Origin: Chitinophagaceae bacterium | GTDB taxonomy: Bacteria > Bacteroidota > Bacteroidia > Chitinophagales > REEL01 | Direction: 5' to 3' | Assembly (NCBI GenBank): GCA_007695095.1 | Contig: REEL01000098.1 | Location: forward strand, 1-39,228 | DNA length: 39,228 bases | Part shown: piece after piece, positions 1-39,228 of the stretch | Layout of the letters: every line of letters begins with the position of its first letter | How positions within the stretch are numbered: position 1 is the first letter of the stretch | The notes under the pieces: generated by a model | Seen by the model: only the letters and a program-made list of their open reading frames with translations | The model's database searches: none | Told to the model about the DNA's origin: nothing | Translations under genes and position numbers: made by a program

Positions 1-1605
1 ACCCTGCCCAATAATAGTAGCTTCTCTGATACCGGTATCGAATATTCTTAGTTCTCCATATTTTTCCTGAAGACCGGCAAAAGCCTGATTCACATCACCT
101 ATTTTACCTACATCTTCTCCAAAAGCAAAAATTCTCGGATCTCTATTTATATTTTCATCAAAACAAGCATTTAAAATCTCAAATCCATTAAGTGTTTTAG
201 CATCTTCTTCGTAAACAGCTTCTTCGATTTCAATTTTAAGAGGAGATTCCTCTGATTCGCTGGTAAGGTGTGAATTATAGAGAAATTTATTTTCTTTTAG
301 CAATTCTTCTAATAGCTCAGAAACGGATTGTCTTTCCGGGCTTTCAGTTTCACGGCTGAACCATAGCGCTTTCTTAAGATGAATTACAGCATCTTTACGT
401 ATGGGGTCCAGCATATTTTTTAGACTATCTGCCAACTCATTAATTTGAGATATAGCTGTCTTTTCACCAAGTTGAGAGATTCTTTGAACAGCTTCTTTTA
501 TTTGATTTTTTACAGGGCTAATGTATGCTTTCCAGGCTTCTTTTTTTGAAGTATTCACCATTTCGGCAGCTTCTGCATCGATTTTTGAAAGCTCATCTTC
601 TTCAGCAATATTATTAGCTAAAATCCATTCTTTAAACTTTTTTATACAGTCAAACTCCTGTTCCCATTCAAGGCGTTTTTTTGATTTATATCTTTCGTGA
701 GAACCGCTGGTAGAGTGTCCTTGTGGTTGAGTAACCTCAGTTATGTGAAAGATTGCAGGTATGTGAGTTTCTCTAACTTTTTTAATTCCTTCTGCATAAG
801 TTTCGCATAGTGCTGCATAATCCCAGCCGTTAACTTTATAAATTTCAAAACCTTCACCTTTTTCATTAACTCTAAAACCTTCCAGTAAAGTAGATATATC
901 TCCTTTTGTAGTTTGATATTTTTTTGGAACAGAAATTCCGTAACCGTCATCCCAGATAGAAATAGCTAACGGAGCTTTCAAAACTCCTGCTGCATTCACT
1001 GTTTCCCAAAACAAACCTTCGGAGGTACTGGCATCGCCTATGGTGCAGAAGCAAACCTCATTACCATTATTTGAAAAGCCGGTATCTTTTAACTCATCAG
1101 AAGCGCGGTATAATTTTGAAGCAAAAGACAAGCCTAAAGCACGTGTCATTTGACTGGCAGTGGGGGATGAGTCGGCAGAAGAATTTTTGATTTCAGTAAG
1201 ATTTTTCCATAAACCATTTTCATCAAGACTTCTGGTGGAAAAGTGAGCATTCATTTGTCTGCCGGCAGAAAAGGGGTCATGTTCTAAATCCGGATTTGCA
1301 TATAATTGAGCAAAAAACTGTTGAATATTTGCCATTTTAATTGCAAACATAAAGGTTTGATCTCTGTAATAACCACTGCGAAAATCTCCTTCTTGAAAGG
1401 CTTTGGCCATTGCAATCTGGGCTAATTCTTTGCCGTCTCCAAAAATTCCGAACTTCGCTTTTCCGGTAAGAACTTCTTTTCTTCCTCTTAAACTGGCTTC
1501 ACGACTTTCTGCTGCTAATTTATAATCGTTTAATACTTCTGCTTTAAATTGTTCAAAAGTTAATTCATTATTTTTTAGCGTACTATCTTTCAAAGTTGAA
1601 CTCAT
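1..1605 (-). CDS. Fused 2-oxoacid dehydrogenase E1 alpha/beta subunit (partial, C-terminus outside window)
   Basis: Open frame of 535 codons that runs off the left edge, so it has no stop here. The start ATG is at 1605 and the protein begins MSSTLKDSTL. Residues about 60-330 are an E1-alpha-type thiamine-diphosphate domain; the cofactor motif starts at GDAST (about 190) and ends near DDGYGIS (about 219-225). A helical linker of roughly 130 residues follows, and from about 475 an E1-beta domain begins (EILNACFDENINRD, FGEDVGKIGDVNQ). This is the alpha-beta fusion that Bacteroidota use for pyruvate or branched-chain 2-oxoacid dehydrogenase complexes: it decarboxylates a 2-oxoacid and passes the acyl group to lipoylated E2. 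The substrate cannot be told from the sequence. The gene is transcribed away from accC, behind a 169-base spacer with candidate -7 elements. Confidence 0.88.
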   Translation of the reverse strand, partial: MSSTLKDSTLKNNELTFEQFKAEVLNDYKLAAESREASLRGRKEVLTGKAKFGIFGDGKELAQIAMAKAFQEGDFRSGYYRDQTFMFAIKMANIQQFFAQLYANPDLEHDPFSAGRQMNAHFSTRSLDENGLWKNLTEIKNSSADSSPTASQMTRALGLSFASKLYRASDELKDTGFSNNGNEVCFCTIGDASTSEGLFWETVNAAGVLKAPLAISIWDDGYGISVPKKYQTTKGDISTLLEGFRVNEKGEGFEIYKVNGWDYAALCETYAEGIKKVRETHIPAIFHITEVTQPQGHSTSGSHERYKSKKRLEWEQEFDCIKKFKEWILANNIAEEDELSKIDAEAAEMVNTSKKEAWKAYISPVKNQIKEAVQRISQLGEKTAISQINELADSLKNMLDPIRKDAVIHLKKALWFSRETESPERQSVSELLEELLKENKFLYNSHLTSESEESPLKIEIEEAVYEEDAKTLNGFEILNACFDENINRDPRIFAFGEDVGKIGDVNQAFAGLQEKYGELRIFDTGIREATIIGQG

Positions 1606-1623
1606 CTTATTGTATTTCTTTAT

Positions 1624-1631
1624 CAAAACTA
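1624..1631 (-). promoter_or_regulatory. Candidate -7 element (TAGTTTTG) for the E1 gene
   Basis: On the minus strand TAGTTTTG fits the Bacteroidota -7 consensus TAnnTTTG and ends 18 bases before the E1 ATG. A TTTG lies about 16 bases upstream, closer than the usual 19-21, so the -33 part is imperfect. A second match, TATATTTG, is at 1705-1712. The region is very AT-rich, so chance matches are likely. Confidence 0.35.
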
Positions 1632-1774
1632 TGTTAACCCCTTAATTCAAATTCCGGGAACTCAAATTTTATTTATTTCTCTTTTTTAGAAAAATAATTT
1701 CAGGCAAATATACAAAAAAAAGACCTCAGGAAAACTTCGAAAAGTTAATAGCTTGATAAGAAATTTAAAAAAAA

Positions 1775-3121
1775 TTATGATTCGTCGTCCATTTTGAAAT
1801 CATTCAGAAATCCCGTATTGAAATTTCCGGAAACAAAATTTTCGTTTCGCATTAATTTTTTGTGAAAAGGAATGGTAGTTTTGATTCCTTCTACTACAAA
1901 TTCATCTAAGGCTCGTTTCATTTTTGCAATTGCCTCTTCTCTTGTCTGGGCTCTTACAATCAACTTTGCAATTAAAGAATCGTAATATGGAGGTATTACG
2001 TACCCTGCATAAACATGGGTGTCTACTCTGGTCCCATGCCCTTTACTGGTATGTAGGGAAGTGATTTTTCCCGGACTTGGGGCAAAGTTTTTATATGGGT
2101 CTTCTGCATTTATTCTGCATTCAATTGCATGCATGTGCGGATAATAAATCTTACCGGTTAATTTTACTCCGGCAGCAATTTTAATCTGTTCTTTAATCAA
2201 ATCAAAATCTATAACTTCTTCTGTAACGGGATGCTCAACCTGAATACGGGTGTTCATTTCCATGAAGTAGAAGTTTCTGTGCTTATCTACCAGGAATTCT
2301 ATAGTTCCGACACCTTCATAATTAATATAAGCAGCAGCTTTCATTGCAGCCTCACCCATTTTTTTCCGTAGTTTATCATCTAAAAAAGGAGATGGAGATT
2401 CTTCGACAAGTTTTTGATGTCTCCTTTGTATACTGCAATCTCTTTCAGATAAGTGGGTTACATTGCCATATTGGTCACCAACTATCTGAAATTCAATATG
2501 TCTGGGCTCTTCAAGATATTTTTCGAGATATATTCCGGCATTTCCAAAATTTGAATCTGCTTCTTTAGCGGCACTATCAAAAGCCTTTTCAAATTCTTTT
2601 TCGTTCCAGACTATACGCATTCCCTTTCCACCGCCGCCGGCTGTTGCTTTGAGAATTACCGGGAATCCGGTTTTTTTAGCCGTTTTTATCCCTTCTTTTA
2701 AATCTGTTATCAAACCATCTGACCCGGGTATTACAGGTACTTTTGCTGCTTTCATCGTATCTTTAGCGGTTACTTTATCACCCATTCTACGAATCATCTC
2801 TGCTGTTGGCCCGATAAATTTAATACCATATTCGGTACAAACTTCTGCAAAATTAGCATTTTCTGCCAGAAATCCGTAGCCCGGATGTATAGCATCTGCA
2901 TTGGTTATTTCAGCAGCAGCCATAATATTGGGAATACTCAAATAAGACAAGGTAGATTTTGGAGGACCAATGCAAACAGCTTCATCAGCAAATTTTACAT
3001 GCAAACTTTCTTTATCAGCTGTTGAATAAACAGCTACTGTTAGTATGCCCATTTCTCTGCAGGTTCTGATGATTCTCAGAGCAATTTCACCTCTGTTGGC
3101 AATTAAAATTTTCTTAAACAT
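1775..3121 (-). CDS. accC: Acetyl-CoA carboxylase, biotin carboxylase subunit
   Basis: Carries out ATP-dependent carboxylation of biotin on AccB, the first half-reaction of malonyl-CoA formation, in the cytoplasm. The start is taken at the ATG of [17 protein letters not shown] (3121), giving 448 residues, close to the usual length of about 449. An in-frame ATG at 3148 would add nine residues (MSHLKSKPY) and overlap the end of accB. Visible motifs are the N-terminal ANRGEIA, the glycine-rich ATP-grasp loop [33 protein letters not shown] and the catalytic [14 protein letters not shown]. The accB stop is only 7 bases upstream, so the two are translated from one message. It is the last gene of the DUF177-rpmF-fabH-efp-accB-accC run. 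Confidence 0.96.
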
Positions 3122-3128
3122 GTAAGGC

Positions 3129-3638
3129 TTACTTTTTAAGTGGCTCAATCAAAAAGAGAGGTTGTTCATATTCAACCGGAGATGCATCGTCAATTAAAAT
3201 TTTTACAATTTTACCTTCAAACTCAGATTCGATTTCATTAAAAAGCTTCATGGCTTCTATTATACATAAAACAGAACCTTTTGAAATACTATCACCAACT
3301 TTGACAAAAGGATCTTTATCCGGTGATGATGCACGATAAAATGTACCAATCATTGGGGATTTTATCGTGATGTAATTATTTTCAGCAGCTTCTGCAGCCT
3401 TCTTTTCTTCCTGTGCTGCAGTTGTGTTTTCATTTGACTCCTGAGATACAGGATTCTCTTTATTTACAGGTGCAGGAGCTTGTATTTGCTGTTGCGGCTG
3501 ATAAGCTACTGTTTGATTATTTTGAAATGCATCCGGCTTCGTTAAGCGGATTTTAAAGTCTTCTTTTTTGATAGATATTTCTGAAATTTCAGATTTACCA
3601 AATAGTTTAATTAGTTCTTGTATTTCTTTAAAGTCCAT
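3129..3638 (-). CDS. accB: Acetyl-CoA carboxylase biotin carboxyl carrier protein
   Basis: 169 residues. The C-terminal half (about 90-167) is a biotinyl domain with the attachment motif EAMKLF; Lys131 is the expected biotinylated residue. It is preceded by a flexible linker rich in Q, P, A and E (about 40-85), typical of BCCP. The N-terminus ([24 protein letters not shown]) is the usual BCCP helix. It carries carboxybiotin between AccC and the carboxyltransferase. It sits 2 bases after efp and 7 bases before accC, in the same operon. Confidence 0.95.
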
Positions 3639-3640
3639 AG

Positions 3641-4207
3641 TTATTTTTTTACCCGTTCAACATAAGATTTGTCTCTGGTATCAATTTTAATTTTATCTCC
3701 TATTTCAACAAAAATAGGAACATTTATTTTAGCGCCGGTATCCAGGTTTGCCGGTTTTGTAACATTGGTTGCTGTATCTCCCTTTACACCCGGTTCTGTA
3801 TATACTATTTCCATTTCCACAAAAGGAGGCAGTTCACAGGCAAGAGGCGTTTCTGTTTCAGCATGAAAAATTACTTCTACTTCTTGTCCTTCTTTTAGAA
3901 ATTCCGGAGCATTAATCAGATTTTCCTGCAACGCTATTTGATCAAAACTTTCATTATTCATCAAGTGATAACCGGAATCGTCATTGTATAAATATTGAAA
4001 ATGCCTTCTTTCTATTCTTGCAGTTGTGATTTTTGCACCTGAATTAAAAGTATGTTCAATATTTTTTTGAGTGGTAAGACTTTTTAACTTGGTTCTTACA
4101 AAAGCACCCCCTTTCCCCGGCTTCACGTGCTGAAATTCAATGATTTGATACAAATCATTGTTCATTTCTATGCAAAGTCCGTTTTTTATATCTGCTGTTG
4201 TAGCCAT
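3641..4207 (-). CDS. efp: Translation elongation factor P
   Basis: 188 residues, the normal EF-P length. EF-P binds between the P and E sites of the ribosome and relieves stalling at polyproline stretches. The N-terminal KOW-like domain contains the tip loop HVKPGKGGAF; Lys32 occupies the position that is modified in many bacteria (Lys34 in E. coli). The two OB domains follow, ending GDKIKIDTRDKSYVERVKK. No EpmA/EpmB-type modification gene is present in the window, so whether and how Lys32 is modified is unknown. The gene lies between fabH (65 bases upstream) and accB (2 bases downstream). Confidence 0.96.
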   Translation of the reverse strand: MATTADIKNGLCIEMNNDLYQIIEFQHVKPGKGGAFVRTKLKSLTTQKNIEHTFNSGAKITTARIERRHFQYLYNDDSGYHLMNNESFDQIALQENLINAPEFLKEGQEVEVIFHAETETPLACELPPFVEMEIVYTEPGVKGDTATNVTKPANLDTGAKINVPIFVEIGDKIKIDTRDKSYVERVKK

Positions 4208-4272
4208 TTTTTTAAATATTTTTCTCTAATATAGATTTTTTATTTGAAATGTAAAAAGTTTTCTTGAAAGCT

Positions 4273-5268
4273 TTAGCTGTTGTAACTCCACTTGATATAC
4301 ATAGCACCCCATGTAAAACCCCCACCAAAAGCAGCTAAGACAATATTGTCGCCTTTGTTTAATTTATTTTCCCATTCCCAAAGACAAAGAGGGATAGTGG
4401 CATTTGTTGTGTTGCCATACTTTTCAATGTTAAGCATTACCTTAGACGAATCAAGTCCCATTCTTGAAGCTGTGGCGTCAATTATTCTTTTGTTGGCCTG
4501 ATGCGGAACCAGCCAGTGTATATCTTCAGCTTTTAGATTGTTTCTTTTCATTATGATTTCACCGGCTTCAGCCATTTTTGTTACGGCAACTTTAAATACG
4601 GATTGACCGTCTTGAAATACATAGTGTTCTTCAGCCTCTACAGTTTCTTTTGTGGGTGGATGTAATGAACCCCCGGCTTTTTGGTGAAGGAAAACCCTTC
4701 CTGACCCGTCAGATTTCATGTATGCATCCTGAATTCCGGTTCCATCTTCTTCCGGTTCGAGCATTACTGCTGCCGCACCATCACCAAAAATGATACAAGT
4801 TTTCCGGTCTTTATAATTGATAATTGAAGACATTTTATCTGCTCCGACAACAATTATTTTTTTGTAGGTTTTGCTCTGAATAAATTGTGAAGCTGTATGT
4901 AAGGCGTAGATAAATCCTGAGCAAGCAGCATTTAAATCGTATCCAAATGCATTGGATAAGCCTGTTTTATCAGCAATAATATTTGCGGTTGCAGGAAAAG
5001 TCATATCACCGGTAACGGTGGCACATATTATTAATTCGACTTCTTCAGCAGCGGTATTCGTTTTTTTCAATAAACCGTTTACAGCATGCACTGCCATGTC
5101 GGAAGTAGCTTTGCCTTTCTCCTTTAAAATTCTTCTTTCTGCTATGCCGGTTCTAGATAGTATCCAATCTTCGGTGGTATCTACCATTTTTTCCAATTCA
5201 GCATTGGTAAGTTTTGTTTCCGGCAAGTAGCCATGAACTCCTGTGATCGCTGCTAACACATTATTCAT
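4273..5268 (-). CDS. fabH: Beta-ketoacyl-ACP synthase III
   Basis: 331 residues, a full-length thiolase-fold KAS III. The catalytic triad is visible: Cys116 in DLNAACSGF, His256 in VPHQANKRI and Asn286 in YGNTTNA. The glycine-rich C-terminal loop is AAFGGGFTWGA. It condenses an acyl-CoA primer with malonyl-ACP to start fatty-acid synthesis; in Bacteroidota branched-chain primers are likely, but specificity is not readable here. It lies 69 bases downstream of rpmF, with a terminator-like hairpin in the gap. plsX, which commonly sits between rpmF and fabH in other phyla, is absent at this spot. Confidence 0.95.
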   Translation of the reverse strand: MNNVLAAITGVHGYLPETKLTNAELEKMVDTTEDWILSRTGIAERRILKEKGKATSDMAVHAVNGLLKKTNTAAEEVELIICATVTGDMTFPATANIIADKTGLSNAFGYDLNAACSGFIYALHTASQFIQSKTYKKIIVVGADKMSSIINYKDRKTCIIFGDGAAAVMLEPEEDGTGIQDAYMKSDGSGRVFLHQKAGGSLHPPTKETVEAEEHYVFQDGQSVFKVAVTKMAEAGEIIMKRNNLKAEDIHWLVPHQANKRIIDATASRMGLDSSKVMLNIEKYGNTTNATIPLCLWEWENKLNKGDNIVLAAFGGGFTWGAMYIKWSYNS

Positions 5269-5280
5269 GAATCAATTTTG

Positions 5281-5317
5281 GGTTAAAAAAAAGAAAGCAG
5301 GGCATATGACCTGCTTT
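5281..5317 (-). terminator. Terminator or attenuator hairpin between rpmF and fabH
   Basis: On the minus strand an 8-bp perfect stem (AAAGCAGG / CCTGCTTT, arms at 5310-5317 and 5294-5301) with an 8-base loop is followed by C and then eight Ts (5285-5292). This has the form of a rho-independent terminator, placed after the rpmF stop and before fabH. As fabH, efp, accB and accC lie downstream in the same direction, it probably gives partial termination, lowering transcription of the fatty-acid genes relative to rpmF. Confidence 0.6.
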
Positions 5318-5337
5318 AGGATTATATAGGAATTGAT

Positions 5338-5523
5338 TTATGCAGAAATCTTAGGCTCCATTAATTGTTTGCCTCTGTAATATCCACATTCTCCGCATAC
5401 GCGGTGAAATAAAACAGGTGCACCACAGTTAGAGCAAGAAACAACATTAGGGATTTCCGCTTTGTAATGCGTTCTTCTTTTATCTCTTCTTGTTTTAGAT
5501 GTTTTTCTCTTCGGATGTGCCAT
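5338..5523 (-). CDS. rpmF: 50S ribosomal protein L32
   Basis: 61 residues, starting MAHPKRKTSKTRRDKRRTHY as L32 proteins do. A zinc-ribbon set Cys30-x2-Cys33 and Cys43-x2-Cys46 is intact, so this is the zinc-binding (C+) form. It is a structural component of the large ribosomal subunit. It lies 6 bases after the DUF177 gene, the order found in most bacteria, and is followed by an attenuator-like hairpin. Confidence 0.97.
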   Translation of the reverse strand: MAHPKRKTSKTRRDKRRTHYKAEIPNVVSCSNCGAPVLFHRVCGECGYYRGKQLMEPKISA

Positions 5524-5529
5524 TTTTAC

Positions 5530-6057
5530 TTATTTTAAATTTAAATTTTTTAATTTATCCCATCTGGGGTCTTGAATTTTATTGTCTTTTTTTTGATTTA
5601 GTTTGTCTAAAACTTCTTTGTCACAGTTTTCATTTAAATTCGTTTCCTCGCAGTTTTTTTGCAAAGGTAAACTCAAAACTGAAAATTCATACATAATTTG
5701 AGTTAAATCTAAATAAGTATCTTGCTGCCCAATATAAATTATGTCCGGATCATCCTCCGGATTCTGCTCTCGAATACTTTCAAATTTAACGTATATATCC
5801 TGCCTGTAATGAACAGGCAAGTCAATTTTTTTTAAGCATCTGTCACAATCAGTTTTTACCGTTCCCTCTACATCTATCAACAAGTCAAACTGTGTGTCCC
5901 TTTTTTCAAAGGTCACAAAAACATTCAAATTTGATTCACCTATAGGCGAATTTTTGAAATGCTTAAAAAAATCATCTTTTATTTCAAAATTAAAATAATG
6001 CGTCCCCTTTTTCAGGCCCACAAATGGAATACTATATTGTCTTAACTCTTTATCCAA
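5530..6057 (-). CDS. DUF177 / YceD family protein
   Basis: The YceD/DUF177 family is encoded next to rpmF across bacteria and is implicated in 23S rRNA accumulation. It contains the family motif TDCDRCLKKIDLPV, followed by an acidic stretch (EDDPDIIYIG). The start is best placed at a TTG (6057), giving a protein of 175 residues that begins MDKELRQYSIPFVGLKKG, which resembles the N-terminus of other Bacteroidota members as I recall them. The reading frame extends to a GTG at 6081, but that codon overlaps the -7 promoter element, so it should not be translated. A strong Shine-Dalgarno sequence (AGGGAGG, 6063-6069) sits 5 bases before the TTG, which is unusual for this phylum. Confidence 0.85.
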   Translation of the reverse strand: MDKELRQYSIPFVGLKKGTHYFNFEIKDDFFKHFKNSPIGESNLNVFVTFEKRDTQFDLLIDVEGTVKTDCDRCLKKIDLPVHYRQDIYVKFESIREQNPEDDPDIIYIGQQDTYLDLTQIMYEFSVLSLPLQKNCEETNLNENCDKEVLDKLNQKKDNKIQDPRWDKLKNLNLK

Positions 6058-6061
6058 AACT

Positions 6062-6070
6062 ACCTCCCTG
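6062..6070 (-). promoter_or_regulatory. Shine-Dalgarno sequence that decides the DUF177 start
   Basis: Minus-strand CAGGGAGGT complements the 16S rRNA 3' end well and precedes the TTG at 6057 by 5-6 bases. Most genes in this window have only A-rich leaders, so this site stands out and supports TTG as start codon. Confidence 0.55.
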
Positions 6071-6080
6071 AAAATAAGCA

Positions 6081-6112
6081 CAAAGATACGTGTTAAATTG
6101 AAATTAACAAAA
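6081..6112 (-). promoter_or_regulatory. Bacteroidota-type promoter for the DUF177-rpmF operon
   Basis: On the minus strand TTTTG (6108-6112) is followed after exactly 19 bases by TATCTTTG (6081-6088), a full match to the TTTG-N19-21-TAnnTTTG consensus of the Bacteroidota primary sigma factor. The transcript should begin near 6073-6076, giving a leader of about 20 bases before the TTG start at 6057. It lies between the pdxA stop and the DUF177 gene and probably drives everything to accC. Confidence 0.7.
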
Positions 6113-6148
6113 TAAAAAACGGAAGCTGAAGCGCTAATATTTTAATAT

Positions 6149-7213
6149 TTAGTTTTTCTCTTTGATTTTATCTGATTTTTTTAAGGGATTTGCAGTATTT
6201 TCATGATATTCATTTCTATTGTTAATGATATCTATAGCTTGAAATACAGCATTTCTGAAAGAGTCAGCTGAGGCCAAATTTTTTCCTGCAATATCATAGG
6301 CCGTTCCATGGTCTGGCGAGGTGCGCACAAATGGAAGTCCGGCCGTAAAGTTTACTCCGCTTCCGAATGATAGCGTTTTGAAAGGTACCAGCCCCTGATC
6401 ATGATACATAGCCAGAATTCCATCAAATTTTTTAAAGACAGAAGCTCCAAAAAATCCATCTGCCGGAAATGGCCCAAATGTTAATATTCCGCTTTCAGTT
6501 GCTTTTTCAACAGCCGGAATAATTGTTTCTTTTTCTTCAGTGCCAATAGTACCCTCTTCACCTGCATGGGGATTTAAGCCCAAAACGGCTATCTTAGGCT
6601 TGATTATACCAAAGTCTATCATCAGACTTTGTTCCATTATTTTTAACTTTTGTAAAATTCTTTTGACAGTTACAGAAGAACCGGCATCTTTTAAGGCAAC
6701 GTGATTGCTCAATAAACCGACTCTGATATTTTCACTTACCAGAAACATTAGAGATTCCTGAACATTTCCGGCTTTTTCAAGATATTCCGTATGTCCGCTA
6801 AAGTCCTTGTGAATAGCAGTTATTTTTTCTTTATTTATAGGTGCGGTTACTATGGCATTTATTTCATCGTTTTTTATAGCCTGAATTGCAGCATCAATAG
6901 ATTGAAGAGCATATTTGCCGCTTTGTTCAGTAGGCTGACCAATAGTGATAACCGGATTGTCGTCCAGGCAATTGATTAGGTTTATTTGCTTGTGTTTTAC
7001 GGATTTTAAATTGTCTATGTTGAAAATTTTGACATGTTGTAATTCCAGCATTTTTTTATGATAGTTCATCACTTTGGATGAACCAAAAATAACCGGTGTG
7101 CAATATTTTAACATTCTGTTATCAGAAAAAACTTTTAAAATCACTTCCGCACCTATTCCGTTAAAATCTCCTAAGGTTATACCTATGACCGGTAAATTAG
7201 AGTGTCTATTCAT
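6149..7213 (-). CDS. pdxA: 4-hydroxythreonine-4-phosphate dehydrogenase
   Basis: 354 residues. NAD-dependent oxidation of 4-phosphohydroxy-L-threonine in the DXP-dependent route to pyridoxal phosphate. The three metal-ligand histidines are visible: His171 (LLSNHVAL), His216 (GLNPHAGEEG) and His271 (MYHDQGLVPFK), each offset by 5 from E. coli His166/211/266. The substrate-binding SGHTEYL is at about 139-145. A charged tail of about 20 residues (NPLKKSDKIKEKN) extends the C-terminus. It starts 15 bases after the leucyl aminopeptidase stop, so the two are probably cotranscribed. The DUF177 promoter lies just downstream. Confidence 0.95.
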   Translation of the reverse strand: MNRHSNLPVIGITLGDFNGIGAEVILKVFSDNRMLKYCTPVIFGSSKVMNYHKKMLELQHVKIFNIDNLKSVKHKQINLINCLDDNPVITIGQPTEQSGKYALQSIDAAIQAIKNDEINAIVTAPINKEKITAIHKDFSGHTEYLEKAGNVQESLMFLVSENIRVGLLSNHVALKDAGSSVTVKRILQKLKIMEQSLMIDFGIIKPKIAVLGLNPHAGEEGTIGTEEKETIIPAVEKATESGILTFGPFPADGFFGASVFKKFDGILAMYHDQGLVPFKTLSFGSGVNFTAGLPFVRTSPDHGTAYDIAGKNLASADSFRNAVFQAIDIINNRNEYHENTANPLKKSDKIKEKN

Positions 7214-7228
7214 TTTTTTAAACTTTTT

Positions 7229-8659
7229 CTATTTTTTTAAATTGCTAAACATTTTTACAAATTCGTAAATGAGCCTAACCCCAAAGCCGGTTCCATTTTT
7301 ACCCATATAGTTTAACTCTTTTAACAAAAATGAGGTTCCGGCAATGTCGTTGTGAATGTAAGGGTAATCTGTGAAATGTTCTAAAAATTTTCCGGCGGTA
7401 ATAGCACCGGCATCAGGACCCCCAACATTTTTTAAGTCTGCCATATCAGATTTTAGCAGGTCTTTATATTCATCGAAAAAAGGAAATTCCCATACTTTTT
7501 CACCGGCTATTTTACTCGATTCTGCAAAAGCTAATTTTAAATCCAAAGGTGCATTACCCATGGTTACAGACGCAAATGGACCCAAGGCCATTTTGGCACT
7601 TCCGGTTAGCGTTGCAAAGTCTAAGACAAGCATTGGTTTGTATTTTTTTGCATAGGATAATGCATCTGCAAGTATAAGTCTGCCTTCAGCATCAGTATTT
7701 AAAACTTCAACACTGGTGCCATCAAACATTTTTATAACATCCCCCGGGGTAATTGCATTTTCTCCCGGTCTGTTATCTGTAGCCGGAATTAACCCAATAG
7801 TATAAACAGGTAGTTTCTCTTTTGCAATAGCATAAATGCCGGCTGCTACTACTGCCCCCCCTGCCATATCAGACTTCATCATATCCATTGAGTTTGCCGT
7901 TTGTTTTAAACTTAACCCCCCGGTATCATAAACAAGTCCTTTACCAACCAAAATAATAGGTTTTTTGTTGACGGCATTAGCCGGTTTCCATTCTAAAATA
8001 TTAAAAGTAGGAGGATCCTGACTCCCTTTATTTACCGAGAGCAGTCCCCCCATTTTTAACTTTTCAAGTTCTTTTTTCCTGAGTATTTTTACCGAAACCT
8101 TTACTTTGCTTAAGTTTTCTTTAATCGAGTTACTGAATTCTTCAGCTGTCAGGTCAATTAAAGGTCTGTTTACCCAATCTCTGGCTAAAAATGTACTTTC
8201 TACTTTTGTATTCAGCTCATTTAATTTTTTTTCATCTATATTGGTATGATAAATGGAGATAGGTAAATTTACAGTAGTTTCTTTTTTGCTTTTGTAATTA
8301 TTGAAAGTATAGGTTGAAAGTGCAAAGCCTTCCGTAAAGTAAAGTAGATCTTCAAAAGCAATATTTTCAGCACTACTAAGCGTAATCTCTTTTATTTGAA
8401 GCGTTTTTATAAATCGAAAACATTCATTTCCGCAGAGGCGTAAAGTCTGTGCAAAGTCCGTATTGTTTGATTTTTTGATTGGCTTAACTATTAATACCAG
8501 ACTGCTTTCCAGATTTATTATATTAAATGTGTTATCTTTGTTAAAAGAGGCTAATGCTTTTTTTTCTTTGATTAAAGAATTAAGCTTGAAGTTGTCATCT
8601 GTAAGTATGATAGTCAGCTTATTACTAAAAAGCTTTTCTTTTTTTATTTGTTTTAGCAT
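7229..8659 (-). CDS. Leucyl aminopeptidase (M17 family)
   Basis: A cytosolic two-metal exopeptidase that removes N-terminal residues from peptides. Numbered from the ATG at 8659 (476 residues, MLKQIKKEKLF), the expected metal and catalytic residues are Lys240 and Asp245 in VGKGLVYDTGG, Asp264 in KSDMAGG, and Asp323, Glu325 and Arg327 in NTDAEGRL. The N-terminal macro-like domain (about 1-150) is divergent, as usual. The frame opens at an ATG at 8677, but a -7-like TAGCTTTG at 8675-8682 overlaps it, so the internal ATG is preferred. It is divergent from rsmA and followed by pdxA after 15 bases. Confidence 0.92.
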   Translation of the reverse strand: MLKQIKKEKLFSNKLTIILTDDNFKLNSLIKEKKALASFNKDNTFNIINLESSLVLIVKPIKKSNNTDFAQTLRLCGNECFRFIKTLQIKEITLSSAENIAFEDLLYFTEGFALSTYTFNNYKSKKETTVNLPISIYHTNIDEKKLNELNTKVESTFLARDWVNRPLIDLTAEEFSNSIKENLSKVKVSVKILRKKELEKLKMGGLLSVNKGSQDPPTFNILEWKPANAVNKKPIILVGKGLVYDTGGLSLKQTANSMDMMKSDMAGGAVVAAGIYAIAKEKLPVYTIGLIPATDNRPGENAITPGDVIKMFDGTSVEVLNTDAEGRLILADALSYAKKYKPMLVLDFATLTGSAKMALGPFASVTMGNAPLDLKLAFAESSKIAGEKVWEFPFFDEYKDLLKSDMADLKNVGGPDAGAITAGKFLEHFTDYPYIHNDIAGTSFLLKELNYMGKNGTGFGVRLIYEFVKMFSNLKK

Positions 8660-8674
8660 TATTTTTGTTTTCCA

Positions 8675-8682
8675 CAAAGCTA
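8675..8682 (-). promoter_or_regulatory. Candidate -7 element (TAGCTTTG) for the aminopeptidase-pdxA pair
   Basis: Minus-strand TAGCTTTG matches TAnnTTTG and lies 15 bases upstream of the ATG at 8659. No TTG is found at the normal distance upstream, so support is partial. If used, it rules out translation from the ATG at 8677. Confidence 0.35.
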
Positions 8683-8742
8683 TTCAATTTAACTTAAAGT
8701 TTGAGGTCTTAGTGATAATCCCAATCATAATCAACCAATAAT

Positions 8743-9504
8743 ATGCAACTGAAAAAGTCATTGGGGCAACATTTTTTAAAGAATAAAAATATTGCTTCCC
8801 GTATAGTAAATGCTTTATACGAGGAAGCTGATGTTCCGGATCATATAGTAGAAATTGGACCCGGTTCGGGCATTTTAACTGATTTTTTGTACATAAAAGC
8901 CAAAAATCTTACACTGATTGAGTTGGATAAAAGACTAATCGAAAATTTAGAAAATAAATATCCGAAAGCCACAATTATACAGGCAGATGTCTTGCGCTAT
9001 GACTGGAAAAAAATTCCGTCAGATCGATTTGCGGTAATTGGAAATTTCCCATACAATATATCCAGCCAAATAATTTTCAAAGTTTTAGAAAATTATAAAA
9101 GAATACCATATATGGTTGGTATGTTTCAAAAAGAAATGGCAAAAAGAGTATCATCGGGTCCCGGAAGTAAAGAATATGGAGTAATTAGTGTTTTGAGTCA
9201 ATTTTATTACGAAACGCAGTACCTGTTTGATGTTGACAGGGGTGAGTTCACTCCTCCACCGGCAGTTCAATCAGGAATTTTGAAATTTTTTTTGAAAAAT
9301 GATGCAACCATACCGGAAAATGTCAGTCTTATAAGAAGAATAGTTAAACAATCATTTAATCAAAGAAGAAAAACATTGAGAAATAGTTTAAAAAACATGA
9401 TTCCTAAAGACATAATTACGGATGAGTTTTTTAATAAAAGACCGGAACAGCTATCTTTGAATGAATTTGTTGAATTAAGTAAGCGATTGGATGAAACGAA
9501 TTAA
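8743..9504 (+). CDS. rsmA: 16S rRNA (adenine(1518)-N(6)/adenine(1519)-N(6))-dimethyltransferase
   Basis: 253 residues. SAM-dependent dimethylation of two adjacent adenines near the 3' end of 16S rRNA during late small-subunit assembly. It begins with the family signature KKSLGQHFLKN. The SAM-binding motif VEIGPGSG is at 36-43, acidic Glu60 is in LIELDKR, and catalytic motif IV NFPYNIS is at 101-107. The C-terminal helical domain has FNQRRKTLRNSL. It is slightly short for the family but complete. The last 14 bases overlap the next gene, so the two are translationally coupled. Confidence 0.96.
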   Translation: MQLKKSLGQHFLKNKNIASRIVNALYEEADVPDHIVEIGPGSGILTDFLYIKAKNLTLIELDKRLIENLENKYPKATIIQADVLRYDWKKIPSDRFAVIGNFPYNISSQIIFKVLENYKRIPYMVGMFQKEMAKRVSSGPGSKEYGVISVLSQFYYETQYLFDVDRGEFTPPPAVQSGILKFFLKNDATIPENVSLIRRIVKQSFNQRRKTLRNSLKNMIPKDIITDEFFNKRPEQLSLNEFVELSKRLDETN

Positions 9505-10438
9505 GGTCTTAATAGCAGATAAACATTGTCCGGATGAGATTTTAGAAAAGTTAGAAGAAAAGCATTTTGAAACGATTCGGATAAAAGATAATAAAAGAGA
9601 AAGTTTAATTTCTGAAATTTTAGATAAAGAGGTGTTGGTTGTTAGCGGAGGAATTCAGGTTGATCGTACTTTGATAGAAAGAGCTAAAAAATTGAAACTC
9701 ATCGTAAGAGCCGGGTCGGGTATGGAGATTATAGATACCCTTACAGCCGGAGAGTTTGGAATTGTTTGTCAGAATACTGCAGAAGGTAATGCTGATTCAG
9801 TAGCAGAGCATGCTTTGGGGATGATTTTAACACTTTTGCATAAGTTAAACAAAGCTGACAAAGAAGTCAAGAATTTTGAGTGGCAAAGAGAACCAAACAG
9901 AGGTGTTGAGTTTAGTAAAAAAACCTTGGGTATCATTGGATATGGAAACACAGGGATGAAGTTGGCAAAAAAAGTATCGGGTATGGACGTAAATGTGCTT
10001 GCTTATGATATCTTTAAACTGAACTTTTCAGATAAATATGCTAATGAAGCGAATCTGAATCAAATTTTCCGGGAAACGGATATATTAAGTATACATTTGC
10101 CTCTAACGGAAAAAACCAGATACATGATTGACGACAATTTTTTAGGCGAATTTCAAAAACCGATTTATTTGATAAATACTTCCAGAGGCGAGGTAGTTAG
10201 TTTGGAAAGTATAATTAAAGGGCTGGATAAAGGAATTTTAAAAGGTGCCGGATTAGATGTGTTGGAAAAGGAGAATCTGAGTATATTTAATATAGAAGAG
10301 AAGAAAATTTTTGAAAACCTGAGCAAAAGGGAAAATGTTATTTTAACACCTCATGTTGCCGGTTGGTCGGAAGAATCCAGATTTAAAATCGGCAATTCAG
10401 TACTGACAAGAATTTTAAAGTTTTTTGGTAGAGATTAA
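9491..10438 (+). CDS. D-2-hydroxyacid dehydrogenase, phosphoglycerate-dehydrogenase-like
   Basis: 315 residues. NAD-dependent D-isomer-specific 2-hydroxyacid dehydrogenase. The Rossmann motif is GIIGYGNTG (147-155), with Asp173 at the end of beta-2 (AYD), which favours NAD over NADP. The catalytic triad is Arg232 (NTSRGE), Glu259 (LDVLEKE) and His288 (LTPHVAGWS). There is no C-terminal ACT domain, so this is the short form; it could be a serine-pathway SerA or another member, and specificity is open. It starts inside the end of rsmA. Confidence 0.85.
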   Translation: MKRIKVLIADKHCPDEILEKLEEKHFETIRIKDNKRESLISEILDKEVLVVSGGIQVDRTLIERAKKLKLIVRAGSGMEIIDTLTAGEFGIVCQNTAEGNADSVAEHALGMILTLLHKLNKADKEVKNFEWQREPNRGVEFSKKTLGIIGYGNTGMKLAKKVSGMDVNVLAYDIFKLNFSDKYANEANLNQIFRETDILSIHLPLTEKTRYMIDDNFLGEFQKPIYLINTSRGEVVSLESIIKGLDKGILKGAGLDVLEKENLSIFNIEEKKIFENLSKRENVILTPHVAGWSEESRFKIGNSVLTRILKFFGRD

Positions 10439-10532
10439 TTATTTAACTTTTAATACACTTATAATTAATAAGTTGACAGTAAAATGTAGAGAAAAATATT
10501 TTGAAGTTTAGTTGAGACAGACTTTTTTTAAG

Positions 10533-10550
10533 TTTATAGTTTTTAAACTA
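10533..10550. repeat. Inverted repeat and direct-repeat copy just upstream of the metalloprotease promoter
   Basis: TAGTTT-TT-AAACTA (10537-10550) is a 6-bp inverted repeat that abuts the -33 TTG. The 11-mer TTTATAGTTTT occurs at 10533-10543 and again at 10571-10581, where it covers the -7 element. It may be an operator, or the chance product of an AT-rich leader. Confidence 0.3.
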
Positions 10551-10582
10551 TTGTTAAAACTAAATTAATTTTTATAGTTTTG
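10551..10582 (+). promoter_or_regulatory. Bacteroidota-type promoter for the surface-protein cluster
   Basis: TTG (10551-10553), a 21-base spacer, then TAGTTTTG (10575-10582) matches the TTG-N19-21-TAnnTTTG consensus. It lies 26 bases upstream of the metalloprotease ATG at 10609. The 170-base region from 10439 holds no other gene. Confidence 0.6.
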
Positions 10583-10608
10583 TTCAGTTAATTAAAAAAA
10601 CAGTACGC

Positions 10609-12531
10609 ATGAAAAAGATAGCATCTTTAGTATTAACACTATTTACAGTTTTTCAAATCAATGGTCAGTCAAACTTTTGTGCAACTGATTATTCAGATGA
10701 AATGTACGATTGGTTGAGGGAGTTTGTTCAAAATCCTGCGAATTTGCAGTTTAAAAGAAGCAGTGAACCAATTATGCTCCCTTTGCAAATACACATAGTT
10801 GGGAATGATATCGGAGACGGTTATTATTCTTCAAGAACATTATTAACGGTATTGTGTGAATTAAACGATTATTTTGATGATACAGGTTTTCGTTTCTATT
10901 TGCATGATGATGTAAATTATATTAATAGTACTTCATTATTTGTACATAGTTCTTCATTTGCTATTGCACCTTTGATTAATGCAACCAGAGCAGCAAATGC
11001 CATTAATATGTATTTTGTGCAGGATCCAAGTGGGGCATGCGGATATTATTCAGGAGGAGCTACTTCTCAGGGAGCTCTTGAGGAAGGGGGACTGGATTTT
11101 ATGATGATAAACAGATCAAACAATTGTGCCGGACCTGGGAATATAACGATTGCTCATGAAATTGGGCACTACTTCTCTTTGCCCCATCCTTTCTTCAGAT
11201 GGGAAGGTGGTAACGTTCCGGATAATCCTGAATACGTAACCAGAGACCCTGCTACCAGAAATTGTCATGAAACAGCTGATTTATTTTGTGATACAGATGC
11301 CGATTATTTTTATGAAAGATGGAGTGCTCCTTATAATTTTGCAGCTAATCCATTTGGTTTTGAATTAATAGATCCTTTGGGAGAGCCTATCGATCCGGAT
11401 CCGACATTGATTATGGGATATGCTAATGAATCAGGAAATCCGTCTCCAAATCGCTTTTCAAATGAGCAAATGGCAGCAATGAATGGATTTTTAATGGCCA
11501 GAAGAACGAATTTGTTGCAACATCCGGAACCGGTTACTCAGGAGATTACTCAAACTGCAACTTTAGTTTCTCCTTCACAGGGAAGTACGGTTACAGCAAA
11601 CTATGTAAATCTAAAATGGAACCATGTACCTAATGCAACACATTACAGTGTTCAGGTTGCTACAAATGTTGGTTTCACAAATTTACCGGTTGATACAATA
11701 GTATCTGACACTTCTTTGGTTGTTACAAATTTGGCACCGAATAATTCCAATTATCGCTTTAGAGTGACTCCATTTAATCAAACTTCTTTTTGTACAGAAG
11801 CTTCATCCATAACCACTTTTGCTACGGGAGGAGCTTCTCCAATATCTCCAAATTTAGTAACGAGATTTTGTGCTGATGAAACTTTAGGTTCAATTACTTT
11901 AAATCCTACAGGTGGAACGCCACCTTATCAATATGTATGGGCAGGAGGGTTTAGCGGAAATCAGGTTAGTAATCTTTTTCCGGGCAACTATAATGTAACC
12001 ATACAGGATGCGGATGGTAACTCTTTACCATTAAGCATCGATTTATTCCCTTATGAACCATTAGAGTTAGAAGTATTGGTTGGTCCGGGTTTATTAGCTG
12101 CTGAAGTGAGTGGAGGCAAAGAGCCTTACTCTTATGAATGGTCAAATGGTTTTGTAGATAGAAAAATATTTGAATTGGATCAGGGTAGCTATACTGTTGA
12201 AGTTACTGATGCTACCGGTTGCACTATTTCCGGGCAAGCATCAATTACCGGAATACAGGAGCCGGGCGAAGAGTTTTCTAATGTACGTGTATATCCTAAT
12301 CCTACCCAATCAACCGGAGTAGTATATGTAGTTTTTGAAACAATTTTAAATGTAGATGGTAAGCTTTCACTGTATAATAATCAGGGGCAGCAAATAATGG
12401 AACGAAATGTCTCAATAATAAGTGGTATGAACTCTGAGTCTATAACAATTGAAAATTTACCTCAGGGAGTATATATAATTAGGTTAGAAGCCGGGAACAG
12501 TATTATGAACAAACGATTAATTGTTTTGTAG
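10609..12531 (+). CDS. Secreted M43-like metalloprotease with SprB-like repeats and T9SS sorting domain
   Basis: 640 residues. Signal peptide about 1-19 (MKKIASLVLTLFTVFQINGQ). The zinc site HEIGHYFSLPH (183-193) gives the three histidines and catalytic Glu184 of a metzincin, and a Met-turn-like LIMGY has Met269. The overall pattern fits pappalysin-like M43 (cytophagalysin) peptidases, although the usual glycine of HExxHxxGxxH is Ser190. A fibronectin-III-like domain covers about 317-405. Two SprB-like beta modules follow: about 425-477, with GGTPPYQYVW, and about 485-545, with GGKEPYSYEW. A type A T9SS C-terminal domain is at about 558-640 (VYPNPT ... PQGVYIIRL ... KRLIVL). It is thus exported by Sec, then by T9SS to the cell surface or medium. 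It has its own promoter and sits 67 bases before the TonB-dependent receptor. Confidence 0.85.
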   Translation: MKKIASLVLTLFTVFQINGQSNFCATDYSDEMYDWLREFVQNPANLQFKRSSEPIMLPLQIHIVGNDIGDGYYSSRTLLTVLCELNDYFDDTGFRFYLHDDVNYINSTSLFVHSSSFAIAPLINATRAANAINMYFVQDPSGACGYYSGGATSQGALEEGGLDFMMINRSNNCAGPGNITIAHEIGHYFSLPHPFFRWEGGNVPDNPEYVTRDPATRNCHETADLFCDTDADYFYERWSAPYNFAANPFGFELIDPLGEPIDPDPTLIMGYANESGNPSPNRFSNEQMAAMNGFLMARRTNLLQHPEPVTQEITQTATLVSPSQGSTVTANYVNLKWNHVPNATHYSVQVATNVGFTNLPVDTIVSDTSLVVTNLAPNNSNYRFRVTPFNQTSFCTEASSITTFATGGASPISPNLVTRFCADETLGSITLNPTGGTPPYQYVWAGGFSGNQVSNLFPGNYNVTIQDADGNSLPLSIDLFPYEPLELEVLVGPGLLAAEVSGGKEPYSYEWSNGFVDRKIFELDQGSYTVEVTDATGCTISGQASITGIQEPGEEFSNVRVYPNPTQSTGVVYVVFETILNVDGKLSLYNNQGQQIMERNVSIISGMNSESITIENLPQGVYIIRLEAGNSIMNKRLIVL

Positions 12532-12564
12532 GCTTGTGAATTTTAATAATTTCAATTAATTTCG

Positions 12565-12584
12565 AACTTAATTCATGTTAAGTT
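12565..12584. repeat. Small inverted repeat in the leader of the TonB-dependent receptor
   Basis: AACTTAA-ttcatg-TTAAGTT, a perfect 7-bp inverted repeat, lies in the 67-base gap between the metalloprotease stop and the receptor start. It is followed by an A-run rather than a T-run on the plus strand, so it is not a plus-strand terminator. It could be an mRNA hairpin or a protein-binding site. Confidence 0.25.
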
Positions 12585-12598
12585 ATATTTAAAAAAAA

Positions 12599-15500
12599 AT
12601 GATTATGCAGCGTATTTTGATGTTATTTCTAAGTGTCATGCTTACACTTGCCGGATATGCTCAAACCGGTGAAGTATCAGGTCGGGTTGTTGATGAAAGA
12701 GGAGAAGGGGTTCCTTTTGCTTCTGTTGCTGTGGAACAGGATGGAAGTGTTATTCGTGGATCACAAAGTGATTTTGACGGTAATTTCTTAATTCGACCAA
12801 TTAATCCGGGCAGATACGACTTACGTGTATCTTTTGTAGGATACCAGACAGAGCTTGTTACAGGAATACAAATTAATCCGGACAGAATTACAACTGTTAA
12901 TGTTGAGATGCGCTCATCAGATCAGGAAATTGAAGAAGTTGTTGTAAGGGAGTTTAGAGTACCCCTTATTGACCATGAAGATGTGGCAACTAAAAACACA
13001 ATAACCAGTGAGGAAATTCGGGCTTTACCCACCAGAGATGTGCAATCTATTGCTTCTACAAGTGCCGGTATTTATCAGCAGGATGAAGGAGGAGAATTGA
13101 ATATACGTGGAGCTCGTTCAGATGGTACAGAGATATATATTGATGGTGTACGTGTAAGAGGTTCTTCAAATTTACCCGCACAATCTATAGAACAAATGAC
13201 AGTAATTACCGGAGGTGTTCCGGCTAAGTTTGGAGATGCTGTAGGTGGTTTTGTGAATATTACTACAAGAGGTGCTTCCAGACAACTAAGAGGAGGTTTA
13301 GAAGTTATAACATCAGAATTTTTAGATCCTTACGGATATAACTTAGTTAGTTTTAACTTGACCGGTCCAATTTTAAAAAGAGAAGATGAAAGTCCGATTC
13401 TTGGTTTTTTCTTAGCCGGAGAATATTTAGGGCAAAGAGATCCGAGACCTTCGGCTATTGGAGTATATCAGTTAAAAGATGATGTATTAGATAATTTAGA
13501 AAGGAATCCATTACTACTAAATCCGACAGGTGACGGTGTACGCTTAAGGGCTGAAACTATCACTTTAGATGATATGGAGATTGTAGATGTGAGACCTAAT
13601 GCCGAGGAGAATAATTACAGAATGACAGGTAGGTTGGACTTTAATTTGTCTCAAAATTTAAATTTAGCTTTTGGAGGTACATATGATTATACCAGAAGAA
13701 GAGACTATGTTGACAGGTATGCTTTATTTAATTCGGTAAATAATCCAATACAAGATAGAAACACTTGGAGAGTATTTGGACGATTTACTCAAACCTTTGC
13801 CGATGGTTCAAATCAGGAGGAAGAATCTACCGGAAGGGCAAGCGTACAAAATGCATTTTATTCAATACAAGCTGACTTTACTAAAGTATTGAATAAAACG
13901 GAAGGCCCGGGAATTGGATTTAATCCTTTTGATTATGGTTACTATGGAAAATTTGAGAGACATAGAGCACCCATATATGAATTTGGTACAGACTCATTAA
14001 CAGGACAAAGCGGGTTACTGTTAGCCGGTTTTAGAGATACGCTTGTGACTTTTACTCCGGGCGATGTTAACCCTACGGCCACTAATTATGCAGTGCAGTT
14101 TTTTGATTTAGCACCGGATAACCCTCAGGGATGGTATGAAAATCTTGATCAAATTCAACAAAGAAGAGGTTTAATTAATGGTGTAAGAGCTGAAATTCCG
14201 TATGGTATTTGGTATAATACAGGACGTGTTATAAATGGTTACGGATATAGTAATGATGATGAGCAGTACCGTTTAAGCTTTAATGCTGCATTTGATATTA
14301 TCAGACCGGGTGTTGTCAGAAACAGACATTCTATTGAGTTTGGATTTGAGTTTGAGCAGAGAGTTGATAGACAATACAGCATAAATCCATTAGAATTATG
14401 GACCTTAATGAGACAGTTGACAAACACACATATTTCACAGTTAGACTTTGATAATCCTGAAATTATTAATGTACCATTTGGACCGGATACCATTAATTAT
14501 CCTTTAAGGTACGATGAGTCTGAACAAACTCATTTTGACAGAAACTTAAGACAGGCTTTAGGCTTACCGGTTGATGGTACAGATTTTATTAATATTCATG
14601 CAATTGACCCTTCATCTTTTTCTTTAGATATGTTTAGCGCAGATGAATTATTACAAGATGGTAGAAATGCTTATGTTAGTTATTTTGGATATGATCATGT
14701 TGGAAATAAATTAAATTATCGTCCAACTTTTGAAGATTTTTTTACAAAAAGAACAGATGAGGGTGAATTTGAAAGGCCGGTAGATGCTTTCCGACCTATT
14801 TATAGTGCTTTTTACGTACAAGATAAATTTCAATTCAGGGATATATTATTTAATGTAGGTGTAAGAATTGACAGGTTTGATGCAAATCAAAAAGTCTTAA
14901 GAGATCCCTTTTCCCTTTATGCAATCAGAAGTGCATCAGAAGTTAGTGGAGAACTTAATCCATCAGGAGCACATCCTGTATCAATAGGTGGAGATTATGC
15001 AGTATATGTAGATGATTTTAATGCTGAAAACCCACAAATTTTAGGTTACAGAAGTGGAAATACCTGGTTTACTGCTGAAGGTTCAGAGACATCAGATGCA
15101 ACATCTATAGCGCGAGCGTCATCAACCGGTAGGATTACACCTTATTTGGTAAACCCTTCAGATAATATAAGAAGTGAGCAGTTTGACCCGAATACATCTT
15201 TTATGGATTATGAGCCACAGATAAGTGTTATGCCAAGAATTTCTTTCTCATTTAATATTACTGATGAAGCTTCTTTCTTTGCTCATTATGATATTTTAAC
15301 TCAAAGACCTCAAAGTTTTATTAGAACGAGTCCAACTACATGGTATTATTTTGAAAGCAGGACAGGTCAGATATTAAGCAATCCTAACTTAAGACCGGAA
15401 AAGACAATTGATTATACCTTAGGTTTCCGTCAGTTGGTAAGTCAAACATCTGCAGTTACTTTTTCTGCATTTTACAGAGAGTTGAGAGACATGGTGCAAA

Positions 15501-16312
15501 TTGTAAGAACTCCATTTGCTTATCCTAATGAGTATTTAACTTTCGGAAATATTGACTTTGGAACGGTTAAAGGACTTTCAGTGGCTTATGATTTGAGGAG
15601 AACAGGAAATGTATCTTTAAAAGCAAACTATACATTGCAATTTGCTGAAGGAACAGGATCTGACGCTACATCTCAGTTAAGTTTAGTAAATGCCGGACAA
15701 CCTAATTTAAGGACTATTGTGCCTTTGAATTATGATTCCAGACATATGTTTAACATAAACTTTGATTACCGCTATGGATCAGGCAGAAATTACAATGGTC
15801 CTAGAATAGGTGATAGAGATATACTGGAAAATTCAGGAATAAATATTATTGCCAGAGGTCGTTCCGGAGAACCTTATACTAGACAACAAAATGCTACACC
15901 TGAGGCTTTATTTACTGTGCCCACCAGACCAATACTTCAGGGAGGTATAAATAGTGCCAGATTGCCATGGAATTTCAGGTTAGATGCTCGTATTTACAAG
16001 AGCTTTGACTTAGGAACCGTTGGACAGGTTGTATCAGAAGACGGAACAATTGAGAAAAGAGGAAATAACCTAAATCTTGATGTGTACTTATTGGTTCAGA
16101 ATATTCTAAATACAGCGAATGTGATTAGAGTATATCCATATACCGGTAATCCGGATGATGATGGATATCTTACATCACCTGAAGGTAGAGAGTATATTGC
16201 CGGTAGAGCCAACCCTCAGTCATTTCAGGATTTATATCGAGTGTGGATAGACAACCCTCGGAATTACAGCTTGCCAAGATTAATTCGTCTTGGTGCAATT
16301 TTCTCATTTTAA
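12599..16312 (+). CDS. TonB-dependent receptor with carboxypeptidase-regulatory-like N-terminal domain
   Basis: 1237 residues, an outer-membrane gated barrel. Signal peptide about 1-21 (cleavage near GYA/QTG; a second ATG at 12605 is equally usable). A CarboxypepD_reg-like beta-sandwich follows at about 24-105 (GEVSGRVVDERGEGVPFASV), then a plug domain at about 125-225 with DVQSIASTSAGIYQ, LNIRGARSDG, YIDGVRV and GGFVNITTRG. The rest is a 22-strand-type barrel, including ASFFAHYDILTQRPQ and NLRPEKTIDYTLGFRQ, and it ends in a terminal Phe (LGAIFSF). It takes up a large or scarce substrate using TonB energy. It is not followed by a SusD-like lipoprotein, so this is not a typical glycan-uptake SusCD pair; the next gene encodes a giant exported protein 22 bases away. 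The substrate is unknown. Confidence 0.92.
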   Translation: MIMQRILMLFLSVMLTLAGYAQTGEVSGRVVDERGEGVPFASVAVEQDGSVIRGSQSDFDGNFLIRPINPGRYDLRVSFVGYQTELVTGIQINPDRITTVNVEMRSSDQEIEEVVVREFRVPLIDHEDVATKNTITSEEIRALPTRDVQSIASTSAGIYQQDEGGELNIRGARSDGTEIYIDGVRVRGSSNLPAQSIEQMTVITGGVPAKFGDAVGGFVNITTRGASRQLRGGLEVITSEFLDPYGYNLVSFNLTGPILKREDESPILGFFLAGEYLGQRDPRPSAIGVYQLKDDVLDNLERNPLLLNPTGDGVRLRAETITLDDMEIVDVRPNAEENNYRMTGRLDFNLSQNLNLAFGGTYDYTRRRDYVDRYALFNSVNNPIQDRNTWRVFGRFTQTFADGSNQEEESTGRASVQNAFYSIQADFTKVLNKTEGPGIGFNPFDYGYYGKFERHRAPIYEFGTDSLTGQSGLLLAGFRDTLVTFTPGDVNPTATNYAVQFFDLAPDNPQGWYENLDQIQQRRGLINGVRAEIPYGIWYNTGRVINGYGYSNDDEQYRLSFNAAFDIIRPGVVRNRHSIEFGFEFEQRVDRQYSINPLELWTLMRQLTNTHISQLDFDNPEIINVPFGPDTINYPLRYDESEQTHFDRNLRQALGLPVDGTDFINIHAIDPSSFSLDMFSADELLQDGRNAYVSYFGYDHVGNKLNYRPTFEDFFTKRTDEGEFERPVDAFRPIYSAFYVQDKFQFRDILFNVGVRIDRFDANQKVLRDPFSLYAIRSASEVSGELNPSGAHPVSIGGDYAVYVDDFNAENPQILGYRSGNTWFTAEGSETSDATSIARASSTGRITPYLVNPSDNIRSEQFDPNTSFMDYEPQISVMPRISFSFNITDEASFFAHYDILTQRPQSFIRTSPTTWYYFESRTGQILSNPNLRPEKTIDYTLGFRQLVSQTSAVTFSAFYRELRDMVQIVRTPFAYPNEYLTFGNIDFGTVKGLSVAYDLRRTGNVSLKANYTLQFAEGTGSDATSQLSLVNAGQPNLRTIVPLNYDSRHMFNINFDYRYGSGRNYNGPRIGDRDILENSGINIIARGRSGEPYTRQQNATPEALFTVPTRPILQGGINSARLPWNFRLDARIYKSFDLGTVGQVVSEDGTIEKRGNNLNLDVYLLVQNILNTANVIRVYPYTGNPDDDGYLTSPEGREYIAGRANPQSFQDLYRVWIDNPRNYSLPRLIRLGAIFSF

Positions 16313-16334
16313 TAAACAGCTTAAAGATTTAATT

Positions 16335-19300
16335 ATGAATTTATTTAAAATCGGCGTTCTAACCATCTTAACTGCGAGTATAACACTTTTAGGTTATGCA
16401 AGACCGCCGGAGGGTATGCCACCGGTTGAAGAATCTATAAATTTCAGAAAACTGGCATCAAATTGCGCGCCGGCCAGTTCACAAATTGATTTAGATGTAA
16501 ATAATGTTCGAACAACCTTATTGAATGGTGGTGACAAATGGTGGAATTTAAATGATGCTCGTTATGAGATTCCTAAGATTGATCCACCCGGTTCTGCTCC
16601 TTCCGTACATTCTTATTTTGCCGGCTCTATTTGGGTTGGTGGTTTTGATGCCGGTGGACAGCTAAAGATTGCTGCTCAAACTTATCGTCAGTCAGGAGAT
16701 GATTTTTGGCCGGGACCTTTGGATGATAATGCAAATGTTACACCTCAGGTTTGTCAGGATTATGACAGACACTGGAGAGTTCGGGCTGCTGATATTGACC
16801 AGGCAAGAGCTGCAGCAGCAGCTTATTTAGCTGAATTAGGTGATCCGGACGGTGAAGTTAATTTGGCCGTTTCTGATATACCACAAAGTTTATTAGACTG
16901 GCCCGGTGTAGGAAATCCTTATGCAAGAGGTGCACAAAATGTTCCGCTTACTATTGATAATGAATTAGCTCCTTTCTTTGATTATGACGGAGATGGAATC
17001 TATGACCCCACAAAGGGTGATTTTCCGGTCATTTCAACAGATTGTGAAGATGTATACGGAGACCAAATGGTATTTTGGGTGTATAATGACAAGGGAAATA
17101 TTCACACGGCAACTAACGGTGAAGCTATAGGCTTACAGATTAATGCTACGGCTTTTGCTTTTACGACCAGTGATGAGATTAATAATATGACTTTTTACCG
17201 TTACACTTTAATTAATAAGGCATCTTCTCCATTATTTGATGTATATATGGGTAATTGGGCAGATCCTGATTTGGGTTGTTTTAACACAGATTATGTAGGT
17301 TGTGATACGACCAGAAACTTAGGAATTATTTATAATGGTACAGCAACTGACCCGGATTGTGCAACCAGAGGTTATGGTGCGAATCCTCCCATTTCAGGGA
17401 TTACTTATTTTGAAGGACCTAAAGATACTGCAGGTGTAGAAATTGGAATGTCAGGATTTATCTATTATAATAATGACTTCAACCCGGTTAACGGGAATCC
17501 GGTGACAGCTATTCATCACTATAATTATTTAAGAGGTGTTTGGTTAGATGGCTCTCCAATTACTGAGGGTGGAGATGGAACTACCGGAACTGTTCCTACA
17601 AGTTATATGTTTCCGGGTGATCCTTCGGACCCTACTGGATGGTCAGAGTGTTCTGAAAATAATAATCCAAGTGACAGACGCTTTTTACAAAATAGTGGTC
17701 CTTTCGTTTTACAGCCGGGAGCTGTGAATAATATCATTACAGGTGTAGTATGGGTTCAAATACCGGGTGTTTACCCTTGTCCTTCTTTTGAAAACACTAT
17801 AGGACCTGCTTCTGATAAAGCACAAGCTTTATTTGATAACTGTTTCCGTTTAATTAGCGGACCGGATGCACCGGATTTAAAAATCAGAGAATTAGACAGA
17901 GAGATAATTATTTCTTTAGAGAATAGCCTTACTTCTAATAATGTGAATGAGGCTTATGAAGAAGTTGATCCGATTTTATCAGCAATCGGAGCAGAAGACA
18001 GTACATACAGATTCCAAGGATATAAATTATATCAGGTTCGTAACCCACAGATAGATGCAGGTGATTTATTTGATATTACAAGAGCAAGACTTATTGCACA
18101 GGTAGATGTTGAGGATGGAGTTGAAAGACTTATTAACTGGGAGTTTAATCCATCAATTAATGGTTTTGAGCCTCAGGTTATGGTTGAAGGTTCTGATGAA
18201 GGTATAAGGAGAACTTTCAGAGTAACAAACGACCAGTTTGCTACCGGTAATACCAGATTGGTAAATCACAAAAGGTATTATTTTGCTGTAGTTGCTTATG
18301 CTTATAACAATTATGAACAATTTGACCCTTTAAATCCGGGAGATGGAGGTCAAAACTTACCTTATTTACAAGGTAGAAGAAACTTTAGAATTTATTCAGC
18401 TATACCACATCAAACTGAACCTCACTTTGGTACTCAGTTAAATGCTGTTTACGGTCAGGGAATGCAGGTTGAAAGAATCGAAGGAACCGGTAATGGAGGA
18501 AACTTCCTTAATATTACCAGACAGATGGTTGATGATATACTTGCCAGCGAAGATCATAAAGTAGGTAGGTTAACTTATGAACCGAATCAGGGACCTATAG
18601 ATGTAAAAGTCTATGATCCGTTTTTAGTAAGAGCAGCTGATTTTACTTTAAGAATGATTGATACTGTTGGCGTTTCTGATACTCTTCGTTTGAGAGGACA
18701 AATTGGGGTAACATTGGATACTATTATCATTAACAGAGACCTGAGTCCTACAGCTTATTGGGAATTAGAGATAGTCGATAGTGATGGTCAAACAACTATA
18801 GTTGCTGACAATAATTTATCAAGATTGAATGAACAAACTTTAAGTGAATATGGAATATCTCTTACTATAGTTCAAAGATCCAGACCATGGTTTAACAGAG
18901 AAACCGGAAATGGGGTAATTGGTGCCTCATTGACCTTTGATAATCCTAATATACCATGGTTAAGAGGAGTTGAAAGCAGTGGTACATTTAGTGCAACAAA
19001 CTGGATTAGAAGTGGTATAAACAGAGCTGGTGCAGGTAGTGACTTTGCTGATTTTGAGGCCGTTTATAATTCACATTACGATTCTATTATCGGAGTTGGA
19101 GATATTATATTTAGAGATCCAAATGATGAATTTGAAGATTTAATTAATGGTACATGGGCACCTTATGCTTTAGCAGCTAACAGATTTTTTGTTGGAGCTA
19201 ATGATCAACCTTCGGCTTATTCTCATGGACCCGCATTCCCGTGGAGGTGGCGTGGAATTAACGCCTATGCAGATCAGGAATTCCCTACTAATAATATGCA

Positions 19301-20372
19301 TAGATTACCATCGATAGATGTTGTATTTACAGCAGATAAAAGTAAATGGACAAAAGCTGTTGTATTAGAAACAGGTGAATACAGAGATTTAAATGCAAAT
19401 AAAGCACTAAAAGGAGAAATACGATTAGCGCCTTCCAGAGATGTTAATGGAAATGTAATCCCGGCTGATACCGGACGTTCATACTTCCCGGGTTATGCTA
19501 TTAATGTTGAAACCGGTGAGAGGTTAAACATTATGTTTGGAGAAAACTCTTATTTAAAGAATAAGCGAAATGATGGAAGTGAGATGCTTTGGAAACCGAC
19601 GAGAGTTTCATTACCACCACTATATCCGGCAGAAGCTCCTGAGTTTGGCGGAGGGCATTATATATATGTAATGGAGACACCTTATGATGAAGGTGAAGCT
19701 GCGCAAAGGTTCCTTTTAGATAACTATAAGGTTCAGACAGCACCTTCTGCTAACCCCAATGCTATTCAGACAAGACCACATAACCAACTTTATAAGCAAA
19801 TTATGTGGACGAGTATGCCGGTTTTAAATCCTAATTTTTCATTCAGACCTTTACGTGAAGGACTTATACCAACAGATGCAACTGTAAGACTAAGAGTTGG
19901 AAGGCCTTATGCAGAATATGTTGTTGACAGTACTTATAATGGCATGCCGACATACTTCTTCAGTACAAATGGTTTGGAAAGAGACTTTAATGTTGAAGAA
20001 GTTTCTAAAAATGCATTAGATGAAATCAGAGTTGTTCCAAACCCTTATTATGCTTATTCAGCTTACGAAACAAGTCAGTTGGATAACAGAGTTAAAATAA
20101 CAAATCTACCGTCAAATGCTACTGTTTCTATTTATTCAATAGATGGTAAGCTAATAAGAAGATTCCAGAGAGCTATTGCAGAAAATGTTTCAGATGGCAC
20201 ACCTGTAGAAGTTGTTAACTTAGATAATTCATTAGATTGGGATTTAAGAAATCATCAGAATATTCAAATTTCAAGTGGAGTTTATATCATACATATCAAC
20301 GCTCCCGGTATAGGTGAAAGAAGTATTCGTTGGTTTGGAGTGCTTAGACCTATTGATTTGGATACATTCTAA
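16335..20372 (+). CDS. Giant exported protein of unknown function with T9SS-like C-terminus
   Basis: 1345 residues from the ATG at 16335. The frame is open further upstream, but an earlier ATG at 16290 lies inside the receptor gene and would hide the signal peptide MNLFKIGVLTILTASITLLGYA. The N-terminal region has WWNLNDARYEIPK, YFAGSIWVGGFDAGGQL and TYRQSGDDFWPGPL. DYDGDGIYDP (216-225) looks like a calcium-binding loop. The middle is beta-rich and has no enzyme motif I can recognise. The C-terminus has the sorting-domain elements VVPNPY, VSIYSIDGKLIRRF and SSGVYIIHI, but it continues to an unusual tail, RWFGVLRPIDLDTF. The 22-base gap suggests cotranscription with the TonB-dependent receptor. 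A perfect hairpin terminator follows. Surface location is inferred; the function is unknown. Confidence 0.8.
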   Translation: MNLFKIGVLTILTASITLLGYARPPEGMPPVEESINFRKLASNCAPASSQIDLDVNNVRTTLLNGGDKWWNLNDARYEIPKIDPPGSAPSVHSYFAGSIWVGGFDAGGQLKIAAQTYRQSGDDFWPGPLDDNANVTPQVCQDYDRHWRVRAADIDQARAAAAAYLAELGDPDGEVNLAVSDIPQSLLDWPGVGNPYARGAQNVPLTIDNELAPFFDYDGDGIYDPTKGDFPVISTDCEDVYGDQMVFWVYNDKGNIHTATNGEAIGLQINATAFAFTTSDEINNMTFYRYTLINKASSPLFDVYMGNWADPDLGCFNTDYVGCDTTRNLGIIYNGTATDPDCATRGYGANPPISGITYFEGPKDTAGVEIGMSGFIYYNNDFNPVNGNPVTAIHHYNYLRGVWLDGSPITEGGDGTTGTVPTSYMFPGDPSDPTGWSECSENNNPSDRRFLQNSGPFVLQPGAVNNIITGVVWVQIPGVYPCPSFENTIGPASDKAQALFDNCFRLISGPDAPDLKIRELDREIIISLENSLTSNNVNEAYEEVDPILSAIGAEDSTYRFQGYKLYQVRNPQIDAGDLFDITRARLIAQVDVEDGVERLINWEFNPSINGFEPQVMVEGSDEGIRRTFRVTNDQFATGNTRLVNHKRYYFAVVAYAYNNYEQFDPLNPGDGGQNLPYLQGRRNFRIYSAIPHQTEPHFGTQLNAVYGQGMQVERIEGTGNGGNFLNITRQMVDDILASEDHKVGRLTYEPNQGPIDVKVYDPFLVRAADFTLRMIDTVGVSDTLRLRGQIGVTLDTIIINRDLSPTAYWELEIVDSDGQTTIVADNNLSRLNEQTLSEYGISLTIVQRSRPWFNRETGNGVIGASLTFDNPNIPWLRGVESSGTFSATNWIRSGINRAGAGSDFADFEAVYNSHYDSIIGVGDIIFRDPNDEFEDLINGTWAPYALAANRFFVGANDQPSAYSHGPAFPWRWRGINAYADQEFPTNNMHRLPSIDVVFTADKSKWTKAVVLETGEYRDLNANKALKGEIRLAPSRDVNGNVIPADTGRSYFPGYAINVETGERLNIMFGENSYLKNKRNDGSEMLWKPTRVSLPPLYPAEAPEFGGGHYIYVMETPYDEGEAAQRFLLDNYKVQTAPSANPNAIQTRPHNQLYKQIMWTSMPVLNPNFSFRPLREGLIPTDATVRLRVGRPYAEYVVDSTYNGMPTYFFSTNGLERDFNVEEVSKNALDEIRVVPNPYYAYSAYETSQLDNRVKITNLPSNATVSIYSIDGKLIRRFQRAIAENVSDGTPVEVVNLDNSLDWDLRNHQNIQISSGVYIIHINAPGIGERSIRWFGVLRPIDLDTF

Positions 20373-20384
20373 ATATATTACAAT

Positions 20385-20416
20385 ATAGCCGGAGATTAAG
20401 TTCTCCGGCTATTTAT
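20385..20416 (+). terminator. Intrinsic terminator after the giant exported protein
   Basis: Perfect 11-bp stem ATAGCCGGAGA / TCTCCGGCTAT (20385-20395 and 20402-20412) with a 6-base loop, followed by a weak T-rich stretch. It is one of the most GC-rich hairpins in the window and lies 13 bases past the stop. It separates the giant-protein gene from the PorV-like gene in the same direction, so it may attenuate rather than stop transcription. Confidence 0.7.
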
Positions 20417-20463
20417 AAACTTTTTTAAAGAACAGACTGGAGCTCACATAAAAAAAACAGAAC

Positions 20464-21528
20464 ATGAATAATCTAATTAAATTACCAATAGTATTGGTTG
20501 TATTCATTGCTTTCGGAATTCAAAGTGGTTTTTCCGGAAACCCTGATAGGATTGGTGAAGCAGGAGCCTATGAATTACTTATTAATCCTTGGTCCAGGAG
20601 TACCGGAGTTAATGGTATTAATTCGGCAAATGTCAGCGGTATAGAAAGTGCAAATAATAATATTGCCGGTTTAGCTAAAGTTGACGGTACAGAAATTTTA
20701 TTTTCGCATACTATGTGGATGCGTGGTAGTGGAATTTCAATTAATGCAATGGGTTTGGCTCAACCGGTAGGTGAATCCGGAGTAATGGGACTTTCTTTAA
20801 TGTCACTAGGATTCGGTGATATTGAAAGAACAACTACTTCATCTCCTGAAGGAGGTTTGGGGGCATTTAACCCTCAATTTTTTAATATTTCACTGGCATA
20901 TTCAAGAAATTTCAGTAACAGTATTTCAGCAGGATTATTAGTGCGTGTAATTTCTCAAAGAATTGATGATATCACTGCTTCCGGAGCTGCTATCGATGGT
21001 GGTATTCAGTATCAAACAGGTCCCAGAGATAATGTTAAATTCGGAATAGCATTGAGAAATGTTGGAACACCGATGAGATTTGGTGGTGACGGACTAAGTT
21101 TTAGAGGACCTGCTTTAGAAGGAGACTTTGAAATGACACAAGCTATGAGAGCTGAAAAATTTGAGTTACCTTCATTACTTACTTTAGGAGGTTCTTATGA
21201 TTTCTATCTTGATGATGCGGCTGAAATACCTCAACACAGACTTACAGTTATGGTTAATTTTAATGCTCATTCATTTGGATATGATCAATTTGGAGGAGCT
21301 ATTGAATATGCATTTAATGAAATGTTTATGATTAGAGGTGGATATTTATATGAAGAAGACTTAACCGATAATTTATTGAAAAGAACAGCATTTAATGGTT
21401 TTTCTGCCGGCGCAACATTAGATGTTCCTTTAAGAGAAGACGGTGCTAGAATTGGTGTAGATTATTCATTCAGACCTACAAATCCATTTGATGGTACACA
21501 TGCTCTTGGAGTACGTATCGGACTATAA
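20464..21528 (+). CDS. PorV/PorQ-family outer-membrane barrel protein
   Basis: 354 residues with a signal peptide of about 25 residues (ending near QSGFSG). The mature protein resembles the PorV/PorQ branch of the FadL-like barrels: an N-terminal NNIAGLAKVDGTEILFSH block, alternating amphipathic strands such as FFNISLAYSRNFSNSISAGLLVRVI, and a C-terminal LGVRIGL strand. PorV (LptO) is the T9SS component that receives cargo at the outer membrane, and PorQ is a related component; this copy is likelier to be a dedicated paralogue than the core gene, because no core T9SS gene is near. It lies 91 bases after the giant exoprotein gene, beyond a terminator, and is followed by a second terminator. 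Its role as a surface anchor or transfer partner for the upstream protein is inferred. Confidence 0.82.
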   Translation: MNNLIKLPIVLVVFIAFGIQSGFSGNPDRIGEAGAYELLINPWSRSTGVNGINSANVSGIESANNNIAGLAKVDGTEILFSHTMWMRGSGISINAMGLAQPVGESGVMGLSLMSLGFGDIERTTTSSPEGGLGAFNPQFFNISLAYSRNFSNSISAGLLVRVISQRIDDITASGAAIDGGIQYQTGPRDNVKFGIALRNVGTPMRFGGDGLSFRGPALEGDFEMTQAMRAEKFELPSLLTLGGSYDFYLDDAAEIPQHRLTVMVNFNAHSFGYDQFGGAIEYAFNEMFMIRGGYLYEEDLTDNLLKRTAFNGFSAGATLDVPLREDGARIGVDYSFRPTNPFDGTHALGVRIGL

Positions 21529-21550
21529 ATAGTAAACACATATCTTATTT

Positions 21551-21584
21551 AAAGAAACGTTTCAATGGAAACGTTTCTTTTTCA
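21551..21584 (+). terminator. Strong intrinsic terminator after the PorV-like gene
   Basis: Perfect 13-bp stem (21551-21563 and 21568-21580) with a 4-base loop AATG, running into TTTTTC. It lies 22 bases past the stop and 28 before greA. It closes the surface-protein cluster and insulates greA. Confidence 0.8.
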
Positions 21585-21607
21585 TTTTATACTTAATAAC
21601 ATTTCTT

Positions 21608-22081
21608 ATGAGCGATATAGTTTATCTTACGGAAGAGGGCTTGAATAAGTTAAAAGCCGAAATTAATCAATTGAAATTTGTTGAGCGGCCTAAAGTTGCA
21701 AAGCAAATTTCAGAAGCAAGAGAAAAAGGAGATTTGTCAGAGAATGCAGAATATGATGCTGCAAAAGAAGCACAATCCCATCTTGAACTAAAGATTAGTA
21801 AGCTTGAGGATGTTTTAATGAAGGCAAGAGTTTTAAATCCGGCCGATATTGATACGTCTAAAGTTTCCATATTTACAGAAGTAGAAATTAAGAATGTTAA
21901 ATTGAATAAAGTAATGAAGTACAGATTAGTTTCTGAGAATGAAGCTAATTTGAAAGAAGCTAAAATATCTGTCACTTCACCGGTAGGTAAAGGTTTATTA
22001 GGAAAAAAAGTTGGTGATATAGCTGAAATTCATACACCTGGAGGTATAGTACAATTTGAAATTTTGTCTATAACTATTTAA
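21608..22081 (+). CDS. greA: Transcription elongation factor GreA
   Basis: 157 residues. Rescues backtracked RNA polymerase by stimulating transcript cleavage. The N-terminal coiled coil contains the signature AREKGDLSENAEYDAAKE, whose acidic tip residues reach the polymerase active site. The C-terminal FKBP-like domain includes SPVGKGLLGKKVGD. It starts YLTEEGLNKLKAEINQLK, as GreA does. It follows the 21551 terminator and precedes the HIT gene by 11 bases, probably in one transcript. Confidence 0.95.
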   Translation: MSDIVYLTEEGLNKLKAEINQLKFVERPKVAKQISEAREKGDLSENAEYDAAKEAQSHLELKISKLEDVLMKARVLNPADIDTSKVSIFTEVEIKNVKLNKVMKYRLVSENEANLKEAKISVTSPVGKGLLGKKVGDIAEIHTPGGIVQFEILSITI

Positions 22082-22092
22082 TAAAGTGATTT

Positions 22093-22485
22093 ATGAGTAC
22101 AATTTTCACTAAAATTATAAAAGGAGAAATTCCTTCTCATAAAGTTTATGAGGATGATGAGTTTTTCGCTTTTTTAGATATTAATCCATTGGCAGAGGGT
22201 CATACTTTAGTAATTCCTAAATTAGAAACCGATTATATTCTTGATCTGGAGTCCCCCTTATATGCTGACTTATGGTTAGCAGCCAAGAAAGTTGCTAAAG
22301 CCGTAGAGAAATCAGTGAAATGTGAACGAATTGGTTTTAGTGTAATCGGTCTTGAAGTCCCTCATGTGCATATCCACATTATACCCATTAATTCAGTAGG
22401 AGATATGAATTTTAGTAAAGAAAAACTTTCATTTACCGATAAAGAATTTCGGGATTTAGCAATTAAGATTCAGCAAAACATTTAG
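22093..22485 (+). CDS. HIT-family (HINT-like) nucleotide hydrolase
   Basis: 130 residues. Histidine-triad motif HVHIHIIPI with His91, His93 and His95. The N-terminal block IFTKIIKGEIPSHKVYEDD and GHTLVIPK are typical of HINT/Hit proteins that hydrolyse aminoacyl- or phosphoramidate-AMP compounds. Physiological substrate unknown. It is 11 bases after greA and ends 1 base from the convergent ruvC stop. Confidence 0.92.
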   Translation: MSTIFTKIIKGEIPSHKVYEDDEFFAFLDINPLAEGHTLVIPKLETDYILDLESPLYADLWLAAKKVAKAVEKSVKCERIGFSVIGLEVPHVHIHIIPINSVGDMNFSKEKLSFTDKEFRDLAIKIQQNI

Positions 22486-22486
22486 T

Positions 22487-23056
22487 CTACTTAATTCTCC
22501 CGGGATTATTTTTTAAAAAATCACTCCAATTTTTACTTGTTCCCGTTACTGATGTTTGTGAAAGAATAGATTTTTGCTGATAATAATGGCAAACAGCTGT
22601 AGCTAAGGCGTCAGTAGCATCTAAATAAGTAGGATCTTCTTTATAACCAATAATACTTTTAAGCATGCCGGCAACTTGCTCCTTAGAGGCATTTCCATTG
22701 CCTGTAATAGATTGTTTGATTTTTTTAGGGGAATACTCGCATATATCTACATTTGACGCAAGAGCAGCTGCAATTGCTACTCCTTGTGCTCTTCCAAGTT
22801 TCAACATTGACTGTACATTTTTACCGTAAAAGGGAGCTTCAATAGCACATGACTCAGGTTTATACTCTTTTACCAAATAGCTTACCCGCTCATAAATTTG
22901 CTTTAGCTTTTTATAATTATCATTATATTTATTCAGCTTTACAATTCCTAAACTAATTAATTTAATTTTGTCTTTTTTAACTGAAATGACTCCATAACCC
23001 ATAATAACGGTTCCGGGATCTATTCCAATAATTATTTTTTCTTTTTCCGAATTCAA
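22487..23056 (-). CDS. ruvC: Holliday junction resolvase RuvC
   Basis: 189 residues. Endonuclease that cuts four-way junctions moved by RuvAB. The RNase-H-fold acidic residues are Asp13 (GIDPGT), Glu73 (AIEAPFYGKN) and Asp146/Asp149 (LDATDA), each displaced 6-8 residues from E. coli Asp7/Glu66/Asp138/Asp141. The start is a TTG at 23056 (MNSEKEKIII); a stop lies in frame just upstream and no ATG precedes the GIDPGT motif, so a non-ATG start is forced. Only 13 bases separate it from the divergent membrane-protein gene. Confidence 0.95.
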   Translation of the reverse strand: MNSEKEKIIIGIDPGTVIMGYGVISVKKDKIKLISLGIVKLNKYNDNYKKLKQIYERVSYLVKEYKPESCAIEAPFYGKNVQSMLKLGRAQGVAIAAALASNVDICEYSPKKIKQSITGNGNASKEQVAGMLKSIIGYKEDPTYLDATDALATAVCHYYQQKSILSQTSVTGTSKNWSDFLKNNPGRIK

Positions 23057-23069
23057 GCTTATTTATTTA

Positions 23070-24071
23070 ATGAAACATAAAGGGCCAAAAGTTTATATAA
23101 TAAGTTTGCTCTTGAGCATATCATTTTTGCTTTTATTTATTTACCTGCTTAAAGATACAGTTTATACAAAGTTAAAAGAATTTCCAATAGCAACAGTTTT
23201 AGATAATCCTCAATCAACTTTCTTTTTATTTCTTGTTTTCATATTGATGCCGCTAAATTTATATTTAGATTTTTCAAAATGGAAAATTCAGGAGAATAGT
23301 TTATCCAAAGCGATAAAAAACAAAATGATAAAAGGGTATTTACTTGGTCTGTCTATAGCTGTGATAACTCCTAACAGATCCGGTGAATTCTTAGGGAGGT
23401 TATTCTTTATGCCATATAAAAAAAGGTTTCGGACAATTATCTATTCCCTTAGAAGTAGTTGGGCACAATTTATAGTTAATATAGTTTTAGGACTTTTTAG
23501 TTTATTACTATTTACTTCTGCTCAAATCCAACTTCCTTTTTCTCTTATTTGGCTATATGCATTGATTATTCTTGTTTTAGCTTTAGTATTGCTTCTTTTT
23601 TTAACCCATGAAGTTATTATTAGAAAAATTTTAGCATACAGAAGCATAGCTGTATTAGTTGGTTATCTTAAAATGAGTTCCAGAACTTTTAATAAAATTT
23701 CAAGTTTGCTTTTTTCGAAGTTGATCTTGTTTTCTTTAGGAAGATACTTAGTCTATTTTATCCAGTTTTATTTTTTATGTATAATATTTTCAGTAAACCT
23801 TCCTTTTTATGTTATACTATCCGGATTGGCCACCATATTCTTATTACAGATGTTTTTACCGGTATTTAGCATTCTTGAGATAGGGGTTAAAGGAAGTTTG
23901 GCATTATTTGTGTTTTATAATTACCCGGAGGAACAGTTTTATCTAATTTTATCATTGGGTATGATGTGGCTGATTAACGTTTTTATACCGGCAATTTCCG
24001 GATTGTTCCTTTTTCTAATAACACAAAGCTATAGACTATGGAAAATACATTCTTATCAAAAATTACAATAG
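23070..24071 (+). CDS. Lysylphosphatidylglycerol-synthase-TM / flippase-like membrane protein
   Basis: 333 residues with about eight hydrophobic segments (first at about 8-26). The family mark is GLSIAVITPNRSGEFLGRLFFM near 110-130, matching the conserved polar motif of the LPG_synthase_TM/UPF0104 family, which includes the membrane half of MprF and lipid flippase-like proteins. No synthase domain is present. A role in lipid or glycolipid movement across the inner membrane is a family-level inference. The last 34 bases overlap the DUF3108 gene. Confidence 0.75.
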   Translation: MKHKGPKVYIISLLLSISFLLLFIYLLKDTVYTKLKEFPIATVLDNPQSTFFLFLVFILMPLNLYLDFSKWKIQENSLSKAIKNKMIKGYLLGLSIAVITPNRSGEFLGRLFFMPYKKRFRTIIYSLRSSWAQFIVNIVLGLFSLLLFTSAQIQLPFSLIWLYALIILVLALVLLLFLTHEVIIRKILAYRSIAVLVGYLKMSSRTFNKISSLLFSKLILFSLGRYLVYFIQFYFLCIIFSVNLPFYVILSGLATIFLLQMFLPVFSILEIGVKGSLALFVFYNYPEEQFYLILSLGMMWLINVFIPAISGLFLFLITQSYRLWKIHSYQKLQ

Positions 24072-24886
24072 TATTGAGTATCTGGTTTTTTGCAGCGGGC
24101 TCAGTTAGTGCCGATATGAACAATGAAGCTAGTTGTAAAAGAGTTAATGAAACATTTCGCGTAGGCGAGACAGTGAATTATACTGTTTATTATCATTGGG
24201 GAGCCGTATGGATGCGGGCCGGTGAAGTGGAGTTTGAAGTCAAAGATTCAAAAATTAATGGAAAGGATGTTTTACATGTCGTAGCATCAGGCCGTACTAT
24301 AAGGAGGTATGATTGGTTTTTTAAAGTGCGGGATGTTTATGAAACATACATTCAACCGGAAACCATGATGCCGCTTAGGTTTAAGAGAGATATTTATGAG
24401 GGTGGTTATACGATATTTAGTGATTATAAATTTGACAGGAATAATAATAAAGTGGCAGTAGAACATGAAGATTGGAAGACGCCCCGCTACAAGGATACTT
24501 TGGAAATAGGGGATTGTACACAAGATGTTCTTTCTGCTATTTATTATGCCCGTACCTTAGATTTTGAAGGTGTTTCAATTGGAGATACAATTGGTTTGGA
24601 GATCTTTTTAGAAGATAAGTTGTATAATGTTTACATCCGCTACCTGGGGAAAGAGCGCATACGAACAGAACATGGTCGCTATAATTGCATTAAATTTTCA
24701 GCGCTTTTGCTTGAAGGTACTGTGTTTGAAGGAGGCGAAGATATGATGGTATGGGTAACAGATGATGAAAACCGTATACCGGTATTAATTGAAGCGCCTA
24801 TAAAAGTAGGTTCTATAAAGGCTATTTTAACTGATGCCAAAGGAACAGCAAAGCCTATTGATTACTCAAGTGGAAGAAGAAGATAG
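24038..24886 (+). CDS. DUF3108 domain-containing exported protein
   Basis: 282 residues. Signal peptide about 1-25 (ITIVLSIWFFAAGSVSA). The mature part is a beta-rich DUF3108 domain: VGETVNYTVYYHWGAVWMRAGE at the start, ASGRTIRRYDWFFKVRDVYETYI in the middle and a late TVFEGGEDMMVWVTDDENRIPVLIE block. DUF3108 proteins are periplasmic or outer-membrane-associated and have no established function. It overlaps the membrane-protein gene by 34 bases, so the two are likely translationally coupled and act together in the envelope. Confidence 0.8.
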   Translation: MENTFLSKITIVLSIWFFAAGSVSADMNNEASCKRVNETFRVGETVNYTVYYHWGAVWMRAGEVEFEVKDSKINGKDVLHVVASGRTIRRYDWFFKVRDVYETYIQPETMMPLRFKRDIYEGGYTIFSDYKFDRNNNKVAVEHEDWKTPRYKDTLEIGDCTQDVLSAIYYARTLDFEGVSIGDTIGLEIFLEDKLYNVYIRYLGKERIRTEHGRYNCIKFSALLLEGTVFEGGEDMMVWVTDDENRIPVLIEAPIKVGSIKAILTDAKGTAKPIDYSSGRRR

Positions 24887-24905
24887 AAATTAAGTGTGTT
24901 CTTGT

Positions 24906-25223
24906 TTAAAGGACATTTATACTTGGATCAATACGTTGTTTATAGGCTATTAAACCACCTTCAAGATTATATAAATTGTCAAATTTGTGAGCCTGATTTA
25001 AGTATTCGATTACCTGTCCGCTTCTACCTCCGCTTTTGCAATGTACTATAACCATTTTGTCTTTTGGAATTTCCTGGTAGTTGGTGGCAAATTCCTTTAC
25101 CGGTATATTGATACCATTTATATTTCCGGCTTCGTATTCATAGTTTTCTCTAACATCATATAGAACGAATTCCTCTTTATTTTCCATCTTTTTTTTCAGT
25201 TCTTCGACAGTAATAGATTTCAT
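24906..25223 (-). CDS. Single-domain rhodanese-like protein
   Basis: 105 residues. One rhodanese fold with active-site loop HCKSGGRSG; Cys62 would carry the persulfide. The N-terminal ITVEELKKKM and YDVRENYEYEAGNI are typical. No signal peptide, so it is cytoplasmic. It could be a sulfurtransferase or a sulfur carrier relay; the acceptor is unknown. It stands alone on the minus strand, 19 bases from the convergent DUF3108 stop. Its 164-base upstream region holds the terminator of the next operon and two short AT-rich inverted repeats (25260-25279 and 25293-25309). Confidence 0.88.
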   Translation of the reverse strand: MKSITVEELKKKMENKEEFVLYDVRENYEYEAGNINGINIPVKEFATNYQEIPKDKMVIVHCKSGGRSGQVIEYLNQAHKFDNLYNLEGGLIAYKQRIDPSINVL

Positions 25224-25320
25224 AAGTTTAGTTTATGGTTTGATTAAGATTTTTTCAAAAACTTTTTTTCTAAAAAGTTCAGCTTAAAAATCAGGTAAAA
25301 ATATTACCTACACTTAAAAT

Positions 25321-25366
25321 AAAAAAGGAGTTCCCTGAATTTTATTTGAGAGGGAACTCCTTTTTT
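25321..25366 (-). terminator. Intrinsic terminator of the thiol-redox cassette
   Basis: Perfect 16-bp stem whose arms lie at 25321-25336 and 25351-25366, with a core AGGGAACTCC / GGAGTTCCCT and a 14-base loop. A/T tracts at both ends let it work in either direction. It follows the redoxin gene by 21 bases on the minus strand. Confidence 0.8.
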
Positions 25367-25387
25367 TGATATAACTAATCTACATTT

Positions 25388-25990
25388 TTAGTTTTTACTC
25401 CATTTGATGGAACATCCCACGGCTCTGGTTGTATTTGGGTCAGGCTTTTTACCATTTAAAAGATTATTCAAAGCAGCTTCCAAAAATTTCTCTTCAACTC
25501 TTTCCGGAAATCTCGGGCTATCATCTATTGCTCCTGTATACACAACTTTAAATTTATCATTTTCACGAACTAAAAGAAATACTTGAGGAGTATGAGTAGC
25601 ACCATAAGCTTTTGCAACTTCTTGTGTTTCATCATAAACATATTCGAAAGGAAAGTCTCTTTCTTCTGCTCTGATTATCATATTTTCATAAGAGTCTTCC
25701 GGTACAATTTCCTCATCATTCGGATTTATTGCAATAATTGGAAATCCTTTAGGGGCATATTTATTATGCAGTTTAATCATTCTCTCTTCTGAGTTGACTA
25801 CAAAAGGGCAATGATTACAGCTAAAGATGACGATAAAGCCTTTGGCATCAATATTTTTCATGGAAACATAGTCTCCATGAACATTTTTTAAGTTAAAATC
25901 TTTAGCATAGTCTCCAACAGCATAAGGAGTTCCGGCAAAAATATTTGCTGAAAGAAATAATAGGAAAAGTGAAGTCATTAATGTTTTCAT
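25388..25990 (-). CDS. Exported thioredoxin-family (redoxin) protein
   Basis: 200 residues. Signal peptide about 1-19 (MTSLFLLFLSANIFAG). Thioredoxin fold with a CNHC motif (Cys58, Cys61) in IFSCNHCPFVVNSEERMI, where CPFV resembles AhpC/TSA-like redoxins. A third cysteine, Cys193, is in the C-terminal GCSIKWSKN. Probably a periplasmic disulfide reductase or peroxidase-like protein. It starts 2 bases after the TlpA-like gene and is last in the cassette before a strong terminator. Confidence 0.85.
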   Translation of the reverse strand: MKTLMTSLFLLFLSANIFAGTPYAVGDYAKDFNLKNVHGDYVSMKNIDAKGFIVIFSCNHCPFVVNSEERMIKLHNKYAPKGFPIIAINPNDEEIVPEDSYENMIIRAEERDFPFEYVYDETQEVAKAYGATHTPQVFLLVRENDKFKVVYTGAIDDSPRFPERVEEKFLEAALNNLLNGKKPDPNTTRAVGCSIKWSKN

Positions 25991-25992
25991 AA

Positions 25993-26496
25993 TTAATTTG
26001 TTTGGATTGATTTTATAATATTTTCAAGTTCTGAATAAGTAAATTCTTGTTGATAAAATTTTTGGCTATTACCCTTGTCATACAAAAATATTGTGGCCGG
26101 AATTGCACCTGACCACTCATCACTTACTTTATGTATCCATTGGTTGTATCTGGGTGCATTTAAAAGTATAAGTTCGCTTTCTAAAGGGTTTCTGTTTAAA
26201 AAAGGCAATAAGTGAGATTCAAGGTGATCAATAAAATCTAAGCTTATTAAATAAACTTTTACATTTTTATTTTTATAATTTTTATTTAATTCTTCGAAAT
26301 AGGGAAGTTCCTTAATGCAGGGCCTGCACCATGTTGCCCAAAAATTAAATACATATATTTTGTCGTCAGAAGGGCTTAAAAGCGGTTGAAACTCTTCAAA
26401 TGTACGCACATCCAAATCTATATTTTCAGTGGCAAAGGTTTCTGTATTGCTGAGAAAGTATAAAAATAGAAGGCTGTATATGATTTTCAAATTCAC
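25993..26496 (-). CDS. TlpA-like exported thiol-disulfide oxidoreductase
   Basis: 167 residues. Signal sequence about 1-22 (LKIIYSLLFLYFLSNTETFA). The thioredoxin motif WCRPC (Cys57, Cys60) lies within VFNFWATWCRPCIKELPYFEEL, and the cis-proline region is GAIPATIFLYD. The start is a GTG at 26496. Likely reduces disulfides in periplasmic proteins. It lies between the glutathione peroxidase (16 bases) and redoxin (2 bases) genes in one operon. Confidence 0.88.
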   Translation of the reverse strand: MNLKIIYSLLFLYFLSNTETFATENIDLDVRTFEEFQPLLSPSDDKIYVFNFWATWCRPCIKELPYFEELNKNYKNKNVKVYLISLDFIDHLESHLLPFLNRNPLESELILLNAPRYNQWIHKVSDEWSGAIPATIFLYDKGNSQKFYQQEFTYSELENIIKSIQTN

Positions 26497-26512
26497 TGTT
26501 TAGAATTAAAAC

Positions 26513-27115
26513 TTAAAGTTCTTTTTTAATAATTTTCAAAACTTCATCATCAAAAATACTGGTCCTGGGGGCTACAGTAGCGATTAAAACGCCGTCTTTC
26601 CCAATTATATACTTTTGAAAATTCCACGAGACATCACTTTCAAGAACTCCGTTTTTTTCTTTCTTTGTGAGAAAGGTATATAAAGGATGCTGGTCGCTGC
26701 CTTTAACTGAAATCTTTGAAAACATGGGAAAACTCACTCCAAAATTAGCCTGGCAAAACTCCAGAATTTCTTCATCTGAGCCGGGTTCCTGATTCATGAA
26801 GTTGTTTGCAGGAAACCCCAATACTTCAACTCCTAAAGAATTATATTCCTCGTAAAAGGCCTGCAGCTCTTCATACTGCGGTGTTAGGCCACATTTGCTG
26901 GCTACATTTACTATAACTAAAACATTATCTTTAAATTGACCAAGTTCCAGTTTCTCACCGTAAATATTTTCGACTTCTATATTGTAAAGATTAGGCATAG
27001 TGGTTCTTTGATTATTATCATCATGAAAAGCACTTCCTACAGTAGTGCCTGTTTGACAAGCATTGAGAAATACTATAAAAGAGATAAACGTAAAAAAAAT
27101 TGATTTACTAAGCAT
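26513..27115 (-). CDS. Lipoprotein glutathione peroxidase-like enzyme
   Basis: 200 residues. The N-terminus has a lipobox-like FLNAC with Cys20, so it is probably membrane-anchored and faces the periplasm. The peroxidatic Cys75 is in VASKCGLTPQY, and Trp164 and Asn165 are in SWNFQKYI. The second motif reads GFPANNFMNQEPG, where many family members have a Cys and a Gln. A possible resolving Cys121 is in EFCQANFG, which suggests a thioredoxin-type rather than glutathione-type donor. The two thioredoxin-fold neighbours downstream could supply the electrons. Confidence 0.9.
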   Translation of the reverse strand: MLSKSIFFTFISFIVFLNACQTGTTVGSAFHDDNNQRTTMPNLYNIEVENIYGEKLELGQFKDNVLVIVNVASKCGLTPQYEELQAFYEEYNSLGVEVLGFPANNFMNQEPGSDEEILEFCQANFGVSFPMFSKISVKGSDQHPLYTFLTKKEKNGVLESDVSWNFQKYIIGKDGVLIATVAPRTSIFDDEVLKIIKKEL

Positions 27116-27170
27116 TTTTGTGATTTATAACAATATAACATATTTTTTTGTAAATAGTTGTAGGCGTCAA

Positions 27171-28694
27171 CTAATTTTCAGAATCCTCTTCAAAATTATT
27201 CTTTGAAAACATAGCATTTAACAAATCTTTAAATTTGTAAGTCCCCTGATAGTCATCTCTGTGAATTCTTGAATTTGCGGCTAAACCATTTAAGATAAAT
27301 TCGGCATAAAAAGAAATATGATTTTCCTCTTTACAAATAGATTTTGCAGCATTCATTAAACCTGTCACTTTAGCTAATGAGTTTTTGTATGTTTTATCAT
27401 CAGAAATATTATCAATTTCTAATTCATTTCCGTTTTCAAACCACTGTATGATATTTAAGAATTTGCTTGATTTATCAGAGTTAATCTTTTTACTTCTGAA
27501 TTCCGGAAAATATTGATTAAATCTATTTCTGACTGCTTTTTCGATTATTTTGTGCGCAACTATAATTGCCCCTTCCTGTTCACCTTCATAAACTAGTTCT
27601 ATTTTTCCGGTAATGGCAGGTACTATTCCTGCAAAATCTGACAGACGAATGTTTGTACTTTTTTCATTATTAGCCAATGCTCTTCGGTAAGCTGTTTGAT
27701 ATAAAAGTTCGTAAGCTGAGATTGACAGCCTTGCAGAAACCCCGCTTTGAATATCCACAAAGTCACTTTTTCTGGCTTCAAAAACAATTTCCTCAATTAG
27801 GTCGGCAGCCATTTCCGGTAAGTTTACAACTTGCTTTACTTCATTATCTATACTTGCTTCCTGGGCAGTAATGTTTTTTGCAATTTCTGTACTGAGAGCA
27901 TAATGGGTAATTATTTGACTTTCTATTCTGTCTTTTAAAGGCGTTACTATGGCTCCCCGGCTTGTGTAATCTTCCGGATTTGCTGAAAAGCAAAACTGAA
28001 TATCTAAAGGCATTCTCAGTTTAAAGCCCCTGATTTGTATATCTCCTTCCTGAAGTATGTTAAATAGCGAAACTTGAATTCTTGCTTGTAAATCAGGCAA
28101 TTCATTAATAGTAAAGATGCATCTGTTAGAACGGGGAATGATACCGTAGTGAATTATTTCCTCATCTGCATAAGTTAGCTTTTGATTTACGGCTTTTATT
28201 GGGTCAATATCTCCAATTAAATCAGCAATGGATACATCCGGAGTTGCCAGTTTTTCTGAATATCTTTCTGTCTTGTGCATCCAGTCTACCGGAGTTTTAT
28301 CTTTTAATCGTGTAATTAATTCTACAGATTGTTTAGAAATGGGTAAAAGCGGATCTTCATTTAATGGAGAGCCCTGAATAACGGGAATATACTCATCTAA
28401 TAAATCGACCATTAGTCTGGCAATTTTTGTCTTCCCCTGTCCTCTTAATCCCAGTAATAAAATATTGTGACCTGCTAAAATGGCTCTTTCAAGCTCAGGG
28501 ATTACAGTGTCTTCAAAGCCAACTATTCCAGGAAAGGTTGTTTCCTTTTTTTTAATCTTTTCTATTAGGTTGTTTTTGAGTTCTTTTTTGATACTGCAAT
28601 ACTGGTATCCTGCAGTTTTTAATTCACCCAAAGTGTTTATTTCGTTAGTTTTATATCGTTTTTTTAAGAAGGTAGTCAAGTTTTTTTTACTCAT
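27171..28694 (-). CDS. AAA+ ATPase of the magnesium-chelatase/MoxR-like kind
   Basis: 507 residues. Walker A GLRGQGKT (82-89). The Walker B-like strand CIFTINEL has Asn197-Glu198, so the usual Asp is Asn while the catalytic Glu is kept. Sensor 1 is in FCFSANPEDYTSRG (Asn239), followed by the PLKDRIESQ arginine region. This is the layout of ChlI/BchI, RavA and MoxR-type ATPases. No tetrapyrrole-pathway gene is near, so it is not likely to be a true magnesium chelatase. The C-terminal 130 residues (ISDDKTYKNSLAKVTG and so on) are family-specific. It starts 10 bases after the VWA gene; together they form a probable ATPase/VWA chaperone pair. Confidence 0.82.
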   Translation of the reverse strand: MSKKNLTTFLKKRYKTNEINTLGELKTAGYQYCSIKKELKNNLIEKIKKKETTFPGIVGFEDTVIPELERAILAGHNILLLGLRGQGKTKIARLMVDLLDEYIPVIQGSPLNEDPLLPISKQSVELITRLKDKTPVDWMHKTERYSEKLATPDVSIADLIGDIDPIKAVNQKLTYADEEIIHYGIIPRSNRCIFTINELPDLQARIQVSLFNILQEGDIQIRGFKLRMPLDIQFCFSANPEDYTSRGAIVTPLKDRIESQIITHYALSTEIAKNITAQEASIDNEVKQVVNLPEMAADLIEEIVFEARKSDFVDIQSGVSARLSISAYELLYQTAYRRALANNEKSTNIRLSDFAGIVPAITGKIELVYEGEQEGAIIVAHKIIEKAVRNRFNQYFPEFRSKKINSDKSSKFLNIIQWFENGNELEIDNISDDKTYKNSLAKVTGLMNAAKSICKEENHISFYAEFILNGLAANSRIHRDDYQGTYKFKDLLNAMFSKNNFEEDSEN

Positions 28695-28704
28695 ATTTTA
28701 AGTA

Positions 28705-29823
28705 TTATCGGGTTTTTTTTATTCTATTTTTTTCAAAATCGTAAAACATAAATTCTCCTAAGCGGTTCAGTCCGGTGAAGAAGCTTTTTCCTTTATTCAA
28801 TTCGGTAAATTCTTCTACAAATTCTCTTAGTTGTTGGTCTGAAGTAACCATAAAAGTGGTTACCTTAATATCATTTTTAAGCAAAACTTTGGCAAGATTC
28901 ATAGTCCGGTTAATCACTTTCGGGTCAAAGCCAAAACTATTCTGATAATATCCGTCTCCTTCTTTTATACAAGTCGGCTTACCATCAGTAATCATAAAAA
29001 TTTGTTTATTTGGCAACTTCCTTTTTCGAAGCAGGTGCATTGATAACTCTAAGCCCGCTACCATATTTGTATAATAAGGTCCAACCTGTAGATATGGTAA
29101 GTCCTTTACTTCCACCTGCCATGCATCTGTTCCAAAAACTACCACATCGAAAGTATCATTTTTATATTTTCGTTTTATTAATTCAGCCAAAGCAATGGCT
29201 ACTTTTTTGGCCGGTGTAATTCTGTCTTCGCCATATAAAATCATAGAGTGAGAAATATCTATCATCAGAACTGTCGATGTTTGACTTAAATGTTCCTGCT
29301 CTTTTACCAGGAGATGCTCTTCTTTTAAGTCAAAACTATTATTATCCATGCTTCCATGAATTTGAGCATTTTTAATAGATTCGGAAAAGTCGATATTTTC
29401 GACAGCATCCCCAAATTCAAAGTTTTTCAGTTCGTCTCCGTAGTCAAGCCCTTTTCCGGATACATTTGTTTTATGATTTCCCTGTCCGCCTTTTTCGATT
29501 TTTTTAAAGATTAAATCCAGTGTTTGACTTTGTATATGAAAAGTAGTCTTGGCAGTAACTTTGAAAGATTGTTTAGAGTCACGGTTTATATAGCCTTTTT
29601 CTTCTAATTCATTTTTAAAATCCTCTAAAGTATAATCTGAAGTAGTGATTTTATATTCATCATCAATTTCTTTCAGCCAGTTGAACGCCTCGTCTATATC
29701 TCCCCCGGTATGCTGAATTAGCTCCAAAAAAATATCGAGCAATTGCTTAAATATTGATTTTTTGTTTTTGCCCGGAATAAATGCAGAAAATTTTCTGGTA
29801 AACATTTTTTCTTTTCTTAACAT
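28705..29823 (-). CDS. VWA-domain protein paired with the AAA+ ATPase
   Basis: 372 residues. The N-terminal half (about 1-180) is helical and charged. The C-terminal von Willebrand A domain has a complete MIDAS: Asp189-Ile-Ser191-His-Ser193 (DISHS), Thr252 (YYTNMV) and Asp280 (MITDGKPT). It has no signal peptide or membrane segment. An internal ATG at 29805 (MFTRKFSAF) is an alternative start. It is the first gene of the unit, 10 bases before the AAA+ gene. Comparable pairs include ChlI/ChlD, RavA/ViaA and CbbQ/CbbO. The target is unknown. Confidence 0.82.
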   Translation of the reverse strand: MLRKEKMFTRKFSAFIPGKNKKSIFKQLLDIFLELIQHTGGDIDEAFNWLKEIDDEYKITTSDYTLEDFKNELEEKGYINRDSKQSFKVTAKTTFHIQSQTLDLIFKKIEKGGQGNHKTNVSGKGLDYGDELKNFEFGDAVENIDFSESIKNAQIHGSMDNNSFDLKEEHLLVKEQEHLSQTSTVLMIDISHSMILYGEDRITPAKKVAIALAELIKRKYKNDTFDVVVFGTDAWQVEVKDLPYLQVGPYYTNMVAGLELSMHLLRKRKLPNKQIFMITDGKPTCIKEGDGYYQNSFGFDPKVINRTMNLAKVLLKNDIKVTTFMVTSDQQLREFVEEFTELNKGKSFFTGLNRLGEFMFYDFEKNRIKKTR

Positions 29824-29942
29824 GCAAAAGCGTCACTTTGTTATGAAACTTTTAATAATTCTCTGAACAAATGTTTAAACAACTTACAATGCTTTGTTGA
29901 TAACTGTTGATTAACATTATTTTTATTCAGCATTGAATTGTC

Positions 29943-29950
29943 TAATTTTG
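29943..29950 (+). promoter_or_regulatory. Candidate -7 element (TAATTTTG) just before the oxidoreductase start
   Basis: TAATTTTG matches TAnnTTTG and ends 9 bases before the ATG at 29960, so the transcript would be leaderless or nearly so. No TTG is at the normal distance upstream. The rest of the 136-base divergent region shows no other feature. Confidence 0.4.
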
Positions 29951-29959
29951 CCAAAAAAA

Positions 29960-30952
29960 ATGCTTAAAACAGGACTGTTTGGAGTTGGTCATCTTGGGAA
30001 AATTCATCTTAAAATTTTAAAAGAATTAAAAGGTTTTGATTTGGTAGGCATCTATGATGCCGATAAAAAAGTTGCTGAGAAAGTTTCAAAGGAATTTAAT
30101 GTGCCGGCTTTTTCAGATGAGCAAAGCTTATTTGATGCAGTTGATGCTCTTGATATAGTTACTCCCACACCGGCTCATTATGATTTGGCTTTGAAAGGTT
30201 TAAAAGGTGGTAAGCATGTATTTGTTGAAAAGCCTCTTGCTCACAATCTTGAACAGGCACATGAACTGATGGAGCTTTCTGAAGAGTCGCCGGTAATAGC
30301 ACAGGTAGGTCATGTTGAAAGATTTAATCCGGCATTTAAAATGGTTGAGCCATTGGCAATGAATCCGATGTTTATCGAATCTCACAGACTTGCTCCGTTT
30401 AATCCGAGAGGGACTGAGGTTTCTGTAGTGATGGACTTAATGATTCATGATATTGACTTACTTTTAACGGTTGTAAAATCTAATGTAAAAAGCATTAATG
30501 CCAGTGGAGTTGCAGTGGTAAGCAATACTGTAGATATTGCTAATGCAAGAATAGAATTTGACGATGGGGCTGTTGCAAATTTAACCGCCAGTAGAATTTC
30601 ATTGAAAAAAATGCGAAAAATTCGACTGTTTAGAAATAGTGCCTATTTAAGTGTAGACTTATTAGAAAAAGAAGCTGAAATATTTTTGTCTACCGGGGAT
30701 AAGAGTTTAAAAGATAAAGTTGATGCGATGGAAGGAGTTAAGAATTCGTTTACAATTGGAGAAGGTATGAATAAAAAAGATGTAACCTTTATAAAGCCAA
30801 AAATTGTTAACAATAATGCCATTGCTGAGGAACTAACTGAATTTAGAAATAGCATTGTAGAAGGGCAAGAAGTTGTTGTAAGCTTTTCAGATGGCTATAA
30901 AGCAATGTATATTGCAGATCAGATTCAGCGAAAAATTGAAAAAAAGATTTAA
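29960..30952 (+). CDS. Gfo/Idh/MocA-family oxidoreductase
   Basis: 330 residues from the ATG at 29960; an in-frame TTG at 29933 lies upstream of the likely promoter and is not used. Rossmann motif GLFGVGHLG (5-13), and the family EKPLAHN motif (Glu90-Lys91-Pro92) with its catalytic lysine. The C-terminal substrate domain includes MIHDIDLLLTV, where the His-Asp pair is typical. NAD(P)-dependent oxidation or reduction of a sugar or related compound; the sugar transferase gene 1 kb away may hint at nucleotide-sugar work, but specificity is not readable. Confidence 0.88.
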   Translation: MLKTGLFGVGHLGKIHLKILKELKGFDLVGIYDADKKVAEKVSKEFNVPAFSDEQSLFDAVDALDIVTPTPAHYDLALKGLKGGKHVFVEKPLAHNLEQAHELMELSEESPVIAQVGHVERFNPAFKMVEPLAMNPMFIESHRLAPFNPRGTEVSVVMDLMIHDIDLLLTVVKSNVKSINASGVAVVSNTVDIANARIEFDDGAVANLTASRISLKKMRKIRLFRNSAYLSVDLLEKEAEIFLSTGDKSLKDKVDAMEGVKNSFTIGEGMNKKDVTFIKPKIVNNNAIAEELTEFRNSIVEGQEVVVSFSDGYKAMYIADQIQRKIEKKI

Positions 30953-31081
30953 AATTGCAATAAAAAAGACTTTGAGGCATTAATTTGAATAAGCCACATC
31001 ATTTTAATGTTTTCTTTTTTTTATTGTATTTTACAAATATCTTTACCCGTATTGGTTAGTTACTTCAGCGATATTAAATAA

Positions 31082-31939
31082 ATGAAATTCACATTTTTCT
31101 TCAAAATACAAATGTTTTTAAAGCTATCAGGATTTATTATTTTGATTTTAGCCTCTTCTTGTACGCCTAATTCTACAGGAAACTTTGCCTCCTATTTATA
31201 TCTTACAGAAGCAGACTTAATAAATGTTTCATCATCTCAGGGAAGTGCTTCACATAATATTACAGATGCCTGGGTATATGCAGATGGTGAGTTAGTGGGA
31301 GTTTTTGAATTGCCGGCAAAAGTTCCTATTATTAGTGAGGGAGAAACTACCATAGAAATTAGTCCCGGAATTATGCTCAATGGTATTGCTTCAACAAGAA
31401 TTATTTACCCTTTTTATGATGATTTGGTTTTCACTCTTGATATGGAAGCCGGTAAAGTAGATACATTGAATATGCATTTTGAATATAAAAGTAATGTACA
31501 GTTTGCTTTAATAGAGGATTTTGAAAGCGGAAACAGCTTTTCAAATATAGATAGAGTAACCGGCGAGAGCCCGAATGTATATGAAGGAAATGCTTCCGGT
31601 TTTGTAACTGTTGATACCATAAATTTTCAAATAAACTCTCAACTGATTGATGCAGTAAATCTTCCGGGAGGGGGAGTGCCTGTTTTTGCTGAAATTAATT
31701 ATAAATCAAATGCCCGTTTTTTGGTGGGGATAAATACTATTTTTCAAGGTAACGAAAGAGAAGTGTTTATTTTAGGTATTAGTCAGCGTGAAAACTGGAA
31801 TAAAATTTATGTAAATCTCACACCTCAAACCACACAATTCGGACAAGGGGAATATAGATTGATATTTAGAACAGAATTGCCGGCTGAAAGTGATGAAGCT
31901 ATTATTTTTTTAGACAATATAAAGTTGTTACATTTATAA
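31082..31939 (+). CDS. Putative lipoprotein of unknown function
   Basis: 285 residues. The N-terminus ends in a lipobox-like LASSC with Cys27 (from the ATG at 31082), so the mature protein is probably an outer-membrane lipoprotein. The second half is a beta-rich module opened by LIEDFESG and closed by EAIIFLDNIKLLHL, in the style of galactose-binding-like jelly rolls. No catalytic motif is recognised. It follows a 129-base gap and precedes the sugar transferase gene by 47 bases in the same direction. Confidence 0.7.
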   Translation: MKFTFFFKIQMFLKLSGFIILILASSCTPNSTGNFASYLYLTEADLINVSSSQGSASHNITDAWVYADGELVGVFELPAKVPIISEGETTIEISPGIMLNGIASTRIIYPFYDDLVFTLDMEAGKVDTLNMHFEYKSNVQFALIEDFESGNSFSNIDRVTGESPNVYEGNASGFVTVDTINFQINSQLIDAVNLPGGGVPVFAEINYKSNARFLVGINTIFQGNEREVFILGISQRENWNKIYVNLTPQTTQFGQGEYRLIFRTELPAESDEAIIFLDNIKLLHL

Positions 31940-31986
31940 GCCTGAATACAAGTATAGTAAAAAGGCTTAGATTATGATATTGAGGA

Positions 31987-33450
31987 ATGAATAAAAAAGT
32001 AAAACTTAACCCTGAAAAGAATCTTATAACTTCTCCTCCTCGCAGAGCAACGTATGTTTTTATAACATGGGATTGGATTGCAGCAGTCTTATCCTGGTCT
32101 ATTCTTTTTTTATTTAGAAAGATATACATAGAGGGGAATCCGTTTTCTTTTGATCTTATGTTTGGGGATAAAAGTTATTTTGCGGGTATTTTGATCATTC
32201 CCCTCGCATGGCTTGCGCTTTATTACTTTAGCGGTACTTATTATACTAATATTTACCGAAAGTCAAGGTTAAAGGAACTGTATCAAATATTGATGCATAC
32301 TCTTTTTGGTGTAATCGTTTTATTTTTTACTGTTTTACTGGATGACTTAGTTTTTGATAATCCGGTTAACTATTACCGTTCCGTTATTGTCTTGTTTGCT
32401 GCGCATTTCCTGTTAACTTTTACCGGTAGATTTTTAATATTGAATTATGCAAAAAGACAAATTCAAAGAGATGAAATTGGTTTTAACACTATAATTATTG
32501 GCGGAAATAAAAATGCGGTTGATTTATATAACTTTTTTCGTTCTGAAAAAAAGTCACTGGGGAACAGATTTATAGGATTTGTAGAAAGTAATGGTCAGCA
32601 TCAAAACGGATTACAGCAGTATTTGGATTGCTTAGGTCACATTGATGAACTTGAGAAAATTATGCTATCTTACCCATTAGAAGACGTGATAATTGCCATA
32701 GATACTTCTGACCATGATAAAATAAGTAAGATAATGAATGTGCTGCGACGGCACAAAGTAGTTATAAAAATAATACCCGGAATTTATGATATTTTAGCAG
32801 GGTCGGTCAAAATGAATAATGTGATGGGTGCGCCATTGATAGAGTTGTATCCTGAAATGATGCCATTTCATCAGCGGATTATAAAAAGGGGGATAGACAT
32901 TTTTGTATCCTTTTTTAGTCTTTTGTTTTTGAGTCCGGTTCTGTTGTGGGTGGCTTTAAAAGTTCGGAGTTCTTCTCCGGGGCCAATTTTCTATTCTCAG
33001 TTTAGGGTAGGTCTTGATGGTGAAGAGTTTAGGATTTACAAATTCAGGTCAATGGTGGTAGATGCAGAAACATCCGGACCGGCTTTGTCTTCATCAAATG
33101 ATAGTAGAGTAACACCCTGGGGGCGCACTATGCGAAAGTGGCGATTGGATGAATTACCTCAGTTTTATAATGTACTTAAAGGCGAGATGAGTCTGGTAGG
33201 ACCCAGGCCGGAAAGACAGTTTTTTATTGATAAAATAGTCGAAAAGGCTCCGGCATACAGGCATTTACAAAAAGTAAAGCCGGGAATCACTTCTTTGGGT
33301 ATGGTGAAGTATGGTTATGCTGAAAATGTGGAACAAATGATTGAGCGTATGAAGTACGATCTTTTATATATTGAAAATATGTCCCTTTCAATAGATTTTA
33401 AAATTATGGCTTACACCATTATTACTCTTATTCACGGTAAGGGAAAGTAA
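31987..33450 (+). CDS. Polyprenyl-phosphate sugar-1-phosphate transferase (exopolysaccharide initiation)
   Basis: 487 residues in the WcaJ/WbaP-like layout. About four membrane segments occupy 22-155, then a CoA-binding-like cytoplasmic domain at about 160-290 (FNTIIIGGNKNAVDLY). The C-terminal catalytic sugar-transferase domain from about 299 has RGIDIFVSFFSLLFLSPVLL, PGPIFYSQFRVGLDG, KFRSMVVDAE (Asp359 and Glu361), RLDELPQFYNVLKGE and GPRPER. It moves a sugar phosphate from a nucleotide sugar to undecaprenyl phosphate, the first step in making a polysaccharide or glycan chain. The 3' end is 2 bases from the convergent prenyl-synthase stop. Confidence 0.93.
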   Translation: MNKKVKLNPEKNLITSPPRRATYVFITWDWIAAVLSWSILFLFRKIYIEGNPFSFDLMFGDKSYFAGILIIPLAWLALYYFSGTYYTNIYRKSRLKELYQILMHTLFGVIVLFFTVLLDDLVFDNPVNYYRSVIVLFAAHFLLTFTGRFLILNYAKRQIQRDEIGFNTIIIGGNKNAVDLYNFFRSEKKSLGNRFIGFVESNGQHQNGLQQYLDCLGHIDELEKIMLSYPLEDVIIAIDTSDHDKISKIMNVLRRHKVVIKIIPGIYDILAGSVKMNNVMGAPLIELYPEMMPFHQRIIKRGIDIFVSFFSLLFLSPVLLWVALKVRSSSPGPIFYSQFRVGLDGEEFRIYKFRSMVVDAETSGPALSSSNDSRVTPWGRTMRKWRLDELPQFYNVLKGEMSLVGPRPERQFFIDKIVEKAPAYRHLQKVKPGITSLGMVKYGYAENVEQMIERMKYDLLYIENMSLSIDFKIMAYTIITLIHGKGK

Positions 33451-33452
33451 AT

Positions 33453-34427
33453 TTATTTATCTCTGTTTATAGTGAAATGTATCAACAAGTTAAGGCTGTC
33501 TTTAGCTTCAGATTCAGGAATTTTAGCTAAAATTGAAATAGCTTTTTCTTTGTGTTCATTCATTTTTTCGTTTGCATATTTAATGCCGTCACTTTTTACA
33601 ACAAAGTCAATAACCTCCTGAACTTTTTTTGAATCCTGGCTTTGATTTTTAATAATGTACTTTATTTTTCTTTTAGTAAAAGAATCTGCATTCCTCAAGG
33701 CATGAATGAGAGGCAGGGTCATTTTTTTCTCTTTAATATCAATGCCTTTAGGTTTGCCAATATCATGATTTCCAAAATCAAAAAGGTCATCTTTTATCTG
33801 AAAAGCTATTCCGGCGTGCTCTCCAAATTGTTGCATGGTTGAGATTATCTCTTCGTCTTTTGTAGTGGATGCAGCTCCGGTAGCACAGGCTGCTGAAATT
33901 AAAGAGGCAGTTTTTTGTCTGATAATATCAAAATAAACACTTTCATCAATATCGAGTTTACGGGTTTTTTCCATTTGCAAAAGCTCGCCTTCACTCATTT
34001 TTTGAACGGCTTCAGATACCAGTTCAAGTATTCTGAATTCTTTATTATTAATGGCTAAAAGTAAGCCCCGGCTTAGCAAATAATCACCAACCAGAACGGC
34101 TATTTTGTTTTTCCAAAGTGCATTAATCGAGAAAAACCCCCTTCTTTCAAATGAATCATCTACAACGTCGTCATGTACTAATGTAGCTGTATGAAGTAAT
34201 TCAATAAGAGATGCTCCATTATAAGTAGAATCATTAACGGAACCGAATGCTTTTGCAGAAAGAAAGACAAAAAGAGGTCTAATTTGCTTTCCTTTTCGCT
34301 TAATGATGTAATGGGAAATCTTATCTAAAAGCGGAACCTTACTCTTCATTGAATCTTTGAATTTTTGCTCAAATATTTCAAGTTCAGTGACAATAGGTTT
34401 CTTTATATCTTCAATTTTTATCGGCAT
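33453..34427 (-). CDS. Polyprenyl diphosphate synthase (long-chain trans type)
   Basis: 324 residues. Both aspartate-rich metal-binding motifs are present: DDVVD at 86-90 (LVHDDVVDD) and DDLFD at 213-217. The residues before the first motif (LLHTATLVHDD) resemble those of long-chain IspB-type synthases rather than short-chain ones, so the product is probably the menaquinone side chain. It makes polyprenyl diphosphate from isopentenyl and allylic diphosphates. The 184-base spacer to the divergent hydrolase gene (34428-34611) is AT-rich and shows no clear promoter match. Confidence 0.92.
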   Translation of the reverse strand: MPIKIEDIKKPIVTELEIFEQKFKDSMKSKVPLLDKISHYIIKRKGKQIRPLFVFLSAKAFGSVNDSTYNGASLIELLHTATLVHDDVVDDSFERRGFFSINALWKNKIAVLVGDYLLSRGLLLAINNKEFRILELVSEAVQKMSEGELLQMEKTRKLDIDESVYFDIIRQKTASLISAACATGAASTTKDEEIISTMQQFGEHAGIAFQIKDDLFDFGNHDIGKPKGIDIKEKKMTLPLIHALRNADSFTKRKIKYIIKNQSQDSKKVQEVIDFVVKSDGIKYANEKMNEHKEKAISILAKIPESEAKDSLNLLIHFTINRDK

Positions 34428-34611
34428 TTTTTTCTGTTACGGTGCTAAAATACAGTTATTCTACGTTATTTGCTAAACTGTCTTTATTATTGTTTTATAA
34501 GTTTTTTTATATTTCATTTGTAAAAGCTTGAAAGGCTTAGTTGAAAAATATTTTGGTTTTTAAATTTTTGATTGAGTCTTTTGTATTTCTTTAAATATTA
34601 AAAATACTAAA

Positions 34612-35460
34612 ATGATTGTAAGTGAAACTCATCACATAAGTGGTTCCGATGGTAAAACAATTTTAATTGATGTAAAATATTCCAATAAAAAACATCCATT
34701 GCCGATAATTGTTTTTTGCCATGGATTTAAAGGGTTTAAAGATTGGGGGCACTTTAATTTAATTGCAGATTTTTTTGCTCAAAACGGATATGTATTTGTA
34801 AAGTTCAATTTTTCTCATAATGGAACCAGGGTTGATTCTCCGGAAAGTTTTACAGATTTAGAAGCTTTTTCTAAGAATAATTTCTCCAAGGAACTTTTTG
34901 ATACTGAAAAGGTAGTAGATTTTGTATGCACCTCAGAGTTCAGAGATAAATATAATGCTGATTTATCAAACTTAATACTTATGGGGCATAGCAGGGGAGG
35001 AGGCATAGCAATACTTCAGGCTTCCGGGGACGAAAGAATTAAGGCTTTGATTACCCTTTCTGCTATAGAAGCTTTTGGAAAGTACTGGTCAAAAGAGCAA
35101 ATGGATAAATGGAAGAGAGAAGGTGTAATGTATATAAAAAATGCAAGAACTAATCAGGAATTACCAATGGATTATCAGATGTATGAAGACTTTTATAGAA
35201 ATAAAGACAGATTAGATATTCCCAAAGCCGCCGGGAAAATGAATTGCCCCTGGCTAATTGTTCATGCTAAAGATGACTCAACTATTCCTTTTAATGCAGC
35301 AGAAAATATGCATAAGGCATGTGAAAAGTCTGAATTGATGTTATTGGATGAGGGAGGCCATACTTTTGGCGGCAAACATCCCTGGTTGGAGGATGAGTTA
35401 CCTGCAGAGACGAAAGAAATTGTCGGGTTTTCACTAGATTTTCTGAAAAAAAGTCTCTAA
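34612..35460 (+). CDS. Alpha/beta hydrolase
   Basis: 282 residues. The nucleophile elbow is GHSRGGG with Ser127, a candidate acid is Asp221 or Asp222 (VHAKDDSTIPF), and a candidate base is His250 (DEGGHTFGG). The oxyanion region begins FCHGFKGFKDW. No signal peptide, so it is cytoplasmic. Most like the dienelactone-hydrolase/acyl-peptidase-like branch; the substrate is unknown. Its stop overlaps the convergent ComB-like gene by 4 bases. Confidence 0.88.
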   Translation: MIVSETHHISGSDGKTILIDVKYSNKKHPLPIIVFCHGFKGFKDWGHFNLIADFFAQNGYVFVKFNFSHNGTRVDSPESFTDLEAFSKNNFSKELFDTEKVVDFVCTSEFRDKYNADLSNLILMGHSRGGGIAILQASGDERIKALITLSAIEAFGKYWSKEQMDKWKREGVMYIKNARTNQELPMDYQMYEDFYRNKDRLDIPKAAGKMNCPWLIVHAKDDSTIPFNAAENMHKACEKSELMLLDEGGHTFGGKHPWLEDELPAETKEIVGFSLDFLKKSL

Positions 35461-36185
35461 AATCCGGTTTCAGAAGCAATTAGCTTTCCATCTGTATAGA
35501 TAGGTAATACATTGTAAATATCAAAAGTCAGGCAATGTTCCATATCTCTTTGTATACCTAAGTGTTGTAACCTTTTGAAGTGAGCTGCTTGCTTTGCATA
35601 ATCTAATAAACCTACTTTTTTAGCTTCAGTATACATGGACTTTGCACCTGTAATGCTATCTCCTTCGAGAATAAAATCGGTTTGTAGTTTTTCTGCTACA
35701 GCTCCGGCAAACAAGGTGTCTTCGAGGCTGAATTGTCCTTTCCATCCGGCGCAAAAAAGTATAGTGTCTGATTTGTTATTACTTAGCCATTTTACAACGG
35801 TAGAAAAATTAGTAAAAGAGCCCGTGATTATATTCTTCGCATTTTTTTTGGATATTTCAACGGCTTTAGTACCGTTAGTTGTAGTGAGCACTACAGTTTT
35901 TCCGTTGACAATATTTTCGGGATAATCAAAAGGGGAGTTTCCGAATTCAAAGCCGGGAGGTTTTTGCCCGTTTCTTTCAGCAGCATAAAGAATGTTTTCA
36001 CCACTAATTTTTTTGCAGTCTTCTAAATCTTTAACCGGGATAACTGCATCTGCTCCATTATTTAGTATTGCAGAAATAGTTGAAGTTGCTCTGAATACAT
36101 CAATCACAACTACATTTTTATTTTTAAAATCGGTAAGTTCAGAAAGGGAAGGTGTCAGACAACATTCCAGTGATGGTTTTTTCAT
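35457..36185 (-). CDS. comB: ComB-like 2-phosphosulfolactate phosphatase
   Basis: 242 residues. Family marks are VVIDVFRATSTISAILNNGADAVIPV near the N-terminus, ERNGQKPPGFEFGNSP and VVLTTTNGTKA, with a late FCAGWKGQFSLEDTLFAGA. ComB hydrolyses 2-phosphosulfolactate in methanogen coenzyme M synthesis, but homologues are common in bacteria that lack coenzyme M. ComA and ComC are absent from this window, so the actual substrate may be another 2-phospho acid or a sulfolactate. It is 3 bases after gcvT, likely cotranscribed. Confidence 0.85.
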   Translation of the reverse strand: MKKPSLECCLTPSLSELTDFKNKNVVVIDVFRATSTISAILNNGADAVIPVKDLEDCKKISGENILYAAERNGQKPPGFEFGNSPFDYPENIVNGKTVVLTTTNGTKAVEISKKNAKNIITGSFTNFSTVVKWLSNNKSDTILFCAGWKGQFSLEDTLFAGAVAEKLQTDFILEGDSITGAKSMYTEAKKVGLLDYAKQAAHFKRLQHLGIQRDMEHCLTFDIYNVLPIYTDGKLIASETGF

Positions 36186-36188
36186 ACC

Positions 36189-37274
36189 TTAATTAACTTT
36201 CACAAAGGGTGGTTTAGTAATTTTAGCTCTCACATTTTTATTTCTAATAGCTATGAAGATGTCAGATTCGGAATCGATTGTCTTTTTATCTATATAACCA
36301 AGACCTATAGCTTCTTTTAAACTTGGTGATTGAGTTCCTGAAGTTACTTTACCAACTATTTCCTTATTTTCATTTAGAATATCATAACCTTTTCTCGGGA
36401 TTCCTCTTTCAGTCATGACAAAGCCACTTAATTTTCTGTTTATACCTTCTTCCTTTGCTTTAAGGATAATTTCTTTACCGATAAAATCTTTTTGGGTTTT
36501 GGTAATCCATCCCAGACCTGCTTCCAGTGGATTCGTTGTATCATCTATATCATTGCCGTAAAGACAATATCCCATTTCTAATCTAAGTGTATCTCTGGCT
36601 CCTAAGCCTGCAGGCTTTAAGCCCATTTCACCACCTGCCTTCATTAAGCTTTCCCAAATTGCCGGAGCATAATCCGGTTTAAAATAAAGCTCAAAGCCAC
36701 CACTGCCGGTGTATCCGGTACCGGATATAATTACATCCTCAAAGCCCGCAACTTTCCCAATTCCAAAATGATAAAATTTAATACTTTCAATATCAAAATC
36801 AGTAATTTTTTTTAAAATCTCAACTGCTTTAGGGCCTTGCAGAGCGAGAAGAGATATTTCATCGGATATATTTTTCAAATTAGTATCAAAAGTATTGTGA
36901 GATTGTATCCAGTTAAAATCTTTTTCAATATTTGAAGCATTTACTACCAGTAAAAACTTGCTTTCACTAAGGCAATAAACGATAAGGTCATCGATGATAC
37001 CGCCATTTTCATTAATGAATGCAGAATATTGAGCCTTGCCGGGAATCAGTTTAGAAGCATCATTTGAGGTTACTTTTTGTATGAGATCTAAAGCTTGAGG
37101 CCCTTCAACTAAAAATTCGCCCATATGCGAAACATCAAATAAACCGGCATTTTCTCTTACGGCAAAGTGTTCATCCTGAATGCCGCTGTATTGAATTGGC
37201 ATTTCGTATCCGGCAAACTCGGCCATTTTTGCACCTAATGATATATGTATATTTGTTAAAGCAGTTTTTTTCAT
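36189..37274 (-). CDS. gcvT: Aminomethyltransferase, glycine cleavage system T protein
   Basis: 361 residues, the normal length. Transfers the methylene group of glycine from the lipoylated H protein to tetrahydrofolate and releases ammonia. Motifs are AGLFDVSHMGEF near the N-terminus, ALQGPKA, TGYTGSGGFELYF, LGARDTLRLEMGYCLYG and GKVTSGTQSPSLKEAIGLGYI. The other glycine-cleavage genes are not in the window. Upstream is a 198-base divergent spacer; ComB follows after 3 bases. Confidence 0.95.
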   Translation of the reverse strand: MKKTALTNIHISLGAKMAEFAGYEMPIQYSGIQDEHFAVRENAGLFDVSHMGEFLVEGPQALDLIQKVTSNDASKLIPGKAQYSAFINENGGIIDDLIVYCLSESKFLLVVNASNIEKDFNWIQSHNTFDTNLKNISDEISLLALQGPKAVEILKKITDFDIESIKFYHFGIGKVAGFEDVIISGTGYTGSGGFELYFKPDYAPAIWESLMKAGGEMGLKPAGLGARDTLRLEMGYCLYGNDIDDTTNPLEAGLGWITKTQKDFIGKEIILKAKEEGINRKLSGFVMTERGIPRKGYDILNENKEIVGKVTSGTQSPSLKEAIGLGYIDKKTIDSESDIFIAIRNKNVRAKITKPPFVKVN

Positions 37275-37319
37275 TTCAAAAAGAATTTTAATTAAACATT
37301 TAAGAACTTAAATAGCATG

Positions 37320-37327
37320 CAAAACTA
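37320..37327 (-). promoter_or_regulatory. Candidate -7 element (TAGTTTTG) for gcvT
   Basis: Minus-strand TAGTTTTG matches TAnnTTTG, 45 bases before the gcvT ATG. A TTG lies 24 bases further upstream, just beyond normal spacing. Moderate support only. Confidence 0.35.
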
Positions 37328-37411
37328 CTAAATTAGATTCTTATAATTTACCAAGTTGAGTTTAGATTTGATTTTCGAAATTTAAAGATTATTTAATGAA
37401 AAATTATTTTT

Positions 37412-37419
37412 TAGCTTTG
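37412..37419 (+). promoter_or_regulatory. Candidate -7 element (TAGCTTTG) for the LpxD-like gene
   Basis: TAGCTTTG matches TAnnTTTG, 53 bases before the ATG at 37473. No correctly spaced TTG is seen. It shares the 198-base divergent spacer with the gcvT candidate. Confidence 0.35.
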
Positions 37420-37472
37420 CTGTTTTAAATAGTGGAATGCTTTTTGCTTTAGAATTTTCATAATTAAACTCA

Positions 37473-38429
37473 ATGCAACTATCAGATAGAATAACATTAA
37501 AAAACCTTGCAGACCTTTTAGGTGCAAAATATACAGGAAATGAAGAAATGTTGATAAGCGGCTTAAATGAAATTCATAAAGTGCAGCCCGGAGATTTGAC
37601 TTTTGTAGATTTTGATAAGTATTATAATAGAGCTTTAAATTCTAAAGCATCGGCTATATTGATAAATAAAGAGATTGATTGCCCGGATGGTAAGGCATTA
37701 ATTTTTTCTGATGACCCATTCAGAGATTTCAATAAATTAACGCATTCATTCAGACCGTTTAAGGCTTGTAACCGACAAATTTGTAATACGGCAGTTATTG
37801 GTGAAAATACGATTATTCAGCCCGGGGTTTTTGTAGGGGATAGTGTAGAAATTGGAAAAAACTGTGTTATTCATGCCAATGTAACTATTAATAACCACAC
37901 TAAAATAGGTGACAATGTTATCATACATTCCAATACTGTTTTAGGTGCGGATGCTTTTTATTATAAAAAAAGAAATAACCAAGTAAAACCTTTCTATGAT
38001 AAGCTTTTAAGTTCAGGTCGGGTAATTATTCAGGATAATGTTGAGATTGGCGCTTCATGTACGATTGACAGAGGTGTTTCGGGTGATACCATCATTGGAA
38101 AAGGTACTAAAATAGACAATCTGGTACATGTAGGTCACGGATCGGTAATTGGTGAAAATTGTTTGTTTGCAGCCCATGTTGGCATTGCAGGTAAGGTGAT
38201 GATTGAAGATGATGTAATTTTATGGGGACAGGTAGGGGTATCTAAAGATTTAACTATTGGAAAAGGAGCGGTAGTTTATGCTCAATCCGGTGTTTCAAAG
38301 TCTTTAAAAGGGGGAAAAGTATATTTTGGAAGTCCGGCTCAGGAGGCAAAAACAACAATGAGAGAAATGGCCACTTTGCGATTACTCAGCAAACAATGGA
38401 ACAGATTTACAGCTTTGTTTGAAAAATAA
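37473..38429 (+). CDS. LpxD-like N-acyltransferase (left-handed beta-helix)
   Basis: 318 residues. The N-terminal domain (about 1-100) is the LpxD uridine-binding-like fold, with [35 protein letters not shown]. From about 105 to 290 are isoleucine-rich hexapeptide repeats of a left-handed beta-helix. [22 protein letters not shown] holds candidate catalytic histidines. The C-terminal helix is [16 protein letters not shown]. It would add an acyl chain to UDP-glucosamine-type sugars in lipid A synthesis. It is shorter than canonical LpxD (about 340), and Bacteroidota often carry a second LpxD-like gene, so it may be that paralogue. Confidence 0.78.
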
Positions 38430-38469
38430 AACAGAGCTAAATGTATAATTAAAATTAGAAAAGAAGTTA

Positions 38470-39186
38470 TTATTCTACTTTAGAAATAGACTTTGAGTAT
38501 ACAAGTTTATGTTCTTCGTCATATACTCTTACCATATAGATACCTTTTGGAAGATCATCCATATCAATTCTGAGATTATGCTGATTTTTACTTAAATGAT
38601 GAGAACTCATTTTAGAGCCTAAAATATTATAAATTTCAACAGTAGAAGCAACTACATCCGGTAGTTTTTTAAACATCAGGTGGTCTCTTACCGGATTAGG
38701 ATAAATTCTGAAGTTATCTCTATCCAAATTAGGCTTGTCCCATACTGAGCTGTAAACGTCGACAAATGCTTTATAAACAACAATTGTTTCAGAGTCTGCG
38801 CTATCAGCTCCTGTTTCATAAAGTCTTATTTGAACAGTTGCATCGCCGGCTTCAAAATTATTTGTAAAATGTACATCAATATTACCGGAAGAGTTTGCAG
38901 GTAATATAAAATCCCTTGAATCGACAGTATCAACCCAACACAAGTTTATATCACAAACCTGAGAGCCGGTACCTAACCAGGCAGATGGAGTATTATTTAC
39001 AATTCTTTCCCAAACAACTGTAATGTCTCTGTCACTGTTATTGGTAACAGTAGCATATCCTACAACTTCATGTTGATTAGAGAAACCATAAACAATCACT
39101 GAATCTGTCGATACTTGAAGTTGCTGACCTAAGACAGAGTTTAGTGTAAGGAAAAATAAGAAAATAAAAGTAAAAAATGCCTTCAT
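38470..39186 (-). CDS. Small exported protein with T9SS type A sorting domain
   Basis: 238 residues. Signal peptide about 1-20 (MKAFFTFIFLFFLTLNSVLG). Residues about 21-150 form an Ig-like beta-sandwich (VVGYATVTNNSDRDITVVWER, LPANSSGNIDVHF). About 157-238 is a T9SS sorting domain: FRIYPNPVRD, VEIYNILGSK and PKGIYMVRVY. A pair of cysteines (VCDINLC) may form a disulfide. Exported by Sec then T9SS to the surface; function unknown. The 41 bases upstream to the window end show no clear promoter. Confidence 0.82.
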   Translation of the reverse strand: MKAFFTFIFLFFLTLNSVLGQQLQVSTDSVIVYGFSNQHEVVGYATVTNNSDRDITVVWERIVNNTPSAWLGTGSQVCDINLCWVDTVDSRDFILPANSSGNIDVHFTNNFEAGDATVQIRLYETGADSADSETIVVYKAFVDVYSSVWDKPNLDRDNFRIYPNPVRDHLMFKKLPDVVASTVEIYNILGSKMSSHHLSKNQHNLRIDMDDLPKGIYMVRVYDEEHKLVYSKSISKVE

Positions 39187-39228
39187 AGGAATACTATTTT
39201 GTGTAAAAATATAAAAAAAGATTGATAA

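Follow-up and report, generated by a model that had tools for sequence, protein, structure and literature searches.

PorZ and PorU are type IX secretion proteins whose C-terminal domain (CTD) is not removed and which are anchored via PorQ and PorV, respectively (PMC5562754, PMC10202324, PMC11285876). A review of 2023 proposed that cognate PorV-like barrels may shield some CTDs from cleavage (PMC10202324). Cognate pairing has been demonstrated between type B CTDs and PorP/SprF barrels, and in Flavobacterium johnsoniae it is the identity of the PorP/SprF shuttle that sets the final location of the cargo (PMC12618676). In SusCD and RagAB, and in BtuB-BtuG, a TonB-dependent receptor (TBDR) with an N-terminal CarboxypepD_reg domain is followed by the gene of a surface lipoprotein that serves it as lid or cap (PMC7782687, PMC10404256). 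In the BAM complex of Bacteroidota, BamG, a FadL-family barrel, holds the large surface protein BamH by extracellular loops (PMC12578637, PMC12611786).

Here we analysed a locus of three genes in a stretch of 39,228 nucleotides (the window) of one contig, which belongs to a 3.49 Mb draft genome of a Chitinophagaceae bacterium. Neolewinella is among the relatives of this host at order level, which places it in the Saprospiria/Chitinophagales part of Bacteroidia, within a separate family. The three genes, hereafter the trio, encode a TBDR, a large exported protein that we call the giant, and a barrel of the PorV/PorQ family. The trio is similar to SusCD/RagAB and BtuB-BtuG in its CarboxypepD_reg TBDR followed by a surface-protein gene and in the many divergent copies per genome found in some lineages. 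However, its partner protein has neither a SusD fold nor a lipoprotein signal, and resembles a type IX cargo with a barrel of its own. With PorZ-PorQ and PorU-PorV the trio shares a surface protein with a PorZ/PorU-type CTD and a PorV/PorQ-family barrel, and the porU and porV genes of the window's genome are adjacent, in the same cargo-then-barrel order. Yet the trio has a separate paralogue as its barrel and includes a TBDR, and the giant has a supersandwich, not the beta-propellers known from PorZ (PMC5562754) or a protease. As for type B cargo and PorP/SprF in F. johnsoniae (PMC12618676), a dedicated barrel is encoded directly downstream of a giant cargo, but the CTD is not of type B, the barrel belongs to the PorV/PorQ family and a TBDR stands upstream. 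Last, BamH, a lipoprotein, belongs to a complex with BamA, and BamG-BamH comes without a TBDR and without a type IX domain; the BAM accessory subunits BamG, BamH and BamP, considered as a possible identity of the trio products, are different proteins (PMC12578637, PMC12611786). A literature search on PorV paralogues, on PorV-like barrels with TBDRs and on type IX secretion outside Bacteroidota, which covered few subscription papers and preprints, did not find the triplet. It thus seems that the trio is a surface machine not described so far, one that probably captures nutrients.

Organization of the locus

The three genes are consecutive open reading frames on the + strand (Table 1), separated by 22 bp (TBDR/giant) and 91 bp (giant/PorV-like). 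The first-pass annotation had read them as a TBDR, a 1345-residue exported protein and a PorV/PorQ-family barrel, and this reading was borne out by the open reading frames, Pfam and NCBIfam. For the giant, the ATG at 16335 was taken as the start, the mechanical open reading frame beginning at a TTG at 16290.

Table 1. Position and basis of the features of the trio in the window
Feature	Coordinates	Strand	Basis or remark
TonB-dependent receptor (TBDR), 1237 aa	12599..16312	+	Pfam, NCBIfam; stands upstream of the giant as a conserved partner in 48/57 and 44/51 loci
TBDR layout: signal peptide; CarboxypepD_reg, residues 26-104; plug, residues 131-217; predicted C-terminal barrel			
Giant exoprotein, 1345 aa, predicted type IX cargo	16335..20372	+	matches in 142/296 genomes of the phylum
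Supersandwich domain of the giant (approximate)	16455..17880	+	mapped via alignment from the AF2 model of a shorter orthologue, L128
C-terminal domain of the giant, PorZ/PorU type	19998..20369	+	AF2 model of residues 676-1345; NCBIfam PorZ model
PorV/PorQ-family outer-membrane barrel, 354 aa	20464..21528	+	NF033709 above cut-off; tree clade
Terminator-like hairpin	21551..21580	+	T tail; directly 3' of the PorV-like gene

The plug domain of the window TBDR scored 48.2 bits on the Pfam model (cut-off 23.9), which places the protein among the TonB-dependent receptors, and its CarboxypepD_reg domain was matched by Pfam as well. The SusC subfamily model TIGR04056 gave 63.9 bits for a cut-off of 368, on the N-terminal part only. 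A loose TonB-box motif fitted 21 of 46 receptors, weak evidence in that it sometimes matched another region of the protein. Read from the sequence, the giant begins with a hydrophobic signal ending in GYA-R, and no lipobox was found in this signal peptide.

Downstream of the trio come the hairpin with a T tail and then greA and a HIT gene. Terminator-like sites in the region numbered 7 for 6.7 expected, so only the position of this hairpin is telling. Between giant and PorV-like gene there is another, GC-rich hairpin, GCCGGAGATTAAGTTCTCCGGC (20389-20410, +), devoid of a long T tail; it might adjust the dose of the barrel relative to the giant. Upstream lies a serA-like gene, and between it and the trio stands a 640-aa type IX cargo (10609-12531, +), in which the signature of a reprolysin-like zinc protease is combined with two SprB repeats and, at the C-terminus, a type A domain. 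This cargo is outside the conserved unit.

Conservation of the trio and its co-occurrence with the type IX translocon

In the sampled genomes of the phylum, the DNA around giants was taken at 60 loci, and 57 giants had enough flank for their neighbours to be read. The order TBDR, giant, PorV-like barrel, in one orientation, was found for 48 of the 57, and the reversed order for none of them. When an alignment of the core domain was run against some 85,000 species genomes, it yielded 80 named loci, 51 with room for the neighbours, and the whole trio was present in 44 of these 51. Hence the three families are not found mainly away from one another; had they been, this would have spoken against the single surface module suggested by the first-pass annotation. 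That annotation had also pointed to similar triplets in other Bacteroidota and relatives, and these were indeed found in several phyla: Bacteroidota, Rhodothermota, Ignavibacteriota, Fidelibacterota, Calditrichota, Zixibacteria and Eisenbacteria. The lineages concerned are Rhodothermales, Saprospiraceae/Lewinella, Vicingaceae and other Flavobacteriales, Ignavibacteria, Kryptonia, Neomarinimicrobiota (Fidelibacterota), Calditrichota, Zixibacteria and Eisenbacteria. The family was absent from most of the Bacteroidia families sampled.

Loci that depart from the trio order hold solitary or tandem giants. Giant relatives without TBDR or PorV neighbours were seen in the window's genome (L013, L014 and L015, two of them cut by contig ends) and outside it (L078, L085 and L140), with up to four in tandem. 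In variant clusters (L223 and L236), TBDR and PorV come after a short giant-like gene and two further genes, and the giant does not stand between them. Flanks vary between classes, but several lineages share serA on the upstream side, and Bacteroidia, the window among them, share greA-HIT on the downstream side; because of this recurrence the window trio seems to be the old, vertically inherited locus. In one lineage (L086, L095, L098, L108 and loci like them), reading of the sequences shows three genes after the trio, whose products have a GWxTD-like motif or resemble a lipid A acyltransferase and a heptosyltransferase, hinting at a larger envelope cluster. In Rhodothermia-like loci (L061, L063, L065, L069 and L075), again by reading, a protein of ~700 aa with several CxxCH haem motifs and TPR-like repeats follows.

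One genome, G014, carries 24 PorV-family matches, 11 of which are barrels in TBDR-giant-PorV trios with very divergent giants. For ten of these trios, pairwise distances were strongly correlated, with r = 0.89 for TBDR-giant, 0.89 for TBDR-PorV and 0.87 for giant-PorV (Mantel; permutation p about 1e-4 for each). At the level of sequence, this shows that the parts of the G014 trios were duplicated and retained as sets. Co-duplication alone can yield co-diverging neighbours, and contact between the products is not thereby proven. That the genes are chance neighbours is ruled out by the conserved order and the co-divergence. On these comparisons of sequences, the notion that the three genes form a real unit is well supported.

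A search with the giant gave matches in 142 of 296 genomes. All 142 encode the type IX translocon SprA, and no match was found in the 67 SprA-less genomes among the 296 (Fisher p 1e-23, from counts that ignore genome relatedness). As many as 55 of the 142 matches were weak (E above 1e-15), some perhaps covering the CTD only; the strong matches (E up to 1e-15) came from 87 genomes, and SprA was present in 87/87. Another 16 genomes that carry triplets or giants, many of them outside the phylum (Neomarinimicrobiota, Calditrichota, Zixibacteria and Eisenbacteria among them), encode it in 16/16 cases. Gene presence across genomes thus gives good support to the view that the giant goes with the type IX machine, and export of the giant by this machine is likely. 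Together with the order conserved across phyla and the co-duplication and co-divergence within one genome, this co-occurrence with SprA supports the idea of one surface module.

C-terminal domain of the giant and its barrel

The window giant had been credited with a T9SS-like end, and this was verified with a qualification. On the type A model TIGR04183 it scored 19.7 bits, below the cut-off of 23, and it did better on the PorZ model NF052228 (24.2 bits, E 1e-5), by the C-terminal part only and short of the whole-protein cut-off of 260. A true PorZ, with 614 bits on NF052228, is encoded elsewhere in the window's genome. The window giant was not matched by the type B model (CHU_C/TIGR04131), with E values of up to 1 allowed. 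Of 38 triplet giants compared at E 0.01, 35 were matched by the PorZ model, 28 by that of type A and 10 by that of PorU, and in relatives outside triplets a type A domain was over cut-off in 9/9 and the PorZ model matched in 0/9. In an AF2 model of residues 676-1345 of the window giant (pLDDT 78), the best structural match of the CTD was the CTD of PorZ (Z 10.2, 2.5 A over 90 residues, 24% identity), followed by that of PorU (Z 8.8); cleaved CTDs scored lower, namely mirolase (Z 7.1) and NucA (Z 6.4). By the sequence of its CTD and by a fold nearest PorZ and PorU, the window giant is of the PorZ/PorU type. The terminal residue of the giant was F, Y, L, I or M in 53/53 trios. The possibility that the giant is an ordinary type A cargo served by the common PorV is weakened by the model counts and by the structural matches.

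The window barrel was over the cut-off of the family model NF033709 (PorV/PorQ family; 140.2 bits for 90) and far below those of the equivalogs NF033710 (57.8/250), NF033711 (59.5/220) and NF052325 (35.5/325). The PorV, PorQ and PorV2 equivalogs are all encoded elsewhere in the same genome. In a tree of 77 PorV-family proteins, the window barrel fell in a clade with 100/100 support that comprises 33 rows, 31 of them labelled as triplet barrels. This clade spans all the trio phyla and is set apart from the PorV, PorQ and PorV2 of the same genome, the barrels of the more divergent extra trios lying outside it. The first-pass annotation had suggested that the PorV paralogue handles the cargo encoded beside it, and the PorZ/PorU-type CTD, as judged by sequence and model, strongly supports this suggestion. 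The giant is likely to keep its CTD uncleaved and to be retained by it on the cognate barrel.

Other CTD proteins of the window's genome also adjoin PorV-family barrels. A 1280-aa CTD protein, PorU by place and size, is encoded directly before PorV. PorV2 (395-aa frame) is encoded directly before a 1713-aa protein with a trio-like CTD (L243:6224-12596, G000 contig 59), possibly a further cargo-barrel pair. At L245:6413-10163 (G000 contig 111), a PorV-family barrel, which scores closest to the general family model, is immediately preceded by an exported protein of 878 aa whose end is type A-like. Since PorV, PorV2 and the L245 barrel each adjoin a CTD protein, one barrel per CTD protein looks like a common rule in this genome.

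Fold of the giant and possible working of the trio

The complete shorter orthologue L128 (1097 aa) was modelled with AF2 from 49 sequences (pLDDT 80). Its residues about 52-473 adopt the supersandwich fold found in the N-domains of GH15, GH65, GH94 and GH116 and in cyclic glucan synthase, with a Z of up to 19.6 for the best structural match (3.2 A over 258 residues, 10% identity) and a Foldseek probability of 1.0. The model is nearly all beta and the mostly helical catalytic barrel of the GH15/65/94/116 enzymes is absent from it; for this reason the giant is probably not an enzyme of this kind. To judge from the model, the giant could bind carbohydrate. A shared fold alone is no proof of function, and supersandwich domains are purely structural in places. 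About residues 690-1220 of the window giant gave no clear fold match of their own, in a stretch barely tested by the aligner. A profile of the whole alignment run against PDB sequences retrieved the PorZ end only (E 0.007), besides unconvincing matches. A search of plasmids returned one match to the C-terminal domain, in Rhodothermus marinus.

The absence of SusD from the locus, already remarked on in the first-pass annotation, extends to the genome: there is no SusD gene beside the window TBDR, and SusD_RagB (PF07980) had no match in the whole genome of the window, despite 24 plug-domain matches. On the strength of these zero matches, the reading that a SusD was missed is rejected. SusD_RagB had no match in G014 either, with its 11 trios. 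The list of folds matched by the giant contains supersandwich domains and no SusD, an absence that excludes nothing. Among SprA-bearing genomes, SusD was lacking in 51/87 of those with a strong giant and in 23/142 of those without, as counted irrespective of relatedness, and several genomes have both SusD and triplets. The fold of carbohydrate-active enzymes and the SusD-poor distribution lead us to lean towards uptake. From the receptor in every trio, the divergent copies and the SusD pattern, we infer a receptor system in preference to a housekeeping one.

We propose that the trio is a type IX-delivered, barrel-anchored surface receptor that serves the TBDR, with a SusCD-like working and a different build, a proposal to which we give about an even chance. 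The three products would form one outer-membrane surface complex. The giant would be exported by Sec and then, by way of its CTD, through the type IX translocon SprA. The adjacent PorV-like barrel would act as a private shuttle and anchor, receiving the giant from SprA and keeping hold of its uncleaved CTD, as PorQ does with PorZ and PorV with PorU. The large non-catalytic supersandwich region would stand over the neighbouring TBDR and pass a bound ligand, probably a glycan or glycan-like, to this receptor, which would import it with TonB energy. The giant would do the job of the SusD lid, with type IX delivery and anchoring in place of a lipid tail. In this scheme, docking of the giant on the TBDR, the ligand and TonB-driven uptake are the steps that we infer.

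Another possibility is that the trio builds surface: the giant would be a structural or adhesive coat protein on its own barrel, and the TBDR a scaffold, sensor or stabiliser. The existence of solitary and tandem giants without a TBDR indicates that the family can serve without a receptor, and the large, multi-domain giant with its FN3-like matches would suit such a coat. However, the solitary giants tested bear a different CTD, triplet giants keep their upstream TBDR, and the divergent triplets, of which a genome can have as many as 11, look like a receptor set for many ligands; we consider this explanation unlikely. Still more doubtful is a second attachment complex, a variant of PorU/PorV/PorQ/PorZ in which the giant would be a PorZ-like carrier, for instance of a glycolipid, for the processing of other cargo, and the TBDR would supply energy or a docking site. 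The PorZ/PorU-type CTD combined with a PorV/PorQ-family barrel is what such a complex would have, and PorZ, likewise on the surface, delivers A-LPS (PMC8545088). But PorV, PorQ, PorZ and SprA are already encoded in the window's genome, eleven divergent copies in one genome misfit a housekeeping step, and PorZ has beta-propellers where the giant has a supersandwich. That separate proteins merely share an operon, the barrel being a channel of the FadL type that serves hydrophobic compounds, with the giant freely secreted via the common PorV, is very improbable: PorV-family proteins are FadL-like barrels and operon membership is no proof of contact, but the strict order across phyla, the co-divergence in one genome, the restriction of the PorZ-type CTD to triplet giants and the separate clade of the triplet barrels all go against it.

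Extended to the whole family, the proposed type IX-delivered receptor would define an ancient class of outer-membrane uptake systems, in which type IX secretion brings a ligand-binding partner of the TBDR to the surface and a dedicated PorV-like barrel keeps it there. This class would be the counterpart of SusCD in SusD-poor lineages, with about a dozen copies in some genomes, and PorV-family barrels would in general be private shuttles that protect CTDs from cleavage. We advance this extension tentatively, as somewhat likelier to fail than to hold. The absence of the protein family from most sampled Bacteroidia families may explain why the trio was not described earlier. Cultured Neolewinella strains, N. 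aquimaris DSM 105137 and N. litorea, carry the trio (L169, L176), which makes the predictions testable. If true, the proposal would link TonB-dependent uptake and type IX secretion, so far studied apart, and would offer a large natural family in which to test the proposed protection of CTDs from cleavage by barrels (PMC10202324). It would also give a reason for the several PorV-family paralogues per genome, up to about two dozen matches, and would propose how SusD-less lineages may feed many of their receptors.
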